Positions 1-64,000 of a stretch of DNA of 64,000 bases are shown piece after piece. The notes beneath the pieces were generated by a model that ran no database searches, had not been told where the DNA came from, and saw only the letters and a program-made list of their open reading frames with translations. This DNA is from Streptomyces lavendulae subsp. lavendulae (GTDB taxonomy: Bacteria; Actinomycetota; Actinomycetes; Streptomycetales; Streptomycetaceae). Within the stretch, counting starts at the first letter, position 1. Every line of letters starts with the position of its first letter. The translations under genes were made by a program, and so were the position numbers. The DNA is taken from assembly GCF_002803845.1 (NCBI RefSeq), contig NZ_CP024985.1, forward strand, positions 7,575,501 through 7,639,500, in the 5' to 3' direction.

Positions 1-2
1 AG

Positions 3-395
3 GACGCGCTGGAGCGTCACTGGTGCCGCCGGTGCAACCCGGAAGTCTGTGAGGATCCGCACCATGGTGCCGCGTTCGTCGCCTGGGAGCTTCTGGAGGG
101 TTGGGCACGCCTTGAGGTTGAGGAACGAAGGGGAGAGCTCGACTTTTTGGAGTGGCTATGGGAAGGGGGCCGCGCCTTCGGACGAGTTCGCCGCCGCGGC
201 GCACGGCTCACTGACGACCACGGCTGGCTAGAGCGTCCCCGGGGATTCGTGTCGGGAGGGTGCTGCCGTCCGTCGCGGACCTGGATTACCCCGGTCCTGG
301 CGCCGAGTCCCGGTGTCGACCTCAGGACCTCGAAAGAGGGTGGGCCTCCAGGAGTTTCTCGATCGGCCCGTCCGGAGCGTCCTCTGATCAGCTAG
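3..395 (+). CDS. Possible C-terminal fragment of an unknown protein, cut by window edge
   Basis: A frame open from the window edge to a TAG at 393-395. The first 60 residues look protein-like: a Cys-rich start (CRRC followed by NPEVC) and an acidic, Trp-rich stretch with Glu/Arg runs. The last 60 residues are Pro/Arg/Gly-rich and look like non-coding GC-rich DNA read through, so the true stop may have been lost. No family was recognised. It lies in a stretch that also contains a frameshifted reductase remnant, so it may itself be decayed. Low confidence that it is a functional gene. Confidence 0.25.
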   Translation, partial: DALERHWCRRCNPEVCEDPHHGAAFVAWELLEGWARLEVEERRGELDFLEWLWEGGRAFGRVRRRGARLTDDHGWLERPRGFVSGGCCRPSRTWITPVLAPSPGVDLRTSKEGGPPGVSRSARPERPLIS

Positions 396-441
396 TCGAT
401 CAGTCGGATGGGTCTGGAGTGCGTGCACGTGTTCTCATCAC

Positions 442-689
442 ACCGCTACGATCCCGCGACCAGTGACCGGCGCCAAGCTGAAGCAGCTACGGGAACTGGG
501 CAGGCTGGCCGAGCGACGCGGACGGAGCCTGGCGCAACTGGCGATCTCGTGGGTGCTGCGCGCCCCCCGGGCGGTGTCGGTGATCACCGGCGCGAGCAGC
601 GTGATCCAACTGGACCAGAACCTCGATGCGCTGCACAGGGCCCGCTGCCCGAGGACGACCTGGCGGAAATCGATGCGCTGAGCCGCTGA
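442..689 (+). pseudogene. Aldo/keto reductase C-terminal remnant with frameshift
   Basis: Reading from about 463, the translation carries LAERRGRSLAQLAISWVLR, then the GASSV-QLDQNLDAL stretch typical of the C-terminal NADP-binding end of YghZ/YajO-type aldo/keto reductases. At about 630 the homology shifts frame: the next conserved segment, PLPEDDLAEIDALS, is found in another frame and ends at the TGA at 687-689. The N-terminal two thirds of the barrel, with the catalytic Tyr, Lys and His, are absent upstream. What is left is about 80 codons of a roughly 330-residue enzyme. It is a decayed gene, not expected to make an enzyme. Confidence 0.7.
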
Positions 690-989
690 ACGACACATGT
701 GGCCGTGACGCGATCTGGAGCTGCTCCGATGTGGGCAAGCATGAAGCCTGCGGTTCTCCACGCTCTTGGGCTGCATGGAGATGGATGCCTCGCGGACTCC
801 TGAAACTGGATCGGACGCTGCAACGAGGAGAAAGTACAGGCGCGCAAGGACTGGATGGAAGGCACTCGCTACGGCGAAGTGAAGGGCTGTGACGGCCCCC
901 CGATCCCCGTTCCCCAACTCCCGCCGGTGCCGCTGAAAGCACGCGGAGGGGTGTGAAGGTTCTCTCCGGGCCCTCGACGTTTCCCGGGT

Positions 990-1154
990 GTGACCAGCTG
1001 GGGTCAGCTTTGTCAGGACGGGCCGGCCTACGGCAAGCTGTCGCACTGGCCCGCTGACGCCCCAGTCCTGCCGTCCGGCTGCGGCGGGTGGATGCCTCGG
1101 TACTTCACCGACGGGTACGGGGTGAGGGTTTGCCTGTCGGTGCTCCGGCCGTAG
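990..1154 (+). other. Gene-poor 0.7-1.16 kb stretch with a possible 54-codon remnant
   Basis: Between the reductase remnant and the next gene there is no convincing intact gene. A GTG at 990 opens a 54-codon frame with high third-position GC and a protein-like end (RYFTDGYGVRVCLSVL), but I recognise no family and see no clear ribosome binding site. A short low-GC stretch around 800-940 also reads as protein-like (VQARKDWMEGTRYGEV) but has no start. Both could be pieces of genes broken when this segment decayed. They are listed only so the gap is described. Confidence 0.15.
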
Positions 1155-1165
1155 GCGCGCGTGGT

Positions 1166-2431
1166 TCACAGTCCGGATGCGGCGGTGGTCTGGTCGTCGT
1201 TCAGCCGGGCTCGCCACTCGCTGACGTATTCGTCGGGCATGGAGGCCAAGCGGGCGATCTCGGCGTCGCCGCGTCCGTCGGACCAGGCGAGGATCCGCGT
1301 CACGGTGCGGTTTCGTCCGGCGCGGAACTCCTTGAGCAGGTTTTCGAGGCGTTCGACTTCCTCGCCTTCGAAGACGAGTTGCCGGTCGACGGCGGCGCGT
1401 TCCTCGGCGCGCAGGCGCCGGAGGTAGGAGCTCAGTCCGGTCAGGACGAGCCCGTGTTCTCGCGCGGCGTTCTGGAACCTCTCGGTCAGGTCCGTCAGCA
1501 CGCAGTCGGGGACGTCGGCGAGGGTGGCTCCGAGGGGTTTGGCCGCCTCCCAGGTGCTCTTGCCGGTCTCTGTTGTCTCCAGCCAGGTGCGGGCGTCTGT
1601 CGGGGTACGGTCGCCGCACGCCTGCGCGCGGTAGGCGTACAGGGCGGCGCGGTTGCCGTAGAAGGTGAAGCCGTCCTCGATCCGCCGCTCGGCGGTATGG
1701 CAGGTCCTTCCCGGGACTCCCCCGTAGCCGGTGTCGGGATGGTAGTCGGCGTAGGCGTCGAGTTCGGCGTCGCTGGCCACGCCCCAGGAGGGCTCGCACA
1801 GCTCGGGGTTGGCGGCGAGGAAGGCGGCGACCTCCACGCGCCAGGCGGGGGCCGGTGTCGTGCGCGGCCTGGGCCAGTGGAGAGTGCCGGAGGGGCCGAG
1901 GGTGTGGGTGGTGGTGTGCTCGATGTCGTCCCAGGCGGTGGCGGCCTCGGCCGACCACTCCAGTTCGCCGTCCGGCCCGATCCGGTGGATCGAGTCGACG
2001 AGGCGCTGCACGGCGGGCAGTATGCGCAGTGCGAGCGTGTGGAGCTCTTCGGCGGTGAAGAAGCGCCAGGTACAGCCGTGCTGTTGATCATGGGTCAGGT
2101 GGCCGAGGAGCTGCACCATGGTGCCGGGGGCGGGGACGGTCCCGTCGCCGAGTGCCCTGCGGGGCAGTCCGGGGAGCTGGCCGGCGAGGTCTTCTTGCGG
2201 GGCCCGCCAGTCGGTGTCGCCGAACCAGACGGCGCCGTCTCTCGCGTCGACTGCCAGCCACTGCCGGTATCCCGTTCCCGGGCCGTAGCGCCGCTCCTGC
2301 TGCTCGGCGTGTTCGTCGTGCCATACGTACTCGGCTGGAGGTGGGTCCAGCTCTGCGGCCATGAAGCCGTCCTCGGGGCGGTAGCCGGTGAGGACGCGGG
2401 CTGTTCTCGGTGCGCTGTCGGCTGCGGTCAT
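1166..2431 (-). CDS. Hypothetical protein, 421 aa
   Basis: Starts at ATG 2431, preceded by a good ribosome binding site (GAGAGGAAA). The protein is soluble, acidic and rich in Trp, Thr and Glu. It has no signal peptide or membrane segment and no catalytic motif I can name. Residues near 220-330 repeat a pattern of aromatic and charged residues (DAYADYHPDTGYGGVPG, then FTFYGNRAALYAYRAQ). The C-terminal third is helical and Arg/Glu-rich and could form a coiled-coil-like bundle. Its codon use is typical of the genome, so it is likely real, but its function is unknown. It stands alone: the neighbours are decayed DNA downstream and a LysR gene in the same direction 240 bp upstream. Confidence 0.7.
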   Translation of the reverse strand: MTAADSAPRTARVLTGYRPEDGFMAAELDPPPAEYVWHDEHAEQQERRYGPGTGYRQWLAVDARDGAVWFGDTDWRAPQEDLAGQLPGLPRRALGDGTVPAPGTMVQLLGHLTHDQQHGCTWRFFTAEELHTLALRILPAVQRLVDSIHRIGPDGELEWSAEAATAWDDIEHTTTHTLGPSGTLHWPRPRTTPAPAWRVEVAAFLAANPELCEPSWGVASDAELDAYADYHPDTGYGGVPGRTCHTAERRIEDGFTFYGNRAALYAYRAQACGDRTPTDARTWLETTETGKSTWEAAKPLGATLADVPDCVLTDLTERFQNAAREHGLVLTGLSSYLRRLRAEERAAVDRQLVFEGEEVERLENLLKEFRAGRNRTVTRILAWSDGRGDAEIARLASMPDEYVSEWRARLNDDQTTAASGL

Positions 2432-2482
2432 GAGGGGTTTCCTCTCGGTGGAACGTCAACCGCGGCCAACGTAGTCCGCCAG

Positions 2483-2527
2483 CCACCTAGTGGTTTATTT
2501 TTCAGCCACTGCGTCCGATAGTCGGAC
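2483..2527. promoter_or_regulatory. Inverted repeats upstream of the 421-aa gene
   Basis: In the 239-bp gap upstream of the gene starting at 2431 there are two short perfect inverted repeats: CCAC-CTA-GTGG (2483-2493) and GTCCGA-TAG-TCGGAC (2513-2527). The spacing of about 50-100 bp from the start codon fits an operator or promoter-proximal site. A TTGACG hexamer on the minus strand lies nearer the start codon and could be a -35. The regulator is unknown. Confidence 0.35.
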
Positions 2528-2670
2528 ACGGTGGGGGCGTTGGCCTCGTGGTGAGGTCTACGCGCGTGCAAGTGGCCACAACTTGGCTGCATTTCACGTG
2601 GCCGGTCTGCGGGTGCGGCGCGTGGTCACGCGACCGGCCGGCGGCTCCTGGCTGCCGGCCGCCGTACGCG

Positions 2671-3594
2671 TCAGGAGAGAGCGGCCAGTGCTTGGGCGGC
2701 GAGTATCCGCTCCAGGTCCAGGACGGCCCGCGGGGCATGCCGGGTGTCGATGCGGACGGCGTAGATGAAGCGCGTCAGCTGGGGTGCGGCCAGGGGGCGG
2801 GCGACGATCTCGGGGCTGGCGCGGGGCAGGGCGAGTTGCGGCATGAGGGCCACGCACAGGCCTGCCGCCACGAAGCCGAGCACGGTGTTGAAGTCGTCCC
2901 CCTCGTACTGCAGGCGGGCCTGGAAGCCGGGCGTCTGGGCTATCTGGGAGAGCAGTTCCAGGCGCAGCGCGGCCTCGGGGGCGGCGATCCACGTCTCGGA
3001 GGCGAGGCTGGCCAGGTCGATGACCTCCCTGTCGGCCAGGCGGTGGTCCGCCGGGAGGACGGCCACCACCGGGTCCCGGGCAACCAGCGTCCGGCGGAGC
3101 ATCCGGGGCGGGGGTACAGGGATGAAGTCGTAGTCGTAGCTGAGGGCCAGGTCCATGTCGCCGCGCTTGAGCCGGCTGTAGCCGGCTTCGGGTTCGAGCT
3201 GGCAGAGGCTGACCTGGAGGTGGGGGTAGGCGGTGTGAAGCTGGGCCAGGGCTTGGGGAACGATGCCGGTGGCGGCGGAGGCGAAGGCGCCGAGGCGGAT
3301 CCGTCCGGCCGTGCCGGCGCGCATGGCATCGAGTTCCGCCGACGCCGCCGCCAAGACGCTGCGCACGCCCTGCTCGGCGTCGAGGAGGACTTCGCCGGCC
3401 GGTGTGGCGCGCACGGGGCGGCGTTCGAGCACCCTGAGGCCCGCGCGGCGTTCGAGTTCGGCGATCTGCTGGGAGACGGCGGGCGGGCTGTAGCCGAGCT
3501 CGCGTGCGGCGGCGCTGAAGGAGCCGTGCCGTACGACGGCTTCGAGGGTGGCGAGCAGGCGGGGATCGAGTCCGTGCACGGAGTTAAGGCTCAC
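2671..3594 (-). CDS. LysR-family transcriptional regulator
   Basis: A 307-residue protein of usual LysR length. The N-terminal winged helix-turn-helix is at about residues 12-66 (FSAAARELGYSPPAVSQQI). The effector-binding domain follows from about residue 95. GTG start at 3594, which lacks an obvious Shine-Dalgarno sequence. It diverges from the amidotransferase gene, whose promoter region carries two LysR-type palindromes beginning just 3 bp from this start. By the usual LysR logic it represses itself and controls the divergent gene in response to a small molecule. Given the downstream genes, an amide or amino acid related to glutamine, asparagine or a gamma-glutamyl amine is a reasonable guess, but the ligand is not visible in the sequence. 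Confidence 0.93.
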   Translation of the reverse strand: MSLNSVHGLDPRLLATLEAVVRHGSFSAAARELGYSPPAVSQQIAELERRAGLRVLERRPVRATPAGEVLLDAEQGVRSVLAAASAELDAMRAGTAGRIRLGAFASAATGIVPQALAQLHTAYPHLQVSLCQLEPEAGYSRLKRGDMDLALSYDYDFIPVPPPRMLRRTLVARDPVVAVLPADHRLADREVIDLASLASETWIAAPEAALRLELLSQIAQTPGFQARLQYEGDDFNTVLGFVAAGLCVALMPQLALPRASPEIVARPLAAPQLTRFIYAVRIDTRHAPRAVLDLERILAAQALAALS

Positions 3595-3596
3595 TT

Positions 3597-3648
3597 ATCT
3601 GTCGCGAAGATGTGTTTTCTTGTGATTCAAGATGAACGCCAGCAGGAT
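3597..3648 (+). promoter_or_regulatory. Divergent promoter with paired LysR-type sites
   Basis: Two dyads with T-N11-A spacing: ATCT-N7-AGAT (3597-3611) and TCTTG-N5-CAAGA (3618-3632). Their centres are 21 bp apart, two helical turns, as for a LysR recognition site and activation site. The second overlaps a -35 TTGTGA (3620-3625), followed after exactly 17 bp by a -10 CAGGAT (3643-3648) reading toward the amidotransferase gene. The predicted transcript has a leader of about 185 nt before the ATG at 3839; I see no leader peptide or riboswitch in it. Confidence 0.6.
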
Positions 3649-3838
3649 TCTTGCTCGCGGCAGGAAAACGCAAGCCTGCGCTCCCGGGCCGCGCGAACGC
3701 CCCTTCCCCGCCGTCGCGGCGTCCTCCGCCGGTGCCGCCCCTGCCCCCGCCGCAGCCTGCCGCGGCCGGTGGCTGCCCGGCGGCCGGGTGCGGATCCCAT
3801 CGCCGACGGTCACCCCTCATGCCCCGAAAGGAAGTGGT

Positions 3839-4630
3839 ATGCCCCAGCCACCACTCATCGGACTCACCACCTACCTCGCCCACGCGCAGTGGGGCGAGTG
3901 GGACCTGCCCGCCGCAGTGCTGCCCGCGGCCTACGCGGACTGTGTCCAGGCGGCGGGCGGCCGCACCGTGCTGCTGCCGCCCGCCGCGCCCGCGACCGCG
4001 GCCGATGTGGTCGGGCGTCTGGACGCGATCGTCCTGACGGGCGGCGAGGACGTGGATCCCGCCCTGTACGGGGCGGTGCCCCACCCGCGTACAGGGCCGC
4101 CGGTGCGCGAGCGCGACGCATGGGAGCGGGCGGTGCTGGCCGCCGGCCTCGCCCGCGACATACCCGTGCTCGGTGTGTGCCGGGGAATGCAGCTGATGAA
4201 CGTGCACGCGGGCGGCACCCTCATTCAGCACCTGCCCGACACCGTGGGCCACCACGGTCACAACCCCTACCGGGGCCACTTCTGCGCCCACGCCGTGACC
4301 ACCGTGCCAGGGACGCGGATCGGCGCCCTCCTGCCGGGGACCCGGCAGGTCGCCACGCACCACCATCAGGCGGTGGACCGCCTCGGCGCGGGGTTGATCG
4401 TGGCCGCCCGTGCGGCGGACGGCACCGTCGAGGCGCTCGAGAGCACCCGGCAGCGCTTCGCCGTGGGCGTCCAGTGGCACCCGGAGATGGGTGCCGACGC
4501 GCCGGTCGTGCGCGCCCTGGTGGCTGCTGCGGCCTTCGCCGCGGACACCGATGAGGCTCCGGTGGCCGGACGGAAGGAGCACACGGCGCGAAGCTCGCCG
4601 GACGGGATTTTCCCGGCACAGGTGTCTTGA
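3839..4630 (+). CDS. Class I glutamine amidotransferase-like hydrolase (peptidase C26, PuuD-like)
   Basis: 263 residues, the length of gamma-glutamyl-GABA hydrolases. The nucleophile elbow is GVCRGMQLMN with Cys114, and the catalytic pair is in VQWHPEM (His214, Glu216). TGGEDVDP near residue 68 is the signature of the stand-alone C26 family rather than of synthase-bound amidotransferases. ATG 3839 was chosen because GAAAGGAAG lies just upstream and the protein core begins there; upstream residues in the same frame are non-coding in character. Family members hydrolyse gamma-glutamyl amides, as PuuD does in putrescine degradation. Here the partners are asparaginase and aspartase genes, so the substrate could be another gamma-glutamyl or beta-aspartyl amide. 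No other puu genes are present. Confidence 0.88.
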   Translation: MPQPPLIGLTTYLAHAQWGEWDLPAAVLPAAYADCVQAAGGRTVLLPPAAPATAADVVGRLDAIVLTGGEDVDPALYGAVPHPRTGPPVRERDAWERAVLAAGLARDIPVLGVCRGMQLMNVHAGGTLIQHLPDTVGHHGHNPYRGHFCAHAVTTVPGTRIGALLPGTRQVATHHHQAVDRLGAGLIVAARAADGTVEALESTRQRFAVGVQWHPEMGADAPVVRALVAAAAFAADTDEAPVAGRKEHTARSSPDGIFPAQVS

Positions 4631-4687
4631 CACCCTGCGGTGCACCCCGCAGGATCACAGCGTGAACCTGTCAGACAGCCAGACAGG
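4621..4687 (+). promoter_or_regulatory. Promoter with predicted leaderless start and FadR-type operator
   Basis: TTGACA (4627-4632), a 17-bp spacer, then CAGGAT (4650-4655). The -35 shares bases with the stop codon of the previous gene and sits in a perfect dyad GGTGTC-TT-GACACC (4621-4634). Transcription would start about 7 bp after the -10, at the GTG start codon (4662), so the mRNA is probably leaderless, although an AGGA also lies 7 nt upstream. Just inside the gene are TGTCAGACA (4669-4677) and the longer dyad CCTGTC-N9-GACAGG (4667-4687). TGTCNGACA-like dyads are typical of FCD/GntR operators, so autoregulation is likely. Confidence 0.65.
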
Positions 4688-5393
4688 TGGCCCCCTTCCG
4701 CGGCGCGTCAGCGCCATGGAAGCGGTCTTCGGCCACCTGCGCAGCGCCATCGAGCGCGGTGAGTACGCCGTAGGCGACAAGCTCCCCTCCGAAGCCGAGT
4801 TGTGCCGCACCCTCGAAGTCAGCCGGCCCGTACTGCGGGAGGCCCTGCGGGCCCTGCAGGCCATGGGGCTGACCGTCTCCAAGAGCGGCAAGGGCACCTT
4901 CGTCGTGGCGAACACGGTCGAGGACCCCACCTTCGGCGACTACGCCGCCAGCGACCTGCTGGAGGTGCGCCGGCATGTCGAGATCCCGGTCGCCGGGTAC
5001 GCCGCGCTGCGCCGCACCCCGGAGGACCTCGACCACCTGGCCCACCTGCTCGACCGGATGGAGCGGGAAACCGACACCACCGCATGGGTGGCGATGGACA
5101 CCGTCTTCCACCTGGCGGTGGCCGAGGCCTCCGGCAACCCGGTCTTCCGCCGGGTCATCGAGGAGATCCGTGACGCACTGGCGCGTCAGTCGACCTTCCT
5201 GAACGAACTGGGCGGCCGACGCGAGCAGTCCAACTGTGAGCACCGGGCGATCCTTGAGGCGCTGGCCGACGGCAGTGAGCACGACGCGGTGGAGGCCATG
5301 TCCCACCACCTCCTGCGGGTCGAGACGACCCTCACCGACATCGTGCGCCCCCAGCGCACGGTCACCCCTACGGAAGGCAGACCCGAGGCGTGA
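4662..5393 (+). CDS. FadR-subfamily GntR regulator (FCD domain)
   Basis: 243 residues. The winged helix is at about residues 18-85 (VGDKLPSEAELCRTLEVSRPVLREALRALQ). The C-terminal FCD domain carries the usual metal-binding residues: Asp146 and His150 (MDTVFHLAVA), His194 and His216. FCD regulators respond to carboxylates and amino acids. GTG 4662 is preferred because it coincides with the predicted transcription start; ATG 4717 is the alternative and would place the operator in the leader. The stop overlaps the permease start in a GTGA, so the two are translationally coupled. It probably regulates the permease-asparaginase-aspartase operon in response to aspartate, asparagine or a related acid. 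Confidence 0.9.
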   Translation: MNLSDSQTGGPLPRRVSAMEAVFGHLRSAIERGEYAVGDKLPSEAELCRTLEVSRPVLREALRALQAMGLTVSKSGKGTFVVANTVEDPTFGDYAASDLLEVRRHVEIPVAGYAALRRTPEDLDHLAHLLDRMERETDTTAWVAMDTVFHLAVAEASGNPVFRRVIEEIRDALARQSTFLNELGGRREQSNCEHRAILEALADGSEHDAVEAMSHHLLRVETTLTDIVRPQRTVTPTEGRPEA

Positions 5394-6829
5394 GCGAGCA
5401 GTTCCTCAAAGACGAGAAGCGCCCCACGACCCGTCACGTCGACGCCGGGGACACCGGCTACAGCAAGTCCCTGAAACCCCGGCACGTCAAAATGATCGCC
5501 ATCGGGGGCGCGATCGGCACCGGTCTCTTCCTCGGCGCCGGCGGACGCCTCGCCGACGCCGGGCCCTCCCTGTTCGTCGCCTACGCCGTCTGCGGGATCT
5601 TCGCGTTCCTCGTCGTGCGCGCGCTCGGCGAGCTCGTCCTGTACCGGCCGTCCTCCGGCGCCTTCGTGTCCTACGCCCGGGAGTTCCTCGGAGAGAAGGG
5701 CGCCTACACCGCGGGCTGGATGTACTTCCTCAACTGGGCGACCACCGGCATCGCCGACATCACCGCTGTGGCCACCTACACCCACTACTGGCATCTGTTC
5801 TCCGACGTCCCGCAGTGGGTGATCGCCCTCATAGCCCTGGCCGTGGTCCTGACCGTGAACCTCATCTCGGTGCGGATCTTCGGCGAGCTGGAGTTCTGGT
5901 TCGCCATCGTCAAGGTCGGCGCCCTGGTCGTCTTCATGGGGATCGCGATCTTCCTCCTGGTCACCCGGCACCCCGTCGACGGCGCCGTCCCCGGGCCGGC
6001 CCTGATCACCGGCAACGGCGGGGTCTTCCCCAACGGCCTGCTTCCCATGCTGCTGATCATCCAGGGCGTCGTCTTCGCCTACGCCTCCGTCGAGCTGGTC
6101 GGCGTCACGGCCGGTGAGACCGAGAACCCCGAAGAGATCATGCCGAAGGCGATCAACTCGATCATGTGGCGCGTGGGCCTCTTCTACGTCGGCTCGGTCG
6201 TCCTGCTGTCGATGCTGATGCCCTGGAGCAGCTACAGCTCTGGCCAGAGCCCTTTCGTGACCGTGCTCTCCCACATCGGCGTCCCGGCGGCCGGCGACGT
6301 GATGAACCTGGTCGTGCTCACCGCGGCCATGTCCTCGCTCAACTCCGGCCTCTACTCCACCGGCCGCATCCTGCGCTCGATGGCCGTCAACGGCTCCGCC
6401 CCGCGCTTCACCGCCCGGCTCAGCCGAACCCAGGTCCCCTACGGCGGCATCCTCCTCACCAGCGGCATGTGCGTCCTGGGCGTCGGGCTCAACTTCGTGG
6501 TCCCCACGGCCGCGTTCGAGATCGTCCTCAACCTCGCCGCGATCGGCATCCTCGCCACCTGGGGCATGATCATGCTCTGCCACCTCCTCTTCTGGCAGAA
6601 GACCCGCAGCGGCGAACTGACCCGCCCCTCCTACCGCCTGCCCGGCTCCCCGTGGACCGAACTGGTGACGCTGGCCTTCCTCGTCTCCGTCCTGGTCCTC
6701 ATGTACGCCGACGGAGGGGCCGCGCGCACCACCGTGCTGTGCGTACCGCTGATCGCCGCGGCGCTGGTCGTCGGCTGGTTCGCGGTCCGCGGCCGCGTGG
6801 CGCGCGCCGCCTCCGAGAGCGACGGCTGA
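5390..6829 (+). CDS. Amino acid permease, AAT/AnsP-like
   Basis: 479 residues with about 12 hydrophobic segments. The first segment carries the APC-family signature MIAIGGAIGTGLFLGAG (about residues 35-51), and TAGETENPEE near residue 242 is typical of the amino acid/proton symporters of the AAT group, which includes AnsP (asparagine), GabP and proline permeases. GTG start inside the GTGA overlap with the FCD regulator. The downstream asparaginase and aspartase point to asparagine (or aspartate) as the imported substrate; this is inference from context. A long hairpin follows the gene directly, separating it from the enzymes. Confidence 0.92.
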   Translation: MSEQFLKDEKRPTTRHVDAGDTGYSKSLKPRHVKMIAIGGAIGTGLFLGAGGRLADAGPSLFVAYAVCGIFAFLVVRALGELVLYRPSSGAFVSYAREFLGEKGAYTAGWMYFLNWATTGIADITAVATYTHYWHLFSDVPQWVIALIALAVVLTVNLISVRIFGELEFWFAIVKVGALVVFMGIAIFLLVTRHPVDGAVPGPALITGNGGVFPNGLLPMLLIIQGVVFAYASVELVGVTAGETENPEEIMPKAINSIMWRVGLFYVGSVVLLSMLMPWSSYSSGQSPFVTVLSHIGVPAAGDVMNLVVLTAAMSSLNSGLYSTGRILRSMAVNGSAPRFTARLSRTQVPYGGILLTSGMCVLGVGLNFVVPTAAFEIVLNLAAIGILATWGMIMLCHLLFWQKTRSGELTRPSYRLPGSPWTELVTLAFLVSVLVLMYADGGAARTTVLCVPLIAAALVVGWFAVRGRVARAASESDG

Positions 6830-6832
6830 GCC

Positions 6833-6878
6833 GGGCGAGGGGCCCGCCCCGGTCACCCTCGGGGCGGGCCCCTCGCCC
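6833..6878 (+). terminator. Long perfect hairpin between permease and asparaginase
   Basis: A 19-bp perfect inverted repeat: left arm 6833-6851, right arm 6860-6878, 8-nt loop. It begins just after the permease stop (6829). There is no U-tract, as is common in Streptomyces. Because the asparaginase start is only 43 bp beyond and no good new promoter is visible, it may act as a partial terminator or an mRNA-stabilising element that sets a higher permease-to-enzyme or enzyme-to-permease ratio. Confidence 0.7.
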
Positions 6879-6921
6879 TGCCGGCCCGGTCAGCAGCAAC
6901 CCACCACCGAACGAGGCAGTG

Positions 6922-7938
6922 ATGCGCAGCCCACTCCTCGCGGACGCTCCCGCGATCCGCGAGCCCCAGCACGCCCCCGTCGCCCACGTCGTGCGGGGCG
7001 GCGTGATCGAGGGAGTCCACTACGGCTCCGTCGTCGTCCTCGGCAGCGGGGGCGGCGTCCGGTTGGACATCGGCGACACCGAAGCCGCCTGCTACCCGCG
7101 CTCGGCCCTCAAACCGGTCCAGGCCGTCGCCATGCTCCGGGCCGGCCTGCCGCTCGACGGGGCCCTGCTCGCCCTCGCGATGGGCAGCCACTCCGCCGAG
7201 CAGCACCACATCGCGGGCACCCGGCTGATCCTGGAACTGGCCGGCCTCACCGAGGACGACCTGCGCAACGTCCCCGACCTGCCGTACGCCCCGTCCGTCC
7301 GGGACGCCTGGGTCCGCGAAGGCCGCGGGCCTTCCCGGCTCGCCCAGAACTGCTCCGGCAAGCACGCGGCGATGCTGTACCTGTGCAAGCTGTCCGGCTG
7401 GCCCCTGGAAACCTATCTCGACCCGGACCACCCGCTCCAGAAGATGATTGCCGAGGTCGTCGAGGAACTCACCGGCCAGCACATCGCGAACGTCACCGTC
7501 GACGGCTGCGGATCCCCGCTGTACTCGGTGTCCCTGCACGGCCTGGCCCGAGCCGTCGCCCGCATCGCCACAGCCGCGCCGGACACCGCCGAGTACCGGG
7601 TCGCAAACGCGCTGCGCGTCCATCCGGAGATGGCCTCCGGCGCAGGGCGGGACACGGCCGAACTGATGCGGGCGGTGCCGGGGCTGCTGGCCAAGGACGG
7701 CTTCGAGGGCGTCCAGGTCGCCGCGCTGCCCGATGGCCGCGCTATCGCCGTGAAGATCGCCGACGGGGCCGACCGGGCGCGTATCGCGGTGACGGCCGCC
7801 GCCCTCGCATGTGCGGGAGTCGAGCACCGGCTGCTCGCCGGGTTCGCAGGCGAGCCGGTGACCGGCGGCGGCAGGACGGTCGGCAGCGTCCGCCCGGTGG
7901 CGGCCCTGAACCCGCCCGGCACCCCCGCCAACCGCTGA
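6922..7938 (+). CDS. L-asparaginase, Rhizobium etli type (Asparaginase II family)
   Basis: 338 residues. It belongs to the zinc-linked, beta-lactamase-like asparaginases (thermolabile R. etli AnsA class), not to the bacterial type I/II amidohydrolases. Visible landmarks: the Ser-Lys tandem in YPRSALKPVQ (Ser61, Lys64); GSHSAEQHH (89-96); NCSGKH with Cys144 and Lys147; and VDGCGSP with Cys196. In the R. etli enzyme Cys135, Lys138 and Cys189 bind the metal, and the spacing agrees. ATG 6922 has GAGG just upstream. It hydrolyses asparagine to aspartate and ammonia in the cytoplasm, feeding the aspartase encoded 55 bp downstream. Confidence 0.9.
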   Translation: MRSPLLADAPAIREPQHAPVAHVVRGGVIEGVHYGSVVVLGSGGGVRLDIGDTEAACYPRSALKPVQAVAMLRAGLPLDGALLALAMGSHSAEQHHIAGTRLILELAGLTEDDLRNVPDLPYAPSVRDAWVREGRGPSRLAQNCSGKHAAMLYLCKLSGWPLETYLDPDHPLQKMIAEVVEELTGQHIANVTVDGCGSPLYSVSLHGLARAVARIATAAPDTAEYRVANALRVHPEMASGAGRDTAELMRAVPGLLAKDGFEGVQVAALPDGRAIAVKIADGADRARIAVTAAALACAGVEHRLLAGFAGEPVTGGGRTVGSVRPVAALNPPGTPANR

Positions 7939-7993
7939 CTCCCGCTTTCCACCATCGCCATTCACCCACCTCAGGAAGAGGACCCGCACACCC

Positions 7994-9403
7994 ATGACCG
8001 CCTCCAGCCGCAGCGAACACGACCTGCTCGGAGACCGCGACGTCCCCGCCGACGCCTACTGGGGCGTCCACACCCTGCGTGCCACCGAGAACTTCCCCAT
8101 CACCGGAACACCCATCTGCGCCTACCCGCACCTGATCGACGCCCTCGCCGCCGTCAAGGAGGCCGCAGCCGTTGCCAACGCGGAACTCGGCCTGCTGGAG
8201 CCCGCGAAAGCAGCCGTGATCGTCGCCGCCTGCCAGGAGATCCGCGGCGGCGAGCTCCACGACCAGTTCGTCGTCGACGTCATCCAGGGCGGCGCCGGCA
8301 CGTCGACCAACATGAACGCCAACGAGGTCATCGCCAACCGCGCGCTGGAGCTGCTGGGCCACACCAAGGGCGACTACCGGCGCCTGCACCCCAACGAGGA
8401 CGTCAACCTCGGCCAGTCCACCAACGACGTCTACCCGACCGCGGTACGGATAGCGACCGTCTTCGCGGTCCGTGGCCTCCTCGACGCCATGGCCGTCCTC
8501 CAGAGCACCTTCGCCCACAAGGCCGCCGAGTTCCACGACGTGCTGAAGATGGGCCGCACCCAGCTCCAGGACGCCGTGCCGATGACGCTCGGACAGGAGT
8601 TCTCCGCCTTCGCCGTCATGCTCGACGAGGACCGCAGCCGGCTCGCCGAGGCCCTCGGACTGATCCACGAGATCAACCTCGGCGCCACCGCCATCGGCAC
8701 CGGCCTCAACGCCCCGGCCGGATACGCCGAGGCGGCCCGCCGCCACCTCGCCGACATCACCGGCCTGCCCCTGGTCACCGCTCCCGACCTGGTCGAAGCC
8801 ACCCAGGACTGCGGCGCCTTCGTCCAGATGTCCGGCGTCCTCAAGCGCATCGCCGTCAAACTGTCCAAGACCTGCAACGACCTGCGCCTGCTGTCCTCCG
8901 GGCCCCGCGCCGGCCTCGGCGAGATCAACCTGCCTCCGGTCCAGGCGGGCTCAAGCATCATGCCCGGCAAGGTCAACCCCGTGATCCCCGAGGTGGTCAA
9001 CCAGGTCGCCTTCGAGGTCATCGGCAACGACATCACCATCACCATGGCCGCCGAAGCCGGACAGCTGCAGCTCAACGCCTTCGAGCCGATCATCCTGCAC
9101 TCGCTGTCGAAGTCCATCACCCACCTGCGCGCCGCCTGCCTCGCCCTCGCAGAACGATGCGTGAGCGGCATCACCGCCAACACCGAGATGCTGCGCGCCA
9201 CCGTCGAGAACTCCATCGGCCTGGTGACCGCCCTGAACCCGCACATCGGATACACCGCCGCCACCGACATCGCCAAAGAGGCCCTCGCCTCCGGTCGGGG
9301 TGTGGCCGAACTCGTCCTGGAACGGGGCCTGCTGCCGGCCGAGCAACTCACCGCCCTGCTGCGGCCGGAGGTGATCGCGGGAACCGGCCCGGCCCGTACC
9401 TGA
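7994..9403 (+). CDS. aspA: Aspartate ammonia-lyase
   Basis: 469 residues, the standard length. The fumarase/aspartase superfamily signature GSSIMPGKVNP is at about residues 318-328, with TSTNMNANEV near 100 and QSTNDVYPTA near 142 forming the other parts of the composite active site. It converts aspartate to fumarate and ammonia. With the permease and asparaginase it completes a route from external asparagine to the TCA cycle. ATG 7994 follows a purine-rich AGGAAGAGGA site. It could also be read as class II fumarase, but the context and the TSTNMN variant favour aspartase. Confidence 0.93.
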   Translation: MTASSRSEHDLLGDRDVPADAYWGVHTLRATENFPITGTPICAYPHLIDALAAVKEAAAVANAELGLLEPAKAAVIVAACQEIRGGELHDQFVVDVIQGGAGTSTNMNANEVIANRALELLGHTKGDYRRLHPNEDVNLGQSTNDVYPTAVRIATVFAVRGLLDAMAVLQSTFAHKAAEFHDVLKMGRTQLQDAVPMTLGQEFSAFAVMLDEDRSRLAEALGLIHEINLGATAIGTGLNAPAGYAEAARRHLADITGLPLVTAPDLVEATQDCGAFVQMSGVLKRIAVKLSKTCNDLRLLSSGPRAGLGEINLPPVQAGSSIMPGKVNPVIPEVVNQVAFEVIGNDITITMAAEAGQLQLNAFEPIILHSLSKSITHLRAACLALAERCVSGITANTEMLRATVENSIGLVTALNPHIGYTAATDIAKEALASGRGVAELVLERGLLPAEQLTALLRPEVIAGTGPART

Positions 9404-9565
9404 CACCGACCGAGGCGACACACCGCCCCCGCAGCGGTTCCGTACGGATGCCACGGACGGCCGCCGGCCAGCCACCCGGTGCTGGGGCGGGCGGGGCGGC
9501 GGACACCGGACGGCCGGTAAACGTGGACGGCACGCGGGTCCCGGTCCGGCGGCCGGCGGCGGCTT

Positions 9566-9931
9566 TTGGTTTGGCGCTTCCTGCGCCGCCAGGTCCTGAC
9601 CTCCCGCGACGTGCGCGGAGGCCGCTTCACGGATGTCGTCCTGGGTGGTCTCAACCATCAGATCGAGCACCACCTCTTCCCGAGCATGCCCAGCCCGCAC
9701 CTGCGCAGGGCCCGGATCGTCGTCCGCGGGTACTGCGAGGAGCTCGGGGTCGGCTACCCGGAGACCGGCCTGGTCGACTCCTACCGACAGACCCTCGCCA
9801 GCCTCCACGCGGCCGGAGCCCCCCTCGGAACGCCGGAGACCACCTGGGCTTCGCGGGCGGGCGCCGGCCTGAAGGGGGGCAGTCTGGGTGGACCGACCGT
9901 GGACGGCGCCCGGGCGACAGCGGTCCGGTGA
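9566..9931 (+). pseudogene. Fatty acid desaturase C-terminal fragment
   Basis: The translation FLRRQVLTSRDVRGG followed by GGLNHQIEHHLFPSMP is the C-terminal part of membrane acyl-lipid desaturases; QIEHH is the third histidine box. The conserved tail (RGYCEELGVGYPETGLVDSYRQTLASLH) follows. The first two histidine boxes and all membrane segments, about 230 residues, are missing upstream, where only GC-rich non-coding sequence (9404-9565) is seen. The fragment is therefore a truncated relic. The last 30 codons are unlike the family and probably run past the original end. Confidence 0.8.
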
Positions 9932-9991
9932 AGATCACCCGTTTGGACGTGAAGGGGTGCCAATGCGCTTCGTGCGGCAGAGGCTGGGCCC

Positions 9992-10162
9992 ATGGCCGCC
10001 GAGCTGATCATCCACCCGCCCGACCGGCACGGCCGGCGACGAGTCGGCCAGGAACCGTTTCCCGGCCCTCCCTCCCTGTTCTGCCCGCTGTGCGGAGCAT
10101 GCGGCCCCCCGTCTTGGGCCCGGCCGCGCCGGGAACGGGCTGAGCGGGGGACCCCGGGCTGA
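9992..10162 (+). CDS. Small protein or remnant, 56 aa
   Basis: ATG 9992 opens a short frame beginning MAAELIIHPPDRHGRRRVG. This resembles, from memory, the N-terminus of a widespread small Streptomyces protein of unknown function that begins with an (A)ELIIHPP-type stretch and continues with a hydrophilic strand-rich domain. Here the later residues are Pro/Arg-rich with a CPLCGACG cluster and do not look like that family, so the gene is probably frameshifted or truncated. It lies between the desaturase relic and the ligase gene, in the same decayed neighbourhood. Confidence 0.3.
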   Translation: MAAELIIHPPDRHGRRRVGQEPFPGPPSLFCPLCGACGPPSWARPRRERAERGTPG

Positions 10163-10198
10163 CTGTGGACGGCCGTGCGGCAACCAGAGGAGCAGAAG

Positions 10199-11479
10199 GT
10201 GACGGAGACGGGCCCGATCGTTGTGTTCGCGAACTTCCTCTCGGACCTGGCGGTGGATCTCGACGAGGGGCAGATCCTGACGACGTGGGCCCAGCAAGCG
10301 CCGCGGAAGGCGTGGCTGCTGCGGCCGGGGGACGTCTTCGTCACTCCCGTGCGGTTGAGCCGGGAGTTCTTGCGGTACGTGTACAGCCTGACGGGGGTGC
10401 CCCCGGAATCGGCGGCGGTGATCGAGGTGCCTCCCGCCGGAGCCGTTCCGCTGGCGCAGGCGGTGCGCGAGGCCGGTCTCGTCGAGCGGGTCCGGGCTCT
10501 CGCCGGCGACCGGGGTGCGGCGCTGCTGCCGACGGCGTTGGACGCGTCGGCGATCGCGTTCGCCCGGGACATCGGCATCGACGTCCACCCGTATCCCACG
10601 GTCGAGGCCGCAGAGGCCGCCCTGAAGACGACCATGGCGCTCAACACGAAGACCGGCTTCCGCGAAACGGCCGAGCAACTGGGTATGCGGCTGCCGACGG
10701 GGCGGATGTGCCGGCGCCCGGAGGTCGAAGGTGTGGCGCGCGACCTCCTGCGGGACCACGAGCGTGTCGTGGTGAAGCCCGACCGCTCGGCCGGAGGGCA
10801 CGGGATGCGCTTCGTGGCCCGCGACGACCTGCGGAGTGGGGTGGGCCTGCCGCTTGATACGGTCGGTGGGCCGGAGGGCCTGTGGGTGGTGGAGGAGCAT
10901 CTCGACGTGGCCGAGTCGGTCAGTGTCCAGGTGGAGGTCTCCACCTCCGGGACGCGCGCGCTCTTCAGCGGAGCGATGCGCACGGTTCAGGGTTCTTTCA
11001 CGGGATACGCCTCTCCGCTGCCGCCGTCCTGCGCGCACGTGGCCGGCGAGCTGGAGGAGTGGGGGACGGCCCTGGGCCGCCACCTGGCCGACCACGGCTA
11101 CGCCGGGCCCTTCGGGCTCGACGCGCTGGTGGACACGGACGGTGTGGCGTACGCGAGTGAAAGCAACATCCGCCGTACGGCCACCACCACACCGCACGCC
11201 ATGGTCGCCCGGCTGACCGCGGGATCGGCCAACGCCCACCCGGCATGGTCGGTGTCGAAGGGCTGGACCCGGGCTCCGATGGACTTCGACGGGGCGCTTG
11301 CCCGGCTGCGCGCCTCCCGCCTCGCCTTCGACCCGGATCGCGGCGAGGGCGCGGTCCTCTACGCTGACGCACCGCCTGACGGCCGCTCCTGGCGGTATGT
11401 GCTGATTGCCCGGAGCGCCGGGGACGTCGGGGAGCAGGAAACCGCCTTGGCCGAGGTCCTCGAATTCGAGGGTGGCTGA
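10199..11479 (+). CDS. preATP-grasp peptide ligase, PGM1-like
   Basis: 426 residues from GTG 10199, which has GAGGAG 8 nt upstream. The N-terminal 120 residues (VVFANFLSDLAVDL onward) look like the preATP-grasp domain of PGM1, the pheganomycin ligase. The central ATP-grasp fold shows the phosphate-binding VVVKPDRSAGGHGM, the adenine-side hinge LWVVEEHLDV, and the metal-binding end GLDALVD with YASESNIRRT. The last 60 residues match a PGM1-type C-terminal domain. Such ligases join a carboxylate to an amine using ATP. No precursor-peptide gene or partner biosynthetic gene is obvious next to it; the only neighbour is a 146-residue helical protein downstream. Confidence 0.75.
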   Translation: MTETGPIVVFANFLSDLAVDLDEGQILTTWAQQAPRKAWLLRPGDVFVTPVRLSREFLRYVYSLTGVPPESAAVIEVPPAGAVPLAQAVREAGLVERVRALAGDRGAALLPTALDASAIAFARDIGIDVHPYPTVEAAEAALKTTMALNTKTGFRETAEQLGMRLPTGRMCRRPEVEGVARDLLRDHERVVVKPDRSAGGHGMRFVARDDLRSGVGLPLDTVGGPEGLWVVEEHLDVAESVSVQVEVSTSGTRALFSGAMRTVQGSFTGYASPLPPSCAHVAGELEEWGTALGRHLADHGYAGPFGLDALVDTDGVAYASESNIRRTATTTPHAMVARLTAGSANAHPAWSVSKGWTRAPMDFDGALARLRASRLAFDPDRGEGAVLYADAPPDGRSWRYVLIARSAGDVGEQETALAEVLEFEGG

Positions 11480-11582
11480 CGCCGCCACGTAGGTGCCGAG
11501 CTCTTCGTGGTAGCGGGTGTCGCCGAGGTCCGCTTCGGCGGAGCCACGTCGAAGCCGATGCATCCGGGGAGACTTTCTTACG

Positions 11583-11607
11583 CCGGTTGGCTCAATCGCC
11601 CAACCGG
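11583..11607 (+). repeat. Hairpin between ligase gene and 146-aa gene
   Basis: Perfect 8-bp inverted repeat CCGGTTGG / CCAACCGG with a 9-nt loop, 103 bp after the ligase stop and 29 bp before the next start. It could end transcription of the ligase or be a regulatory element in the leader of the following gene. Confidence 0.45.
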
Positions 11608-11635
11608 GGGGCGTCCTTCGGGCAGAACATCCTCC

Positions 11636-12076
11636 ATGGACAGCAATCAGGAGATGGATCCGGCACACCAGGTTCCGGACGGCGTCGACGAGAAGACGGT
11701 GCGTGCCCTGGGCGCGCTTTCGAAGGCGCTGGAAACCACGGAGCGGGCTCGTGGCCACCTCTACGGGTTCCATCAGCTGACCGGGACGGCGGACTTCGAG
11801 CTCGGCGACGCGGTGCGGCTCTTGCGGGAGGCGGGCTACGAGGAGCAGGCTAACCTGGTCGAGCGCGAGATCGTGGGCCGCAACGTCATCCCGGGTCACT
11901 GGACGTTCCAGATCATCGAGGCCTACAACTCCACCTACTACCAGCCCTTCGCCGCGGTGGAACGCGCCATCGTCGACGAGGTGGCCGGCGGGCGCGACCA
12001 TCTCCTGGAGGCCCGCCTCAAAACGATTCGCCGCACCCCCCACCATCCTGACCACGCCGCAACGCCCCCCTCCTGA
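11636..12076 (+). CDS. Conserved hypothetical helical protein, 146 aa
   Basis: ATG 11636. A mostly alpha-helical protein with a charged N-terminus and a conserved-looking core: LTGTADFELGDAVRLLREAG, then EREIVGRNVIPGHWTFQII and EAYNSTYYQPF. I recall similar actinobacterial proteins annotated only as hypothetical. No membrane segment, signal peptide or metal motif. The helix-loop-helix layout, with one His and several Glu, suggests a small helical bundle. It follows the PGM1-like ligase by 156 bp with a hairpin between them, so co-expression is uncertain. Confidence 0.7.
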   Translation: MDSNQEMDPAHQVPDGVDEKTVRALGALSKALETTERARGHLYGFHQLTGTADFELGDAVRLLREAGYEEQANLVEREIVGRNVIPGHWTFQIIEAYNSTYYQPFAAVERAIVDEVAGGRDHLLEARLKTIRRTPHHPDHAATPPS

Positions 12077-12175
12077 ATCAGGGCGCGGCTTGGGGAAGGC
12101 TCGGGGGAGGCCTACCGGAGACCGGCTCCGAGCGGTCCTCATCGAAGGGGACGGAGCGGGCGCGTAAGGGGCCCC

Positions 12176-12721
12176 TCACGTTGCGGCGTGCGCTCCGACG
12201 GCCTGCCGGTAGGCCACGTGCCCGCCCAGCGCACCGCTGACGGCCACGGCAGCCATCCCGCCCAGGGCCCACAGCCGGCCCTTCGCCGAGTGGCCGCGAA
12301 GCCGTGCGGTCAGGGACGCGGTGTAGCAGGCCACCGCAGCGACGTTGGAGGCTGCGTGGGCCAGGCCGACCCGGGCCTGCTCGGGCGGCAGGTCTGCCCA
12401 GTCCGCCCAGCCGGCGACCGCTGCCGGGGCGACGCCGGCCAGTCCGACGGCGGTCAGGGTGCTCGCCGCGTGGTGTGTCCCGGGCACGAAGTCCAGCACC
12501 GAGGCCGACAGCCAGCATCCGATGGGCACCTGCACGAGCACGGGGTGTACGGGGTGGCCCAGAGGTCTGCCGCGCAGCAGATCGCGCATGCCGCCCAGGG
12601 GGAGTGAACGGATACCCCGCTGCAGCAGCCTGATGGCCGGATCGGCCACCGTGGTCCGTTCGATCCGGTCGAGGGTCTTCAGCCAGCATGCCGAGGCAGT
12701 GTCGAGGGTGGTTGAGTTCAT
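12176..12721 (-). CDS. DUF2231-like membrane protein
   Basis: 181 residues. The motif GHPVHPVLVQVPIGCWLSA (about 55-73) is the hallmark of the DUF2231 family: two closely spaced His residues at the start of a transmembrane helix. Three further hydrophobic segments follow (around residues 85-105, 118-138 and 148-168). Family members are small four-helix inner-membrane proteins of unknown function, some linked to haem or redox systems. ATG 12721. It is transcribed towards the 146-aa gene; a short self-complementary AGGGGCCCCT (12166-12175) lies between the convergent ends. Confidence 0.75.
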   Translation of the reverse strand: MNSTTLDTASACWLKTLDRIERTTVADPAIRLLQRGIRSLPLGGMRDLLRGRPLGHPVHPVLVQVPIGCWLSASVLDFVPGTHHAASTLTAVGLAGVAPAAVAGWADWADLPPEQARVGLAHAASNVAAVACYTASLTARLRGHSAKGRLWALGGMAAVAVSGALGGHVAYRQAVGAHAAT

Positions 12722-13088
12722 ACACGACGCCTACCCGCTGTCACGCCGCCATCCCGCTCTGGGGCCGACTGCACCCGAACGACAGGCCCGCCGAGGTGGG
12801 AGGCCGCGGTCTTCACCGCCGTCCTGCTGCGCCGGGCCGCGCAGAGCTCTCGCTCGTGGGGGCGCGGGTTGAGGCGGTGCCGGGGCAAGCGCAGATTTTG
12901 AATCCTCAATCATTCTCGCGTCCGCTGGTTCAGGCCGGCGTACGAACTCAGGAATGTCGGCGCTGTTTTTGGTCTGATCCTCCGAAGACCGACGCTCTTC
13001 CGGATGGGACGCATGGGTCAGGGCAGGCGCCGTACCTCAAGCAACCGCTGTGGCTCGCCCGGCGAACCGCGGTGAGACCGGAGGTACG
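12722..13088. other. Intergenic 367 bp, divergent, no gene seen
   Basis: Lies between the start of the DUF2231 gene and the start of the methyltransferase gene. It should hold both promoters. The centre (about 12890-12990) is less GC-rich than its surroundings (TTTTGAATCCTCAATCATT and GTTTTTGG), as expected for promoters, but I could not assign a clear -35/-10 pair. No RNA gene recognised. Confidence 0.4.
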
Positions 13089-13775
13089 GTGCCCAGTACT
13101 GCTCTTTCCTTGACCACGCTGCCCGGCGGCCTGGTGGCCCTGCCGGGCGTCTACCAGCCGCAGGCGGACACCAGGCTGCTCGCCGCGGCACTCGCCCAGG
13201 AGGACCTCGGGTCCCGTACCGAGGCTTTGGAGATCGGTACGGGCACCGGTGCCCTTGCCCTGCATGCCGCGACCAGGGGCGCCCGGGTCACAGCGGTCGA
13301 CGTGTCCTGGCCCGCGGTGGCCACAGCCCGGCTGAACGCCTGGCTGCACCGTCTTCCGCTGCGCGTCCTGCACGGGGATTTCGAGGCACGCACCGCGGGG
13401 CGGCACTTCGACGTCGTCTTCTCGAACCCCCCGTACGTCCCTGCGCCGGACGACCGACTGCCGTCGCGCGGGCCGGAACGGGCCTGGGACGCCGGACTCG
13501 ACGGGCGCGCCGTCATCGACCGGATCTGCGTGGACGCTCCTTCCCTGCTGCGGCCCGGTGGAGTCCTGCTGATGGTGCACTCGGGGATGTGCGGTGCCGA
13601 GAAGACCCTCGACCGGCTGGCGGGGGCAGGGCTGGCGGCCGAAGTCACGGCGACGGCATCCGTGCCGTGGGGCCCAGTCCTGCGGTCGAGACGGTCCTGG
13701 CTGGAACAGCAGGGCCTGGCGGCCGAAGCCGAGGAGCGGGAAGAGCTGGTGGTCATCCGTGCCCAGTGCCCCTGA
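13089..13775 (+). CDS. SAM-dependent methyltransferase, HemK/PrmC-like N5-glutamine type
   Basis: 228 residues from GTG 13089, with GGAGG 4 nt upstream. Motif I is ALEIGTGTGALAL (about 42-54). The motif IV sequence VVFSNPPYVP (about 108-117), NPPY, is diagnostic of methyltransferases acting on a planar amide or amine nitrogen, such as the HemK/PrmC and HemK2/MTQ2 groups. It lacks the N-terminal domain PrmC uses to bind release factors, and so resembles the short HemK2-like enzymes. The CDGSH gene begins inside its last codons (17-bp overlap), so it is the first gene of a three-gene coupled unit. Substrate unknown. Confidence 0.85.
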   Translation: MPSTALSLTTLPGGLVALPGVYQPQADTRLLAAALAQEDLGSRTEALEIGTGTGALALHAATRGARVTAVDVSWPAVATARLNAWLHRLPLRVLHGDFEARTAGRHFDVVFSNPPYVPAPDDRLPSRGPERAWDAGLDGRAVIDRICVDAPSLLRPGGVLLMVHSGMCGAEKTLDRLAGAGLAAEVTATASVPWGPVLRSRRSWLEQQGLAAEAEEREELVVIRAQCP

Positions 13776-14016
13776 CCCTGCCCGGCGCCAGGTCCCCGTC
13801 ACCGCGGACGCCCGCCGGGTGACCGTCGAACCGCAGGGCCCGGTGCTGGTCGAGGGCCCCGTGGAGGTCGTCCTCGACGACGGGACGGTGGCCCGGTCCG
13901 ACCGCTTCGTGGTCGCGCTGTGCACCTGCCGCCGCAGTCGCACGTACCCCTGGTGCGACACCAGCCACCGACGCCGCGCGAGAACCGCGCCGCCGCCCGA
14001 GGACAGGAACCCGTGA
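13759..14016 (+). CDS. CDGSH iron-sulfur domain protein
   Basis: 85 residues from GTG 13759, overlapping the methyltransferase end by 17 bp. Near residue 57 is CTCRRSRTYPWCDTSH, which fits the C-x-C-x2-S/T-x3-P-x-C-D-x2-H pattern of the CDGSH 2Fe-2S cluster (three Cys and one His). Upstream is the small strand-rich part GPVLVEGPVEVVLDDGTV typical of bacterial CDGSH proteins. A single-cluster soluble protein, probably an electron or cluster carrier. Its stop overlaps the start of the next gene by one base (TGATG), implying it serves that diiron- or haem-oxygenase-fold enzyme. Confidence 0.9.
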   Translation: MPSAPDPARRQVPVTADARRVTVEPQGPVLVEGPVEVVLDDGTVARSDRFVVALCTCRRSRTYPWCDTSHRRRARTAPPPEDRNP

Positions 14017-15059
14017 TGACCCCTCCCAGCCCGACCAACACCGCCACCGCCACGGCAGGCACCGCCGCCGGCCCGCGCCTCGTCGAGGGCCGGGGCGATC
14101 TGTCGGCCGCTGTGTCGCGCGCCTTGCGATCGGGCACGCCGCCGGTGTACGCGCCCGCGGCGGTCCTGAAGGCGGACCCGTGGGGCGAGGACCTGCAGCT
14201 CGCACTCCATCTGCTGTACGAACTGCACTACCGCGGCTTCGATGGCGTGGACGGCGAACGCGAATGGGATCCGGACCTGCTGCGGCTGCGCCAGGCCCTG
14301 GAAGCCCGCTTCCTGCACGCCCTGCGCACCGAGCTGTCCGACGCGCCCCGGTCGGTCGACGAGGCCTTCGCCCCGCTGCTCGTCGAGCCCGTCGACCTCT
14401 CCGACAGCCTCAGCCACCACCTGGCGACCGAGGGCGAGCTGTGGCAGTTGCGCGAGTACGCGGCCCTGCGCTCCCTCTACCACCTCAAGGAGGCCGACCC
14501 GCACGTCTGGGTGATCCCGCGGCTCACCGGGCGGGCCAAAGCCGCGATGGTGGCCATCGAGTACGACGAGTTCGGCGCCGGCCGTGCGGACCGCATCCAC
14601 GCCGGGCTCTTCGCGGAGCTGATGAACGACCTCGGACTGGACCCGGCGTACGGCCGCTACCTCGACCAGGCCCCGGCGGCGCTGCTCGCGACCGTGAACC
14701 TGATGTCCCTCTTCGGACTGCACCGGGCCCTGCGCGGCGCGCTCGTCGGCCACTTCGCGTGCGTCGAGGTCACCTCGTCGCCGGGGTCCCGCCGCCTGGC
14801 CAGGGCGATGCGGCGCTGCGGAGCGGGCCCCGCGGCCGAACACTTCTACGCCGAGCACGTCGAGGCCGACGCCGTCCACGAACAGGTGGTGCGCCACGAG
14901 GTCATCGGAGGCCTCCTCGCGGACGAACCGGATCTGGAGGGGGACATCGCGTTCGGCTGCGCGGCGACCATCCTGGTCGAGGACCGGCTCGCGGCCCACA
15001 TCAGCGGAGCCTGGGAACGGGGCAGCAGCGCCTTGCGCACGGCCCTGCCGGAGCACTGA
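14016..15059 (+). CDS. Iron-containing redox enzyme family (haem-oxygenase-like fold)
   Basis: 347 residues from ATG 14016 (GTG 14013 is also in frame); GAGGACAGG precedes it. Helical, with the family landmarks LREYAALRSLYHLKEADPH, AAMVAIEYDEFGAGRADRIH and, near the C-terminus, EHFYAEHVEADAVHE. The Glu and His in these helices (E-x-D-E-F and E-H-x-x-x-D-x-x-H) suit a non-haem diiron site of the haem-oxygenase-like oxidase fold. It is overlapped by the CDGSH gene upstream, which could supply electrons. The reaction is unknown. The same three-gene arrangement is, from memory, common in Streptomyces. Confidence 0.8.
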   Translation: MTPPSPTNTATATAGTAAGPRLVEGRGDLSAAVSRALRSGTPPVYAPAAVLKADPWGEDLQLALHLLYELHYRGFDGVDGEREWDPDLLRLRQALEARFLHALRTELSDAPRSVDEAFAPLLVEPVDLSDSLSHHLATEGELWQLREYAALRSLYHLKEADPHVWVIPRLTGRAKAAMVAIEYDEFGAGRADRIHAGLFAELMNDLGLDPAYGRYLDQAPAALLATVNLMSLFGLHRALRGALVGHFACVEVTSSPGSRRLARAMRRCGAGPAAEHFYAEHVEADAVHEQVVRHEVIGGLLADEPDLEGDIAFGCAATILVEDRLAAHISGAWERGSSALRTALPEH

Positions 15060-15236
15060 AACCCGGCACGGGCGGCGCGTCGGGCTCAGGCCCGGGGGAT
15101 CCGGCGATGGGCCCGCACCGGCGGCCCTGCTTGAGTACCCGGACTTGTCCGGCGACGAGTCGGGAGGGGCCCACGGTGGGTGGGAGCCCTTCGGGCCGCT
15201 GCCGAAGCCTGTGCTCGCCCCCCCGAGAAGCGGACC

Positions 15237-16316
15237 TCAAGCGGCGTCGGTCCTGGGGAAGACGTATTCGTCGAGGAGCAGCCCGATGCCGGCGGCCGCA
15301 GGGATGGCGACGAGGGCGCCGATGATGCCGAGCAGAGCGCCCCCGACCAGGACGGCCAAGACGGTGACCAGGGGGTGGACGGCTACGGCGAACTTCATGG
15401 CCCGGGGCACGATGAAGTAGTCCTCGGCAAGGCGGAACACCACGTAGAAGACCGCGGTCGCCAACGCGAGGCCGAGCGATACCGACAGGGCGACGAGGCT
15501 GACGAGGATACCGGCCACAGTGGCGCCGACGACGGGGATCAGATCCATCACCGCCACGAAGACACCCAGCGCCGCACCGTAGGGGACGCCGGTGATCGCA
15601 CACCAGGCGAAAGTCGCGATCCCCGCGATCGCTGACGTGGCCAGATTTCCCAGCATGAAGCGCCCGATCCGGTTCATGATCTCTTCCGCTACACCCTGGG
15701 TGTGTTCACGGCGTGTCCGGGCGACGAAGCGGTAGCAGAACCGTTTGATCGCCGGCAGTCCTGCCATGCAGTAGAGCGTCACCGTGACCACGATCACCGC
15801 CGCGACGATGGTGCTCAGAACGATTTGTCCGGCCCCGAGCAGGCCACCGGCCAGACCGGAGATACCTCCACTGGAACTGACCTGCTGCTGGACCTTCTCC
15901 ACAAAGTGGAAGCGATCCTCGAAGCGTCCGATTGCCGAGCGGCGATCGTGCATTTGCCGAAGCCAACCCGGAACCGCGTCCATCAGTGCGCCGACCTCCC
16001 TGGTCACAGGCGGAATGACCAGCAGCAGAATCGCACCGAGAACGACGAGGAACCCCAACAGCACGATCAGCACGGCCCAGCCGCGGCGCAGACCCCGATG
16101 CGTGAGCCCCACCACCAGGGGCTCCAGACTGATCGCGACGAAGACCGCCAGCAGCAGGAGCGTGAGCATCGAGCTGACCCGCAGAACGGTCTGGACAGCC
16201 AGCCACCCGAGAGTTGCACCCAGTCCGATCGAAAAGCCAAGGGCGACCCGCGACCTTTGACGCCCACGCCGCGTGCCCGCTCGTCGGGAACCACGTCCTG
16301 CACTACCTGCTCCCAC
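15237..16316 (-). CDS. AI-2E family transporter
   Basis: 359 residues. The layout is that of the AI-2E (PerM/YdiK/TqsA) family: a pair of N-terminal transmembrane segments, a periplasmic amphipathic stretch (about 115-150), then six more hydrophobic segments. The core GVPYGAALGVFVAVMDLIPVVGATVA and the late ALVAIPAAAGIGLLL are family signatures. The Arg-rich N-terminus (about 22 residues) is cytoplasmic. Family members export small molecules or act as Na+/H+ antiporters; the cargo cannot be told from sequence. Only GC-rich non-coding sequence (15060-15236) separates it from the convergent operon. Confidence 0.88.
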   Translation of the reverse strand: MGAGSAGRGSRRAGTRRGRQRSRVALGFSIGLGATLGWLAVQTVLRVSSMLTLLLLAVFVAISLEPLVVGLTHRGLRRGWAVLIVLLGFLVVLGAILLLVIPPVTREVGALMDAVPGWLRQMHDRRSAIGRFEDRFHFVEKVQQQVSSSGGISGLAGGLLGAGQIVLSTIVAAVIVVTVTLYCMAGLPAIKRFCYRFVARTRREHTQGVAEEIMNRIGRFMLGNLATSAIAGIATFAWCAITGVPYGAALGVFVAVMDLIPVVGATVAGILVSLVALSVSLGLALATAVFYVVFRLAEDYFIVPRAMKFAVAVHPLVTVLAVLVGGALLGIIGALVAIPAAAGIGLLLDEYVFPRTDAA

Positions 16317-16552
16317 GCATGCGCTCCCTTTTCGCCGCCTGGTAAGCCTCCCGTTCGGACCCGCGGCCTTCGAGAGGATCCGGCTTCCATGGCGGCACAG
16401 GTCTACCGTCCAGGAGGAATCCAGGTGCCGCCGTCGGCGAGCTTCTCACCGGAGGCCGGCGTTTCCAGCGGAAGCGCCCAGCCGCGTACGGATGAAAGTG
16501 CAAGGTGGCGGGACAGCGACTGGTGTCCGGCGGGCGGGCCAGGAGCCACTCC

Positions 16553-16583
16553 GGTCCGGCCCGCAAGGGAGTGGGGCCGGACC
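16553..16583 (-). terminator. Hairpin downstream of catalase gene
   Basis: Perfect 10-bp inverted repeat GGTCCGGCCC / GGGCCGGACC (16553-16562 and 16574-16583) with an 11-nt loop, starting about 12 bp past the catalase stop on the minus strand. A typical GC-rich Streptomyces terminator. The remainder of the 278-bp gap up to the AI-2E gene shows no gene. Confidence 0.65.
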
Positions 16584-16594
16584 TTGCCTGCCGG

Positions 16595-18880
16595 TCAGAC
16601 GGTCGGAGGGAACCTGTCCCAGGCGCGGTGTTGTGCCAGGGCGTGCGTGAGGTGTTCGAGAGCCGTGGCGGCGGTTTCGTTGAAGGCGAGGCCGGGTCCG
16701 TCCGCCTGGATCCCGGCGCCTTCGAGGATCCGGGAGGAGCCGTTCCATCCGCCGATGGCCTTGCCGTGCCGGTAGGCCTCGGAGACCAGCATCAGGACCC
16801 GGGGGTCGGGACTGCCGGGCTCGGGGGCGCCGGCTTTGGCGTCGCGGGCACCGTGGGCGTCAGCGGCCGCCTGGGGAGTTCCGGCCAGGAGGAGCGCGTC
16901 GAACTCGGTGGAGCGGACGGTGGCGAAGGTGCGCTGGACCGGGACCGGGTTCCTCTTGGGGCCGAGCGTGCCGCCCGTGGGGGCGATGACGAGGGGGACC
17001 ATCCCGGACTTGAGCACCGTGTTCCGCACGGCCCGGACGCCCTTCAGGTCGCAGGTGGGATCGGCGATGATGCCGATGACCCGCCCGTCCACCGGCCAGG
17101 TACGGCCGAGCTGGGAGAGAGCAGGACTCGGATCGGTGTCCACGAGTGGTTCGGTGGCGGCCGGGGCGGGGAGCCCGAGGCCGGTGGCCACTTCCGCGCA
17201 GAGTCGCGGGTCGATGTTCGCGAGGACGGCGAGGGTGCGTTCCTTGACGGCCTGCTGCTGGCACTTGCTCAGTTCGAAGGTGTAGGCGGCGATGATGTGT
17301 TCGCGTTCGACCGGGGTCATGCTCAGCCAGAACAGGCGGGGCTGGGTGAAGTGGTCCGCGAAGGAGGCCGGTGCGTCGCGCACTTTTCGCGTCGCCGGGA
17401 GTTCGAGGGGCACCTCGATGAAGGCACCCGTGTCGGTTCCCGCGAGGAAGGGGCAGCCTCCGTCGAGGCTGTTGGGCCGGTACGGGGCGACGCCGGTGTG
17501 CACGGCGCTCTGGTGCATGCCGTCGCGGAGCATGTCGTTGACGGGGGCGTGCGGGCGGTTGACCGGGATCTGGGCGAAGTTCGGGCCGCCGAGGCGGCTG
17601 ATCTGCGTGTCGAGGTAGGAGAAGAGGCGACCGGCGAGCAGGGGGTCGTCGGTGACGTCGATGCCGGGGACGAGATGGCCGGGGTGGAAGGCGACCTGTT
17701 CGGTTTCGGCGAAGTAGTTGGCCGGGTTGGCGTTGAGCGTCATCAGTCCGATGGCCCGTACGGGGGCGAGCTCCTCCGGGACGATCTTCGTGGGGTCGAG
17801 GAGGTCGATGCCCTCGAAGGTCTGTTCCGGGGTGTCGGGGAAGGTCTGGATGCCCAGTTCCCATTGAGGGAACGCACCGGCCTCGATCGCGTCGGCGAGA
17901 TCCCTGCGGTGGAAGTCGGGGTCCGTTCCGCTGGTGATCTGTGCCTCCTCCCAGACCAGGGAGTGGACGCCGAGCTTCGGCTTCCAGTGGAACTTCACCA
18001 GGGTGGTCGCGCCCTTGGCGTTGACCAGGCGGAAGGTGTGGATGCCGAATCCCTCCATCATCCGGAAGGACCGGGGGATGGCGCGGTCGGACATGTTCCA
18101 GATGGTGTGGTGGGTGGCCTCGGTGTGCAGGGACACGAAGTCCCAGAAGGTGTCGTGAGCACTCTGGGCCTGCGGGATCTCCCGGTCCGGGTGGGGCTTT
18201 CCGGCGTGGATGACGTCGGGGAACTTGATCGCGTCCTGGATGAAGAAGACCGGGATGTTGTTGCCGACGAGGTCGAAGGTGCCCTCGCCGGTGTAGAACT
18301 TCGTGGCGAACCCACGGGTGTCACGCACGGTGTCCGCCGAGCCCCGAGACCCGAGGACGGTGGAGAACCGGACGAAGACCGGAGTCTCGGCGCCCTTCGC
18401 CAGGAACGCCGCCTTGGTGACCTTGCCCGCCGTGCCGTAACTCTGGAAGGTCCCGTGGGCGGCGGCACCCCGTGCGTGCACCACGCGCTCGGGGATCCGC
18501 TCGTGGTCGAAGTGGGTGATCTTCTCCCTGAGGTGGTGGTCCTGCAGGAGTACAGGCCCCCGTGGCCCGGCCTTCAGGGAGTGGTCACTGTCGTGGAGAC
18601 GGGCCCCCTGAGCAGTGGTCAGGTAGGCGCCGCCCTGTGCCACCGCGGCCTGGGGTGCGCCGGTCGGCTGTCCCGTGGGGCTGAGCGTGTCCGGGCCGGC
18701 CTGGTCCTGTCCGGGCGGCAGGGGCCCGCGCGGCTCGGTGGGCTCGGTCACCTTCGGAAGCTTCGGAGCGGGCCTGCCGGCGGGCGGCGAGGCGGTGTCG
18801 GGCTTCGCCCGTTTTCCGGACGTGGACTTGGCTGTCGTGGTCTTCTTGGCAGCTGCAGTCTTCGCCTTCTTCTGGGCCAT
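16595..18880 (-). CDS. katE: Large-subunit monofunctional catalase (HPII/KatE type)
   Basis: 761 residues, the size of clade II large-subunit catalases. A Lys/Ala/Thr-rich N-terminal extension (about 1-60) precedes the core. Landmarks: the catalytic His region RVVHARGAAAHG, the Asn region FDLVGNNIPVFFIQD, and the proximal haem ligand Tyr in RLFSYLDTQISRLG. The C-terminal flavodoxin-like domain (from about 600, RVIGIIADPTCDLKGV) is present. ATG 18880 was chosen for the AGGGAGA site upstream and the family-like start MAQKKAKTAA; the frame stays open further upstream only by composition. It decomposes hydrogen peroxide in the cytoplasm and is usually a stress or stationary-phase gene. Confidence 0.95.
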   Translation of the reverse strand: MAQKKAKTAAAKKTTTAKSTSGKRAKPDTASPPAGRPAPKLPKVTEPTEPRGPLPPGQDQAGPDTLSPTGQPTGAPQAAVAQGGAYLTTAQGARLHDSDHSLKAGPRGPVLLQDHHLREKITHFDHERIPERVVHARGAAAHGTFQSYGTAGKVTKAAFLAKGAETPVFVRFSTVLGSRGSADTVRDTRGFATKFYTGEGTFDLVGNNIPVFFIQDAIKFPDVIHAGKPHPDREIPQAQSAHDTFWDFVSLHTEATHHTIWNMSDRAIPRSFRMMEGFGIHTFRLVNAKGATTLVKFHWKPKLGVHSLVWEEAQITSGTDPDFHRRDLADAIEAGAFPQWELGIQTFPDTPEQTFEGIDLLDPTKIVPEELAPVRAIGLMTLNANPANYFAETEQVAFHPGHLVPGIDVTDDPLLAGRLFSYLDTQISRLGGPNFAQIPVNRPHAPVNDMLRDGMHQSAVHTGVAPYRPNSLDGGCPFLAGTDTGAFIEVPLELPATRKVRDAPASFADHFTQPRLFWLSMTPVEREHIIAAYTFELSKCQQQAVKERTLAVLANIDPRLCAEVATGLGLPAPAATEPLVDTDPSPALSQLGRTWPVDGRVIGIIADPTCDLKGVRAVRNTVLKSGMVPLVIAPTGGTLGPKRNPVPVQRTFATVRSTEFDALLLAGTPQAAADAHGARDAKAGAPEPGSPDPRVLMLVSEAYRHGKAIGGWNGSSRILEGAGIQADGPGLAFNETAATALEHLTHALAQHRAWDRFPPTV

Positions 18881-19065
18881 TTTCGGTGTCTCCCTCTGCG
18901 GATTCCCCGGGCCGTGATCCGTTGCCCGCCCGACCGGCTGACGACGGCACGAGAGCCCTGGCGCCACCCTTTCTCCCTTGCCCGCCTCAGGCACCTTGAG
19001 TACGGCCGGATCGGCTAAGCCTGCTCCGATCGCATGCGGGCGCTGCGCTCGACCGGCCGGTGAGG

Positions 19066-19467
19066 TCAGCGTGTCGCGGTGCGGTGGCCGAACCAGTGGC
19101 GGCGGCTGTGGGGGGCGTCGGCCACCGGGCCGTCGGTCTCGGCGCGGGCGATGTCGCGTTGCTTGATCAGGTCGTCGCGTTCCCGGTCGACGACAGCGGC
19201 CTCGCGGCGTGACATGCCGACTCCACGTCGGGCCCGCGCGGAGCGACGGACTCCGAGCATGACCAGGGCCAAGCCGAGCAGGGCGGCGCCGCCCACGACG
19301 ATTCCGGCCAGGAACACGCTTCCTGTGGAACCCATGACGTGGTAGCCGAAAATGGAGAAATCGCCTCCGGCGCCGAGAGCGTGTTCGGCTCCCATGTTGC
19401 CGAACACGCCGACGACGCCGATGATCACCGCGGCGATCAGAATGATCAATCCCAAGATGAGAATCAT
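19066..19467 (-). CDS. Small membrane protein with two transmembrane segments, 133 aa
   Basis: ATG 19467 follows AAGGAG. Residues 1-20 (MILILGLIILIAAVIIGVVG) form an uncleaved membrane helix, and a second runs at about 43-68. The cytoplasmic tail is charged (RREAAVVDRERDDLIKQRD) and looks helical. Similar proteins are common beside stress genes in Streptomyces and have no known function. Upstream, GCGT-N15-GGGTAG (minus strand, near 19530) resembles the GNNT-N14-16-GGGTA pattern of SigB-family stress promoters, which would suit its place beside a catalase gene. That promoter match is tentative. Confidence 0.75.
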   Translation of the reverse strand: MILILGLIILIAAVIIGVVGVFGNMGAEHALGAGGDFSIFGYHVMGSTGSVFLAGIVVGGAALLGLALVMLGVRRSARARRGVGMSRREAAVVDRERDDLIKQRDIARAETDGPVADAPHSRRHWFGHRTATR

Positions 19468-19630
19468 GGAGTGCTCCTTGCGTCCGTGCCCGCACAATCC
19501 ACCGGACACGGCTGGCGCCTACCCGGAAAAGCAGGTGTCACGCGGGACGGCGGACACCGAGCGCTCGCGTGGCGCACGAGGTGCGCAGCGCTGACGCTCC
19601 GCTGGGCGCGAGACCGGAGGGCACCGGCTG

Positions 19631-21220
19631 TCAGACGCGTTGGGCGCGGTACAGGAGGGTGCGCAGTCCCTGGGCCCGGAGCACTGCCCGTGCGGCGTTC
19701 GCGCCGGGTGCTCCGTGGACTCCTCCGCCGGGGTGGGCGGCTGCGGAGGCGAGGTAGAGGCCCTTGACGGGGGTCTCGGGGCGGCCGGTGCCGGGGGTGG
19801 GGCGGAAGATCGCCTGCTGGTGCAGGGCGGTGGTGCCGTTGTTGATGGCGCCGTTGTGGAGGTTCTCGTCCATGGCCTGGAGGGTGGTGGGGGCGAGGAT
19901 GCGGCGGGCGCGGATCAGTGTCCGGAAGCCGGGTGCGAACCGTTCCACCTGGCCTTCGATGCGGTCGGCCATCGCCTCCTGCTCACGGGCGTCCCACCGG
20001 CCGGTGATGTGGTCGGGTCCGGCGTCGCGGGCGATGCGCTGGGGGAGGTGGGTGTAGGCCCAGGCCGATTCGGTCCCGGCCGGTGAGCGGCTGGGATCCG
20101 CTGTGGTCATCTGCCCGAAGAGGGCGAAGGGTTCGTCGGGGACGTGCCCCATGGCGATCTGTGAGGCGAATCGGGTCAGACCGTCGATGCCGTCGGCGAC
20201 GTGGACGGTGCCGGCCCCGGCGGCCTGCGGTGCCGTCCACGGCACCGGTCCGGTCAGGGCCCAGTCGACCTTGAAGGTCGCGAAGTCCCACTGGAAGCGT
20301 TCCAGGTCACGTAGCAGGCGGGACGGGAGGTGCTCCTGTCCGACGAGGTCCCGGTACAGCGCGGTCGCCGACGTGTCGGCGAGCACGGCCCGGCGTGCAT
20401 CCACCGTTTCTCCGCCGGCGGTCCTGACAGCCACGGCCGTGCCACCGCGTACGACGACGGACGTGACCCGCTCCCCGCAGCGCACCACGCCTCCGCGGCG
20501 CCTGAGACGGCTCACGAGCGCTGCGGTCAGGGCGCCGGCCCCTCCGACGGGGACCGGGAAGCCGTGGCTCTGGCCGAGCATCGACATCAGCCAGCCAAAG
20601 CCGCCGCTGCCGACGGCCTCGGGGGAGAGGTCGGCGTGCAGGGCGTTGCCGGCCAGCAGGAGCCGGCCGCCCGCGCCCGCGAACTCCTCCTCGCCCAGGC
20701 GGCGCACGGGCAGGGCCAGGTTCCGGGCCAGTCTGAGTCCGTCCGCGGCCCGGAGCTTCGCGGCCAGGCGGAGGCCGGCGCGGACCGGGGGGAAGGGGGT
20801 GAACAGGGCCCGTACGAGATCGGGCCCCACACGGCTCCATGTCCTGTACATGTTCCGCCAGGCGTCGCCGTCGGCCGGTGCGAACGCCTCCAGCCCGGCG
20901 GAGGTCTCCTCCACGCGGCGTTCGAGTACCGCGCACCTGCCGTCCGGCAGGGGGTGTGCCAGTACGCGCGGCGCGTGGCTCCAGCGCAGGCCCTCGGCGG
21001 CGAGGTCGAGGCGGGCGAGGACCGGAGAGGCGGCGGCGAGCGGGTAGAACGCGCTGAAGAGGTCCGAGACGTACTCCGGATGGACGCCGCGGTCGCTGCG
21101 TACGGCCCCGCCGGGCTCCTCCTGCGCCTCCAGGACCTCCACGCTCCAGCCGGCGTCCGCCAGCACGTTCGCGGCCACCAGCCCGTTGGGGCCCGCGCCG
21201 ATCACGACCGCGTCAGGCAT
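19631..21220 (-). CDS. FAD-dependent oxidoreductase, phytoene desaturase/carotenoid isomerase-like
   Basis: 529 residues. The FAD dinucleotide-binding motif opens the protein (AVVIGAGPNGLVAANVLADAG), followed by the Glu-containing strand (VEVLEAQEEPGGAV). Mid-protein is GGAGALTAALVSRLRRRGG with a GVVRCGERV segment, as in CrtI/CRTISO-type enzymes. The C-terminal FAD motif is KGLYLASAAAHPGGGVHGAPG. Related proteins (NAD(P)/FAD-dependent, sometimes called CrtI-like) act on polyenes, but many in Streptomyces have no known substrate. No other carotenoid gene is present. Its start overlaps the end of the SRPBCC gene by 8 bp, so the two are coupled. Confidence 0.85.
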   Translation of the reverse strand: MPDAVVIGAGPNGLVAANVLADAGWSVEVLEAQEEPGGAVRSDRGVHPEYVSDLFSAFYPLAAASPVLARLDLAAEGLRWSHAPRVLAHPLPDGRCAVLERRVEETSAGLEAFAPADGDAWRNMYRTWSRVGPDLVRALFTPFPPVRAGLRLAAKLRAADGLRLARNLALPVRRLGEEEFAGAGGRLLLAGNALHADLSPEAVGSGGFGWLMSMLGQSHGFPVPVGGAGALTAALVSRLRRRGGVVRCGERVTSVVVRGGTAVAVRTAGGETVDARRAVLADTSATALYRDLVGQEHLPSRLLRDLERFQWDFATFKVDWALTGPVPWTAPQAAGAGTVHVADGIDGLTRFASQIAMGHVPDEPFALFGQMTTADPSRSPAGTESAWAYTHLPQRIARDAGPDHITGRWDAREQEAMADRIEGQVERFAPGFRTLIRARRILAPTTLQAMDENLHNGAINNGTTALHQQAIFRPTPGTGRPETPVKGLYLASAAAHPGGGVHGAPGANAARAVLRAQGLRTLLYRAQRV

Positions 21221-21665
21221 GGAGCACCTCGTCCTGCCGCCGTTCCACCGCCTTGGCCAAGCGGGCCAGCATGCCGCGGTGGCGGAGCTGGAGCAGTGCT
21301 TCGGCGGCGGGGTTGTGGAGGGTGCCGCCGATGCCGCGCAGGGGGTGCTCGTCGCAGACGACGAGGGTCTCCTCGCCCCACGGCCGGAGCTGGAGGAAAA
21401 TCCGCGCCGTGCCGAGGGCCCTGAAGGACGCCTCCAGTTCCAGCTCCGTGCCCGGCTCGGTGTGCCGGACGGTGGTGACTCCGTCGAGCGACCAGGGGCC
21501 CAGGCGGACGGTGTAGCGGAGTCGCGCGCCGACGCCGGGCCAGGCGCCGTCGAGGGGTGTGGACTCGGAGGGCCCCACCACCCATTCTCCGTACGCGTTC
21601 GGATCCGCGAGGACCGTCCACACCGCCTGAGGGGGACGTCGGATCAACTGGTTTCGGACAGCCAT
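21213..21665 (-). CDS. SRPBCC family protein (START/cyclase-like fold)
   Basis: 150 residues with the layout of small helix-grip proteins: an N-terminal strand (VRNQLIRRPPQAVWTVLADPNAYGEWV), an antiparallel sheet, and a long C-terminal helix (PAAEALLQLRHRGMLARLAKAVERR). Family members bind hydrophobic ligands or act as cyclases/aromatases. It is translationally coupled to the downstream CrtI-like oxidoreductase (8-bp overlap), which suggests they act on the same lipophilic compound. The ligand is unknown. Confidence 0.82.
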   Translation of the reverse strand: MAVRNQLIRRPPQAVWTVLADPNAYGEWVVGPSESTPLDGAWPGVGARLRYTVRLGPWSLDGVTTVRHTEPGTELELEASFRALGTARIFLQLRPWGEETLVVCDEHPLRGIGGTLHNPAAEALLQLRHRGMLARLAKAVERRQDEVLHA

Positions 21666-21929
21666 GGGTCAAGTCCTTCTGCCGGGACCGGGAAAGCGGG
21701 GCAGCCGCAGTGGTGCAGGGGATGCGCCGGACGGGTGGCTCGGGCGGGGGCTTGCGGTACGGCTGCCGCGTAGCCGCGAGACCTTGCTGCGTGACGGAGT
21801 AGCACTGCCGGCGGTGCACCTTTGTCCACCTGCCCCGGCGACCGGGCGTCCTGCTCCTTGCGAAGCCGTCAGACGGTTGTCAGCCGGCGCTGCGCGTGCC
21901 GGGCGGGTCCACCTGTGGTGGCCGGCCCA

Positions 21930-22085
21930 TCACCAGTAGTGCTTGCGTCCGCCCACGGAGTGTCCGACGGCGCCGAGGATCCAGAGAATGGCTCCGACAA
22001 CGACGAGGATGATGCCGATGGTCCACAGGATGCTGATTCCCGTGAGGAAGCCGATGACGAGCAGAATTACGCCGAGGACGATCAT
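21930..22085 (-). CDS. Small hydrophobic membrane protein, DUF6131-like, 51 aa
   Basis: ATG 22085 with a strong GGAGG 4 bp upstream. The sequence is nearly all two membrane helices: MIVLGVILLVIGFLTGISIL and WTIGIILVVVGAILWILGA. It ends in a short basic tail with a His-Tyr-Trp terminus (GGRKHYW). This matches remembered streptomycete DUF6131 proteins, which are present in many copies and often sit near stress genes. Function unknown. Confidence 0.8.
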   Translation of the reverse strand: MIVLGVILLVIGFLTGISILWTIGIILVVVGAILWILGAVGHSVGGRKHYW

Positions 22086-22489
22086 GAGGTCCTCCGATTT
22101 CACTGTGAGCCTCCTTCCAGCCTAGGCGCCTTCGTCACCGTCGGCGTGCCGTGCATGGCGGGGGCCCTGCCCAGTGCGCCAGGCCCCTTCCTGACCAGCG
22201 AGCACCGGCCAGCTCCGCGCACGCGGGCACTCACGGGACGGAAGACGCAGGGGGCCGGAAGCCCGGTCCCGGCGCCCGCAGCGGTGTGCCCGCCGGGCGA
22301 CGGCCCGCCGCCCCCGCTGTTCCGGTACCAGGAGCTACGGAACCTGGAGCCCGGCCACCCGGCCTGAGGCCACGGACGAGGGTGCGGACCGCAGCGGATT
22401 GATCAGCCGGATCCACCGCGAGCCGTGGACTCACCTCGCCCGGCCGGGCCGGCACGTTTCAAGCGTGCCGAAGCGGTAAGGCGCCCGGC
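22086..22489. other. Intergenic 404 bp, divergent, possible SigB-like promoter
   Basis: No gene seen. Near the right end, GTTT (about 22456-22459) followed after 14 bp by CGGTAA resembles the GNNT-N14-16-GGGTA pattern of stress sigma factors with one mismatch, reading toward the F420-dependent enzyme. The rest is GC-rich. A GC-rich inverted region around 22427-22455 (GCCCGGCCGGGCCGG) could form a hairpin. Confidence 0.3.
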
Positions 22490-23455
22490 ATGGTGGCAAT
22501 CGGATACACGATGATGACCGAGCAGGCCGGACCCCGGGATCTGGTCGACCACGTGGTGGGAGCAGAGCGGGCGGGATTCGACTTCTCCGTCATCTCCGAC
22601 CACTCCTTCCCCTGGCTGGAGGCCCAAGGACACGCGCCCTACGCATGGAGCGTCCTCGGCGCCGCCGCCCAGGCCACGACCCGGATCCCGCTCATGACGT
22701 ACGTGACCTGCCCGACCTTCCGCTACCACCCCGCGGTGATCGCCCAGAAGGCCGCCACGATGCAGCTCCTGTCCCAGGGACGTTTCCGGCTGGGCCTCGG
22801 CTCGGGCGAGAACCTCAACGAACACATCGTCGGCGCGGGTTGGCCCGGCGCCCACGTCCGCCTGGACATGCTCGAAGAAGCCGTCGGCATCATCCGCTCC
22901 CTGTTCGCCGGCGGGTACGTCAGCCACCACGGCACCCACTTCGACGTCGAGAACGCCAGGCTCTGGGACCTGCCCGACGATCCGCCCCCGATCGGCGTCG
23001 CCGTCTCCGGAGACCGCTCCTGCGAGATCGCGGGCCGCTACGGCGACCTCCTGATCGCCACCGAACCGAAGAAGGAACTGCTGACCGCGTTCGGCGCGTA
23101 CGGAGGCTCCGGCAAACCGAGCGTGGGCCAGCTCCCGGTCTCCTACGACCGCGACCGCGACGCGGCGGTGGCCCGGGCGCACGACCAGTTCCGCTGGGCG
23201 CTCGGCGGATGGAAGGTCAACGCGGAACTCCCCGGCCCGGCGGGCTTCGACCAGGCCTCGCAGCACACGAGGCCCGAGGACGTCGCGGCTGCCATCCCCT
23301 GCGGCGACGACGTGGGCACCTTCGTCGAGGCGGTACGCCCCTTCGCCGATGCCGGATTCACCGAGGTCGCCCTGGTCCAGATCGGCGGCGACCAGCAGGA
23401 ACCCTTCCTGGACTGGTCCGCCTCGAAGCTGCTGCCGGCTCTGGGGGAGCTGTGA
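22490..23455 (+). CDS. F420-dependent LLM-class oxidoreductase (TIGR03557-like)
   Basis: 321 residues. A luciferase-like TIM barrel with the start IGYTMMTEQAGPRDLVDHVVGAE and the family stretches FSVISDHSFPWLEAQGHAP and FRLGLGSGENLNEHIVG, which I associate with the TIGR03557 subfamily close to F420-dependent glucose-6-phosphate dehydrogenases. These bind F420 rather than FMN. The substrate is unknown. It is followed 35 bp later by a HAD phosphatase gene, probably in the same transcript. Confidence 0.85.
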   Translation: MVAIGYTMMTEQAGPRDLVDHVVGAERAGFDFSVISDHSFPWLEAQGHAPYAWSVLGAAAQATTRIPLMTYVTCPTFRYHPAVIAQKAATMQLLSQGRFRLGLGSGENLNEHIVGAGWPGAHVRLDMLEEAVGIIRSLFAGGYVSHHGTHFDVENARLWDLPDDPPPIGVAVSGDRSCEIAGRYGDLLIATEPKKELLTAFGAYGGSGKPSVGQLPVSYDRDRDAAVARAHDQFRWALGGWKVNAELPGPAGFDQASQHTRPEDVAAAIPCGDDVGTFVEAVRPFADAGFTEVALVQIGGDQQEPFLDWSASKLLPALGEL

Positions 23456-23490
23456 AAGCGGCCGCCTACTGAGCCCTGCGGGAGGCGGAC

Positions 23491-24159
23491 ATGAACCGTG
23501 CCGCTCTGTTCGACGTCGACGGCACCCTTGCCGACACCAATCACCTGCACGTCGTCTGCTGGTGGGAGGCCTTGCGGCAGGCGGGCCACGACGTCGCGAT
23601 GCACGACATCCACCGCGCGATCGGGCTCCCCGGTGAGGACCTCCTCGCGCATCTGCTGGGCGACGACCGGGACACGAGCGAGGACGACGGGCTCAGCGCC
23701 GCCCACACCACCCTCTACGGCACGTACTTCGACCGACTGCCCCCGCTGGCCTCGGCAGCCGGACTGCTGCGCGAGCTCGACCGACGGGGCTGGCGGGTCG
23801 TCCTCGTGACCTCCGCCCGGGGTGACGAGCTCGACGCCCTCAGACGGGCCGTCGACGCCGACGACGCCATCACCGCGACGGCGAGCTCCGACGACGTCGA
23901 CAAGGGCAAGCCCGCACCGGACCCGGTGCGCCACGCCCTCGACCTCGCCGACGCGCCCGCGCGTGGCGCCGTACTGGTAGGCGACACCGTCTGGGACATG
24001 CAGGCCGGGTCCCGTGCCGACGTCGCGTGCGTGGGACTGCTCTGCGGCGGCATCCCGCGGCGCGACCTCGAAGGAGCCGGGGCCCGAGCCGTCTACCGGC
24101 ACCCCGCCGACCTGCTCGCACACCTCGACACCAGCCCGTTCGCCGGCCACACCGCTTGA
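23491..24159 (+). CDS. HAD-superfamily hydrolase (phosphatase-like)
   Basis: 222 residues. Motif I DVDGTLADTNHLH (residues 8-20; nucleophile Asp8 and Asp10), motif II around VVLVTSARGDE, motif III Lys in DKGKPAPDP, motif IV VLVGDTVWDMQAG. A cap domain lies between motifs I and II, as in phosphoglycolate/beta-phosphoglucomutase-like enzymes. ATG 23491 has GGGAGGCGGAC upstream. Substrate is unknown. It directly follows the F420-dependent oxidoreductase in the same direction. Confidence 0.88.
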   Translation: MNRAALFDVDGTLADTNHLHVVCWWEALRQAGHDVAMHDIHRAIGLPGEDLLAHLLGDDRDTSEDDGLSAAHTTLYGTYFDRLPPLASAAGLLRELDRRGWRVVLVTSARGDELDALRRAVDADDAITATASSDDVDKGKPAPDPVRHALDLADAPARGAVLVGDTVWDMQAGSRADVACVGLLCGGIPRRDLEGAGARAVYRHPADLLAHLDTSPFAGHTA

Positions 24160-24239
24160 GCCCTGATCGGCCGGTTCGGCGCAGACAGTACGAGAACGCT
24201 CTGCACGACGGGGTGATCGGCATGGCTCAGGGCTACCGG

Positions 24240-24480
24240 CATGCCGTTCTGGACGTCGACTCGACGGACGCCATGGCGGCCGGAGGCCTCTGCCGGCGAG
24301 GTCCTGCCGCCGGTGAGCGGCGAAGCTGCTCGACGCAGCCGCGAGGCCGCCGCGCCGCGGCACGGCGTCTGTGCTCAGGATCGTCCGGTCGTCCAGCCGC
24401 GGCCGCCCCAGCACTCCCTGACGCAGCAACGGCTGCACGAGTTCCCACTCGTCGTCCGATAGGTCGGCCGGAGCCACCGG
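24240..24480 (-). pseudogene. Transposase N-terminal remnant (IS5/IS4-like)
   Basis: Minus-strand translation shows VAPADLSDDEWELVQPLL followed by GRPRLDDRTILS, the N-terminal region of IS5-group DDE transposases. Beyond that point, where a tryptophan-rich GILWRLRTG-type motif should follow, the sequence is unrelated, and no DDE catalytic residues are found. No terminal inverted repeats could be identified. It is a short relic of an insertion between the HAD gene and the NDH-2-like gene. Confidence 0.65.
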
Positions 24481-24494
24481 TCCTGGTGGTCCGA

Positions 24495-25892
24495 CTACTG
24501 CTGAGGGCGATCTCGCCCTCCGGAGCGGTCGACCTGGTCGGCCGCCGTGCGCGCCCGTACCTCTTCCGGGGTGAGGTACTGGTCGGTGTGCTCGAAGTCG
24601 CGCAATGTCGGCGGCTTGTTCGTTTGGAAGCCGGTCCGGACGAAGTCGTCGCCGGCCACGGCGTTCAGGAGCCAGTTCGTCATCACCCGGGTCTTGGCGG
24701 CGCCGGTGCGCAGTGCCGCCCAGTGGTAGCCGCGGGCCACGGCCTGGGCGGGCATGCCGCGCAGGTCGATGCCGAGTGGCCGGGAGACGCCGTCGCGGCC
24801 GCCGAGGTCCACGACGAGTCCGAGGTCCTTGTGGACGTACCGCCGTAGTGGGGTGCCTCGCAGTGTGGCGACGATGTTGTCGGCGGCGACCTTGCCCTGG
24901 CGCATGGCGTGCTGTGCGGTGGGCGGGCACACCGTGCCGTCCCCGCCGGTGGCGAGGTCGGGCACGGCTGCCGCGTCACCGAGCGCGAACGCGCCCTCCG
25001 CCCCCGGCACCCGCAGGTCCGCAGTGACGACGAGTCGGCCGCTCTTCGCGGTCTCGGCGCCCAGGGTTGCGACGAGCGGGCTCGCGGCGACGCCGGCAGT
25101 CCAGATGAGGGTGCGGCAGGGCAGCACGCGCCCGTCGGTGAGGGTGACGTCCTCGGGGCCCGCCTTGGCGACGGAGGTGCCGAGGGAGACCTCGATGCCG
25201 CGGCGGCGCAGCACGTCGAGGGCTGCCCGGCCGAGCCGGTCGCCGAGCTCGGGCATCAGCTTCGGGGCCACGTCCACGAGGTGCCAGCTGATCTCGCGCC
25301 GGTCCAGCCGGGGGTAGCGGCCGACGGCGTTCATGGTGAGCCTCTCCAGGGAGGCGGCCGTCTCGGTGCCCGCGTAGCCGCCGCCCACCACGACGAAGCC
25401 GAGCCGTGAGGCCCGTTCCGCCGAGCCCGGTGCGGCGGCGTCGGCCAGGTCGAGCTGGGCGATCACGTGGTCGCGCAGGTGGGCCGCCTCGGCCAGCGTC
25501 TTCATGCCGCGGCCGTGTTCCGCCAGGCCCGGGATGTCGAAGGTGCGGGTCACGCTTCCCGGCGCGAGCACCAGGTGGTCGTACGGCTGGTCCACCAGCT
25601 CCCCGGTGATCTTCCGGATGACGCAGACCTTGGCCCGGGTGTCGACGCCCACGGCCCCGCCGGGCACGATCCGGGTCCGGTGGCGGCGGCTGCGGCGCAG
25701 CGACACCGCCACGGACTGGGGGGTGAGCACCCCGGAGGCCACCTGCGGCAGCAGGGGCAGGTAGAGCTGGTAGGAGGACGGAGTGACCAGCAGGATCTCC
25801 GCCTCCCCGGGTTTCAGCGTCCGCTCCAGGCGGCGTACGCAGGCGACGCCGGCGAAGCCCGCGCCGACGACCACGATCCTCGGTCGTGCCAT
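24495..25892 (-). CDS. Type II NADH dehydrogenase-like FAD oxidoreductase
   Basis: 465 residues from ATG 25892 (GAAGGGA upstream). FAD motif RIVVVGAGFAGVACVRRLE at the N-terminus; NAD(P)H motif GFVVVGGGYAGTETAASLE near residue 170; FAD-binding ALGDAAAVP near residue 300. This layout matches NDH-2 enzymes, which pass electrons from NADH to menaquinone without pumping protons. The C-terminal end (YHWAALRTGAAKTRVMTNWLL) contains the amphipathic segment that anchors the enzyme to the membrane. It could be a second Ndh beside the housekeeping copy. It is not in an operon with its neighbours. Confidence 0.88.
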   Translation of the reverse strand: MARPRIVVVGAGFAGVACVRRLERTLKPGEAEILLVTPSSYQLYLPLLPQVASGVLTPQSVAVSLRRSRRHRTRIVPGGAVGVDTRAKVCVIRKITGELVDQPYDHLVLAPGSVTRTFDIPGLAEHGRGMKTLAEAAHLRDHVIAQLDLADAAAPGSAERASRLGFVVVGGGYAGTETAASLERLTMNAVGRYPRLDRREISWHLVDVAPKLMPELGDRLGRAALDVLRRRGIEVSLGTSVAKAGPEDVTLTDGRVLPCRTLIWTAGVAASPLVATLGAETAKSGRLVVTADLRVPGAEGAFALGDAAAVPDLATGGDGTVCPPTAQHAMRQGKVAADNIVATLRGTPLRRYVHKDLGLVVDLGGRDGVSRPLGIDLRGMPAQAVARGYHWAALRTGAAKTRVMTNWLLNAVAGDDFVRTGFQTNKPPTLRDFEHTDQYLTPEEVRARTAADQVDRSGGRDRPQQ

Positions 25893-26147
25893 GGTGTCCG
25901 TCCCTTCTCGGGCGTACGGGTCACCGGCCCTCCTTCCCCGGCAAGCCGTTCCATGCACCCGGAATGCAGGGCGGATCGGCTCGGGAATGGAGGGAACCCG
26001 TACACACCTACCTGATCGTCGAGCAGTGCGCCGGTGTCATCGGTGACCACCCGCGGCGCAACGCTGGTGTAGCCCACGGATGCAGTGTGACTCACCGGTG
26101 CTGCCTCCTGGTGTGTCTCTCCGTGACGGGACGGCCTTGGCGACCGA

Positions 26148-27065
26148 CTAGGACATATGCGGGCCTGGACGAGGCAGGGAGGTGCCCTGGTCGGCTGGTG
26201 ACTCAGGGGGAGGGGGCATTGCCCACCGGATTGTCCGGATCAGGGCGTGCCCGGACAGAAGTACGCAGGCTGCCGCAGCCCCGGCCGCCGGGTGCAGGCC
26301 GAGCAGGGCGGGAGCCCACGGCGGCAGCAGTGCGACCGCGTTCGCGCCGAGCAGCATGTACGGGGCCCGGGCGAAGCCGGTCAGGGGCGGGCGGCGGAGG
26401 ATGAAGCGGGCCGCCTCAAGGGCCTCGGGCGTGGCCCTCAGCTCCGGCCGGTACTCCGACAGCAGGGCTGTGAGTGCCGCCCGGTCGCGGGGCGGGTCCA
26501 GCACGCCGAGGGCCGTTCCCACGCGTGCTGTGTCCGCCACGTAGGCGTCGTATCCGGCGCCGTCCAGGGGGTGCTCACCGAAGCGCTGGTGGGCCCGGAG
26601 GAAGCAGTCGACCTCGGCCGCGTGCACCCAGCCCAGCAGATGGGGGTCGGCCGCATGGTAGTGCTCGCCCGCCGCTGTGGTGCCCCGCACGGCTTGGTGG
26701 ACCGCCCGTACGCGGTCGACGGCGAGCTGAGCGTCCTGCGCGGTGCCGTAGGTGGTGACGGCCAGGAAAGTGCTGGTGCGCTGGAGCCTGCCCCACGGGT
26801 CCCCACGGAAGCCCGAGTGCGCGGCGACCGCAGCCATGGCGAGCGGGTGCAGGGACTGGAGCAGGAGGGCGCTCAGGCCCCCGACGAACATCGAGGCGTC
26901 GGCGTGCACCGTGCGGATGGGGCGCTCGGGGCCGAACCATCGCGGCCCGGGGGTGGTGTGTATCCGGGCGCGGTTCGCGGGGCCCGACGGGCCGGCCACC
27001 CGGCTGAACAGCGTCGAGCCGAGCCGCTCCCGCACCTGCCGGCCCCGAGCAGGCCATCTGTCCAT
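26148..27065 (-). CDS. Oxygenase MpaB family / DUF2236 protein
   Basis: 305 residues from ATG 27065 with AGGAG upstream. The DUF2236/MpaB-like pattern is clear: VHADASMFVGGLSALLLQSLHPLAMAAV near the N-terminus, then FRGDPWGRLQRTSTFL and GTTAAGEHYHAADPHLLGWVHA, and a C-terminal hydrophobic region (PPWAPALLGLHPAAGAAAACVLL). The conserved His and Arg residues of this family form a haem b site, as in latex clearing protein (Lcp). The reaction here is unknown. It stands alone between non-coding gaps of about 250 bp on both sides; the 25893-26147 gap holds no gene I can support. Confidence 0.85.
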   Translation of the reverse strand: MDRWPARGRQVRERLGSTLFSRVAGPSGPANRARIHTTPGPRWFGPERPIRTVHADASMFVGGLSALLLQSLHPLAMAAVAAHSGFRGDPWGRLQRTSTFLAVTTYGTAQDAQLAVDRVRAVHQAVRGTTAAGEHYHAADPHLLGWVHAAEVDCFLRAHQRFGEHPLDGAGYDAYVADTARVGTALGVLDPPRDRAALTALLSEYRPELRATPEALEAARFILRRPPLTGFARAPYMLLGANAVALLPPWAPALLGLHPAAGAAAACVLLSGHALIRTIRWAMPPPPESPADQGTSLPRPGPHMS

Positions 27066-27218
27066 GATGCTCTCCTGCCCGCCCCGGCCTCGGCCCATGT
27101 TCCGCCCGCGCCGGGGCCTGTCCGGCGGGCACGTCGGGTGTCGCGACAGTGCGGCGGCCCGCACACGTATGGTCACGGCCCTGCCACCTGGCGTCGCGAC
27201 GTCGTGACCCAAACGCCG

Positions 27219-27258
27219 GGGAAGACCGGGTCCGGTGCCTTCCGGACGACGTCTTCCC
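27219..27258 (-). terminator. Nested hairpin downstream of SRPBCC gene
   Basis: Outer arms GGGAAGAC / GTCTTCCC (27219-27226 and 27251-27258) enclose inner arms GTCCGG / CCGGAC (27230-27235 and 27242-27247) with a 6-nt loop. It begins 57 bp past the stop of the minus-strand SRPBCC gene and is probably its terminator. The rest of the 27066-27315 gap shows no gene. Confidence 0.55.
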
Positions 27259-27315
27259 GGTCCGTCTGACGGTGGAGCGGTGCTGCCTCCGAGCGGAGGT
27301 CGGAAGCGGCCCGCC

Positions 27316-27750
27316 TCACCGGCCCACAGCCGCTGATGGCAGTCGCTGCGCGACCTTGTCCGCGAGCGCCTCGAACTCCGCACGCAGGAAAGGCTCGGCG
27401 AATCTGGCAATGCCCTTGAACCGCAGCGAAGCGGTGTAGCTCAAGCGGGTGGCAAGCGCCGACTGCGCCTCGAAACGCATGACGTCAGTCGCGGTCACGG
27501 TCTTGTTCACTCCGATGAACACCAACTGCTGAGGCTCTCGGGATGCGAGACGGTAGACCAGATTGGTGGTACGCCCGCGGAAACGCGAAGTGTTGTCCCA
27601 GCTGGCCCCTGGCCTCACCGGTCCTTCGTCGATCCGGACACACCGTACCGTGCCCGGGTCCCATTCCTCGGTGTGGCCGAAGTCCTCCAGGTAGGTGATC
27701 AAGACGTCGAGCGGAAGTCCGACGAGGAAACTGCGCTCTACCGTGATCAC
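27316..27750 (-). CDS. SRPBCC family protein
   Basis: 144 residues from GTG 27750, chosen for the GGAGGAG site 9 nt upstream. Helix-grip fold: ITVERSFLVGLPLDVLITYLEDFGHTEEWDPGTV, then a sheet with SWDNTSRFRGRTTNLVYRLA, and a long C-terminal helix (FAEPFLRAEFEALADKVAQRL). Similar proteins are listed as polyketide cyclase/dehydrase-like or as lipid binders. It has no coupled partner. The divergent VOC gene begins 193 bp away, so the space between holds two promoters. Confidence 0.82.
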   Translation of the reverse strand: MITVERSFLVGLPLDVLITYLEDFGHTEEWDPGTVRCVRIDEGPVRPGASWDNTSRFRGRTTNLVYRLASREPQQLVFIGVNKTVTATDVMRFEAQSALATRLSYTASLRFKGIARFAEPFLRAEFEALADKVAQRLPSAAVGR

Positions 27751-27943
27751 TGCTCTCACTCCTCCTGCCGATTTCAGGGCGGTCCACTGCCGCGATGCTT
27801 CGGTTCCCCTTCGCGTCCCAGGTCCGAATCGGATGCGTCCCACGGGCGAACCTGCATGGTGCCGTGGCACTGGTGGAGGGACATGCGACAGTAGTGCTGC
27901 TGGAGAGACGCAGAGACAGGCCGGTTCTCACTGGGAGTCGTCG

Positions 27944-28291
27944 ATGGCCGTTCGCCGTGTGGTGCCCAACATCCAGTCGGAGGCCGTGCAGGAGAGCCGG
28001 GAGTTCTACGGCCTGCTCGGCTTCGAGGAGGTCATGAACCACGGCTGGATCGTGACGCTCGCCTCCCCGTCCAGCCCGGCAGCGCAGGTCAGCGTCATGG
28101 CCGGCGACAAGACCGCTCCCGTCACGCCCGACATGAGTGTCGAGGTGGACGACGTGGACGCGGCATATGCGGTCATGCGGGAGAGCGGAGCGGAGATCAT
28201 CCACCCCTTGCAGGACGAGGAGTGGGGCGTGCGACGGTTCTTCGTCCGCGACCCCAGCGGACGGGTCGTCAACGTGCTGGGTCACCGATGA
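27944..28291 (+). CDS. VOC/glyoxalase family protein
   Basis: 115 residues, one VOC module pair (two beta-alpha-beta-beta-beta units). Start ATG 27944 with GGGAG upstream. The tail FVRDPSGRVVNVLGH is the family end, with the Asp-Pro and terminal Val-Asn where bleomycin-resistance-type members carry the metal Glu; here the metal residues are only partly conserved. It could be a dioxygenase-like or binding protein. Function not assignable from sequence. Confidence 0.8.
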   Translation: MAVRRVVPNIQSEAVQESREFYGLLGFEEVMNHGWIVTLASPSSPAAQVSVMAGDKTAPVTPDMSVEVDDVDAAYAVMRESGAEIIHPLQDEEWGVRRFFVRDPSGRVVNVLGHR

Positions 28292-28432
28292 CGGACTTTC
28301 CCGCACCTCCGTGAAAGCGCTGGTCATGGCAACTCGTTGAGGGCTGCGATCAGTGCGGATGCTTCGTGGCGGTAACGCCGCAAGGTCTCCACCCCCGGCA
28401 CGCGGGTGACGAGCGGTGGGAGAATCGCGAGG

Positions 28433-29407
28433 GTGACGACGACAACGAGTGACATCGAGACTGCGGCCGGGGTGCTGCGCGGTGGTGGCCTGGTGGCCTT
28501 GCCGACCGAGACCGTCTACGGCCTGGGCGCCAACGCCGAGGACGCCGCCGCGATTTCGCGCATCTTCCAGGTCAAGGGGCGCCCGCCCTCCCATCCCTTG
28601 ATCGTCCACATCGGGGGCGCCGGGCAGTTGGACGCCTGGGTCCAGGACGTACCCGACAGTGCCCGCCTTCTGGCCGACCACTTCTGGCCGGGGCCGCTGA
28701 CGCTGGTGCTGCGGCGCGGTCGACGCGTGCCCCTCGAAGCGACCGGCGGGCTGGAGACGGTGGCCGTGCGCGTGCCCGACCACCCCGTGGCACTCGCGCT
28801 GCTGTCGGCCTTCGGCGGAGGCGTGACGGCCCCGTCGGCCAACCGCTTCGGTTCCGTCAGCCCCACCACGGCCGATCACGTCCGTGCGGAGCTCGGCGAT
28901 GCCGTCGACTTCGTACTGGACGGCGGCCCCTGCCGGGTCGGCGTCGAGTCGACCATCGTCGACGCCACCGGCGACACCCCGGCCATCCTGCGGCCCGGCG
29001 GGGTCACGAGAGAGGACCTCGAAGCGGTGCTGGGCCGCCCGCTCGCGGTGCCCGCGACGAGTACGGTCCGGGTGCCGGGCCAGCATCCCTCGCACTACGC
29101 GCCGCGCGCCCGGGTCGTCCTGGTGGAGCCCGGGCAAGCCGTCGCCGAAGCGGAGCTCGCACAGGAGCAGGGGCACCGGGCGGGCGTCCTCGTTCCCCCC
29201 GGCTTCGCCGGAAACGCGGTGAAGGCACACGCGGTGGTGGAGGTCCCCCCTTCGACGGCCGCCTACGCCCGCGGGCTGTACGGGTTCCTGCGCGAGCTCG
29301 ACGAGCAGGGGTGCGACCTCATCGTCGCGTCCCTGCCGCCGGAGGAGGGGCTGGGACTGGCCATCGCCAACCGGCTGCGCCGCGCCGCAGGACCGCGGCC
29401 GTCGTGA
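28433..29407 (+). CDS. Sua5-type L-threonylcarbamoyladenylate synthase-like protein
   Basis: 324 residues from GTG 28433. The YrdC domain (about 5-195) shows LVALPTETVYGLGANA, IFQVKGRPPSHPLIVH (the KxR-type nucleotide site), WPGPLTLVL and TAPSANRFGSVSPT. The C-terminal part (from about 225) is the Sua5 extension, introduced by the conserved linker PGQHPSHYAPRA. Sua5 makes threonylcarbamoyl-AMP for t6A37 of tRNA. Streptomyces normally has a shorter housekeeping copy next to prfA, so this is probably a second, long-form copy; some such paralogues in gene clusters act in carbamoyl transfer. No such cluster is adjacent here. Confidence 0.9.
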   Translation: MTTTTSDIETAAGVLRGGGLVALPTETVYGLGANAEDAAAISRIFQVKGRPPSHPLIVHIGGAGQLDAWVQDVPDSARLLADHFWPGPLTLVLRRGRRVPLEATGGLETVAVRVPDHPVALALLSAFGGGVTAPSANRFGSVSPTTADHVRAELGDAVDFVLDGGPCRVGVESTIVDATGDTPAILRPGGVTREDLEAVLGRPLAVPATSTVRVPGQHPSHYAPRARVVLVEPGQAVAEAELAQEQGHRAGVLVPPGFAGNAVKAHAVVEVPPSTAAYARGLYGFLRELDEQGCDLIVASLPPEEGLGLAIANRLRRAAGPRPS

Positions 29408-29517
29408 GCGCCCGCACGCGAGCCACGAGAAGGCGCTGACGGAGGTGTGTCGAACGCACGCCCGATGACGTTCATGCCGTCTGGCGCGCAACCTTCAGGA
29501 GAACCGGGGGCCCGCCC

Positions 29518-30159
29518 TCACGAAGCCGCACCCGCGGGTGCCTGGAGTCCGCGGTGGGTGACCAGGCGGGCCGTTCCGTCGGCCAGCCGGTACGAGAGCC
29601 CCACAACGGCGGCCTGACCGGCTTCGACCGCCTGAGCCAGGACGCGGGAACGGTCCAGTAGCAGGTCGACGGTGTGCCTTATGTGCTCGGCGATGAAGTG
29701 CTCGTCCTCGGTGTACCCGGCGGCGCGGGCGGCCAGCACGCTGGGAGTGACCCGTTCGATCACGTCCCGCACGTAGCCACCCGCCGCCGTGCCGTTCTCG
29801 ACGGCGGCGCGGGTGGCCGCGACCGCGCCGCACGCGTCGTGACCGAGCACCACGATCAGCGGCGCGCCGAGCACGCTCACCCCGTACTCGATGCTGCCGA
29901 GCACCTCCGGTCCCTGGACGTGTCCGGCGGTACGGACCACGAACAGGTCGCCGAGCCCACGGTCGAAGATGATCTCGGCGGCCAGGCGGGAGTCGGAGCA
30001 GCCGAAGAGGACCGCGAACGGATTCTGCGCGGGCGCGACCTCGGTGCGGCGCGCCGCGTCCTGATTCGGGTGTTCCGTCGAACCGGCGACGAACCGCTGG
30101 TTGCCGGCCAGCAGCATGTCGAGGGCTTCACGAGGGGTAAGGGCCTGGGTGTCGGTCAT
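29518..30159 (-). CDS. Beta-class carbonic anhydrase
   Basis: 213 residues from ATG 30159 (an in-frame ATG two codons upstream at 30165 is possible). Zinc ligands are Cys54, His107 and Cys110 (FGCSDSR and LGHDACGA), and the Asp56-Arg58 pair next to the first Cys is present, as in type I beta enzymes. It hydrates CO2 to bicarbonate in the cytoplasm. The Shine-Dalgarno sequence is weak, but a -10-like TACCCT lies 7 nt before the ATG, which suggests a leaderless transcript. It is not part of an operon. Confidence 0.93.
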   Translation of the reverse strand: MTDTQALTPREALDMLLAGNQRFVAGSTEHPNQDAARRTEVAPAQNPFAVLFGCSDSRLAAEIIFDRGLGDLFVVRTAGHVQGPEVLGSIEYGVSVLGAPLIVVLGHDACGAVAATRAAVENGTAAGGYVRDVIERVTPSVLAARAAGYTEDEHFIAEHIRHTVDLLLDRSRVLAQAVEAGQAAVVGLSYRLADGTARLVTHRGLQAPAGAAS

Positions 30160-30166
30160 GGGCATC

Positions 30167-30196
30167 AGGGTAGGGCCATGCCCAAAGGGGTGTCCT
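30167..30196 (-). promoter_or_regulatory. Candidate promoter for leaderless carbonic anhydrase mRNA
   Basis: On the minus strand, AGGACA (30196-30191), an 18-bp spacer, then TACCCT (30172-30167). Transcription would begin about 7 nt later, at the ATG at 30159. The -35 matches the consensus only in its GACA half, so this is a moderate prediction supported mainly by the -10 placement and the lack of a ribosome binding site. Confidence 0.4.
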
Positions 30197-30307
30197 GCCA
30201 GGTCGGGCCCACTGAGCCGGCGGGCGAGGTCGGGACCCGAGCCGGTGGCCTGCCGGCACGGCGGCCCACCGCAGGACGCCTCTGCTCGGCCGCCGCGGGC
30301 GATCCGC

Positions 30308-30607
30308 CTACGGAAGCTTGGCGGCCAAGACTTCAACCTCCCGGATGTCAGGAGGACTGGCGAGCAGGGTGGGGGCGATTTCCATCAGCGCGGCCGCGAT
30401 CCGGCCGTTCAGGTGGGCTTGACGCCCTGCCTCGTCGTCGAAGGTGTCGAAAACACCGAAGCTCGTGGGCCCGAGCCTGAACGAGTACCAGCTGACGGTC
30501 TGCGCTTCCTCCCGGGCCAGTTCCAAGGCGTTCCGCAGGAGTTCCTGGACTTGGGCAGCGTGTTCGGGCTTGGCCTCGATACGGGCGAGAAGGCCGGTCT
30601 GGGGCAT
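30308..30607 (-). CDS. Antibiotic biosynthesis monooxygenase (ABM) domain protein
   Basis: 99 residues, a single ABM ferredoxin-like domain: LLARIEAKPEHAAQVQELL, then ELAREEAQTVSWYSFRLGP, and FGVFDTFDDEAGRQAHLNG. Members act as cofactor-free quinol monooxygenases (YgiN-like) or haem-degrading enzymes; the His near residue 67 (QAHLNG) is the usual conserved position. It lies alone between the carbonic anhydrase gene and a long gap. Probably a small oxidative-stress enzyme. Confidence 0.85.
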   Translation of the reverse strand: MPQTGLLARIEAKPEHAAQVQELLRNALELAREEAQTVSWYSFRLGPTSFGVFDTFDDEAGRQAHLNGRIAAALMEIAPTLLASPPDIREVEVLAAKLP

Positions 30608-30999
30608 GGAGGACTCCGTAGTGTCTCGGGAAACGATCGGTCACTGGGGGAGAGATACCTGGCGGCGCGCCACGATGCCCGCGACACGTCCTCTGCTGTC
30701 TTCGGTACCACCAGCTCTCCGCACGGCTCCTGGCCCGTCAGTTCACTCGGATGACACACGCCCCTGGACTGTCCGAGCACACTCGACCGCCGCCTTCGCC
30801 TTCCTGGTCGCGCCGACGGTGTGCACGTCGGCTGCCGCGCCGGCGACGACGAGTCGGACGCGGCCCGACGCAAGGGTCCGGCTTGTCCATCTGCTCGGTG
30901 AGCCGACGGTGAGCGTGTGGTGAGCGGTCCGATCGAAAGTGATGTCGTCGCCGGGTCCCAGCGGGGGGTGCGGCACGGACAGGGCAGAGGAGTACGGGC
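30608..30999. other. Intergenic 392 bp, divergent
   Basis: Between the ABM and SDR genes. It should hold both promoters. Minus-strand reading of 30610-30760 gives protein-like text (TAEDVSRASWRAARYLSPSD) and 30743-30980 gives another open stretch, but neither has a start with a ribosome binding site or a recognised family. They may be remnants of a lost gene or chance frames in GC-rich DNA. Confidence 0.3.
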
Positions 31000-31782
<783 letters not shown>

Positions 31783-31853
31783 ACCGTCCTGGTTCTGTGC
31801 TCCGGCACCCACGCCTGGACCGACCCCCGCGGGACAGACGCCGGCCGGCGGCG

Positions 31854-31873
31854 CCCCGGCCTCGCGACCGGGG
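31854..31873. terminator. Hairpin between convergent SDR and MarR genes
   Basis: CCCCGG / CCGGGG (31854-31859 and 31868-31873) with an 8-nt loop, between two converging stops at 31782 and 31911. A G-rich run follows. Likely a shared terminator. Confidence 0.4.
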
Positions 31874-31910
31874 GGGCAGGGAGCCCAGCCCCCTCACCGG
31901 ACCGAGGGCG

Positions 31911-32342
31911 TCACCGATCGGCGGGGGCGCCCGCGCCGTCGTCGACGCGTTGGAGCAGGTCGAGCAGCGTGGCGCGGTCGGCCGGGGACAGGTGCGAGTA
32001 GCAGGCGGCGAGGACTTCGTCGGCGATCCGGTGTCCTGCGCTCAGGACCGCTTCGCCGGACGGGGTGAGGTAGTGCTCGATGCGTCGGCCGCGGCCCGGC
32101 CTGCGGTCGATCAGGCCGAGGGCCGTCAGCCGGCCGGCGAGCGTGCCGAAGGCCTGCTCGCTCTGGAACGTCGCCGTGGCCAGGGCGCGGGCCGGCGCCC
32201 CGGGCGCTCGGCTGATCGCTCGGAGGGCGTCCCACTGGGCCAGTGTCGTACCGGCGGCGGCGAGGCGGCTGTCCAGCGCACGGTGCTGCCTGTACTGGGC
32301 TTGCTTCACCGCTCTTCCAAGGACCTGAAGTTCATCTGGCAT
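31911..32342 (-). CDS. MarR-family transcriptional regulator
   Basis: 143 residues. Winged helix at about residues 30-100 (FQSEQAFGTLAGRLTALGLIDRR) with the wing GRGRRIEHYLTPSGEAVL. Flanking helices make the dimer interface. It diverges from an alpha/beta hydrolase gene across a 62-bp region dominated by a 28-bp AT-rich palindrome, which is a very good candidate for its operator. By MarR logic it represses both genes until a phenolic or other small ligand releases it; the hydrolase may act on that ligand. Confidence 0.92.
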   Translation of the reverse strand: MPDELQVLGRAVKQAQYRQHRALDSRLAAAGTTLAQWDALRAISRAPGAPARALATATFQSEQAFGTLAGRLTALGLIDRRPGRGRRIEHYLTPSGEAVLSAGHRIADEVLAACYSHLSPADRATLLDLLQRVDDGAGAPADR

Positions 32343-32404
32343 GAGTCCATCCTACGCCATGACTAAGGTTGCTTATATAAACAAGCTTAGTTAGAGTTCT
32401 GGGC
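32343..32404. promoter_or_regulatory. Divergent MarR operator and promoters
   Basis: A 28-bp imperfect palindrome at 32363-32390, matching its own reverse complement at 24 of 28 positions; its core TTATATAA is unusual in this GC-rich DNA. For the hydrolase: -35 TTGCTT (32369-32374), 17-bp spacer, -10 TAGAGT (32392-32397), ATG 7 nt later (leaderless). For marR on the minus strand: -10 TAGGAT (32354-32349), ATG 6 nt later (also nearly leaderless). The palindrome covers the hydrolase -35 and spacer and the upstream part of the marR promoter, so one bound dimer could block both. Confidence 0.75.
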
Positions 32405-33190
32405 ATGCCCTCAGACAAAACTGTCGCCCTGTACCCGGACCTGTCCCTCACCCAGACCGAAGCCGGAACCGGCAGGCCCTGCCTGGTCCTGCACGGCGGC
32501 GGGGGACCGGCCACCGTCGCCGGACTCGCCGCCCACCTGGCGCGGACCGCCCACACGATCACGCCGGTACACCCGGGATGGGACGGCACCCGGCGCCCCG
32601 GATGGCTGACCGGCATCGACGATCTCGCCCTCGCCTACCTGCACCACCTCCAAGACCGCGGACTGCGTGACGTCCTGGTCGTCGGCTCCTCGATCGGCGG
32701 CTGGACCGCGGCGGAGATGGCGGTACGGGACACCGGCGGCATCATCACAGGCCTCGTCCTGATCGACCCCGTCGGAGTCCACGTCGAGACCGAGCCGATC
32801 AGGGACTTCTTCGGGCTCGATGCCCTCGGCGTGGCCGAGTACGCCTGGCACGACTCGGCCCGCTTCTACCGTGACCCCGAAACGCTCTCCGCCGGGCAGC
32901 TCGCCCTTCAGCGCGACAACATGGCCACTCTGCGCGCCCTCGCGGGCGACCCCTACATGCACGACCCGAAGCTGCTCCGCCGTCTGCGGCGCGTCGACGT
33001 ACCGGCTCTCCTGCTCTGGGGCGGGAGCGACCGCATCGTCACTCCCGCCTACGGCGCCGCGTACGCCGAAGCCTTCGGCAGCGGCCGGCTCCACGTCATC
33101 CCCGAGGCGGGCCACCTGCCACACCTGGAACGGCCGGAAGCGACCCTCGCCGCGATCGACGCCTACCTGCGCGAGACGATCGGCGACTGA
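32405..33190 (+). CDS. Alpha/beta hydrolase
   Basis: 261 residues. Oxyanion segment VLHGGGGPATVAG (about 29-41), nucleophile elbow VVGSSIGGWTA (Ser99 region), acid in LLWGGSDRIVTP, and catalytic His in IPEAGHLPHLERPE. ATG 32405 at the predicted transcription start. No lid domain signature specific to a substrate class. The divergent MarR gene and shared operator suggest an inducible detoxifying or degradative hydrolase. Confidence 0.92.
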   Translation: MPSDKTVALYPDLSLTQTEAGTGRPCLVLHGGGGPATVAGLAAHLARTAHTITPVHPGWDGTRRPGWLTGIDDLALAYLHHLQDRGLRDVLVVGSSIGGWTAAEMAVRDTGGIITGLVLIDPVGVHVETEPIRDFFGLDALGVAEYAWHDSARFYRDPETLSAGQLALQRDNMATLRALAGDPYMHDPKLLRRLRRVDVPALLLWGGSDRIVTPAYGAAYAEAFGSGRLHVIPEAGHLPHLERPEATLAAIDAYLRETIGD

Positions 33191-33453
33191 GTCGGCGATG
33201 GCTCCTCGGCCTGGCCGCCGGCCTTGAACCGCCGTCCGCGACCGGCCGGAAGTCCGGAGCCCCGTCGGCAGCTGCGGGGACGGATAGAACCCGCGAGGGC
33301 GACGTCGAGATCAGGTGGCTTGTCCGAGTCGGCCGAGTACACCAAGCTGAGCCCCGAGCGCGAGGGATACCGGTGAGTCCGGATCGCGCACCGATGGGTT
33401 TCCCGCGCCGCGCTGGTCCAGGTGCCGGACACCCACGCACGGAAGGCTGAGCC

Positions 33454-34020
33454 ATGCGGAAACTGATCTACGGCATGAACCTGACCCTGGACGGCTACAT
33501 CGCCGCGGCCGGCGACGACATCGGCTGGAGCGGACCGCCGAGCGAGGAGCTCTTCCGGTGGTGGCTCGATCACGAGCAGGCGAGTGGCCTGTCCCTGTAT
33601 GGGCGCAAGCTGTGGGAGGCGATGAGTTCCTACTGGCCGACCGGCGACCAGCAGCCGGGCGCCACCCCGGCGGAGATCGAGTTCGCGCGGAACTGGCGGG
33701 ACACTCCGAAGGTGGTGTTCTCCTCGACGATCGACAAGGTCGCCTGGAACACCCGCCTGGTCACCGGTGACGCGATCGCCGAGATCACCCGGCTCAAGGC
33801 CGAGGACGGCGGACCGATGAACATCGGCGGTGCAACGCTCGCGGGGGCGGCCATGCGCGCCGGGCTGATCGACGAGTACGTGATCGCCGCCCATCCGGTC
33901 CTGGTGGGCAGTGGCACGCCGTTCTTCACCGCGCTGGACAGCCGGGTGAACCTGAACCTGGTGGAGACGCGGACGTTTCCCGGCGGCGTGGTCCTGACCA
34001 GGTACGAGACGAGGCGCTGA
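33454..34020 (+). CDS. Dihydrofolate reductase family protein (RibD C-terminal-like)
   Basis: 188 residues. RKLIYGMNLTLDGYIAAAGDDIGW at the start and GGATLAGAAMRAGLIDEYVIAAHPVLVGSGTPFF near the end are signatures of the stand-alone RibD_C reductase group, common in Streptomyces. These use NADPH and have varied or unknown substrates; it is not the folate enzyme. ATG 33454. The 263-bp region upstream (33191-33453) contains no gene I can support, only a possible CCCCG/CGGGG stem near 33262-33281. Confidence 0.88.
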   Translation: MRKLIYGMNLTLDGYIAAAGDDIGWSGPPSEELFRWWLDHEQASGLSLYGRKLWEAMSSYWPTGDQQPGATPAEIEFARNWRDTPKVVFSSTIDKVAWNTRLVTGDAIAEITRLKAEDGGPMNIGGATLAGAAMRAGLIDEYVIAAHPVLVGSGTPFFTALDSRVNLNLVETRTFPGGVVLTRYETRR

Positions 34021-34179
34021 GCAGCAGCACCCACGCGCCGGCCTCACGGCGATGCCGCATACGGCATCGGTACGACACGGCCCGTGAGCTTCCGACATCA
34101 GCCAGTCCCGCCGGACTTCGCGGCGGCCGTCGACGCACCGGCCGCCGCGGCGAACCGACCTGCCGCACGCGGGTGCGGG

Positions 34180-34608
34180 CTACGCCTGCCGGAGTTCGAG
34201 CACCGGAATGGTGCGGATCCCGGCGGTCTGGCGTTCGTAGTCGGCAAAGCCGGGGTAGCGCCGCGCCTGCTCGGCGTAGACGCGGTCGCGTTCGGCGCCG
34301 GTCAGTTCGCGGACGGTCACGCGGTAGGCCGCGGTACCGCGTTCTACGGAGCCCTCACCGGCGGCCGTGAGGTTGCGGTACCAGTCCGGGTCGGTGGGTG
34401 CTCCCGCCTTGCTCGCGAAGACGTAGACGATGTCCGGCTCGGTGTCGTGCGGAAGGTACATCATCGGACTGACGCGCTCCTGCCCGGTCTTGCGGCCGCG
34501 GTGATGGACGAGGAGCAGCGGAGCACCCTCGAAGGCCCCGCCGACCTTGCCCTCGTTCGCCCGGAACTCCGCGATGACCTGCGCGTTCCAGTCGGCTGCT
34601 TCGCTCAT
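34180..34608 (-). CDS. Deazaflavin (F420)-dependent nitroreductase-like protein (DDN family)
   Basis: 142 residues from ATG 34608 with GGAG upstream. The family pattern is visible: NAQVIAEFRANEGKVGGAFEGAPLLLVHHRGRKTG, then RVSPMMYLPHDTEPDIVYVFASKAGAPTDPDWYRNLTA. DDN-family split-barrel proteins bind F420 and reduce quinones or nitro compounds. It precedes the terminator of the large biosynthetic operon but is separated from it, so it is probably unrelated to that pathway. Confidence 0.88.
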   Translation of the reverse strand: MSEAADWNAQVIAEFRANEGKVGGAFEGAPLLLVHHRGRKTGQERVSPMMYLPHDTEPDIVYVFASKAGAPTDPDWYRNLTAAGEGSVERGTAAYRVTVRELTGAERDRVYAEQARRYPGFADYERQTAGIRTIPVLELRQA

Positions 34609-34706
34609 GTCGCATCTCCTGTCGTTCACGATCCGGGTCGTGCGCCGGGCGAGGGAGAATCTTCCTCCGATCGGAGACCTCCTGCCAGGAGGCGGGCCGC
34701 CGCGAT

Positions 34707-34731
34707 CCCGTCCACCAGCCGGGTGGACGGG
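34707..34731 (-). terminator. Terminator of the azasugar-type operon
   Basis: Perfect 10-bp inverted repeat CCCGTCCACC / GGTGGACGGG with a 5-nt loop, 38 bp past the stop of the last gene (34769) of the minus-strand operon. It marks the likely downstream limit of that cluster. Confidence 0.7.
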
Positions 34732-34768
34732 TATCACCGAAAGGCGGCTCGCCGTACGGGGCCCGGTC

Positions 34769-36139
34769 TCAGTCGGCGGCGGAGGCCGGATCGTCGAGTT
34801 CGTGCAGACCCGCCGGGTCCTCGTCGGTCAGCAGCTCCCCGGCCGCCGTGACGAAGCGCTGGGCGTGGCCGCGGTGGACGCAGAGGAGTTGGTCGCGGGT
34901 GCCGGTCCGGTCCCGGTGCACGGCCAGCGCCGGACCGTACTTGCTGCTGTGACCCGGCATCGCGGTGTCCGTGCTCCATCCCGTGCCATCGAACGCGGAC
35001 CACCACAGCTGCTGGCGGGCGGGGTCCCGGTGGACGCACATCAGCGTGCCGTCGAAGACGGCGAGGCCGATGTTGCTGCGGGTACGGTGGCCCGGCAGTG
35101 CGCCCTCGGACGTCCAGGCGGTGCCGCGCAGCCTGGCCCAGTGGATCGCCCCGTCCTTGGGGTTGCCGTACAGCAGGTGCAGGTCGCCGTCGTACACGGC
35201 GAGCGCCGGGGACCTCGTGGTGGCGCAGCCGGGGACGGGTTCGGGGGTCGTCCAGCCGAGGCCGTCCCGGCTGGTGGTGACCATGATCCGCTGGGCGGCG
35301 TCGGCGTAGGCGAGGTGGAGCGCGTCGTCGAAGACGGCCAGCGCCGGGCCGTAGACGCTCTCGGCGTCCGGGACCGGCCGGTCCGGCGTCCAGGTACCAC
35401 CGTCGTAGGAGGTCAGTGCCATGCCCCAGTCGCCCGAGCCGCCGCGGTGCGCGCAGTACAGGCGGTCCTGGAACACGGCCAGGGCCGGGCTGCCCAGGGT
35501 GTGGTGGGCGGGGAACGGCTGGTCCTCGGACCAGCCGCCGTCCGCGCGGTGTGCGGTCCACCACAGGTCGGGGTCATCGCCCCGGCCCTGGTAGACGCAG
35601 TACAGGTCGTCGCGGAAGACGGCCAGGGCCGGTGTTTCGGAGGCGTAGCGCGCCGTGAACTGGACGTCGGCCCCCCAGCCTCCGCCCGGTTCGAACACGC
35701 TGAACCACAGGCCGGTCTCGCGCGGTGGCGCGTCGAGGGCCACGGGGGCGAGGAGGGTGGGCGCGGACCACGGCGAGACCAGCTCGCACCCGGCGCCCCG
35801 GGTGGCCGCCCCGATCCGTCCGGCCCGTCCGGCCAGCCCCGCGCCGACGGTTTCGGCGAGGGCCTCGGGCAGGGAGCCCGCGAGCACTTCCTCCACCAGG
35901 CGGGGGAAGCCGCCGTCGGACCCGGAGCGGTCGGGGCGTGCGAGGCGGTCGGCGGCGCGCTGGTCGAGGCGGAGGGCGAAGCCCCATTCCAGCAGGCGGA
36001 CGGAGACGGCCGCCCCCGCCGCGGCGAGCTCCTCGCCCGCCCGTTCCGCGTTCTCCACGGCCTTGGCCGACGGAGCGTCCGTGCCGGACTCCGGTGCCCT
36101 GCCGCTCTGCCGCCCGGGGGCGGCGCCTTCGATCGCCAT
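34769..36139 (-). CDS. Beta-propeller lectin-like protein
   Basis: 456 residues from ATG 36139 (GGAG upstream). An alpha-helical N-terminal region (about 1-120) precedes at least six repeats of about 45-48 residues built on the pattern PALAVF-x-D-x-L-x-C-V-x-R, LWW, then a DG-x-W turn and a PGH-type loop. The repeats resemble PLL-type or tectonin-like lectin propellers. Such folds bind sugars. No signal peptide is seen, so it is probably cytoplasmic. It is the last gene in the operon, 88 bp after the MOSC gene. Its role could be to bind the sugar product or a polysaccharide; it might also be a passenger gene. Confidence 0.7.
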   Translation of the reverse strand: MAIEGAAPGRQSGRAPESGTDAPSAKAVENAERAGEELAAAGAAVSVRLLEWGFALRLDQRAADRLARPDRSGSDGGFPRLVEEVLAGSLPEALAETVGAGLAGRAGRIGAATRGAGCELVSPWSAPTLLAPVALDAPPRETGLWFSVFEPGGGWGADVQFTARYASETPALAVFRDDLYCVYQGRGDDPDLWWTAHRADGGWSEDQPFPAHHTLGSPALAVFQDRLYCAHRGGSGDWGMALTSYDGGTWTPDRPVPDAESVYGPALAVFDDALHLAYADAAQRIMVTTSRDGLGWTTPEPVPGCATTRSPALAVYDGDLHLLYGNPKDGAIHWARLRGTAWTSEGALPGHRTRSNIGLAVFDGTLMCVHRDPARQQLWWSAFDGTGWSTDTAMPGHSSKYGPALAVHRDRTGTRDQLLCVHRGHAQRFVTAAGELLTDEDPAGLHELDDPASAAD

Positions 36140-36227
36140 GCTGTCTCCTGCCTGCTGGGCCGCCGCCGGGCCGTGGGCCCGCGGGCGAGGGATGCGGAAG
36201 AGGTCGGGGTGGGTGTCCTTGCCGCCC

Positions 36228-36779
36228 TCAGGGAAGGTCGGACGCAACGGGGGGTACGAGCTGCCGCGCGTCGTGCGGCAGCGGGAGGATCGGGTCGCCC
36301 ACGCGGATCGTCCCGCCGCGGACCACCTCGGCCCGCAGGCCGCCGCGGTGCAGCAGGCCGCGGATCAGGCCGGGGCGGACCAGTTGTTCGAGGCGGGCGC
36401 AGGGTTCGCTGAGTTTGAGACCGCGCAGGATCACCGTGCCGATCCGGAACTCCCTGTCCACGAGCGGGTTGAGCCGGATCCCGCGGCAGACGAGGTTGCG
36501 CCGGCATTCGGCGGGGGTGAGCGTGATGCCGTCTTCGCGGGCCAGGGCCTCCAGCACCTCGGCCTCGATGAGGGTGACGTCGCAGACCCCGGACGCCCGG
36601 CCGGCGCCCCGGCGCCGGGGCCTGGGTCCCTCGCCCGCCCAGTAGTTGCGGTCCCCCGCCAGCCCGCGGCCGGTCACCGCGCGGGCCCGTGCCACGCGGA
36701 AGGTGGGATCTCCGGTGCGCGCGGCGAGGTGCAGGGAGGCGACCCGGCCGGTTCCGTGGGGCGGCGCGGTCTGTGCCAT
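36228..36779 (-). CDS. MOSC-domain protein
   Basis: 183 residues, a stand-alone MOSC domain. Family features: GRGLAGDRNYW (about 38-48), ECRRNLVCRGIRLNPLV (about 91-107) and the conserved Cys in LSEPCARLEQL (about 123-133), the usual thiol ligand of the molybdenum cofactor. MOSC proteins (YiiM, YcbX, mARC) reduce N-hydroxylated compounds or carry sulfur. Its ribosome binding site (AAGGAG) overlaps the end of the carrier-protein gene, so it belongs to this operon. Beside an AurF-like oxygenase it may act on an N-oxidised intermediate; that is inference. Confidence 0.85.
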   Translation of the reverse strand: MAQTAPPHGTGRVASLHLAARTGDPTFRVARARAVTGRGLAGDRNYWAGEGPRPRRRGAGRASGVCDVTLIEAEVLEALAREDGITLTPAECRRNLVCRGIRLNPLVDREFRIGTVILRGLKLSEPCARLEQLVRPGLIRGLLHRGGLRAEVVRGGTIRVGDPILPLPHDARQLVPPVASDLP

Positions 36780-36786
36780 GGGCGGT

Positions 36787-37020
36787 TCACTCCTTCAGGA
36801 AGTGATCCGTGAGGGACCGAAGGGTGCGGAACTGGTTCACGTCGATCTGGTCGAGCCGCAGTTCCCGGCCGATCAGGTCCTCCAGCATCAGGATGAACTC
36901 CATGAAGCCGAGGGAGTCGATCAGCCGGTTCTCGATCAGGTCGAGGTCCTCCGGTATCTCCTCGACGGTGGGGTTGTGTTCGCGCAGCCAGTCCACGACC
37001 GGCTTGATCGCGTCGTCCAT
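36787..37020 (-). CDS. Acyl/aminoacyl carrier protein
   Basis: 77 residues. A four-helix carrier protein with the phosphopantetheine attachment serine in LIDSLGFMEF (Ser36). Acidic overall (helix 2 and 3: EDLIGRELRLDQID), as expected. ATG 37020 is used; GTG 37026 is also possible. It sits two genes downstream of the amino acid:carrier-protein ligase gene, the arrangement known for that ligase family, where a dedicated carrier protein is aminoacylated on its pantetheine thiol. It probably holds the amino acid while the oxygenase and flavoenzyme of this operon act on it. Confidence 0.9.
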   Translation of the reverse strand: MDDAIKPVVDWLREHNPTVEEIPEDLDLIENRLIDSLGFMEFILMLEDLIGRELRLDQIDVNQFRTLRSLTDHFLKE

Positions 37021-37027
37021 GGTCACG

Positions 37028-38038
37028 TCACCTCTCCTGGATCCGGTGCAGCTGTCGGGAGCCCCTCGGGGGCCGGTGCGCGCGCTCGTACTCCAGGCGG
37101 ACCCGGGCAACGGTGACGGCGGCCGGGTGCGGGGCGGTGACGCGGGTGCAGGACCGGCCGCAGTACATGGCCATCTCCTCGATGCGGCCGGTGGTGGCCT
37201 CGCTCGGAGCCGCCGCACTGTAGCGCGGTACCGGGTACGCCCGGCCGTCCACCCGGGTGGTGGCCAGGAAGGTGGCCGGGGCGCGCTCCGAGGTGCCGGT
37301 GAGGGGGTTGCGCAGGACGCGGTGCGGGCGGTTCGGCCAGCCGATGTCGAAGAGGGAGGTGATGAGGGTGTCGTCGGCCACGGCCTCGACCACCCGGCGT
37401 TTGAACTTCGGGTGCGCGGCGGATTCCGCGGCCGGGACGAACAGGGTTCCGGCCATGGCCCCGTCCGCGCCGCGCGCCACGGCCTCCGCGAGGTCCTTCC
37501 CGGTGGCGATCCCGCCCGCGACGGCCAGGACCGCCTGCGGGTGGCGGGCCCGGACGGCGGCCAGCAGGAGGTCCACGGGCAGTCGGCCGAGCAGGTGGCC
37601 GCCGGCTTCGGTGCCCTGGAGGACCAGGACCGCCGCGCCCCTGCCGAGGGCCGTGTCGGCGTCCGCGGGGGTGCCGACCTGGACCACCAGCGGGTGTCCG
37701 GCTGCCCGCACGGCCCGGGCCGCGTCGGTGTCGGGCAGCCCGAAGGAGGTCACGAAGCAGCCCCGGGGCAGTTCGGGCAGGACGGCCCGGAGCTGGTCCA
37801 GGCAGCCGGCCGGCCCGGTGACCTCGGGAACCACGTTCACCCCGAACGGGCGGCCGGTGGCGGCCGCCACCTCCCGGACCAGCCGGGCGGCCCGCCCGGG
37901 CGCTTCCCTGTACAGCGCGAGGGTCCCGCCCGCTCCGGCCCGGGACACCTCGGCGCACAGTCCGGGTCCGGCGACGGCGCCCATTCCGGCCTGGAGCAGC
38001 GGCAGTTCGAGCCCGAGCCGGGCGGCCAGCCGGGTCAC
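37028..38038 (-). CDS. FMN-dependent enzyme, nitronate monooxygenase/enoyl reductase family
   Basis: 336 residues from GTG 38038, overlapping the ligase stop (GTGA). A TIM barrel of the NMO/2-nitropropane dioxygenase family: LPLLQAGMGAVAGPGLC, the flavin-side VLQGTEAGGHLLG with the conserved His, and the phosphate-binding VAGGIATGKDL and GAMAGTLF. The C-terminal extension (about 250-336) is Arg-rich and unlike standard NMO. Relatives oxidise nitronates (NMO) or reduce enoyl thioesters (FabK, PfaD). Coupled to the carrier-protein system, it could act on a carrier-bound substrate. Which reaction cannot be decided from sequence. Confidence 0.82.
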   Translation of the reverse strand: MTRLAARLGLELPLLQAGMGAVAGPGLCAEVSRAGAGGTLALYREAPGRAARLVREVAAATGRPFGVNVVPEVTGPAGCLDQLRAVLPELPRGCFVTSFGLPDTDAARAVRAAGHPLVVQVGTPADADTALGRGAAVLVLQGTEAGGHLLGRLPVDLLLAAVRARHPQAVLAVAGGIATGKDLAEAVARGADGAMAGTLFVPAAESAAHPKFKRRVVEAVADDTLITSLFDIGWPNRPHRVLRNPLTGTSERAPATFLATTRVDGRAYPVPRYSAAAPSEATTGRIEEMAMYCGRSCTRVTAPHPAAVTVARVRLEYERAHRPPRGSRQLHRIQER

Positions 38039-38901
38039 GAGCGTTCCCCTGCCCGCAGCACCGCGCGGTGCGCGGCGGCCAGGTCGCCTTCGAAGAGGTC
38101 GCCCAGGACGTGCACCCAGCGTTCCAGGCCGAAGGCGACGCAGCCGGTGAACGCCGGCCGGCCCGCGTGGCCGATGGCGCGCCGCTCGCCGAAGAAGTTG
38201 CGGTGGTTGTTGGTGGAGGCGACGGCGGTGCCGTCGGTGTGCAGGTACTCCTCCTTGACCGGGGCGAGCACCTGCATGACGGAGCGGGTGCCGTCCTTCT
38301 CGAAGAACGGGTCGGTGGCCGGCTGCCGGTCCAGGGTGAGGCCGAGGGCCGTGCCGAAGGCGAGGATCCGCTCCCGGTGCCGGTCCAGGTGGGTCCGTAC
38401 GGCCTCGGCGGAGCCGACGCACACGATCTCCCGCATGGTGAACCCCCAGAGCCTGCGCAGCCCGTCGTGATGGTCCTCGTTGCGGAAGCACTGCGCGGCG
38501 GTGGTGATCAGTACGGGGGTGTCGGCGCTGGTGCCGGTCAGGTGCAGGAAGCAGCCGTAGCAGGCCGCGGAGGGCAGCATGTGGGTGGCGTCGGCCAGCT
38601 CGGCCGCGGGCAGTGCGCCGGCCCCGGACGGAGCCCCGGCGAGGCCGGCCAGCCGGTCGGGGCGGATCCGGGTGACCGGGCTGCCCAGGTGCGGGAAGTT
38701 GCGGAAGTAGTCGAGGGACCGCAGGTCTTCGGTCCGCAGCAGCGGCGGGTAGCTCTGCTGGCGGGCCCCGGCCTCGGTGGCCCAGCGGGTGAACACCGTG
38801 TCGAGTGCGTTCCTCAGCAGGACGGCGGGCTCGTCGAAGGTGGCCAGTCCGTCCCGGACCGACCAGGTGGTCCCGGTCGCCGTGGGGTCAGTGACGGGCA
38901 T
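38035..38901 (-). CDS. Amino acid:[carrier protein] ligase (SerRS-like class II enzyme)
   Basis: 288 residues: a class II aminoacyl-tRNA synthetase catalytic core without tRNA-binding domains. Motif 2 is FRNEDHHDGLRRLWGFTMRE (Arg140, Glu142) and motif 3 is GLERW (Arg261). Cys114, Glu158 and Cys254 have nearly the spacing of the zinc ligands in atypical SerRS and in the Bradyrhizobium amino acid:[carrier protein] ligases, which activate glycine or alanine and load them on a carrier protein. A carrier protein is encoded two genes downstream. It overlaps the oxygenase gene by 14 bp and the flavoenzyme by 4 bp. Glycine or alanine is the expected substrate; this is from family knowledge. Confidence 0.88.
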   Translation of the reverse strand: MPVTDPTATGTTWSVRDGLATFDEPAVLLRNALDTVFTRWATEAGARQQSYPPLLRTEDLRSLDYFRNFPHLGSPVTRIRPDRLAGLAGAPSGAGALPAAELADATHMLPSAACYGCFLHLTGTSADTPVLITTAAQCFRNEDHHDGLRRLWGFTMREIVCVGSAEAVRTHLDRHRERILAFGTALGLTLDRQPATDPFFEKDGTRSVMQVLAPVKEEYLHTDGTAVASTNNHRNFFGERRAIGHAGRPAFTGCVAFGLERWVHVLGDLFEGDLAAAHRAVLRAGERS

Positions 38902-39811
38902 CGAACACCCCGATCCGGTGGAGGAAGTCGGTGGTCTTGCGCAGGACCTTGGCGTGGGCCGCCTGCCGGGCCGGGTGGGCGAGCAGCCGTCCGCGCAGCG
39001 CGAATCCGTTCGCGAGGCCCGCGTCCCGGTAGACGGCCGGGTTGTAGAAGGACTCCATGCTGGTGGTGATGTAGCGGCCGAGATAGCTGCGCAGTTCGAG
39101 CCGGGCCGTCTCGTCCAGGCCGCCGTCGAGGAGCCGCTGCCACAGCAGTTGCACCAGGCGGCAGCCGAAGGCGATGTGCCGGGACTCGTCCTGGTGGTGC
39201 AGCCGGTTGATGTGCCGGATGGTCGCGTGCAGGCGGCGGTCGGCTGCCAGCTGGACGTTGTAGTGGTCGACGATCTGCTCGAAGATCAGGATCCGGGCGA
39301 ACACGAGGAAGTTCTCGACGTCCGGGTCGCGCGGGGCCTCCGGAAGTCTGACCGACTTGTCGGGGTAGATCTTGTCGGCGTACTTGAGGCAGAAGGTGGC
39401 GAAGAACCACATGTGGTCGTTCTCCTCGCCGATGAAGTGGTGGAAGAACTCGGAGGGGAGCTCGAAGCCGGGTGTGTGGACGCGCCGGGTGACCTCGATG
39501 AGCAGTTCGCGGATTCCGTGCACGTTGAGGCTGTAGAAGTTGACGCTCTCCCACCGGCCCAGTGCCCGGAGCTGGGCCGGGCTCAGTTCGTCGAACAGCT
39601 CGGTCCCGTGGACGGAGAGCAGTTCGGGGGACATCCAGAGCCCGTCGGTGGGGATGGCGGGCGGCCAGTCGAAGGTGGTGAACGGGTTGTAGTAGTCCGC
39701 GGTGGCCTTGTCGGAGAGCCGGTCGAGCAGGACCCTGAACTCGGTGTCGTCCGCCGTGGCGGTGCCGGCCGCCGCGGCGGGCGGGGTGTTCCGGGGATGC
39801 ATGTGCGTCAC
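38888..39811 (-). CDS. AurF/CmlI-like diiron oxygenase
   Basis: 307 residues, helical, ferritin-like. All likely iron ligands are visible: Glu88 (RWESVNF), Glu130 and His133 (EENDH), Glu178 (LIFEQIVDHYN), His205, Glu209 and His212 (HHQDESRH). The extra His matches the seven-ligand site of AurF, the p-aminobenzoate N-oxygenase, and CmlI. Such enzymes oxidise amines to hydroxylamine or nitro, and CmlI-type pathways use carrier-bound substrates. Its start overlaps the phosphatase stop (ATGA) and its end overlaps the ligase start, so the three are coupled. A likely substrate is the aminoacyl-carrier thioester; oxidation at nitrogen or at the alpha carbon are both possible. Confidence 0.85.
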   Translation of the reverse strand: MTHMHPRNTPPAAAAGTATADDTEFRVLLDRLSDKATADYYNPFTTFDWPPAIPTDGLWMSPELLSVHGTELFDELSPAQLRALGRWESVNFYSLNVHGIRELLIEVTRRVHTPGFELPSEFFHHFIGEENDHMWFFATFCLKYADKIYPDKSVRLPEAPRDPDVENFLVFARILIFEQIVDHYNVQLAADRRLHATIRHINRLHHQDESRHIAFGCRLVQLLWQRLLDGGLDETARLELRSYLGRYITTSMESFYNPAVYRDAGLANGFALRGRLLAHPARQAAHAKVLRKTTDFLHRIGVFDARH

Positions 39812-40764
39812 TCCTTCCAGCGGACGGCCGACAGCAGGGCCCGGTGGAGTTCGGGGGTGGACGCGGCCACGCAGGACCGCTGGTTGTCGATGCTCAGGTC
39901 GGTCAGTACGGTCTCGCCGAGGGGCTGTCCGTAGCCGTCGGTGATGACCGCTCCGGCCCGCTCGGCGAGGAAGACGGCCGCCGCGATGTCGTACGGGAAC
40001 AGGTGCAGGACCCGGCCGTTGCCGACGCGCTCGAACTCGGGCAGCAGCGCCGGATCGTCGCGCAGCAGCCGGTTGCCGATGTCCACGTACGCGTCGAGCT
40101 GGCCGGTGAGCAGCCGGGAGATGGACCAGGTGGCGCTGTTGAAGACGAAGACCCCGCCGGTGTTGGCCGAGCGGTCGACGAGGTGGCCGTAGGCCTCGGT
40201 CATCAGGCGGGCCGGGTGGCCGTTGAACTCCAGGGACCAGAACATCCGCGCGGGGTCGGTGGTGCGGGTCAGTGCCGGGACGGGGTGGTCGTAGCCGTGC
40301 GCCGTGATGCCGGGCGTCGCCAGGTCCCCGTAGAGGTAGGCGCCCGTGCGCAGTTCCATGAGCAGCGCGTGCTCGACGTCGGCGATGCGCGGGCGCTGTG
40401 ACATACGGGCGACGGCGACCGAGACGGTGGCCGACTCCAGGCCGGCGACGGCGGGCCGGGTGCCGTCGATGGGGTCGACGACCAGCAGGTGGGAGGGGTC
40501 CGTGCCGTGGTACTGCAGGCCGCGGTCCTCGGAGTAGACGGCGACGGGCAGGTCGTGACCGACGACGTACTTCCAGACGGCGGCCTCCGCGACCTCGTCG
40601 AGGCCGAACTGGGCGTCCCCGCCCGGCGAATGGCCCCGGACGAGGCGACTGCCGGCCCGGTGCCGGGCGGCCAGCACGGCCTCGCGGACGGCACCGGCGA
40701 GACCGGTCGCGTACCGCCGCCAGGCCGCGGCCCCCGGCGGGCGGCCGTGTGCGGTGCCCGTCAT
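39808..40764 (-). CDS. Inositol-monophosphatase-like phosphatase
   Basis: 318 residues from ATG 40764, overlapping the aminotransferase stop (ATGA). The metal site LLVVDPIDGTRPA (Asp97, Asp100, Thr102) is the IMPase signature. Motif C is LFPYDIAAAVFLAERAGAVITD, with Tyr in place of the usual Trp before Asp. The first metal motif is VYSEDRG rather than GEE, so it is a divergent member. In azasugar gene sets such as Bacillus gabT1-yktC1-gutB1, a phosphatase of this family removes phosphate from the aminated fructose-6-phosphate product. That role fits this operon. Confidence 0.88.
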   Translation of the reverse strand: MTGTAHGRPPGAAAWRRYATGLAGAVREAVLAARHRAGSRLVRGHSPGGDAQFGLDEVAEAAVWKYVVGHDLPVAVYSEDRGLQYHGTDPSHLLVVDPIDGTRPAVAGLESATVSVAVARMSQRPRIADVEHALLMELRTGAYLYGDLATPGITAHGYDHPVPALTRTTDPARMFWSLEFNGHPARLMTEAYGHLVDRSANTGGVFVFNSATWSISRLLTGQLDAYVDIGNRLLRDDPALLPEFERVGNGRVLHLFPYDIAAAVFLAERAGAVITDGYGQPLGETVLTDLSIDNQRSCVAASTPELHRALLSAVRWKE

Positions 40765-42083
40765 ACGGCGGCCTCCGCGGCGAACAGGGCTTCGAGCCGG
40801 TCGCAGAGCAGATCGGCCTCGGCGCGGGTGAGGATCAGCGGCGGGCGGATCTTGATCACGTTCCCCCGTCCGTAACGTGAGGTGCGCAGGATCAGGCCGT
40901 GGTCCATGCCGCGCCGGGCGAGGGCCTGGGCGCGTTCGCTGTGCGGGCGGCCCGCGTCGTCGCCGATCTCGATCCCGATCATCAGGCCGAGGCCCCGTAC
41001 GTCCACGACGGCGGGGTGCGCGGCGGCCAGTGCGCGCAGCCGTTCCATGATGTGGGCGCCGACCTCCCGGACGTTCTCCAGGAAGCCGGGGCGGCCTATC
41101 ACGTCGAGGGTGGTGGCCGCGGCGGCGGCGGCGAGTACGTTGCCGCCGTAGGTGAAGGAGTGGTGGTCGCTGCTGAGCCCGGACATCCGCTCGTCGGCGA
41201 CGATGGCCGCGATCTGGGCGCCGGAGCCGCCGAGTCCCTTCGCGGTGGTCAGGATGTCGGGCCGGACCCCGTAGTGCTCGGCGGCGAACATCCGGCCGAC
41301 CCGGCCGATGCCGGTCTGGATCTCGTCGAAGACGAGAGCGATGCCCCGTTCGTCGCACAGGGCGCGGAGCGCGGGCAGGTAGCCGTCGGGGGGCACGATG
41401 TTGCCGCCGCTGCCGGAGACCGGTTCGACGACCACGCAGGCGACGCTGCCGGAACTGGCGTGGTCGAGGAAGTCGTTGATGCGCTCGACGCAGAGCATGC
41501 CGCAGCTGTCGGGGCCCGCCTGGCGGTAGAAGCACCGCAGGCAGTAGGGGTCGGGGACCTGGAGCACGCCGGGCATCAGGTGCGGGAACGGGGCCTTGCG
41601 GAAGGACTCGCCCGACATGGTCGTCGTCATCATGGTCTGGCCGTGGTGGCTGCGGAACAGGGTGATGACGTCGCGGCGGCCCGTGGCGAGCTGCGCCATC
41701 TTGACCGCGCCCTCGTTGGCGGTGGAGCCGCCCGACACCTTGAGGTGCACCTTGGTCAGGTTCGGCGGGGTGACCTCGACCAGCCGCCGGACCAGCTCGT
41801 TGACGGGGGCGGTCTGGAAGGCGGAGGTGGTGTGCACCAGCCGCTCGACCTGGTCGCGCATGGCCTTGACCACTTCGGGGTGCCCGTAGCCGAGGCTCAG
41901 GTTGAAGGTGCCGGACGCGCAGTCCAGGTACTCGTTGCCGTCGGTGTCGTACAGGTGGACGCCTTCGCCGTGGTCCATCTCGTATGCGCTGACCGGGTAG
42001 TACAGGTGGTTCTGCGCGTAGCTCAGGGCATCGGCGCGGACGTCGCTCTGCGCATCGCATCGGGCGCGCATGAGATCGGCCAT
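40761..42083 (-). CDS. Class III (GabT-like) PLP aminotransferase
   Basis: 440 residues from ATG 42083 with AGGAG upstream. PLP Lys282 in LTTAKGLGG; DEIQTG at 253-258 binds the cofactor ring; GSTANEGAVK (about 119-128) holds the phosphate-side residues. A short Cys-rich insert (YCLRCFYRQAGPDSC, about 180-194) is present before the large-domain core. Members of this class transaminate GABA, ornithine and also sugar ketones. In azasugar pathways GabT1 aminates fructose-6-phosphate at C2. The coupled phosphatase and the nearby dehydrogenase and fructokinase make that role likely here. Confidence 0.88.
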   Translation of the reverse strand: MADLMRARCDAQSDVRADALSYAQNHLYYPVSAYEMDHGEGVHLYDTDGNEYLDCASGTFNLSLGYGHPEVVKAMRDQVERLVHTTSAFQTAPVNELVRRLVEVTPPNLTKVHLKVSGGSTANEGAVKMAQLATGRRDVITLFRSHHGQTMMTTTMSGESFRKAPFPHLMPGVLQVPDPYCLRCFYRQAGPDSCGMLCVERINDFLDHASSGSVACVVVEPVSGSGGNIVPPDGYLPALRALCDERGIALVFDEIQTGIGRVGRMFAAEHYGVRPDILTTAKGLGGSGAQIAAIVADERMSGLSSDHHSFTYGGNVLAAAAAATTLDVIGRPGFLENVREVGAHIMERLRALAAAHPAVVDVRGLGLMIGIEIGDDAGRPHSERAQALARRGMDHGLILRTSRYGRGNVIKIRPPLILTRAEADLLCDRLEALFAAEAAV

Positions 42084-42186
42084 GTTTCTCCTGTCGACTT
42101 CCGTCCCGCGGACACGGCGGACGGCGGATATCGAAATCTCCGGGCATCGGACTAGAGGGTTCCCTGCGGGATTTTGTGGCCTGATT

Positions 42187-42714
42187 TCACAGCTCCAGGA
42201 CGAAGGTGAACGCGGCGTCCCAGCCGTCGGGCGTCTCCCGCACATCCATCAGACATTCTGGCCGGAAATACTTGTCGAGGTGGTTTCGGCGTTCCCCGGG
42301 GAAATACAGCATCGTGGTCAGTACGGCTCCGCCGGGAGGCTGTACCTTCACGTGCACGTGCCGCGTCCGCCCCGGGTACACGGCGGGCAGCACCGTCTCC
42401 AGACGCCACCGCCCCTCGGCGTCGGCGAACTGGTGGCCGCGCAGCCGAAAACCGTCGTCGTCGTAGACCCCGGCGTCTCCGACCTGCCAGAAGTCGAGCA
42501 GGGTGCCGCCGATCGGCTTGCCCTCGGGGGTGCGCACGGTGCCGTGCAGCAGCATCGGAACGCCTCCCGCCACATCGCCCCGGAAGCTGGTCCTGCAGGG
42601 GGTGTCGGGCTTGTAGTACGGCCCTTCGCGCAGGGCGGGCGTGGGCGGCGTCCCGTTGCAGCGAACGGTCGGCGTGAGCGTCTTCAGGACATTTTCCGGA
42701 CTTCCGTTCTCCAC
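42187..42714 (-). CDS. Intradiol ring-cleavage dioxygenase-like protein, short form
   Basis: 175 residues, shorter than catechol dioxygenases, with the C-terminal beta-sandwich only. Visible: GPYYKPDTPCR near the start (iron Tyr), the carbohydrate-like LHGTVRTPEGKPIGGTLLDFWQ, GVYDDDGFRLRGHQFAD, and RTRHVHVKV with two His. The Tyr/His iron-ligand set of the family seems retained. No aromatic substrate genes are near, so the protein may have been recruited for another oxidative cleavage or as a structural protein. It lies 103 bp upstream of the aminotransferase gene in the same direction. Confidence 0.78.
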   Translation of the reverse strand: MENGSPENVLKTLTPTVRCNGTPPTPALREGPYYKPDTPCRTSFRGDVAGGVPMLLHGTVRTPEGKPIGGTLLDFWQVGDAGVYDDDGFRLRGHQFADAEGRWRLETVLPAVYPGRTRHVHVKVQPPGGAVLTTMLYFPGERRNHLDKYFRPECLMDVRETPDGWDAAFTFVLEL

Positions 42715-42964
42715 GGCGGAATTCTCCCTTGGTCAAGGATCTTCGCTTCCGTCGAGGCACCCTAACCGGCATTCCCGATGTTGAGAAGAAGGCCCCGTGC
42801 CACCTCTTCGCCATTTGTTGGACGCCTATTGCCGGGGCTTCCGTGATCCGCGCGAACAGCAGTTGTCTCCTGGGAATAGAGCGGCGCGCGGGGCGAATGG
42901 GACAGGGAGCGATCGGTGGCAGGCGCTCGTCCGCGTGCTCGGCCGCGCGCTCGTCCGGCCGTAT
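42715..42964. other. 250-bp gap within the azasugar-type cluster
   Basis: Separates the kinase-like gene (stop 42965) from the dioxygenase-like gene (start 42714), both on the minus strand. It is noticeably less GC-rich than the genes around it (ATTCCCGATGTTGAGAAG, CATTTGTTGGACGCC), as expected for a promoter. A minus-strand TAGGGT near 42762 could be a -10. No gene or clear terminator is seen. It probably divides the cluster into two transcripts. Confidence 0.35.
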
Positions 42965-43966
42965 TCAGTTCCGGTCGGCTGCGGACCGGCGCAGCACGGC
43001 GCGGGCGCGGGCGAAGTAGGCCGGGTCGGGTGGCGCGGTGAGGATGTCGGCGAGCGCGAAGAGGTCCAGTGTCCGGCTGAGCCGCAGCCAGTCCACCGGC
43101 AGTCGGCCGTTCCCGCCGCGGAAGCCCTCGACGAAGCCCGCGGTGAAGGCCGGCGGGTACTCGTGGGCGAAGCGCAGCATGTTCCCGACGTCGAAGAGCG
43201 GGGAGCCGCTGAAGGCGAGCTCCCAGTCGAGCACGGCGGCCACCGCCCACTGCCCGTGACGCCGTTGGACCAGGACGTTCTTCGGGTTGAAGTCACAGTG
43301 CACCAGGCTGCGTTCACCCGCCACGGCGGCGAGTGCCCGGGGCCCCCGGCGGGCCAGGGCGCGCAGTGCGGCCGCGTCCGTCCGGCTCAGCGGCCCGTCC
43401 GCGGGCGAGGTCGCCAGACAGCGTTCGACGAAACCGGGCAGGTCGCCCAGCGGGGCCGCGCCGTCCGGGGCCGGGACCAGCGAAGAGTCGCCGAAGGTGC
43501 CCGGGCGGGGCAGCCGGACCCGGCCGATCCGTGCCAGCACCGCGCCGACGGCCCGGCCCAGGGCCCGCGCCTCGCCGCTCACCGGGCCGTCCGCGAGCAC
43601 CTGGCTGAGCGGGGTTCCGTCCACGAACCGGTAGAGCAGGGTGGGGCGCCCGGTGACCCGGCCGTGCGGATCGGCCGCGACCACCGCGGTCACCGGGACG
43701 GTACCGGCCGCCGCCCGGCCGAGGACGGCGACCTCCACCGCACAGGTGTTGCGCGGGACCCGGCTGCCGCTGGGCCGGTAGCGGCGCAGCACGTAGCGCT
43801 CCGCGCCCGGCGCGTCGGCGGGCTGGGCCGTGAGCAGGGCCATGTCGTTGGTGAACCCGCCGGGCAGCGGGTCCACCTCGTGCAGCCGGGCGCCGGGCAG
43901 GGCGTGCCGGGTCAGCCAGGCGCGGGTGGCGGGGTCGAGGAGGCCCACCGGATCGGGGCGCGTCAC
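42965..43966 (-). CDS. Aminoglycoside phosphotransferase (APH) family kinase
   Basis: 333 residues from GTG 43966. Bi-lobed kinase fold: the nucleotide loop DPLPGGFTNDMALL, the catalytic loop LVHCDFNPKNVLV (His-x-Asp-x4-Asn), and VLDWELAFSGSPLFDVGN with the metal-binding Asp. Family substrates include aminoglycosides, choline, homoserine and sugars. Inside this cluster it could phosphorylate the iminosugar or an intermediate, either as a biosynthetic step or for self-protection during export. It lies 31 bp after the fructokinase gene, in the same transcript. Confidence 0.88.
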   Translation of the reverse strand: MTRPDPVGLLDPATRAWLTRHALPGARLHEVDPLPGGFTNDMALLTAQPADAPGAERYVLRRYRPSGSRVPRNTCAVEVAVLGRAAAGTVPVTAVVAADPHGRVTGRPTLLYRFVDGTPLSQVLADGPVSGEARALGRAVGAVLARIGRVRLPRPGTFGDSSLVPAPDGAAPLGDLPGFVERCLATSPADGPLSRTDAAALRALARRGPRALAAVAGERSLVHCDFNPKNVLVQRRHGQWAVAAVLDWELAFSGSPLFDVGNMLRFAHEYPPAFTAGFVEGFRGGNGRLPVDWLRLSRTLDLFALADILTAPPDPAYFARARAVLRRSAADRN

Positions 43967-43997
43967 AACGGCCAGCCTGCCCGGCCCGGTACCGTCC

Positions 43998-44948
43998 TCA
44001 TGCCTGCGTTCCCCCCGATGGTCCAGGGCCGGACGACGGCCGCTGCCGCGCGGCGGCGGCCGCCCCGGCCGCCAGGACCAGTCCGCCCGCCGCTCCGGCG
44101 AGGCGGCCGAGCAGGGCCGGGACCACGAACTCCTCGGCCGCGTGCTCGGGCAGCCCGGGGTATCCGGCCAGCGCCGTGGCCAGCTCGGCGCGGAGCAGCG
44201 GGAACAGCCCGGGGAGCTCCGCGACGCCGCCTCCGATCACGATCCGCTGGGGCGCGGTCGTGTAGACGATGTTGCGCAGCCCCGCGGCGAGGTAGGCGGC
44301 CTCCAGCCGCAGCGCCTCGCGCAGGGTTTCGCCGGTCAGCTCTTCGGCCGGCGTCCCCCAGCGGGCGCCCATCGCCTCGCCGCCCGCCAGCCCCTCCCAG
44401 CAGTCGCCGTGGAAGGGGCAGGAGCCGGGGAAGGCGTCGCCCGCGATCCGGGGCACCGCGAGGTGGCCCATCTCGGTGTGGACCAGGCCGCTGACCACCC
44501 TGCCGCCGATCACCGCGCCGCCGCCGATGCCGGTGCCGACGGTGAGGTAGACGTAGGTGTCCAGGCCGCGCGCCGCGCCCCAGCGGCCTTCGCCGAGGGC
44601 CGCGCCGTTGACGTCGGTGTCGATGCCCACCGGCACGCCGAGCGCGGCGGCTACCGGACCGGCTACGTCCACCCCGGACCAGCCGGGTTTGGGGGTGGCG
44701 GCGAGGTGGCCGAAACTGGCGTGGTCCGGGCGCAGTTCGAGGGGCCCGAAGGAGGCGATGCCGATCGCGTCCAGCGGGCCGGTCGCGGCGGCGGTCTCCT
44801 GGAAGAAGGCGATGGCCCGGGCCAGGGTGGGACCCGGTGCGCCGGTCGGGAACCGGATCTCGGCCTCGATCCGGTCGGGGGCCGAGCCGACCAGGCAGAC
44901 GAACTTGGTCCCGCCGGACTCGATCGCCCCGAGCCGCGGCGCGTTCAC
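43998..44948 (-). CDS. ROK-family fructokinase
   Basis: 316 residues from GTG 44948, overlapping the dehydrogenase stop (GTGA). The N-terminus GAIESGGTKFVCLVGSAP is that of BsFrk-type fructokinases. ROK features: LTVGTGIGGGAVIGGRVV, HTEMGHL, and the zinc-binding stretch CPFHGDCWEGLAGG. The Glu-Gly end of the zinc motif is typical of fructokinase rather than glucokinase. Phosphorylation of fructose gives fructose-6-phosphate, the substrate expected for the aminotransferase of this cluster, so it may supply the precursor. Confidence 0.88.
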   Translation of the reverse strand: MNAPRLGAIESGGTKFVCLVGSAPDRIEAEIRFPTGAPGPTLARAIAFFQETAAATGPLDAIGIASFGPLELRPDHASFGHLAATPKPGWSGVDVAGPVAAALGVPVGIDTDVNGAALGEGRWGAARGLDTYVYLTVGTGIGGGAVIGGRVVSGLVHTEMGHLAVPRIAGDAFPGSCPFHGDCWEGLAGGEAMGARWGTPAEELTGETLREALRLEAAYLAAGLRNIVYTTAPQRIVIGGGVAELPGLFPLLRAELATALAGYPGLPEHAAEEFVVPALLGRLAGAAGGLVLAAGAAAAARQRPSSGPGPSGGTQA

Positions 44949-46078
44949 GCGTCCACCGGCCAGCCGTCGGCGCCGACCGGGCCGGGGTGCGAGCGGATGA
45001 CGACCTTGAGCGCGGCGTAGCCCGGTGGCCGTCCGGTGCCGTCGTACCCGTCGTCCTGGGTGAGACCGCCGAGCGCGGCGAAGGCCTCCGCGTGACGGCC
45101 GAGCGGGAACTCGTGCGTCACCAGCCGCTCCAGGACCGGTACGGTCCCGGCGCCGGCACCGGGTCGTCGCGGGCCGCCCAGCTCGGCGGCCAGGTCCACG
45201 GCGACCGGGAAGATGTCGGCCCGGTAGTCCCCGGCGCCGATCAGCCGGATCCCCCGGTTGGTGAGCCGGAGCGGGTGCAGCGGCACGGTGTAGGTGTCGT
45301 CGAAGCCCATGACCACGACGCGGCCGCCGTCGTCGACCAGCCGTAGCGCCGCGTCGAGGCCGGTGCCGGTGGTGTCGAAGACGACGGAGGGCCGCTCGCC
45401 GCCCGAGGCCTTCACCACGGCTTCGGCCGGGTCCGTACCGGCCACGTCCACCACGTGCGTGAACTGTTCGCGGGCCTGCTCCAGCCGGTAGCCGTCCGGT
45501 TCGGCGACGGTGACCCGGCGCGCCCGGCGGGCGGCGACGAGTGCGGTCAGCATCCCGATCGGGCCCGCGCCCAGCACCACCACGGTGTCGTCGAAGGTGA
45601 CGGAGGCGGACTCGACGTTGTTCAGGACGCAGGCGAGCGGCTCGATCAGGACCGCGCTGCGGAAGGGCAGCCCGGCGGGGATCCGTTCGACGAAACGCTC
45701 CGGCAGGGTCACGGCCTCCGCGTACGTACCGTCCCGGTCGACGCCGACCTCCGTCCCGGCCTTGTGACGGCAGAAGTTGGTCGCACCCCGACGGCACGGA
45801 ACGCACCACCCGCAGTACAGCGTGGGGTTGACCACCACCCGGTCCCCGACCCCGACCGACCGCACCTGCGGCCCGGTCTCCCGCACCACACCCACCGACT
45901 CGTGCCCGAGCACCACGCCCGGCCGGGCCGGGAACCGCCCGAGCAGGATCTTGCGGTCCGTCCCGCAGACCCCCGTACCGGTGACCTCGACCACGACGTC
46001 GTCACCGTTCACGAGTCGGGCGGCGGGCCGGTCCTGCAGTTCGGCGGAGCCGGGACCCAGATACACGAGAGCGCGCAC
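44945..46078 (-). CDS. Zinc-dependent medium-chain alcohol dehydrogenase (GutB-like)
   Basis: 377 residues from GTG 46078 with GGGAGG upstream. Catalytic zinc residues Cys38, His59 and Glu60 (VCGTD; GHESVG); structural zinc cysteines 89, 92, 95 and 103 (CGWCVPC...C). Rossmann motif VVLGAGPIGMLTALVA. The layout resembles sorbitol and glucose dehydrogenases. In azasugar gene sets the GutB1-type enzyme oxidises the primary alcohol of the amino-polyol so that it cyclises to nojirimycin or mannojirimycin. It is the first gene of the minus-strand operon; the 273 bp upstream (46079-46351) shows no gene. Confidence 0.88.
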   Translation of the reverse strand: MRALVYLGPGSAELQDRPAARLVNGDDVVVEVTGTGVCGTDRKILLGRFPARPGVVLGHESVGVVRETGPQVRSVGVGDRVVVNPTLYCGWCVPCRRGATNFCRHKAGTEVGVDRDGTYAEAVTLPERFVERIPAGLPFRSAVLIEPLACVLNNVESASVTFDDTVVVLGAGPIGMLTALVAARRARRVTVAEPDGYRLEQAREQFTHVVDVAGTDPAEAVVKASGGERPSVVFDTTGTGLDAALRLVDDGGRVVVMGFDDTYTVPLHPLRLTNRGIRLIGAGDYRADIFPVAVDLAAELGGPRRPGAGAGTVPVLERLVTHEFPLGRHAEAFAALGGLTQDDGYDGTGRPPGYAALKVVIRSHPGPVGADGWPVDA

Positions 46079-46351
46079 GAAACCTCCCCATCGGTGTTCG
46101 GGAGGGCGACGCTAGCGCAGCCGGACGCGGCCGGACACGACGCGTCTGAGCCACTCCGCGTCCGCGGCCGGCGGGCCCGGGCCCGCCGGCTTCCGAGCCG
46201 GCCGGAATGTCGGCTGGTCACGGCCGCATGCACGCTCCGCCCGGAGCCAGGAACCCGGCCGTCTCGATTTGTCTCTTCCGAGCCTCTCCCGGCTGTCCCG
46301 CACGTGCCCGGCGTCGACGTCGATCCTGGCGCCGACCGGCATCCGGAAGCG

Positions 46352-47626
46352 CTACCGGGCCGGTGGCAGCAGGTGCCGCGTGAACCAGTCCCGGGCAAGG
46401 GCGGCCGCTTCGTCCAGTGTTCCCGGTTCCTCGAAGAGGTGCGTGGCGCCGGGGACGATGTCCAGGCGGTTCTCGCAGCGCAGTTCCCGCCGGGCCTGCT
46501 GGTTGAGGCCGAGCACCGTCGTGTCGAGGGCGCCGACGATGAGGAGCGTGGGGGCCCGCACGTCGGCGAGCCGTGGCCCGGCGAGGTCGGGGCGGCCGCC
46601 GCGGGAGACCAGGGCGCCGATGTCCGCGTCGGCGGAACCGGCCGCCCACAACGCCGCCGCGGCGCCGGTGCTCGCCCCGAAATAGCCGATCGGGACGGAC
46701 CGGAGGTGCCGCAGCCAGCGGGTGGCGTCCGCCAGCCTCCGGCCGAGGGTTTCGATGTCGAAGACGTTCGCGCGCTCGGTTTCCTCCGCCGGTGTGAGCA
46801 GGTCGAACAGCAGGGTGCCCAGGCCCGCCAGGTTCAGGGCCGCCGCCACCGACCGGTTGCGCGGGCTGAGGCGGCTGCTGCCGGAGCCGTGGGCGAACAT
46901 GACGACCGCACCCGAGCCCTCCGGCAGTGTGAGGTCTCCGGCCAGCCCGACGCCGCCCGCGTCCACCACCACCTCGCAGGCCCGGGCGGCGCGGTCGGCG
47001 GCCCGTGCGAGCAGGGCGAGGACCTCTTCGTCGGGGGTCTGGGTGAAGTCCCGGTACCACTCGCCGACGGCGCGGAAGGCGCGCGGTGCGGACAGGCAGA
47101 CCACTTCGTCGGCCGGGCCGCGCAGACGGGCAACGGCGTCCGGCGGCGCCACCGGGACGGCCAGCACCACGCGGGCCGCACCCTGCGCCCGTACGACCTC
47201 GCATGCGGCCGCGGCCGTGGCGCCGGTCGCGATCCCGTCGTCCACCACGATCACCGACCGTCCGTCGAGCGGTACGCGCGGCCGGTCACCGCGGAACCGC
47301 CGCGCCTGAACGGCCAGCGCTGCCGTCTCGGCGCGCTCGACCGCCGCGAGATCCTCCCGGCTGACCCGGCCGATACGGACGATGTCCTCGCTGATGACCC
47401 GCACGCCGCCCTCGCCGATGGCGCCGAACCCCAGTTCACGGTGGGAGGGGACCCCGAGCTTGCGCACGACGATCACGTCGAGCGGGGCACCCAGGGCCCG
47501 CGCCACCTGGAAGGCCACCGGGACTCCGCCCCGGGGCAGTCCCAGGACGACGGGATCCTCCCTCGCCAGGTGACGGAGTGCTCCGGCGAGCTGCCGGCCC
47601 GCGTCCGTGCGATCGGTGAACATCAT
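46352..47626 (-). CDS. Phosphoribosyltransferase-alpha/beta hydrolase fusion
   Basis: 424 residues from ATG 47626 (GGAAGGGA upstream). The first 210 residues are a PRTase domain: LGLPRGGVPVAFQVARAL, and the PRPP loop VIVVDDGIATGATA. The rest (about 215-424) is a dienelactone-hydrolase-like domain: VVMFAHGSGSSRLSPRN, nucleophile GYFGASTGAAAAL, and the late His in ATHLFEEPG. The same fusion is known in many actinobacteria, usually near stress genes, and its function is not established. It is followed downstream only by the gap before the azasugar operon. Confidence 0.9.
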   Translation of the reverse strand: MMFTDRTDAGRQLAGALRHLAREDPVVLGLPRGGVPVAFQVARALGAPLDVIVVRKLGVPSHRELGFGAIGEGGVRVISEDIVRIGRVSREDLAAVERAETAALAVQARRFRGDRPRVPLDGRSVIVVDDGIATGATAAAACEVVRAQGAARVVLAVPVAPPDAVARLRGPADEVVCLSAPRAFRAVGEWYRDFTQTPDEEVLALLARAADRAARACEVVVDAGGVGLAGDLTLPEGSGAVVMFAHGSGSSRLSPRNRSVAAALNLAGLGTLLFDLLTPAEETERANVFDIETLGRRLADATRWLRHLRSVPIGYFGASTGAAAALWAAGSADADIGALVSRGGRPDLAGPRLADVRAPTLLIVGALDTTVLGLNQQARRELRCENRLDIVPGATHLFEEPGTLDEAAALARDWFTRHLLPPAR

Positions 47627-47662
47627 GGTGGTCCCTTCCCGCGCCACCGGAGCGCCTCGGGC

Positions 47663-48253
47663 TCAGCCGAGACCGGGAGCTCCCCACACCGGGAACCAGC
47701 GGCCGAGGTCCGCCTCTATCGGCAGGTCGTCCGCGAGCAGCGCCCTGATCTGCAGTTCCGTGGCGTTGTCGCGTTTCCCGGTCTGTCCGGGCAGGGGCGC
47801 GAACGGGTAGAAGGTGCCGCGCTTGTACAGGTAGACCAGGGCCAGAGCACGCCCCGCCGTCGCCTCGTGGAAACCCATCAGGGAACAGAGCAGCTGCGGA
47901 CCGAAGCCGGCGTCCTGGAGGAGGGCGTTGACGGCGTGCAGGTCGTTGACCAAGGAGGCGGTGTCGTCGGCAGGGCGCCGGGCGAGGAGCCAGGTGTAGC
48001 CGTACGCGTCCTGGCTGAATTCGACCGGTCGGCCCCCGCTGCCGGTATCGGCGTCGAGCAGCTCCCGCACGTCCTCCTGGAGCCGGGCGAAGGCACCGCC
48101 CTCGACGCTGGCGAAGCACACCGAGCCGACGCCGGTGGGAGCGAACCCGGCACCCGCCTGAAGGGTGATCGCGGCGGAGGGCAGGCCGAAGAGCCGGTCG
48201 AGGTCGGGAAGCACCGGCTTGCTGCGGCCGAGGATGGTGTCGAGGAGTCCCAC
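47663..48253 (-). CDS. pspAB: PspA-associated protein PspAB-like
   Basis: 196 residues. GLLDTILGRSKPVLPDLDRLFGLPSAAITLQ at the start and ELLDADTGSG, then DAYGYTWLLARRP and LLCSLMGF in the middle match what I remember of PspAB, an actinobacterial protein linked to the phage-shock system. It is soluble. It lies 37 bp after the HtpX gene, a membrane protease of the same envelope-stress response, and before the PRT-hydrolase fusion, so the three probably form one envelope- or redox-stress operon. Confidence 0.8.
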   Translation of the reverse strand: MGLLDTILGRSKPVLPDLDRLFGLPSAAITLQAGAGFAPTGVGSVCFASVEGGAFARLQEDVRELLDADTGSGGRPVEFSQDAYGYTWLLARRPADDTASLVNDLHAVNALLQDAGFGPQLLCSLMGFHEATAGRALALVYLYKRGTFYPFAPLPGQTGKRDNATELQIRALLADDLPIEADLGRWFPVWGAPGLG

Positions 48254-48290
48254 GGCAGAAACCTCCGTTCACGGTGACGCGCCAGGCCGC

Positions 48291-49205
48291 TCAGGGACGG
48301 CCGAGCTGCGCCGCGATCGTGCCCAGCCGGTCCAGCCGCTCCTCCAGCGTGGGGTGGGAGGAGAGCAGCCTGCCCAGGCTCTCCCTCGACGAGAACGCGG
48401 GCGCGAACCAGAACGCGTTGAACGGCTCCGCCGTGCGCAGGTCCCGGCTCGGGATCCTCGCCATCTCACCGGTCACCTTGGTGAGCGCGGAGGCGAGCGC
48501 CGACGGCCGGCCGGTCAGCAGCGCGGCCGCGCGGTCGGCGGACAGCTCGCGGTAGCGGGACAACAGCCGCGTCAACAGAAAACTGATCATGTAGACGATG
48601 GCGCTGACCAGGGGAATCAAGAGCGCCACGATGGCGGCGTTGCCATCGCGGCTGTTGCGCCCGAGTCCGCTGTAGACCGCGATGCGGGTCATGATGCCCG
48701 CGAGGACACCGAGGAACGACGCGACGGTCATCACCGCGACGTCGCGGTGGGCTACGTGCGACAGCTCGTGCGCGAGGACACCCTCCAGCTCCTGCGGCTC
48801 CAGGCGGCGCAGCAGCCCCGTGGTGACGCAGACCAGTGCCGTGCGCTCGCTGCGGCCGACGGCGAAGGCGTTCGGCACGTCGATGTCGGCGATCGCCACC
48901 CGCGGCTTGGGCATGTCGGCGAGGGCGCAGATACGGTCCACGGCACCGTGCAGCTCGGGCGCCTGCTCGGGGGTGACCTCGCGGGCACCCATGCTGGAGG
49001 CCGCGATCCGGTCGCTGAACCAGAACTGGGCGACGAACAGACCGCCCGCGATCACCAGAACGGTGGGCCACGAGCCCCGGAGAAGGACCAGCAGGGCGCC
49101 CACGAACACGACGTAGAGCAGCCCGATGAGGAACATGGTCGTCACCATGCGGGTGGTGAGTCCCTTGTCCGGGACGTAGCGCGAACGAGACAGGCTCCCA
49201 GGCAT
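48291..49205 (-). CDS. htpX: Zinc metalloprotease HtpX
   Basis: 304 residues from ATG 49205, chosen for GGAGG 10 nt upstream. M48 peptidase: two N-terminal membrane helices (about 20-60), the zinc motif LAHELSHVAHRD (His-Glu-x-x-His), two further membrane segments (MTVASFLGVLAGIM and IVALLIPLVSAIVYMISFLL), and the third zinc ligand Glu in RYRELSADR. Degrades damaged membrane proteins. Regulated with PspAB by position. Divergent from the PolX gene across a 125-bp promoter region. Confidence 0.95.
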   Translation of the reverse strand: MPGSLSRSRYVPDKGLTTRMVTTMFLIGLLYVVFVGALLVLLRGSWPTVLVIAGGLFVAQFWFSDRIAASSMGAREVTPEQAPELHGAVDRICALADMPKPRVAIADIDVPNAFAVGRSERTALVCVTTGLLRRLEPQELEGVLAHELSHVAHRDVAVMTVASFLGVLAGIMTRIAVYSGLGRNSRDGNAAIVALLIPLVSAIVYMISFLLTRLLSRYRELSADRAAALLTGRPSALASALTKVTGEMARIPSRDLRTAEPFNAFWFAPAFSSRESLGRLLSSHPTLEERLDRLGTIAAQLGRP

Positions 49206-49330
49206 CCGACCGCCCTCCAGCCGGAGCGCGTACGCCGCGCTCCTCACTCTCGATTGTGCTGCAACTTCCTTCCCGCCGTGCGGACACTCCGGGCCTGGCC
49301 CGTCCCGGCCCGCGGGGGCACCCTGGAAGC

Positions 49331-51049
49331 ATGGTCCGAGCCAACGACCAGGTCGAGGCGATGCTCCAGGAGTACGCCGACCTCATCGCCCTCCGGGGAG
49401 GGGACGCGTTCAAGGCGCGCGCCTACGAGAAGGCCGCCCGCGCCGTCGGAGGCTACCCGGACGACGTCTCGGCACTCGATGCCCAGGGCCTGCGCGACAT
49501 CCCCCACGTCGGCAGGTCGGTCGCCGACAAGGTCCTGGAGTACTTGCGGACCGGCCGCATGTCCGTGGTCGACGAAGCCAGGGCGTCCGTTCCGGCCGGA
49601 GTGCGCGAGCTGATCGCCGTTCCGGGACTGGGCCCCCGCAAGGCCATGGTCCTCTACGAGGAACTGGGCATCACCTCCGTCGACCAGCTGCAGGACGCCA
49701 TCCGCCAGGAACGGCTGCGTGATCTGAAGGGCTTCGGCGAGCGGACCGAGCAAAGCATTCTGCACGGCATCTCCGTACTCCGGAAGGCCGGCGAGGGCCG
49801 GATCCTCGTCAGCGCGGCCATGGACGTCGCCGAGCAGCTCGTCGCCGAGATGTCGGCCATCCCCGGCTGTGTCCGGTGCACGTACGCGGGGTCCCTGCGC
49901 CGGATGAAGGAGACCATCGGCGATGTCGACATCCTGGTGGCCGCCCACCGGCCGGCCCCGTTCATGGAGGCTCTCGTCGCCCTTCCCGGCACGGCCGAGG
50001 TCATCGCACGCGGGGAGAAGAAGACCTCCGTACGGACCGCCACGGGACTCCAGGTGGATCTACGGGTCCTCCCGCCGGCCTCCTGGGGAGCGGGCCTGCA
50101 GTACTTCACCGGCTCCAAGGCCCACAACATCCGCACCCGTGCACTCGCGGTACGCCAAGGACTCAAGCTCTCCGAGTACGGGCTCTTCGACGCCGAGAGC
50201 GGCCGGAGCATCGCCTCCGGGACCGAGGAGGCGATCTACACGAGGCTCGGACTGCCCTGGATCCCGCCGACGCTGCGCGAGGACCGCGGCGAGATCGCGG
50301 CGGGGCTGCGCGGCGAACTCCCCGACCTCGTGACGGAGCGGGACATCCGCGGCGACCTCCACACCCACACCGACCTCACGGACGGGCTGGCCCCGCTGGA
50401 GGACATGACCGCCGCCGCTGCCGCCCGCGGCTACGCGTACTACGCGGTCACCGACCACGCCCCGAACCTGTCCATGCAGCGCATGACCAGCGAGAAGATC
50501 CTCGCCCAGCGCGAGCGGCTGCGCGAACTGGACGGCGGGCACCACACGATGCGCCTGCTGCACGGCACGGAACTCAACATAGGCCCGGACGGCGACCTCG
50601 ACTGGCCCGACGAGTTCCTCGCGGAGTTCGACCTCTGCGTGGCCTCGGTCCACTCCCACTTCAACCAGAACAGACGGGAGCTCACCGGCCGCCTCATACG
50701 CGCCTGCGAGAACCCGCACGTCTCCGTCATCGGCCACCCCACGACCCGCCTGATCGGCAGACGCCCGCCCATCGACGCCGATCTCGACGCGGTGTTCGAG
50801 GCCTGTGCGCGCACCGGCACGGCGCTGGAGATCAACGCGCATCCCGAGCGGCTCGATCTGTGCGACGAGGACGTCCTGCGCGCGAAACGGCACGGCGTGA
50901 AGTTCGCGGTGAACTCGGACGCGCACGCCACGACACATCTGGCGTACATGCGCTACGGGGTGGCGACGGCGCAGCGCGGCTGGCTGACGACGGACGACGT
51001 CATCAACACCTGGCCGCTGGCGAGGCTGCGCCGCTTCCTGGGCCGGTGA
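49331..51049 (+). CDS. polX: Family X DNA polymerase/3'-5' exonuclease PolX
   Basis: 572 residues from ATG 49331. Domains in order: 8-kDa domain with helix-hairpin-helix motifs (LRDIPHVGRSVADKV and IAVPGLGPRKAMVL); palm with metal Asp pair in GDVDILV (about residue 200); and a C-terminal PHP domain from about 340 (RGDLHTHTDLTDG, AVTDHAPNL, HSHFNQ, NSDAHA) with the His and Asp residues of its metal site. Bacterial PolX repairs gaps and trims 3' ends in base excision repair. It is a single gene transcribed opposite to htpX. Confidence 0.95.
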   Translation: MVRANDQVEAMLQEYADLIALRGGDAFKARAYEKAARAVGGYPDDVSALDAQGLRDIPHVGRSVADKVLEYLRTGRMSVVDEARASVPAGVRELIAVPGLGPRKAMVLYEELGITSVDQLQDAIRQERLRDLKGFGERTEQSILHGISVLRKAGEGRILVSAAMDVAEQLVAEMSAIPGCVRCTYAGSLRRMKETIGDVDILVAAHRPAPFMEALVALPGTAEVIARGEKKTSVRTATGLQVDLRVLPPASWGAGLQYFTGSKAHNIRTRALAVRQGLKLSEYGLFDAESGRSIASGTEEAIYTRLGLPWIPPTLREDRGEIAAGLRGELPDLVTERDIRGDLHTHTDLTDGLAPLEDMTAAAAARGYAYYAVTDHAPNLSMQRMTSEKILAQRERLRELDGGHHTMRLLHGTELNIGPDGDLDWPDEFLAEFDLCVASVHSHFNQNRRELTGRLIRACENPHVSVIGHPTTRLIGRRPPIDADLDAVFEACARTGTALEINAHPERLDLCDEDVLRAKRHGVKFAVNSDAHATTHLAYMRYGVATAQRGWLTTDDVINTWPLARLRRFLGR

Positions 51050-51077
51050 GCCTCCCGGCCGCCCCGGCGGGAGCGGG

Positions 51078-51638
51078 TCACCGCAGACCCGAGACCCTGA
51101 AGACCGTGAGGGCCGTCTCGCGGTCGATGCGCTCCGCCAGCTGCCGCAGGGCGGTCGCCCCGCGCAGCAGGGTGCCGCGCCGGACCGACGTACGGGTGTC
51201 CGTGTCCAGGCGGCGCCACATCGCCGGATTGCGGACCAGGACGGCCGGGTCGATCTCCACCCGGCCTCCCCGCGCGTCACGGAGGACCAGCCGCTGGGCC
51301 ACCCCGTCCGACCAGCGGACCGAGACGAGCGAGTCGGTACGCACGGTGTCCGCCAGCAGCAGTCCGCGGGCGGTCAGCAGACCGGGACCCACGGAGACCC
51401 GAGGCGGGTGCAGGATGACGAAGAGAAGGCAGGCCAGGCCGGTCCAGAGGATGCCGCGAATCACGTCGAGGGTTCCGAAGCCCGCGTCCATGGCGAACAG
51501 GGCCGTGAGGAGGAGGAACGCGACTCCGAGCGCCGAGCGCCTCTCGGCGGCCCAGTGGGTGTCGTGTACGAAGGGTTCCGAAGGCGCCGCTTCGGTGCCG
51601 GGTGCGCCGGTCGCGGCCTGAGTGAAACGTCGTCCCAT
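51078..51638 (-). CDS. Membrane protein with two transmembrane segments, PH-like domain
   Basis: 186 residues from ATG 51638. After a polar N-terminus there are two hydrophobic helices (about 42-58 and 64-80; SALGVAFLLLTALFAMDAGFG and IRGILWTGLACLLFVILHPP). A strand-rich region (VSVGPGLLTARGLLLADTVRTDSLVSVRW) resembles bacterial PH-domain membrane proteins. The C-terminus is basic. Function unknown. It is convergent with polX, with only 28 bp between stops. Confidence 0.7.
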   Translation of the reverse strand: MGRRFTQAATGAPGTEAAPSEPFVHDTHWAAERRSALGVAFLLLTALFAMDAGFGTLDVIRGILWTGLACLLFVILHPPRVSVGPGLLTARGLLLADTVRTDSLVSVRWSDGVAQRLVLRDARGGRVEIDPAVLVRNPAMWRRLDTDTRTSVRRGTLLRGATALRQLAERIDRETALTVFRVSGLR

Positions 51639-51739
51639 GGGAGCGACGTTAGGGCGGGCAGAGGCCCTGGAGCCGGACCCTGACACCCCGCTGATGGGAT
51701 GCCTACGCCATCTTTACCGCGATGCGCCGATCGGATCGC

Positions 51740-52672
51740 TCAGCCGTGCAGACGGGGCTGTTGGGAGCCCATGAGCGCGAGCCAGACCGGCGGTTCGGCG
51801 ATGCCGGTGGCGGGCATGCCGTGCGCCGACTGGAAGGCGCGCAGGACGTCCTCGGTGTCGGTGGTGAAGGAGCCCGTCACCGCGGTGGGGTGCCCGGCGT
51901 TGGTGAGCAGCGCCTGCAACGCGGTCACGGCATCGCCCCGGTCGCCCGCCCGTACGGTGACGACGAGCCGGGGCCAGGTCCGGGGCCCGACCCGGCCGTC
52001 CGCGTCCAGCCCGCGTTCGCTCTGGAAGCCCTGCACCGCGGTCACGGTCGCCGCGTCGACCGTACCGGTGACCTCCACGCGGTGGCCGTGCGCGTTGAGC
52101 AGGTGCTGCACGGTCCGCGCCTCCCACAGCACGTCCCCGAGCCGGACCACCGGCCAGGACGGGCCGGGGGACGGTTGCGCGGCAGGGGCGGACGCGGAGG
52201 AGATCGGGGACGGCCCGGGCGGAAGGGGGCGCAACCAGGCGCCGACCCACACGGCCGCCGCCAGCAGCACCAGATGTCCCAGCACCCGCACCGCTGCGGG
52301 AACCCCCACCCGACGGCGCACGGGAGCGCTGTCCCCGCCGGCCACCGCCTCCCCGACGGCTCCGCGCGCCCGGGGAACGCGCCGCGCCGCGTGGACGGCC
52401 TCGGCCAGCGCGAGGGCCTCCTCCAGGCGGGCGGGATCCGCCCGCAGCTCGGTGTGCAGCACCCGGACGACCCGGGGCGGCGCCGCCATGGGGCGCCCGG
52501 GGTTGAGGTAGCGGGACATCGTCGCCTGGTCGACCCCCGCCCGCCGCGCCAGCGCCTTCTGCGTGGGACGCGTTCCCGGGTACGCCTCCCACCACCCCCG
52601 CAGCAGGGAGGTCAGCGCGACGGCCGGGTCCGGGATCCGCGCGCCCGTGACCGCCCGATGGTCACTGTCCAC
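51740..52672 (-). CDS. Membrane-anchored HTH and peptidoglycan-binding protein
   Basis: 310 residues from GTG 52672 (AGGGGGA 7 nt upstream; an ATG at 52696 is possible). The N-terminal part contains an XRE-like helix-turn-helix (TRPTQKALARRAGVDQATMSRYL, about 35-57). A single membrane helix (about 127-143, VLGHLVLLAAAVWVGAWL) is followed by a Pro/Ser linker and two peptidoglycan-binding type 1 domains (TVQHLLNAHGHRVEVTG and AVTALQALLTNAGHPTAVTG). The layout suggests a sensor with DNA binding inside and wall binding outside. Palindrome-rich DNA lies upstream of the start, possibly its operator. Confidence 0.82.
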   Translation of the reverse strand: MDSDHRAVTGARIPDPAVALTSLLRGWWEAYPGTRPTQKALARRAGVDQATMSRYLNPGRPMAAPPRVVRVLHTELRADPARLEEALALAEAVHAARRVPRARGAVGEAVAGGDSAPVRRRVGVPAAVRVLGHLVLLAAAVWVGAWLRPLPPGPSPISSASAPAAQPSPGPSWPVVRLGDVLWEARTVQHLLNAHGHRVEVTGTVDAATVTAVQGFQSERGLDADGRVGPRTWPRLVVTVRAGDRGDAVTALQALLTNAGHPTAVTGSFTTDTEDVLRAFQSAHGMPATGIAEPPVWLALMGSQQPRLHG

Positions 52673-52702
52673 GGCGCATCCCCCTGCATGGCGCATTGCA
52701 GC

Positions 52703-52745
52703 TGGTCACAGCCGTGCATGCATGCGTGCATGTACGCATGGTCAC
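52703..52745. repeat. Direct repeats with nested palindromes upstream of HTH/PG-binding gene
   Basis: TGGTCAC occurs at 52703-52709 and again at 52739-52745, 36 bp apart. Between them are TGCATGCA (52715-52722, self-complementary) and the dyad TGCGT-GCATGT-ACGCA (52723-52738). The segment is only about 30 bp upstream of the HTH gene start and 150 bp from the divergent secreted-protein gene. It is a good candidate operator for one or both genes. Confidence 0.45.
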
Positions 52746-52892
52746 GGCACAACCCCAGATGGTAGCGGCATCCTGGGTGCGCACGGCACGGTGAGGAGGC
52801 GGAAGACGGCACCGCGCCCGACCCGCACCCCCACCCCACCCCCGGGCCCGCCCGATTCCTGCGGGACCGGGACACCGAGAGGAAACGAACCC

Positions 52893-53411
52893 ATGACCAC
52901 ACTGCCCCGCCGCGCCTGCGTCATCGCCCTCGCCACGGCGGTTCCCCTGCTGATGGCCTCCGGCATCGCCCAGGGCGCCCCGGCCACGTACACCCACGAG
53001 GCCGCGGCCAGGGAGTTCCGCGCGGCCGGCGTCTCCTGGACGTCCAGCAAGAACTGCTCCAACCGGCGGGACAGCGGCTGTACGTCCTTCACCGGCATCA
53101 ACCGGGCGACCGTCTCGGGCGCCATCGCCTTCAAGAGGGCCAGCCGCTGCACGGTGATCATCACCGGCGGTACCGAGGAGGGCCACAGCGAGCGCGGGAA
53201 GCACACCCACCGCAACGGCTACAAGGTCGACATGGCCCTGGTGAAGAAGCACAAGAACGACGTGCCGTGCCTGGACACGTACATCACCGGCCACTACGCG
53301 AAGGCCGGAACCCGCGGCGACGGTGCCGCTCTGTACAAGTCGCCCGACGGCAACGTCTACGCCCGCGAGACCAGCCACTGGGACGTCACGTACCTCAACG
53401 GCAAGGCCTGA
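52893..53411 (+). CDS. Secreted M15-like peptidase/wall-active protein
   Basis: 172 residues from ATG 52893 (GAGGAAA upstream). A signal peptide covers about residues 1-29 (basic RRA, hydrophobic VIALATAVPLLMASGI, cleavage near AQG-AP). The mature part has four Cys (55, 63, 87, 126), likely two disulfides. His106, Gly109 and Asp113 (THRNGYKVD) and His162 in SHWDVTY fit the HxxGxxxD...HW pattern of M15-type zinc peptidases that cut cell-wall peptides. No catalytic activity can be confirmed. The divergent neighbour is the peptidoglycan-binding HTH protein, so the two may be co-regulated. Confidence 0.65.
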   Translation: MTTLPRRACVIALATAVPLLMASGIAQGAPATYTHEAAAREFRAAGVSWTSSKNCSNRRDSGCTSFTGINRATVSGAIAFKRASRCTVIITGGTEEGHSERGKHTHRNGYKVDMALVKKHKNDVPCLDTYITGHYAKAGTRGDGAALYKSPDGNVYARETSHWDVTYLNGKA

Positions 53412-53479
53412 CCGGCCCGGCCCCCGTTCCCCAGCCGCGCCTCCGGGCCGGTGCCGGAACGGGTCACTAGCCTGGCCCC

Positions 53480-53770
53480 ATGACTCCCGCGTCCCACCCC
53501 GCCCCGGACCGGTACACCGTCGTCCTGCGCCCCGGACCGCCCGGCGTCCAGGACGCCAAGGGCCACGACGCGGTCGTGCGCACCGCCCGGGTCGAAGCCA
53601 CCGGCGCCACCGGTGTCTCCGGCTACCCCCGTTACGAGGGGGAGGGGGTCCAGGCCGAGATCGACCCCGAGAGCCGGGCGGTCGAGGCCGTCACCGTGGA
53701 CGGCGAGGAACTCCCGTACGGCTGGACCGCCCAACTGGCCGACGACGACCCCGGCCGCCGCCGGACCTGA
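53480..53770 (+). CDS. Small hypothetical protein, DUF6296-like
   Basis: 96 residues from ATG 53480. RYTVVLRPGPPGVQDAKGHDAVVRTARVEATGATG and an acidic C-terminal strand (GVQAEIDPESRAVEAVTVDG) resemble remembered streptomycete DUF6296 proteins. Soluble, strand-rich, no catalytic motif. It lies 68 bp after the secreted M15-like gene in the same direction and ends just before a strong hairpin. Confidence 0.65.
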   Translation: MTPASHPAPDRYTVVLRPGPPGVQDAKGHDAVVRTARVEATGATGVSGYPRYEGEGVQAEIDPESRAVEAVTVDGEELPYGWTAQLADDDPGRRRT

Positions 53771-53808
53771 CCCACGGCACGCGCCTTCACACGTTCTTCC
53801 GTAGCCGG

Positions 53809-53850
53809 CCGGGGACCGGGCCCCGCCCGTGGCCGGAGCCCGGTCCCCGG
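53809..53850. terminator. Hairpin between convergent genes, 53.81-53.85 kb
   Basis: A perfect 13-bp inverted repeat: CCGGGGACCGGGC (53809-53821) and GCCCGGTCCCCGG (53838-53850) with a 16-nt loop. It lies between the stop of the small hypothetical gene (53770) and the stop of the minus-strand CMP hydrolase gene (53861), and so probably terminates both. It marks the downstream end of the nucleoside cluster. Confidence 0.7.
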
Positions 53851-53860
53851 AACCGGTCGT

Positions 53861-54388
53861 TCAGCGGGCGCCGCTGCGTTCCCGCTGTCGGCGGACCGCC
53901 AGGTCCACCGCCCGGTCGACGGCCGGCAGGCAGGTGGCGATGTCCGTGTGGACGACGTACTCCACCGACGCGACCGTGTGCAGGCCCTGGACCAGGAAGG
54001 TGTACTCCCTGTCGCGCTCCAGCAGCAGCACGATCGGCTTGTCGAAGGCGCTGGCCCAGCCGATTTCGATGTGGGTGCCCGGGGAGGCCGGGTGGCCGGG
54101 CAGCGCCACGAAGACGTCGGCCTTGCGGATCTCGTCCTGGTCGAGCTTCGTGCACTGCTCCGGCCGCATCAGTTCCGCCCCCCACGCCTCGCGGCGGTGG
54201 GCGTTGTGCACGGAGAGCCCCTGCGCCTCGAAGTGCTTGATCAGGACGTCGAACGGGGCCCGGGCGTCGGCCGGCATCTCCCCGGTCGCGGGGTCCAGGA
54301 GCTGGATGAACGGGCCGGCCAGGAAGACCGAGCGGATGCCCGGCTCGGGGCGGGAACCAGGGGGGTCGAGGGGCTGCGTGACGGCCAT
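53861..54388 (-). CDS. CMP N-glycosidase, BlsM/MilB-like (nucleoside 2-deoxyribosyltransferase family)
   Basis: 175 residues. RSVFLAGPFIQLLDPATG, HNAHRREAWGAELM and FVALPGHPASPGTHIEIGWAS, with the catalytic Glu108, closely match my memory of MilB and BlsM, which release cytosine from (hydroxymethyl-)CMP at the start of mildiomycin and blasticidin S synthesis. In MilB Phe17 and Arg23 shape the base site; here the matching residues are Phe22 and Ile28, so the Arg contacting the hydroxymethyl group is absent. That favours plain CMP as substrate, as in blasticidin S. Last gene of the nucleoside operon, just before the terminator. Confidence 0.88.
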   Translation of the reverse strand: MAVTQPLDPPGSRPEPGIRSVFLAGPFIQLLDPATGEMPADARAPFDVLIKHFEAQGLSVHNAHRREAWGAELMRPEQCTKLDQDEIRKADVFVALPGHPASPGTHIEIGWASAFDKPIVLLLERDREYTFLVQGLHTVASVEYVVHTDIATCLPAVDRAVDLAVRRQRERSGAR

Positions 54389-54463
54389 GGGGGTACCTCC
54401 GGGAGTGGCGCCGGGGCGCGCGGTCGGGCGTGGCTGGGGGCGAGGGGAGAGGGGCGGGCTGGG

Positions 54464-55114
54464 TCAGTCCTTGATGAAGCACTGGACGAAGGCGTCGCCG
54501 GTGGTGCCGCCGTGCGTGTACTCGGTGGTGTCGTACGCGACGAAGGGGTGCCGCTCGACCCGGATCCGGCGGAAGTGCGGCAGGTACTGCCAGCGCAGCT
54601 CCGGCTTGGTGCTGAAGAACGGGATGAAGACGCCGCCGGGGCGCAGCACCCGGACGACCTCCGGCATGGTCCTGGCCCACAGCCCGGCGTCCGTCCAGAC
54701 CTCCATGTCGAGGGCCGGGTCGAAGAACATCCCGTCGATGCTCTCCGACGGCAGCGCGAAGATCCGCTCGAAGAAGTCGCCGCGCTCGACCGTGAGGTTG
54801 TCGGGCACGTGGGGGTGGCGGGCCCGGAACAGGTCCTCGACCTCGTCGAAGAGCTCCAGCACCGTGTGGCTGCGGGTCGCCGGGTTGCCCGCGATGCGCA
54901 GCGCGGACAGGCCGAGGCCCAGCCCGACCTCGTAGAAGTCCTTGCCGTACTCGCACAGCATGTCGGCACTGGCCCACATCAGGTCCCGCTCCCAGGCCTG
55001 CATGGCCTGCTCGCCGCCGATGCTGAGGGTCACTTCGCCGTTCTGCTCGATCAGTTCGATCGCCGGCCTGTCCTGGGGCGCGGTGTCCCGCTCGGCGACG
55101 TCCTGGCTCTTCAT
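54464..55114 (-). CDS. SAM methyltransferase, guanidinoacetate N-methyltransferase-like
   Basis: 216 residues from ATG 55114 with GAGGAG upstream. MLCEYGKDFYEVGLGLGLSALRI (about 52-74) is the SAM-binding region of the guanidinoacetate/arginine (RMT2-like) methyltransferase group, followed by HTVLELFDEVEDLF and FDPALDME. Such enzymes methylate a guanidino nitrogen. In blasticidin S the beta-arginine side chain is N-methylated on its guanidino group by BlsL; this gene fits the same step. It lies 76 bp upstream of the CMP hydrolase gene. Confidence 0.82.
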   Translation of the reverse strand: MKSQDVAERDTAPQDRPAIELIEQNGEVTLSIGGEQAMQAWERDLMWASADMLCEYGKDFYEVGLGLGLSALRIAGNPATRSHTVLELFDEVEDLFRARHPHVPDNLTVERGDFFERIFALPSESIDGMFFDPALDMEVWTDAGLWARTMPEVVRVLRPGGVFIPFFSTKPELRWQYLPHFRRIRVERHPFVAYDTTEYTHGGTTGDAFVQCFIKD

Positions 55115-55145
55115 GCTCTTCTCCTCGTAGGGGTGTGGGGGGCGG

Positions 55146-57029
55146 TCAGGTGGTCCGGGGAACGACGCCGAAGTGGCGCCGGGCCGTGGAGACGGCGAGG
55201 TCCTGTACGGCGAGCACCGTGAAGTAGTAGGCCTGCGGGGCGGTTCCGGGGTCGAACCGCACCCGGAACGCGACCTCCTCGGCCCGTCCGCCGGTGAGCC
55301 GGAGCCTGGTGGTGGCCGGCTCCACGGTCGTGTCCCCGCGCAGGTAGGTCGGGACGAAGAGCCCCAGCCGGACCGGGCCGGTACGGGCAGCGGTGACGGT
55401 GGCCCGGACCTCCAGCACCCCGCCCTGTGCGACCTCGTCCGGGGCGTGGGCGAGCAGCGCGGGGGAGTCGGGGATCCGGAAGGTGACGTCGCCGCACCGC
55501 ATGCAGACGGCGCACGTGGTGTCCAGGACGTGCGGGAGCAGGCCCCGCCGGGTGAACTCCTGTGCGGGGCGGCCGCAGTGGCAGGTGACCTCCCGGACGT
55601 CCGGGTCCAGGCTGCTGCGGTCACCGAAGTACGCCGGGTAGTTCATCAGCTCGGTCTCGGGATCGGCTGCGACCTGCTCGGTGATCACGTGGTCGAGGGA
55701 CTGCAGGTCCGCCGTGAGCGAGGCCTCGATCTGCTCGGGCGACTGGTCGGCGAGATGCGTGGGCCGGGCCACCCAGAGGTCCACCTTCCGGGCCAGTTTG
55801 GTCAGCCGGGGCCGCAGCGCGTGGTTGTGCGGCAGCAGGTCCGAGGCGAGGTAGGCGGTGAGCCGGGTGCCCGCGGTCAGCAGCAGCGGGTCGGGGCGGT
55901 GGTCCGCCGGAGCGGGCGGCGCCGGAGTGTCCTCCGGCGCCCCCGGCAGTCCGAAGCGCATGAACGCCGGGTACGGGTGCGAGCCCGCCAGGCTGGCGTT
56001 GAGGGTGTCGACCGAGTCCGCGCCGACGAGGGCGCCGTGCATCCAGGCCACGTTCTCCGGCCGGTCGGAGTCGTGCACCGACACGGCCGAGACCACCGTA
56101 CGGGCCGGGCCGTCGAGCGCGTTCAGCAACAGCTGGTACTTGGGGTCGTAGAGGGCGAGGTCCGCGAGCGGACCGCTGTTGCAGGCGCTGAGCACCAGCT
56201 CCACGGCCTCCACCCGGTTGAGGGGGACCAGCTTGTCCTCCGGCTTGTAGCAGGGCAGCCCGTACGCGCAGCGCGGGCCCAGCAGCCCGGGAGCGGCCGG
56301 GGCCGAGGCGTTCAGCCCGCAGATGGTGAACTCGCCGAGGTTGACGCTGTCGTCCTTGCCGTGTCCCTGGAAGCCCACCCGCCGCCACCGGGTGCCCAGG
56401 ATCTCCGCCTGGATGTCCGCACGCTCGAAGTCCCGGTCGTCGAAGACCTGGACGCCGGGCAGCCGGGGAGGCCGGTCGGTGTCGGTGAACAGGCCCAGCG
56501 CGTCGACGTCGAGGGCCGGCTCCGCGTACTGCTTGGCGACGTTCCAGCAGACCGAGGCGTCGTCGCGGCCGCTCAGCAGCGTCAGGCCGTGCCGCGGGCC
56601 GCGGTAGGTCGCCATCAGCAGGGCCCGGACGGGGTCGAGGGTGAGCCGGTCGTAGCGGCCGACGACCAGCAGCGAACCGCCGTGCCGGGCCCGGAACCCC
56701 GCGAGGTCCGCCAGTTCCTCCTCGTCCGCCCAGGTCCGCGCGAACGGCCGGGCCAGCTCCGCGAGACCTCCGGGCAGGTGCGCCGCGCCGAGGACGATCC
56801 CGACGTCCAGCGGGTGCGGCTGCCGCAGAGCGCCGTACAGCCGGCCGGCGAGCTCGACGCTCTCCGCCAGATCGGCGCGGTCCTCGGTCGGCACCGGCAC
56901 CGGAAGGAGCCCGGGGGAGTCCAGGAACTCCCGTACGGCATCGGCGAATTCCCGCCGGACGACCGGACGGAACAGGGGAACCGGACCGGCCGGCCGGCCG
57001 GTTCGCTGCTCGGTGAGAGCGGCGTTCAT
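55146..57029 (-). CDS. CHAT-like caspase-fold protein with C-terminal Cys cluster
   Basis: 627 residues from ATG 57029 (GAGGTGG upstream). The middle (about 140-330) has a caspase-like His-Cys pair: VGFQGHGKDDSVNLGEF with His223 and VELVLSACNSGPLADLALYD with Cys283, as in CHAT proteases. Before it, a strand-rich domain (PVRALLMATYRGPRHGLTLLSGRDD). At about 483-512 five Cys and a His (TCHCGRPAQ...CAVCMRC) form a probable zinc ribbon. The C-terminal 110 residues look like a beta-sandwich. It is not among blasticidin genes I remember. It lies 31 bp upstream of the methyltransferase, in the same operon. Confidence 0.75.
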   Translation of the reverse strand: MNAALTEQRTGRPAGPVPLFRPVVRREFADAVREFLDSPGLLPVPVPTEDRADLAESVELAGRLYGALRQPHPLDVGIVLGAAHLPGGLAELARPFARTWADEEELADLAGFRARHGGSLLVVGRYDRLTLDPVRALLMATYRGPRHGLTLLSGRDDASVCWNVAKQYAEPALDVDALGLFTDTDRPPRLPGVQVFDDRDFERADIQAEILGTRWRRVGFQGHGKDDSVNLGEFTICGLNASAPAAPGLLGPRCAYGLPCYKPEDKLVPLNRVEAVELVLSACNSGPLADLALYDPKYQLLLNALDGPARTVVSAVSVHDSDRPENVAWMHGALVGADSVDTLNASLAGSHPYPAFMRFGLPGAPEDTPAPPAPADHRPDPLLLTAGTRLTAYLASDLLPHNHALRPRLTKLARKVDLWVARPTHLADQSPEQIEASLTADLQSLDHVITEQVAADPETELMNYPAYFGDRSSLDPDVREVTCHCGRPAQEFTRRGLLPHVLDTTCAVCMRCGDVTFRIPDSPALLAHAPDEVAQGGVLEVRATVTAARTGPVRLGLFVPTYLRGDTTVEPATTRLRLTGGRAEEVAFRVRFDPGTAPQAYYFTVLAVQDLAVSTARRHFGVVPRTT

Positions 57030-57166
57030 GGTGGACCACCTCGTGTCGACCGCGCCGGGGCGCGGGGGTAAGGGGAATGGGGTGAGGGGGACGGGGAGCG
57101 GCCGCCCGCCGGGTACGGGTGGACGGGACTGCCCGGCGGGAGGGGGCGGGCCTGTGGGCCCGGCCC

Positions 57167-58393
57167 TCACGCCGCGCACTTCACCGTCGGCGCCGCCCGC
57201 CGCGTCAGCAGCCCCCGGCAGGCGAAGGCCAGCGCGGCGGCGGCCAGCGCGGTACCGGTCGCCACCGCGAACACCGTCCGCGGCCCGAACGGATCCATCA
57301 GCAGCCCGCCGGCCTGCTGGCCCAGGGCGTCGCCCAGGACGGTCGCCAGCGACGCCCAGGTGAACGCCTCCGCCATGGACCGCCCTTCGGCGATTCCGCT
57401 CACCAGGCTCATCTCCGTGGCGGAGACCAGGGCGATCGGTACGCTGCCCACCGCGAGCGCCACGGCCAGGCCCACCTGGGAGCCCGCGAGCAGCGTCAGC
57501 CCGGTGCCGACGGCGTACGCCAGCAGCAGGCGGCCCAAGCGCGCCTGGGGGGCCACCTCCGACTGGGACCGGCCCAGCCAGACGGCCCCCAGCGCGCTGC
57601 CGACACCCCAGCAGGCGTACACCACGCCCGCGCCGCCCGGAGCCCCGTGCCGGTCGACGAACGCCGGGATCGCGAGGGTCAGCAGGCCGATGGGCACGGC
57701 GGAGACGGCCATGATGCCGGTCAGCGCCAGCAGGGCCGGCTCCCGCAGCGGCCCCAGCGGGTGGCCCGGACCCTTCGGGGCCGCCGGGGCGCCTTCGGTG
57801 CCGTCGGGCAGCCGGGTGTACGCGAGCCCGAGCGTTCCCAGGCCGCCCACCACCGCGATCACCGTCAGCGCCAGGCCCGCCGGGCCCGCCAGCATCAGCG
57901 CCGCCAGCATCAGCGGCGCACCGATCACCAGGACCTCGGCGAGCAGCGCCTCCCAGAGGTAGGCCGTCTCGCGTTCCTCCTCCCGGAGCGGCATCCGCGC
58001 CCAGAGCGAGCGCATGCAGGCGTTCGCGGGCGGCAGCACCACCCCCGCGGCGAGCGCCGCCACCGGCTGCGCCCAGCCGCCCGGGCGGGTCGCCCACACC
58101 AGGACGGCCAGTGCCGCCGGGTAGGCGACGGCGGTCACGGTCAGCACCGCCGTGCGGCCGCGGCGGTCCAGGCGGCGGGCGATCAGCGGGCTGCCGAGGG
58201 CCATCCCCAGCGTGTACAGCGCGGCGACCAGGCCGGCCTGGGCGTAACTGCCGCCCTGTTCGCGGACCGTGAGGACGAGGGCCAGCGACATCAGGTAGAC
58301 CGGCAGTCTGGAGACCACGCTCCACCAGGCCGCCCCGGCCACCCGGGGACGCGTGAGCAGGTCGAGGAAGCGACGGGGCAGGCCGCTGGTCAC
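57167..58393 (-). CDS. Major facilitator superfamily transporter
   Basis: 408 residues from GTG 58393 (GGAG 8 nt upstream). About 12 membrane helices; the loop between helices 2 and 3 has GSPLIARRLDRRGR, the MFS cytoplasmic motif A. It is similar to drug-efflux MFS proteins of the Bcr/Tet type. Position in the nucleoside cluster suggests export of the product and self-resistance. It lies between the ATP-grasp ligase gene and the CHAT-like gene. Confidence 0.88.
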   Translation of the reverse strand: MTSGLPRRFLDLLTRPRVAGAAWWSVVSRLPVYLMSLALVLTVREQGGSYAQAGLVAALYTLGMALGSPLIARRLDRRGRTAVLTVTAVAYPAALAVLVWATRPGGWAQPVAALAAGVVLPPANACMRSLWARMPLREEERETAYLWEALLAEVLVIGAPLMLAALMLAGPAGLALTVIAVVGGLGTLGLAYTRLPDGTEGAPAAPKGPGHPLGPLREPALLALTGIMAVSAVPIGLLTLAIPAFVDRHGAPGGAGVVYACWGVGSALGAVWLGRSQSEVAPQARLGRLLLAYAVGTGLTLLAGSQVGLAVALAVGSVPIALVSATEMSLVSGIAEGRSMAEAFTWASLATVLGDALGQQAGGLLMDPFGPRTVFAVATGTALAAAALAFACRGLLTRRAAPTVKCAA

Positions 58394-58496
58394 GTGTCGG
58401 TCTCCGTTTCGACGGCCGCGCGGCGCGGCGCGGACGGGTCGGGTGCCGGGTCGGGTGCCGGGCCGCCGTCCGGGCGGACGGCGCGGGTGGCGGAGG

Positions 58497-59735
58497 TCAG
58501 GTGGGGACGGCGCAGGCCTCCTGCGCCACCACCTCGATCGTGAAACGGGCGAGCACCTCGCGCATGCGGCTCTCCACCTCCCCGACCGAGGCTCCCACGA
58601 CGTGGGCGTACCCCGAGGCGTTGTGCGAGGCCCGGCGGGCCGTCACCGTGTCACCGGCACGGACCTTGAGCACCGCGTCGATCACCCCGGGCATCCCCAG
58701 GAGCTCCTCGCGGGAGGTGATTTCCCGGACCAGCCCGCTGCCCGGCAGCGGCAGCAGCAGGTCGCCGGCGCAGCGGCGCTCCCGGTAGGCGAGTTCCGGG
58801 CGGCGGCCGAGGTAGACCGCCAGGGTGGCGCCGAACACGTCGAAGCCGTACGCGTGCCCGTGGTTGGCCGGGATCTCGCAGCCCGCGAGCCGTACGCCGA
58901 TCTCACCGGCGTACACCTCGCCGTCGATCAGGAAGAACTCCATGTGGGCGTAGCCGTGGTCGATGCCCATCCCCGTGACGATCCGCTGGACGAGCGCCCG
59001 CAGGTCGACCGGCGGGCCCTCGCCGGTGCCGACGCTGATGTTGGCGTTCATCGCGCCGTCGACGATGTCCAGCGGACGGCAGGGCATGGCACTCGGCCAG
59101 GCGTCGAGGACCTCGCCGTCGAGGACGATCGCGCAGACCTCCCACTCGGTGCCGCCGAGGTACGCCTCCACCATCCAGTCCCGGGCCGCGAGGTCGATCC
59201 CGGCGAGGCCGTCCGGCCCGTCGAGCCGGTGGGTGTCCACGCAGGCGAACGAGTCCACCGGTTTGAGCACCACCGGCCAGCCGTGCCGGCCGGCGAACCG
59301 CTCGATCCCTTCGGCCGACCGCACGCGCTCGAACTCCGCCGTACGCAGGCCCAGTTCCCGGAAGCACGCCTTCATGGCGGCCTTGTCGCGGACCAGGTCC
59401 ACCTGCCGCTCGGTCAGGTGCGGCAGCCCGGCCAGCTCCGCGAACCGCTGGGCCGCGGCCTGCCGGGGCTCCGACGGGTTGCAGAACCTGGTCGGCGCCG
59501 TCGGCAGCCCGGCCGCCCACTCCCGGTACCGCCGGGCCTCCTCGGCCGGCGCCGCGCCCTCGCGCACCCAGAAGGCGGGCAGGTGCGCGGTCTCCAGCAG
59601 GTAGTCCTCCGGCAGGTCCGGCCGGGTGTCGGCGAACCGCAGCAGGACCAGCCGGCCGGCCAGCTCCCGGGCCGCGTAGCGGGTGAAGGACGACGGCCGG
59701 TCGTCCACCATCAACAGCACCTCGGCGCCGCTCAC
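58497..59735 (-). CDS. ATP-grasp ligase
   Basis: 412 residues from GTG 59735, overlapping the DegT stop (GTGA). The ATP-grasp core runs from about 105: RDKAAMKACFRELGLRTAEF, VVLKPVDSFACVDTHRL, WMVEAYLGGTEWEVCAIVLDGEV, and EFFLIDGEVYAGEIGVRLAG with the metal-binding Glu. It joins a carboxylate and an amine with ATP. In a blasticidin-type pathway, the step that fits is attaching beta-arginine to the 4-amino sugar nucleoside; this is inference. The N-terminal 100 residues are a Rossmann-like preATP-grasp part. Confidence 0.85.
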   Translation of the reverse strand: MSGAEVLLMVDDRPSSFTRYAARELAGRLVLLRFADTRPDLPEDYLLETAHLPAFWVREGAAPAEEARRYREWAAGLPTAPTRFCNPSEPRQAAAQRFAELAGLPHLTERQVDLVRDKAAMKACFRELGLRTAEFERVRSAEGIERFAGRHGWPVVLKPVDSFACVDTHRLDGPDGLAGIDLAARDWMVEAYLGGTEWEVCAIVLDGEVLDAWPSAMPCRPLDIVDGAMNANISVGTGEGPPVDLRALVQRIVTGMGIDHGYAHMEFFLIDGEVYAGEIGVRLAGCEIPANHGHAYGFDVFGATLAVYLGRRPELAYRERRCAGDLLLPLPGSGLVREITSREELLGMPGVIDAVLKVRAGDTVTARRASHNASGYAHVVGASVGEVESRMREVLARFTIEVVAQEACAVPT

Positions 59736-60913
59736 ACCGCCTCCAGCACCTGGCGGACGGCCTTGGCCGCGAGCGCCTGTTCCTCCTCCGGGAGTTCCGG
59801 GGAGAGCGGCAGGCACAGGGTGCGGTCCAGCAGGTCCCTCGTACGGGCGAAGCCGTCGCGGCTGAGCGCGAGGGGCCCCTCCGGGGCGTGGTTCCACGGG
59901 AAGCCGTCGCGGTAGAGCGAACGGCGGCCCGTGAGCACCGGATGCTCCGGCAACAGGTACTTCCCGAGGGTCCAGTTGGCGATGCCGGCCGCGGTGAGCG
60001 CGGCCACCGCGGCGTCCCGAAGCTCCTTGCTCTCGCACCGGAACCGCAGGCTGACCTTCACGTCTCCGGCGGCCCGGGGCCGGACCTCCAGGTCGGGCCG
60101 GGCGGGCAGTTCGGCCATGGCGATCGCGTACATCCGCTCCAGCCCGGCCAGCAGCTCGTCGAGGTGGCGGAACTGCTGGCACTGGACGGCCGCGACCTGC
60201 TCGCTGGTGACGAAGTTCTCCCCGAAGTGCGCGTCCTCGTCCCACGTCGGGTAGCGGCCCGGGACCCGCGCCGAGCCGTGGTCGTGGTAGCGGCGCATGG
60301 TCGCCCAGGCGCCGTCGTCGTCGGTGAGGACCAGCCCGCCCTCGCCCGAGGTGAGGACCTTGTTGTGGTGGAAGCTGAAGGTGCCGGCGTAGCCCGCCGT
60401 CCCCACGTACCGGCCGTCGGGGAAGCGCGCGCCGAGGGACTGCGCGCAGTCCTCGATCAGGTAGGGGACGTCCGCCGGCAACGGGGCCACCGTGCCCTCC
60501 ATGTGGGCCGTGATCACCCGCTGCGCGTCCGGAGGCAGCAGCGTCGGGTCCATGGAGAGCGAGTCGTCGGCGTCCACCAGCACCGGGATCAGGCCGCAGG
60601 ACAGCACCGCGCCGGCCACCGCGACGAACGTCACCGCCGGGATGTACACCGGGTCGCCGACGGCCGGGCCGGTGGAGATCAGCGCCAGCCTCAGTGCCTC
60701 CGTGCAGTTGTGCACGGCCAGGGCGTGGCCCGCGCCCAGCCGTTCGGCCACGGTCCGCTCCAGGAGGGAGGCCATGCTCTCGGTCTCGGTCTGGTACCGG
60801 AACAGGACCTGGTGCTCGATCACCTTCCGCAGCTCCGACATGTCGGACCAGTCGAGGTAGTTGGCTCCGTAGGGCAGGAAGCGCTGCCCGAGCCGCTTGT
60901 CGAGTGTGCTCAT
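59732..60913 (-). CDS. DegT/DnrJ/EryC1/StrS-type sugar aminotransferase
   Basis: 393 residues from ATG 60913, overlapping the aminomutase stop (ATGA). PLP Lys185 in TFSFHHNKVLTSGEGG; Asp155 in LIEDCAQSLG binds the pyridine nitrogen; HNCTEALRLAL near 68 binds the phosphate. It adds an amino group to a keto sugar nucleotide or sugar. In blasticidin S the 4-amino group of the hexopyranose is introduced by BlsH, a PLP aminotransferase, after the radical SAM step. The gene order here supports that role. Confidence 0.88.
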   Translation of the reverse strand: MSTLDKRLGQRFLPYGANYLDWSDMSELRKVIEHQVLFRYQTETESMASLLERTVAERLGAGHALAVHNCTEALRLALISTGPAVGDPVYIPAVTFVAVAGAVLSCGLIPVLVDADDSLSMDPTLLPPDAQRVITAHMEGTVAPLPADVPYLIEDCAQSLGARFPDGRYVGTAGYAGTFSFHHNKVLTSGEGGLVLTDDDGAWATMRRYHDHGSARVPGRYPTWDEDAHFGENFVTSEQVAAVQCQQFRHLDELLAGLERMYAIAMAELPARPDLEVRPRAAGDVKVSLRFRCESKELRDAAVAALTAAGIANWTLGKYLLPEHPVLTGRRSLYRDGFPWNHAPEGPLALSRDGFARTRDLLDRTLCLPLSPELPEEEQALAAKAVRQVLEAV

Positions 60914-62076
60914 CGTGCGTCGGACTCCGTGATCGGCTGCGCGGCACCGCCGACGACCATTTCCTGGCCTCGGTAGTTGCGCAGCAGCAGGCCGTCGGGG
61001 GTGCGGGTGAAGGAGGGCTGCGCGATCGGGATCTTGCCGATCCTGGTGGTCAGCACGTACTGGGGGACGCCGAACCCGGTGATGTGGCCCTGGAGGCCGT
61101 CCATGATCTCCCAGCCCTTCTCCACCGTCGTCATGAAGTGCGAGACCCCGGTGACGTTGTCGCAGTGGTACAGGTAGTACGGCCGGACCCGGATCCGCAG
61201 CAGCTCGGTCATCAGGGTGCGCATGGTGGCGACGTCGTCGTTGATCCCGCGCAGCAGCACCGTCTGGTTCCCGACCGGGATGCCGTGCCGCAGCAGGCGG
61301 TCCACGGCGGCCGCGGACTCCGGAGTGATCTCCTTCGGGTGGTTGAAGTGGGTGTTCAGCCAGACCGGGTGGTAGCGGGCGAGCATGGAGCAGAGGTCCT
61401 CGGTGATGCGCTGCGGCAGCAGCACGGGGAACCTGCTGCCGATCCGGATGATCTCCACGCTGGGGATCGCCCGCAGCCCGGCGACGATCTCCTCCAGCTT
61501 GCCGTCCTGGTAGGAGAGCGGATCCCCGCCGGTCAGCAGGACGTCGCGGATCTCGGGGTGGTCGGCGATGTAGCGCAGGTCCTCGTCGAAGGAGCCGCCC
61601 TCGTCGTCACGGAAGTAGGTGCCGTCGACGTCGGTCGTGTGGAACTTGCGGGTGCAGTGGCGGCAGTAGACGGGGCAGGCCTCGGTGATCAGCATGATCA
61701 CGCGGTCCGGGTACTTGTGCACGACCCGGTTGGTCTTGCGGTAGTAGGTGTCCCCGACCGGATCGACCTCGGCCCCGGGGAACTCCATCAGCTCGCCGAG
61801 CGCCGGAACCGCCTGCAGACGGACCGGACAGGCGGGGTCGTCCGGGTCCATCAGGGAGGCGTAGTACGGGGTGACGCTCCAGCGGTACTTGCCCGCCACC
61901 CCGGCGATGGCCGCCTCCTCGTCGGCGGTGAGGTTGATCCACCGCCCGGCCTTCTCGACGTTGGTGATGCGCCGGCGCATGTGCCAGCGCCAGTCGTCCC
62001 AGTCGGTCTCCGGGACCCTGGGACGGATCAGTTCGGGGCGGGCGGCGGTGACGGGTTCGCGGAGGGTGTCGGACAT
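60910..62076 (-). CDS. KamA-family radical SAM 2,3-aminomutase, probably for arginine
   Basis: 388 residues from ATG 62076. The 4Fe-4S motif is CPVYCRHC (Cys134, 138, 141). The PLP lysine is Lys348 in VLTTRIGKIPI. In lysine 2,3-aminomutase two Asp (293 and 330) hold the lysine side-chain amine. The first is kept (Asp306 in YHCDNV), but the second is replaced by Thr343, and the following loop is shorter. That argues against lysine as substrate. In a blasticidin-like cluster the expected enzyme is the arginine 2,3-aminomutase (BlsG) that makes beta-arginine. Coupled with the DegT gene by a 4-bp overlap. Confidence 0.85.
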   Translation of the reverse strand: MSDTLREPVTAARPELIRPRVPETDWDDWRWHMRRRITNVEKAGRWINLTADEEAAIAGVAGKYRWSVTPYYASLMDPDDPACPVRLQAVPALGELMEFPGAEVDPVGDTYYRKTNRVVHKYPDRVIMLITEACPVYCRHCTRKFHTTDVDGTYFRDDEGGSFDEDLRYIADHPEIRDVLLTGGDPLSYQDGKLEEIVAGLRAIPSVEIIRIGSRFPVLLPQRITEDLCSMLARYHPVWLNTHFNHPKEITPESAAAVDRLLRHGIPVGNQTVLLRGINDDVATMRTLMTELLRIRVRPYYLYHCDNVTGVSHFMTTVEKGWEIMDGLQGHITGFGVPQYVLTTRIGKIPIAQPSFTRTPDGLLLRNYRGQEMVVGGAAQPITESDAR

Positions 62077-62206
62077 GGCGGCTCCAGCTCGACGCGGACG
62101 ACGTGGGCGAGGTGGCCGGAACCGGCGGGGCCGGACCGGCGGGCTGACGGGGAGGCGTGGGCGGGCGGGCGCGGCGCTCCCGCGGCGGGCGGCCTCGGGG
62201 CGGGGC

Positions 62207-63151
62207 TCACAGAGGCGCCAGCGCGAGTTGGCGGAGGGTACGGGCGACCCGCTGCGCGCCGCGCATGTCGTCCAGGGCCGGGTCGAGCAGGTGCCACGGC
62301 CCGGCCGGGGCGGCGGGTTCCCACAGGCCCGGGTCGTGGGGATCACCGGCCGAGGGCAACGGCAGGACCTCGCCGACCTGTCCGGCGAGGGCCCGCTGAG
62401 CGGCCCCCAGCGGTGGCAGCAGCGCCAGCGGTGCCCGCCGCGCCTGCGCGAGGGCGAACGCCCCGAGCACCGGCGAGGCGAGGAACACGGCGGCGTCGGC
62501 GTGGAGCGCGTCGGCGTCCGTCTCGGCTGCCCGGAGCACCCGGACGCCCGGCTGCTTTGCCAGGGCGGACCGTACGAGGCCGAGCCCCGTGTCGGCGACG
62601 ACGGTGCAGCTCCCGGTGCGGTGCAGCGCGGCGGCGGCCAGCTCCCGCAGCGCCCCGGACGCGAAGGCCCCCGCTTCGGCTTCGGGGACGTGCCACAGGG
62701 ACAGCATCAGGAGGGTGCCCGAGCGGGTCCGGCTCCGGCCGGTGCGCCGCGGCGCGAGGACCCCGGTGGGCCGGGCGCCCCGGGCCGGGGGCCCGGGCAG
62801 CGGCAGCCACCCCGGACGGTGCACCCGTACGAGTGCGCGCCCCGGCGGCGCCTCGCCGCCGGGCGGGCCGGGCGGCCCCGACTCCAGGTGCACCACCGGT
62901 ACGCCCAGCTCCAGGAGCCGCCCGGTGGCGGCCACGTCGTCGCAGACCAGCGCCGCGACCGGCGGGGGTTCGACGTCGTTCCAGTCGTTCCAGTCGGTCC
63001 GGCGCAGGTCCCCGAGGTGGGCGGCCACCCGGCCGAGGGCGAGGAGCGAGTCCAGCCGGTCCTCGCGGGCGCTCAGCAGCACCCGCGGGCCGGGGGAGGC
63101 GCCGCCGTCCGGCGCGGCCGGAGCCGCCCCGGCCGGGTTCAGTAGTGCCAT
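62207..63151 (-). CDS. Putative cytosylglucuronic acid synthase-like glycosyltransferase
   Basis: 314 residues from ATG 63151, overlapping the radical SAM stop by 13 bp. No strong motif is visible. The alternation of hydrophobic strands and Gly/Ser turns (RVLLSAREDRLDSLLALGRV, VAALVCDDVAATGRLL, TVVADTGLGLVRSAL) suggests a GT-B-like fold. In blasticidin S the matching position is BlsD, cytosylglucuronic acid synthase, which joins cytosine to UDP-glucuronate. The assignment is based mainly on context and size. A 130-bp gap separates it from the aminomutase gene downstream. Confidence 0.5.
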   Translation of the reverse strand: MALLNPAGAAPAAPDGGASPGPRVLLSAREDRLDSLLALGRVAAHLGDLRRTDWNDWNDVEPPPVAALVCDDVAATGRLLELGVPVVHLESGPPGPPGGEAPPGRALVRVHRPGWLPLPGPPARGARPTGVLAPRRTGRSRTRSGTLLMLSLWHVPEAEAGAFASGALRELAAAALHRTGSCTVVADTGLGLVRSALAKQPGVRVLRAAETDADALHADAAVFLASPVLGAFALAQARRAPLALLPPLGAAQRALAGQVGEVLPLPSAGDPHDPGLWEPAAPAGPWHLLDPALDDMRGAQRVARTLRQLALAPL

Positions 63152-64000
63152 GCCCCCACCGCCCCGAGCCGAGCCACGTCGTCGCTGTACCCGGCGGCGG
63201 TGGTGGAGCACCCGCTGCACACCTCGGGGCCGCGCTCGCGGAAGTAGTCGGCGTGCGCCCGGAACACCGGGGTGTCCAGCCGGATCACCCCCTGCTCCCG
63301 CAGGGGTGCGCCACCGGGCCCGTCGTCGCCGTCCCGGTGGGGGATGCAGCTGCACGCGTACATCCGCCCGTACTTGCCGTCCACGTAGATGACGTCGTCG
63401 GCGACGTGGCACAGCGGTTCGGCGGCCCGCGGCGTGACGGACCCCGTGAAGTACCGCTCCTGTTCCTGCGGGGTGTCCCCGTAGAAGCGTTTGCCCATCG
63501 GGACCAGCAGGGAGGCCGGGTCGGCGTCGTAGATCGGATCGCAGACGCTGCGGACGTGGTCGGCGTCGGGGTAGGTGATCGTGCGGTCGAGCTTGAGCGC
63601 GGACAGTTCCCACTGCCGTACCCCCGCCCCCGTCAGGACCTCCTGGAGCCGGGGCATCTCGGTGTAATTGTGCGGCCCCACCACGGTGTTGACCCTCGGG
63701 AGGACACCGAGGGCTGCGGCTTCCCGCAGGCCCCGCAGCCCGCTGTCGAACATGCCGGGGGAGCGCCGGTAGACGTCGTGGGTGGCGCCCGAGGCGCCGT
63801 CCAGGCTGACGATCACCTGGGCCAGGCCGGCCGCGGCCAGGGCCGCGGCCATCCGGGGCAGCAGCGAGCCGTTGGTGATGAGGGACATCTTCATCCCGGC
63901 CGCCGTACCCGCGCGCACCAGCTCCACCACGTCCGGGTGCATCAGCGGTTCGCCCCCGGTGAACCGGACGTAACCCACGCCGGCGTCCCGGGCCTTGGGG
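63139..64000 (-). CDS. Radical SAM enzyme (BlsE-like), N-terminus beyond window
   Basis: 287 codons are visible; the N-terminal part with the CxxxCxxC cluster motif lies past the window edge. What remains is typical of the radical SAM barrel: GYVRFTGGEPLMHPDVVELV (SAM-binding GGEP), MSLITNGSL, VIVSLDGASGATHDVYRR. The C-terminal part has Cys-rich runs (CHVADD, YACSCIPH, EVCSGCSTT) like a SPASM or twitch extension with an auxiliary cluster. In blasticidin S BlsE decarboxylates cytosylglucuronic acid at C5'. The neighbouring genes fit that pathway. Confidence 0.8.
   Translation of the reverse strand, partial: PKARDAGVGYVRFTGGEPLMHPDVVELVRAGTAAGMKMSLITNGSLLPRMAAALAAAGLAQVIVSLDGASGATHDVYRRSPGMFDSGLRGLREAAALGVLPRVNTVVGPHNYTEMPRLQEVLTGAGVRQWELSALKLDRTITYPDADHVRSVCDPIYDADPASLLVPMGKRFYGDTPQEQERYFTGSVTPRAAEPLCHVADDVIYVDGKYGRMYACSCIPHRDGDDGPGGAPLREQGVIRLDTPVFRAHADYFRERGPEVCSGCSTTAAGYSDDVARLGAVGAWHY

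Follow-up and report, generated by a model that had tools for sequence, protein, structure and literature searches.

Azasugar clusters and glycine-nitronate cassettes

Azasugar three-gene clusters contain an aminotransferase, an inositol-monophosphatase-type phosphatase and a zinc dehydrogenase, arranged as gabT1-yktC1-gutB1 (PMC8382821, PMC8466323). The aminotransferases have the consensus SGNXFRXXXFPNXXXXXXXLXVPXPYCXRC, and their cluster in the network analysis also includes ValM of the validamycin pathway (PMC8382821). In 41 Streptomyces genomes the three genes form "disordered" clusters, interleaved with kinase genes of the APH and ROK families and with genes for intradiol-dioxygenase-like proteins; the section describing them mentions no MOSC gene and none for a diiron oxygenase, ligase, monooxygenase or carrier protein (PMC8466323). 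Glycine-nitronate cassettes have a diiron oxygenase, a carrier protein, and amino-acid loading and nitronate-processing enzymes, and the glycine nitronates are split between O-methylation and denitrification (PMC9967187).

The window, which is the whole stretch of 64,000 nucleotides from Streptomyces lavendulae subsp. lavendulae analysed here, contains a block of eleven genes, A-K, in which a cassette of the second kind appears to be coupled to an iminosugar core. Judged from its genes, A-K is a composite pathway, each half of which resembles known gene sets and whose product is a candidate only. We put at roughly 65% the probability that A-K is a self-contained, probably horizontally mobile cluster that makes an iminosugar with an oxidised, glycine-derived two-carbon unit. 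No description of the union of the two halves or of its product was found in the literature searched. He and Ryan in 2021 (doi 10.1038/s41557-021-00656-8, cited in PMC9967187) reportedly described glycine-derived nitronates that undergo O-methylation or denitrification, and their study may have included cassettes like that of A-K.

Organisation of the locus

Twelve minus-strand reading frames, all intact, span 34769-46078, and they are given here in transcription order together with two neighbouring sites.

44945..46078, minus strand: gene A, zinc-dependent alcohol/polyol dehydrogenase, GutB1-like, 377 aa (Pfam ADH_N, 7.5e-25)
43998..44948, minus strand: gene B, ROK-family sugar kinase, fructokinase-like, 316 aa (Pfam ROK, 2.5e-52)
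42965..43966, minus strand: gene C, APH-family phosphotransferase, 333 aa (Pfam APH, 2.4e-30)
42715..42964, minus strand: C/D intergenic gap, partly kept among close relatives (alignment judged by eye only)
42187..42714, minus strand: gene D, intradiol-dioxygenase-like protein, 175 aa (Pfam Dioxygenase_C, 2.4e-15)
40761..42083, minus strand: gene E, class III aminotransferase, GabT1-like, 440 aa (Pfam, 1.8e-94)
39808..40764, minus strand: gene F, inositol-monophosphatase-family phosphatase, YktC1-like, 318 aa (Pfam Inositol_P, 2.2e-14)
38888..39802, minus strand: gene G, AurF/CmlI-type ferritin-like diiron oxygenase, 304 aa (Pfam AurF, 6.3e-28)
38035..38901, minus strand: gene H, amino acid:[carrier protein] ligase, seryl-tRNA-synthetase-like, 288 aa (PDB and NCBIfam)
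37028..38038, minus strand: gene I, FMN nitronate monooxygenase / FabK-like enzyme, 336 aa (Pfam NMO, 3.8e-33)
36787..37023, minus strand: gene J, acyl carrier protein, 78 aa (Pfam PP-binding, 2.7e-4)
36228..36779, minus strand: gene K, MOSC-domain protein, 183 aa (Pfam MOSC, 1.9e-9)
34769..36139, minus strand: gene L, repeat protein, propeller-like by eye, 456 aa
34707..34731, minus strand: hairpin 3' of gene L, 10-bp stem, 5-nt loop, 100% complementary

The A-K operon is real. Its eleven genes occupy 36228-46078 of the minus strand and form the block with kept order. By their coordinates, A and B overlap by 4 bp, E and F by 4, G and H by 14, and H and I by 4; the gaps are 31 bp for B/C, 250 for C/D, 103 for D/E, 4 for I/J, 7 for J/K and 88 for K/L, and the F/G junction is a gap of 5, or an overlap of 4 if an upstream GTG starts G. 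The tight spacing claimed in the original prediction thus describes 10 of the 11 junctions, which overlap or are below 110 bp, and fails at C/D, a gap that may hold a second, internal promoter. The promoter and terminator scan found no sigma-70-type promoter. The perfect hairpin said to end the operon is present at 34707-34731, and it was rejected as a proven terminator since it has no T run and is absent from the terminator-scan list, in which one other site appears, on the plus strand, against 2.4 expected.

Gene L, which has no Pfam match and no PDB sequence match, is present in 3 of 7 species-identified relatives and in 7 of 10 additional cluster stretches, and is confined to the window's nearest clade. 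Being clade-specific, it was rejected as a pathway member and probably lies outside the pathway. The twelve-gene unit proposed originally is present as twelve minus-strand frames, and only A-K is conserved.

Distribution and joint inheritance of A-K

Gene order A-K is kept across Streptomyces, Kitasatospora and Protofrankia, both in the species-identified relatives (7 of 7, with the Protofrankia aminotransferase split into two frames) and in the additional stretches (9 of 10, the tenth being cut at B). Among 13 relatives and the window, no flanking gene group besides L is common to more than two, by rough gene calls in which a simple caller picked antisense frames in places. Because the order is kept in relatives while the flanking genes vary, the unity of A-K is more than chance.

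E at 75% identity or above occurs in 11 of 394 Streptomycetaceae genomes, and G at 70% or above in the same 11; for G, scoring covered the top four or five candidates of each genome. The remaining G matches in these genomes reach at most 59%, save one partial match of 62%. In a sample of the phylum, 3 of 396 genomes have a match to G, all of them in the genus of the window.

Trees were made for E, G, H and A, with rows removed beforehand only when identical and with clades read off the tree itself. Protofrankia joins two Kitasatospora in all four, and S. niveus is paired with genome G144 in those of E, G and A, the H tree being without resolution there. The E tree holds the window's own copy (L046) without a label, and in the G and H trees, where labels are missing from many of the cluster loci and from almost every other cassette, all of these entered under second locus numbers, the group statistics refer to few rows. 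The A-K cluster is probably horizontally mobile.

Two unrelated pathways could also lie side by side by chance, and neither E nor F accompanies the G-H-J trio in the 19 further stretches described below. We consider this the least probable of all the readings weighed here, since the same 11 genomes carry close forms of both halves, no same-subtype half was seen alone in the 394, and the E, A, G and H trees agree in their main groupings amid varying flanking genes. The joint inheritance points to a single cluster, in which the carrier-protein amino-acid oxidation module foreseen by the original prediction is present and co-inherited with the sugar genes.

The sugar half, genes A-F

In E the azasugar signature takes the variant form SGESFRKAPFPHLMPGVLQVPDPYCLRC, which reads SGE, not SGN, has H for N at another position and is two residues shorter in the spacer than the printed consensus. 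The PYCxRC motif is absent from all seven E paralogues in the same genome and from five Kitasatospora-genus aminotransferases that adjoin an F-like phosphatase. In the tree, which does not include the Bacillus reference sequence, E sits in a 100/100 clade with canonical azasugar-cluster aminotransferases, and the cluster rows form one group (99/95). Its sister group has nine rows, three from canonical azasugar clusters and six (loci L007-L009, L096-L099) with no F or A homologue in the stretches as fetched, and the wider clade has nine further rows with no F homologue. Since these rows have no F or A nearby, the E clade alone is no proof of an azasugar product.

F, which has no second match within its own genome, is 57-58% identical to phosphatases beside other azasugar-type aminotransferases, including that of the three-gene clusters. 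Along most of the protein, A shares 45-49% identity with the dehydrogenases from three other azasugar-type clusters (L006, L142 and L146), with which it groups in the tree (97/94), and its closest paralogue in the genome is a partial 36% match. The azasugar-type character that had been proposed for these enzymes is thus supported for all three, through well-supported clades shared with canonical-cluster enzymes for E and A and through identity for F. E, F and A share a segment of 6.3 kb (39808-46078) that also holds B, C and D between them.

The top NCBIfam match of B is the fructokinase ScrK (203.5 bits, under the cut-off of 400), and C may be a self-protection or a pathway kinase. D matches PDB entries 4ilv (8.8e-49) and 4ilt (1.2e-47), and its Tyr34, Tyr113, His119 and His121, which we take to be candidate iron ligands, are invariant in 16 of 16 sequences. 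Unlike the three-gene clusters, where the order is E-F-A, the locus reads A-B-C-D-E-F, and A-K as a whole has eight extra conserved genes. The sugar half of A-K is very probably that of the "disordered" clusters.

The putative nitronate half, genes G-J, and gene K

Searches of the PDB by sequence, with G and with a G profile, gave no AurF match, so a structure model and a fold search were used. The predicted model (pLDDT 86.9) is closest to CmlI (5hyh, Z 21.6, 3.3 A over 267 residues) and AurF (2jcd, Z 21.2, 4.1 A over 286). The only phmmer match of G, to indole-3-glycerol-phosphate synthase (0.0005), was taken as chance. Glu85, Glu127, His130, Glu175, His202, Glu206 and His209 are invariant in 25 of 25 homologues and are candidate metal and active-site residues. 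Compared with Dob3 (PMC13061610), the residue steps E-H +3, E-H +27, H-E +4 and E-H +3 are equal and two differ, being 42 in G against 36 and 45 in G against 58.

H, which has no Pfam match, resembles the Bradyrhizobium-type ligase Bll0957 (3mey, 8.7e-24) and scores 112 bits with NCBIfam NF005479, under the cut-off of 357. J exceeds the PP-binding gathering score barely (21.5 against 20.8 bits), and its Asp-Ser-Leu motif is invariant in 16 of 16 sequences; carrier protein and amino-acid loading enzyme are thus both present, each assigned at family level only. His148 in the EAGGH motif of I is invariant in 14 of 14 sequences and Cys127 in the SEPC motif of K in 16 of 16, and K has no meaningful match in the PDB.

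The comparison set for these genes was 19 other stretches chosen among the G matches of the 394 Streptomycetaceae genomes. The G-H-J trio was found in 18 of them, L130 being without J. An LCM-type O-methyltransferase occurs in 11, I in five, both in none and neither in three (Fisher p 0.005, a value that ignores relatedness), a split that matches the published one between O-methylation and denitrification. The A-K block has I and no LCM methyltransferase, and in one of the ten cluster stretches (L136) an LCM match of 41% lies roughly 5 kb past K. A condensation-domain protein is found in three of the five other NMO-type stretches (L116-L118). NMO-type cassettes outside the cluster stand beside the cluster rows in the G tree, at weak support (82/65), and not in the H tree.

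Proposed pathway and product

Homology, gene content, joint inheritance and the conservation of catalytic residues are what the analysis shows; from them we infer the following reactions as the most likely chemistry, with glycine as the amino acid. B would provide fructose 6-phosphate, which E would transaminate at C2, and dephosphorylation by F would yield a 2-amino-2-deoxyhexitol. A would then oxidise the primary alcohol at the far end, and ring closure of the resulting amino aldehyde would give a piperidine of mannojirimycin or nojirimycin type. In parallel, H would load glycine onto J, G would oxidise the amino group of glycyl-J to a nitronate (nitroacetyl-J), and I would denitrify this to glyoxylyl-J and nitrite. 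The two-carbon unit would be joined to the ring nitrogen and then oxidised further, possibly via D and/or K, and C may act as a kinase on an intermediate or in self-protection. Against this route, A-K has no recognised acyltransferase or condensation domain that would shift the unit to the sugar, in contrast to the three NMO-type stretches with a condensation-domain protein, and D and K are left with no definite reaction.

Direct oxidation of loaded glycine to an oxamoyl unit, as originally predicted, is not what the module suggests; it matches instead a glycine-nitronate cassette with a nitronate monooxygenase, a kind of enzyme that would leave glyoxylyl-ACP and nitrite. It is possible, at less than even confidence, that carrier-bound glycine nitronate or glyoxylyl is built into the ring, giving an undescribed class of iminosugars with steps by the D-like and MOSC enzymes; A-K would then be an eleven-gene cassette of this class, spread among Streptomyces, Kitasatospora and Protofrankia. 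We know of no precedent for the steps that the intradiol-dioxygenase-like and MOSC enzymes would carry out.

As a special case of the main reading, one that we hold to be less likely than not, the product would be kifunensine, an oxamide-bridged D-manno iminosugar known from Kitasatospora kifunensis. A glyoxylyl or nitrogen-retaining oxime form would acylate mannojirimycin, ring closure to the imidazolidine would use a second nitrogen, and the second carbonyl would reach the amide level through D or K. The structure needs a D-manno iminosugar and an oxidised glycine-derived two-carbon unit, and a close form of F is found in 5 of 70 genomes of the genus of genome G111, presumably Kitasatospora, all five with the block. 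However, kifunensine keeps a nitrogen on the two-carbon unit, which the denitrifying route loses; it is compatible as the best-known fitting structure provided that the nitrogen for closure of the second ring comes from outside. K. kifunensis is also absent among the named matches, although all 16 cluster aminotransferases compared have the peptide ANEGAVKM, one of the search patterns, without change; also absent are S. nojiriensis and S. subrutilus, which have "disordered" clusters according to PMC8466323. The literature searched yielded no kifunensine gene cluster, hence no comparison set.

Nitroacetyl thioesters are acidic carbon nucleophiles, and in a nitro-Mannich route the nitroacetyl-J carbon would add to a cyclic imine, with I turning the nitro carbon into a ketone to give a new kind of C1-branched iminosugar. 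Such a route needs no acyltransferase, in keeping with the content of A-K, but the enzymes include no obvious C-C bond-forming fold and we know of no precedent, which makes it unlikely. Nitronate monooxygenases release nitrite, and the cassette could serve as a source of nitrite from glycine that nitrosates or diazotises the iminosugar amine. Enzymatic nitrite serves diazotisation in other pathways (PMC13061610), but A-K has no recognised diazotising ligase of the ATP-dependent kind, and we regard this use as highly improbable.

Significance

Iminosugars are drug leads and glycosidase-blocking tools, and kifunensine is widely used for N-glycan control. A-K is a testable candidate for making oxamide-bridged or otherwise C2-decorated iminosugars and, if this is true, denitrifying glycine-nitronate cassettes would gain a purpose.

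Organization of the operon

The window corresponds to positions 7575501-7639500 of contig C1 in an 8.93-Mb genome of two contigs (G000). As the original prediction held, twelve genes, A to L in transcription order, run on the minus strand from 46078 down to 34769. Their names are family-level only, because the NCBIfam scan, which covered A-J, gave no match above the curated cut-off among the matches listed for A, B, D-F and H-J (25 of 69 for E) and no match at all for C and G.

Genes of the operon (A-K, 36228-46078, form the conserved block)
A, minus strand, zinc alcohol dehydrogenase (Pfam)
B, minus strand, ROK kinase (Pfam)
C, minus strand, APH phosphotransferase (Pfam)
D, minus strand, intradiol-dioxygenase-like (Pfam)
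E, minus strand, class III aminotransferase (Pfam)
F, minus strand, inositol monophosphatase family (Pfam)
G, minus strand, AurF (Pfam)
H, minus strand, no Pfam match; matches the solved amino acid:carrier-protein ligase Bll0957 (8.7e-24)
I, minus strand, nitronate monooxygenase (Pfam)
J, minus strand, phosphopantetheine carrier (Pfam)
K, minus strand, MOSC (Pfam)
L, 34769-36139, minus strand, repeat protein with PALAVFxDxLYC-type repeats; no Pfam or PDB sequence match

Ten of the eleven junctions overlap or leave at most 103 bp, so the spacing below 110 bp that the original prediction gave for most of them fails only at C/D (250 bp), and its perfect hairpin after gene L is confirmed, with a 10-bp stem and no T run (34707-34731). 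Blocks upstream of D (42715-42964) and of A (upstream of 46078) are kept in alignments of close Streptomyces relatives. By eye both look promoter-like and are possibly two co-regulated promoters; a sigma-70 promoter scan found none.

Conservation of the A-K block

A scan of named genomes with E as the query found 45 loci. Eleven of these reach at least 62% identity, and seven of the eleven hold A-K in order: Streptomyces sp. TSRI0281, sp. ADI95-17, S. goshikiensis, S. niveus, Kitasatospora griseola, Kitasatospora sp. CB01950 and Protofrankia coriariae, whose E (L010:4361-5643) is split into two frames, through a sequencing error or because the gene is defective. Of the queried genes, S. malaysiense carries just E, F and A, and the other three loci (L007-L009) have fewer than three each. 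All of A-K are present in nine of a second set of ten stretches, which partly overlaps the first (K. griseola and CB01950 are probably in both); the tenth stretch breaks off at B. In a sample of 394 family genomes, the same 11 have close forms of both E and G, and a close form of F occurs in five of 70 Kitasatospora-genus genomes, all five with the A-K block. Gene L, present in three of the seven genomes and seven of the ten stretches, adjoins the cluster only in one clade; no other flanking gene group is common to more than two among 13 relatives and the window, by rough gene calls.

Sugar half of the proposed pathway

Compared with azasugar gene sets, as the original prediction had proposed, A, E and F match azasugar-type enzymes. 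E and canonical azasugar aminotransferases share a clade with 100/100 support, within which the rows from the cluster form a single group (99/95). This clade is not pure: the sister group of the cluster holds three canonical rows and six whose stretches, as far as examined, lack homologues of F and A. Nine rows without an F homologue make up the next branch. The A rows from the cluster form one group (98/94), and A groups with three dehydrogenases from other azasugar-type clusters (97/94). F shares 57-58% identity with the phosphatase of azasugar-type clusters and has no other match within its own genome. E carries a variant of the azasugar signature, by the consensus published in PMC8382821. 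This signature is not universal, since PYCxRC is absent from five Kitasatospora-genus azasugar-type aminotransferases (L158-L162), each adjoining an F-like phosphatase.

PMC8466323 describes "disordered" clusters in 41 Streptomyces genomes. Most of their interleaved genes are of four types: APH, ROK, intradiol-dioxygenase, and sugar-nucleotide/NAD(P)-binding. C, B and D correspond to the APH, ROK and intradiol-dioxygenase types, respectively, and the sugar half had therefore very probably been noticed earlier. Three genomes (G248, G372 and G148) combine the A-K block with a second E-like gene (66%); the same source describes a comparable case in S. nojiriensis and S. subrutilus.

Proposed glycine half and related cassettes

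The structure model of G (pLDDT 86.9) has its best fold matches in CmlI and AurF, with Z near 21; ribonucleotide reductase subunits and related oxidases score lower (Z 16 to 18). Among 19 other AurF stretches, picked by the analyst from the G matches in the family sample, 18 carry the trio G-H-J. An LCM methyltransferase is present in 11, I in five, both in none and neither in three, a mutual exclusion with a Fisher p of 0.005 when relatedness is ignored. He and Ryan reportedly described in 2021 that glycine is activated on a carrier protein and converted to a nitronate by a diiron oxygenase, and that alternative cassettes denitrify the nitronate. Because I is present and the LCM methyltransferase absent, the window's cassette would be of the denitrifying kind.

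One of the 19, L113 (G000:C1:2136500-2156000), is a second G-H-J copy in the window's own genome. Besides an LCM methyltransferase and a further methyltransferase, it has homologues of MaoC, SAM synthetase and PfkB; it is a candidate O-methyl-nitronate (enteromycin-like) cluster. The NMO-type cassettes L115-L118 have in common an ABC-transporter-like gene pair and a protein of 400-500 aa, of which the L118 copies match ABC_tran and no Pfam model, respectively. L116-L118 also encode a condensation-domain protein.

Joining step and product

The proposed step from glyoxylyl-J to the final product has no clear enzyme in A-K, and this gap is the main weakness of the proposed route. Of the five NMO-type stretches outside the cluster, three have a condensation-domain protein, and the A-K block has none. 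Because of this gap, the alternative that carbon-carbon bond formation joins the C2 unit to the iminosugar is retained. Kifunensine, suggested originally, fits the gene parts of A-K and is the best single named candidate, though less likely than not. The nitrogen loss of the denitrifying route speaks against it. K. kifunensis is also absent among the named E matches, which is weak evidence because two species reported with disordered clusters do not appear there either.

The general idea of an iminosugar pathway with carrier-protein oxidation was good, and its chemistry is recast here as a glycine-nitronate cassette of the probable denitrifying kind, with I and without the methyltransferase. 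The pathway is better described as this cassette joined to an azasugar core.
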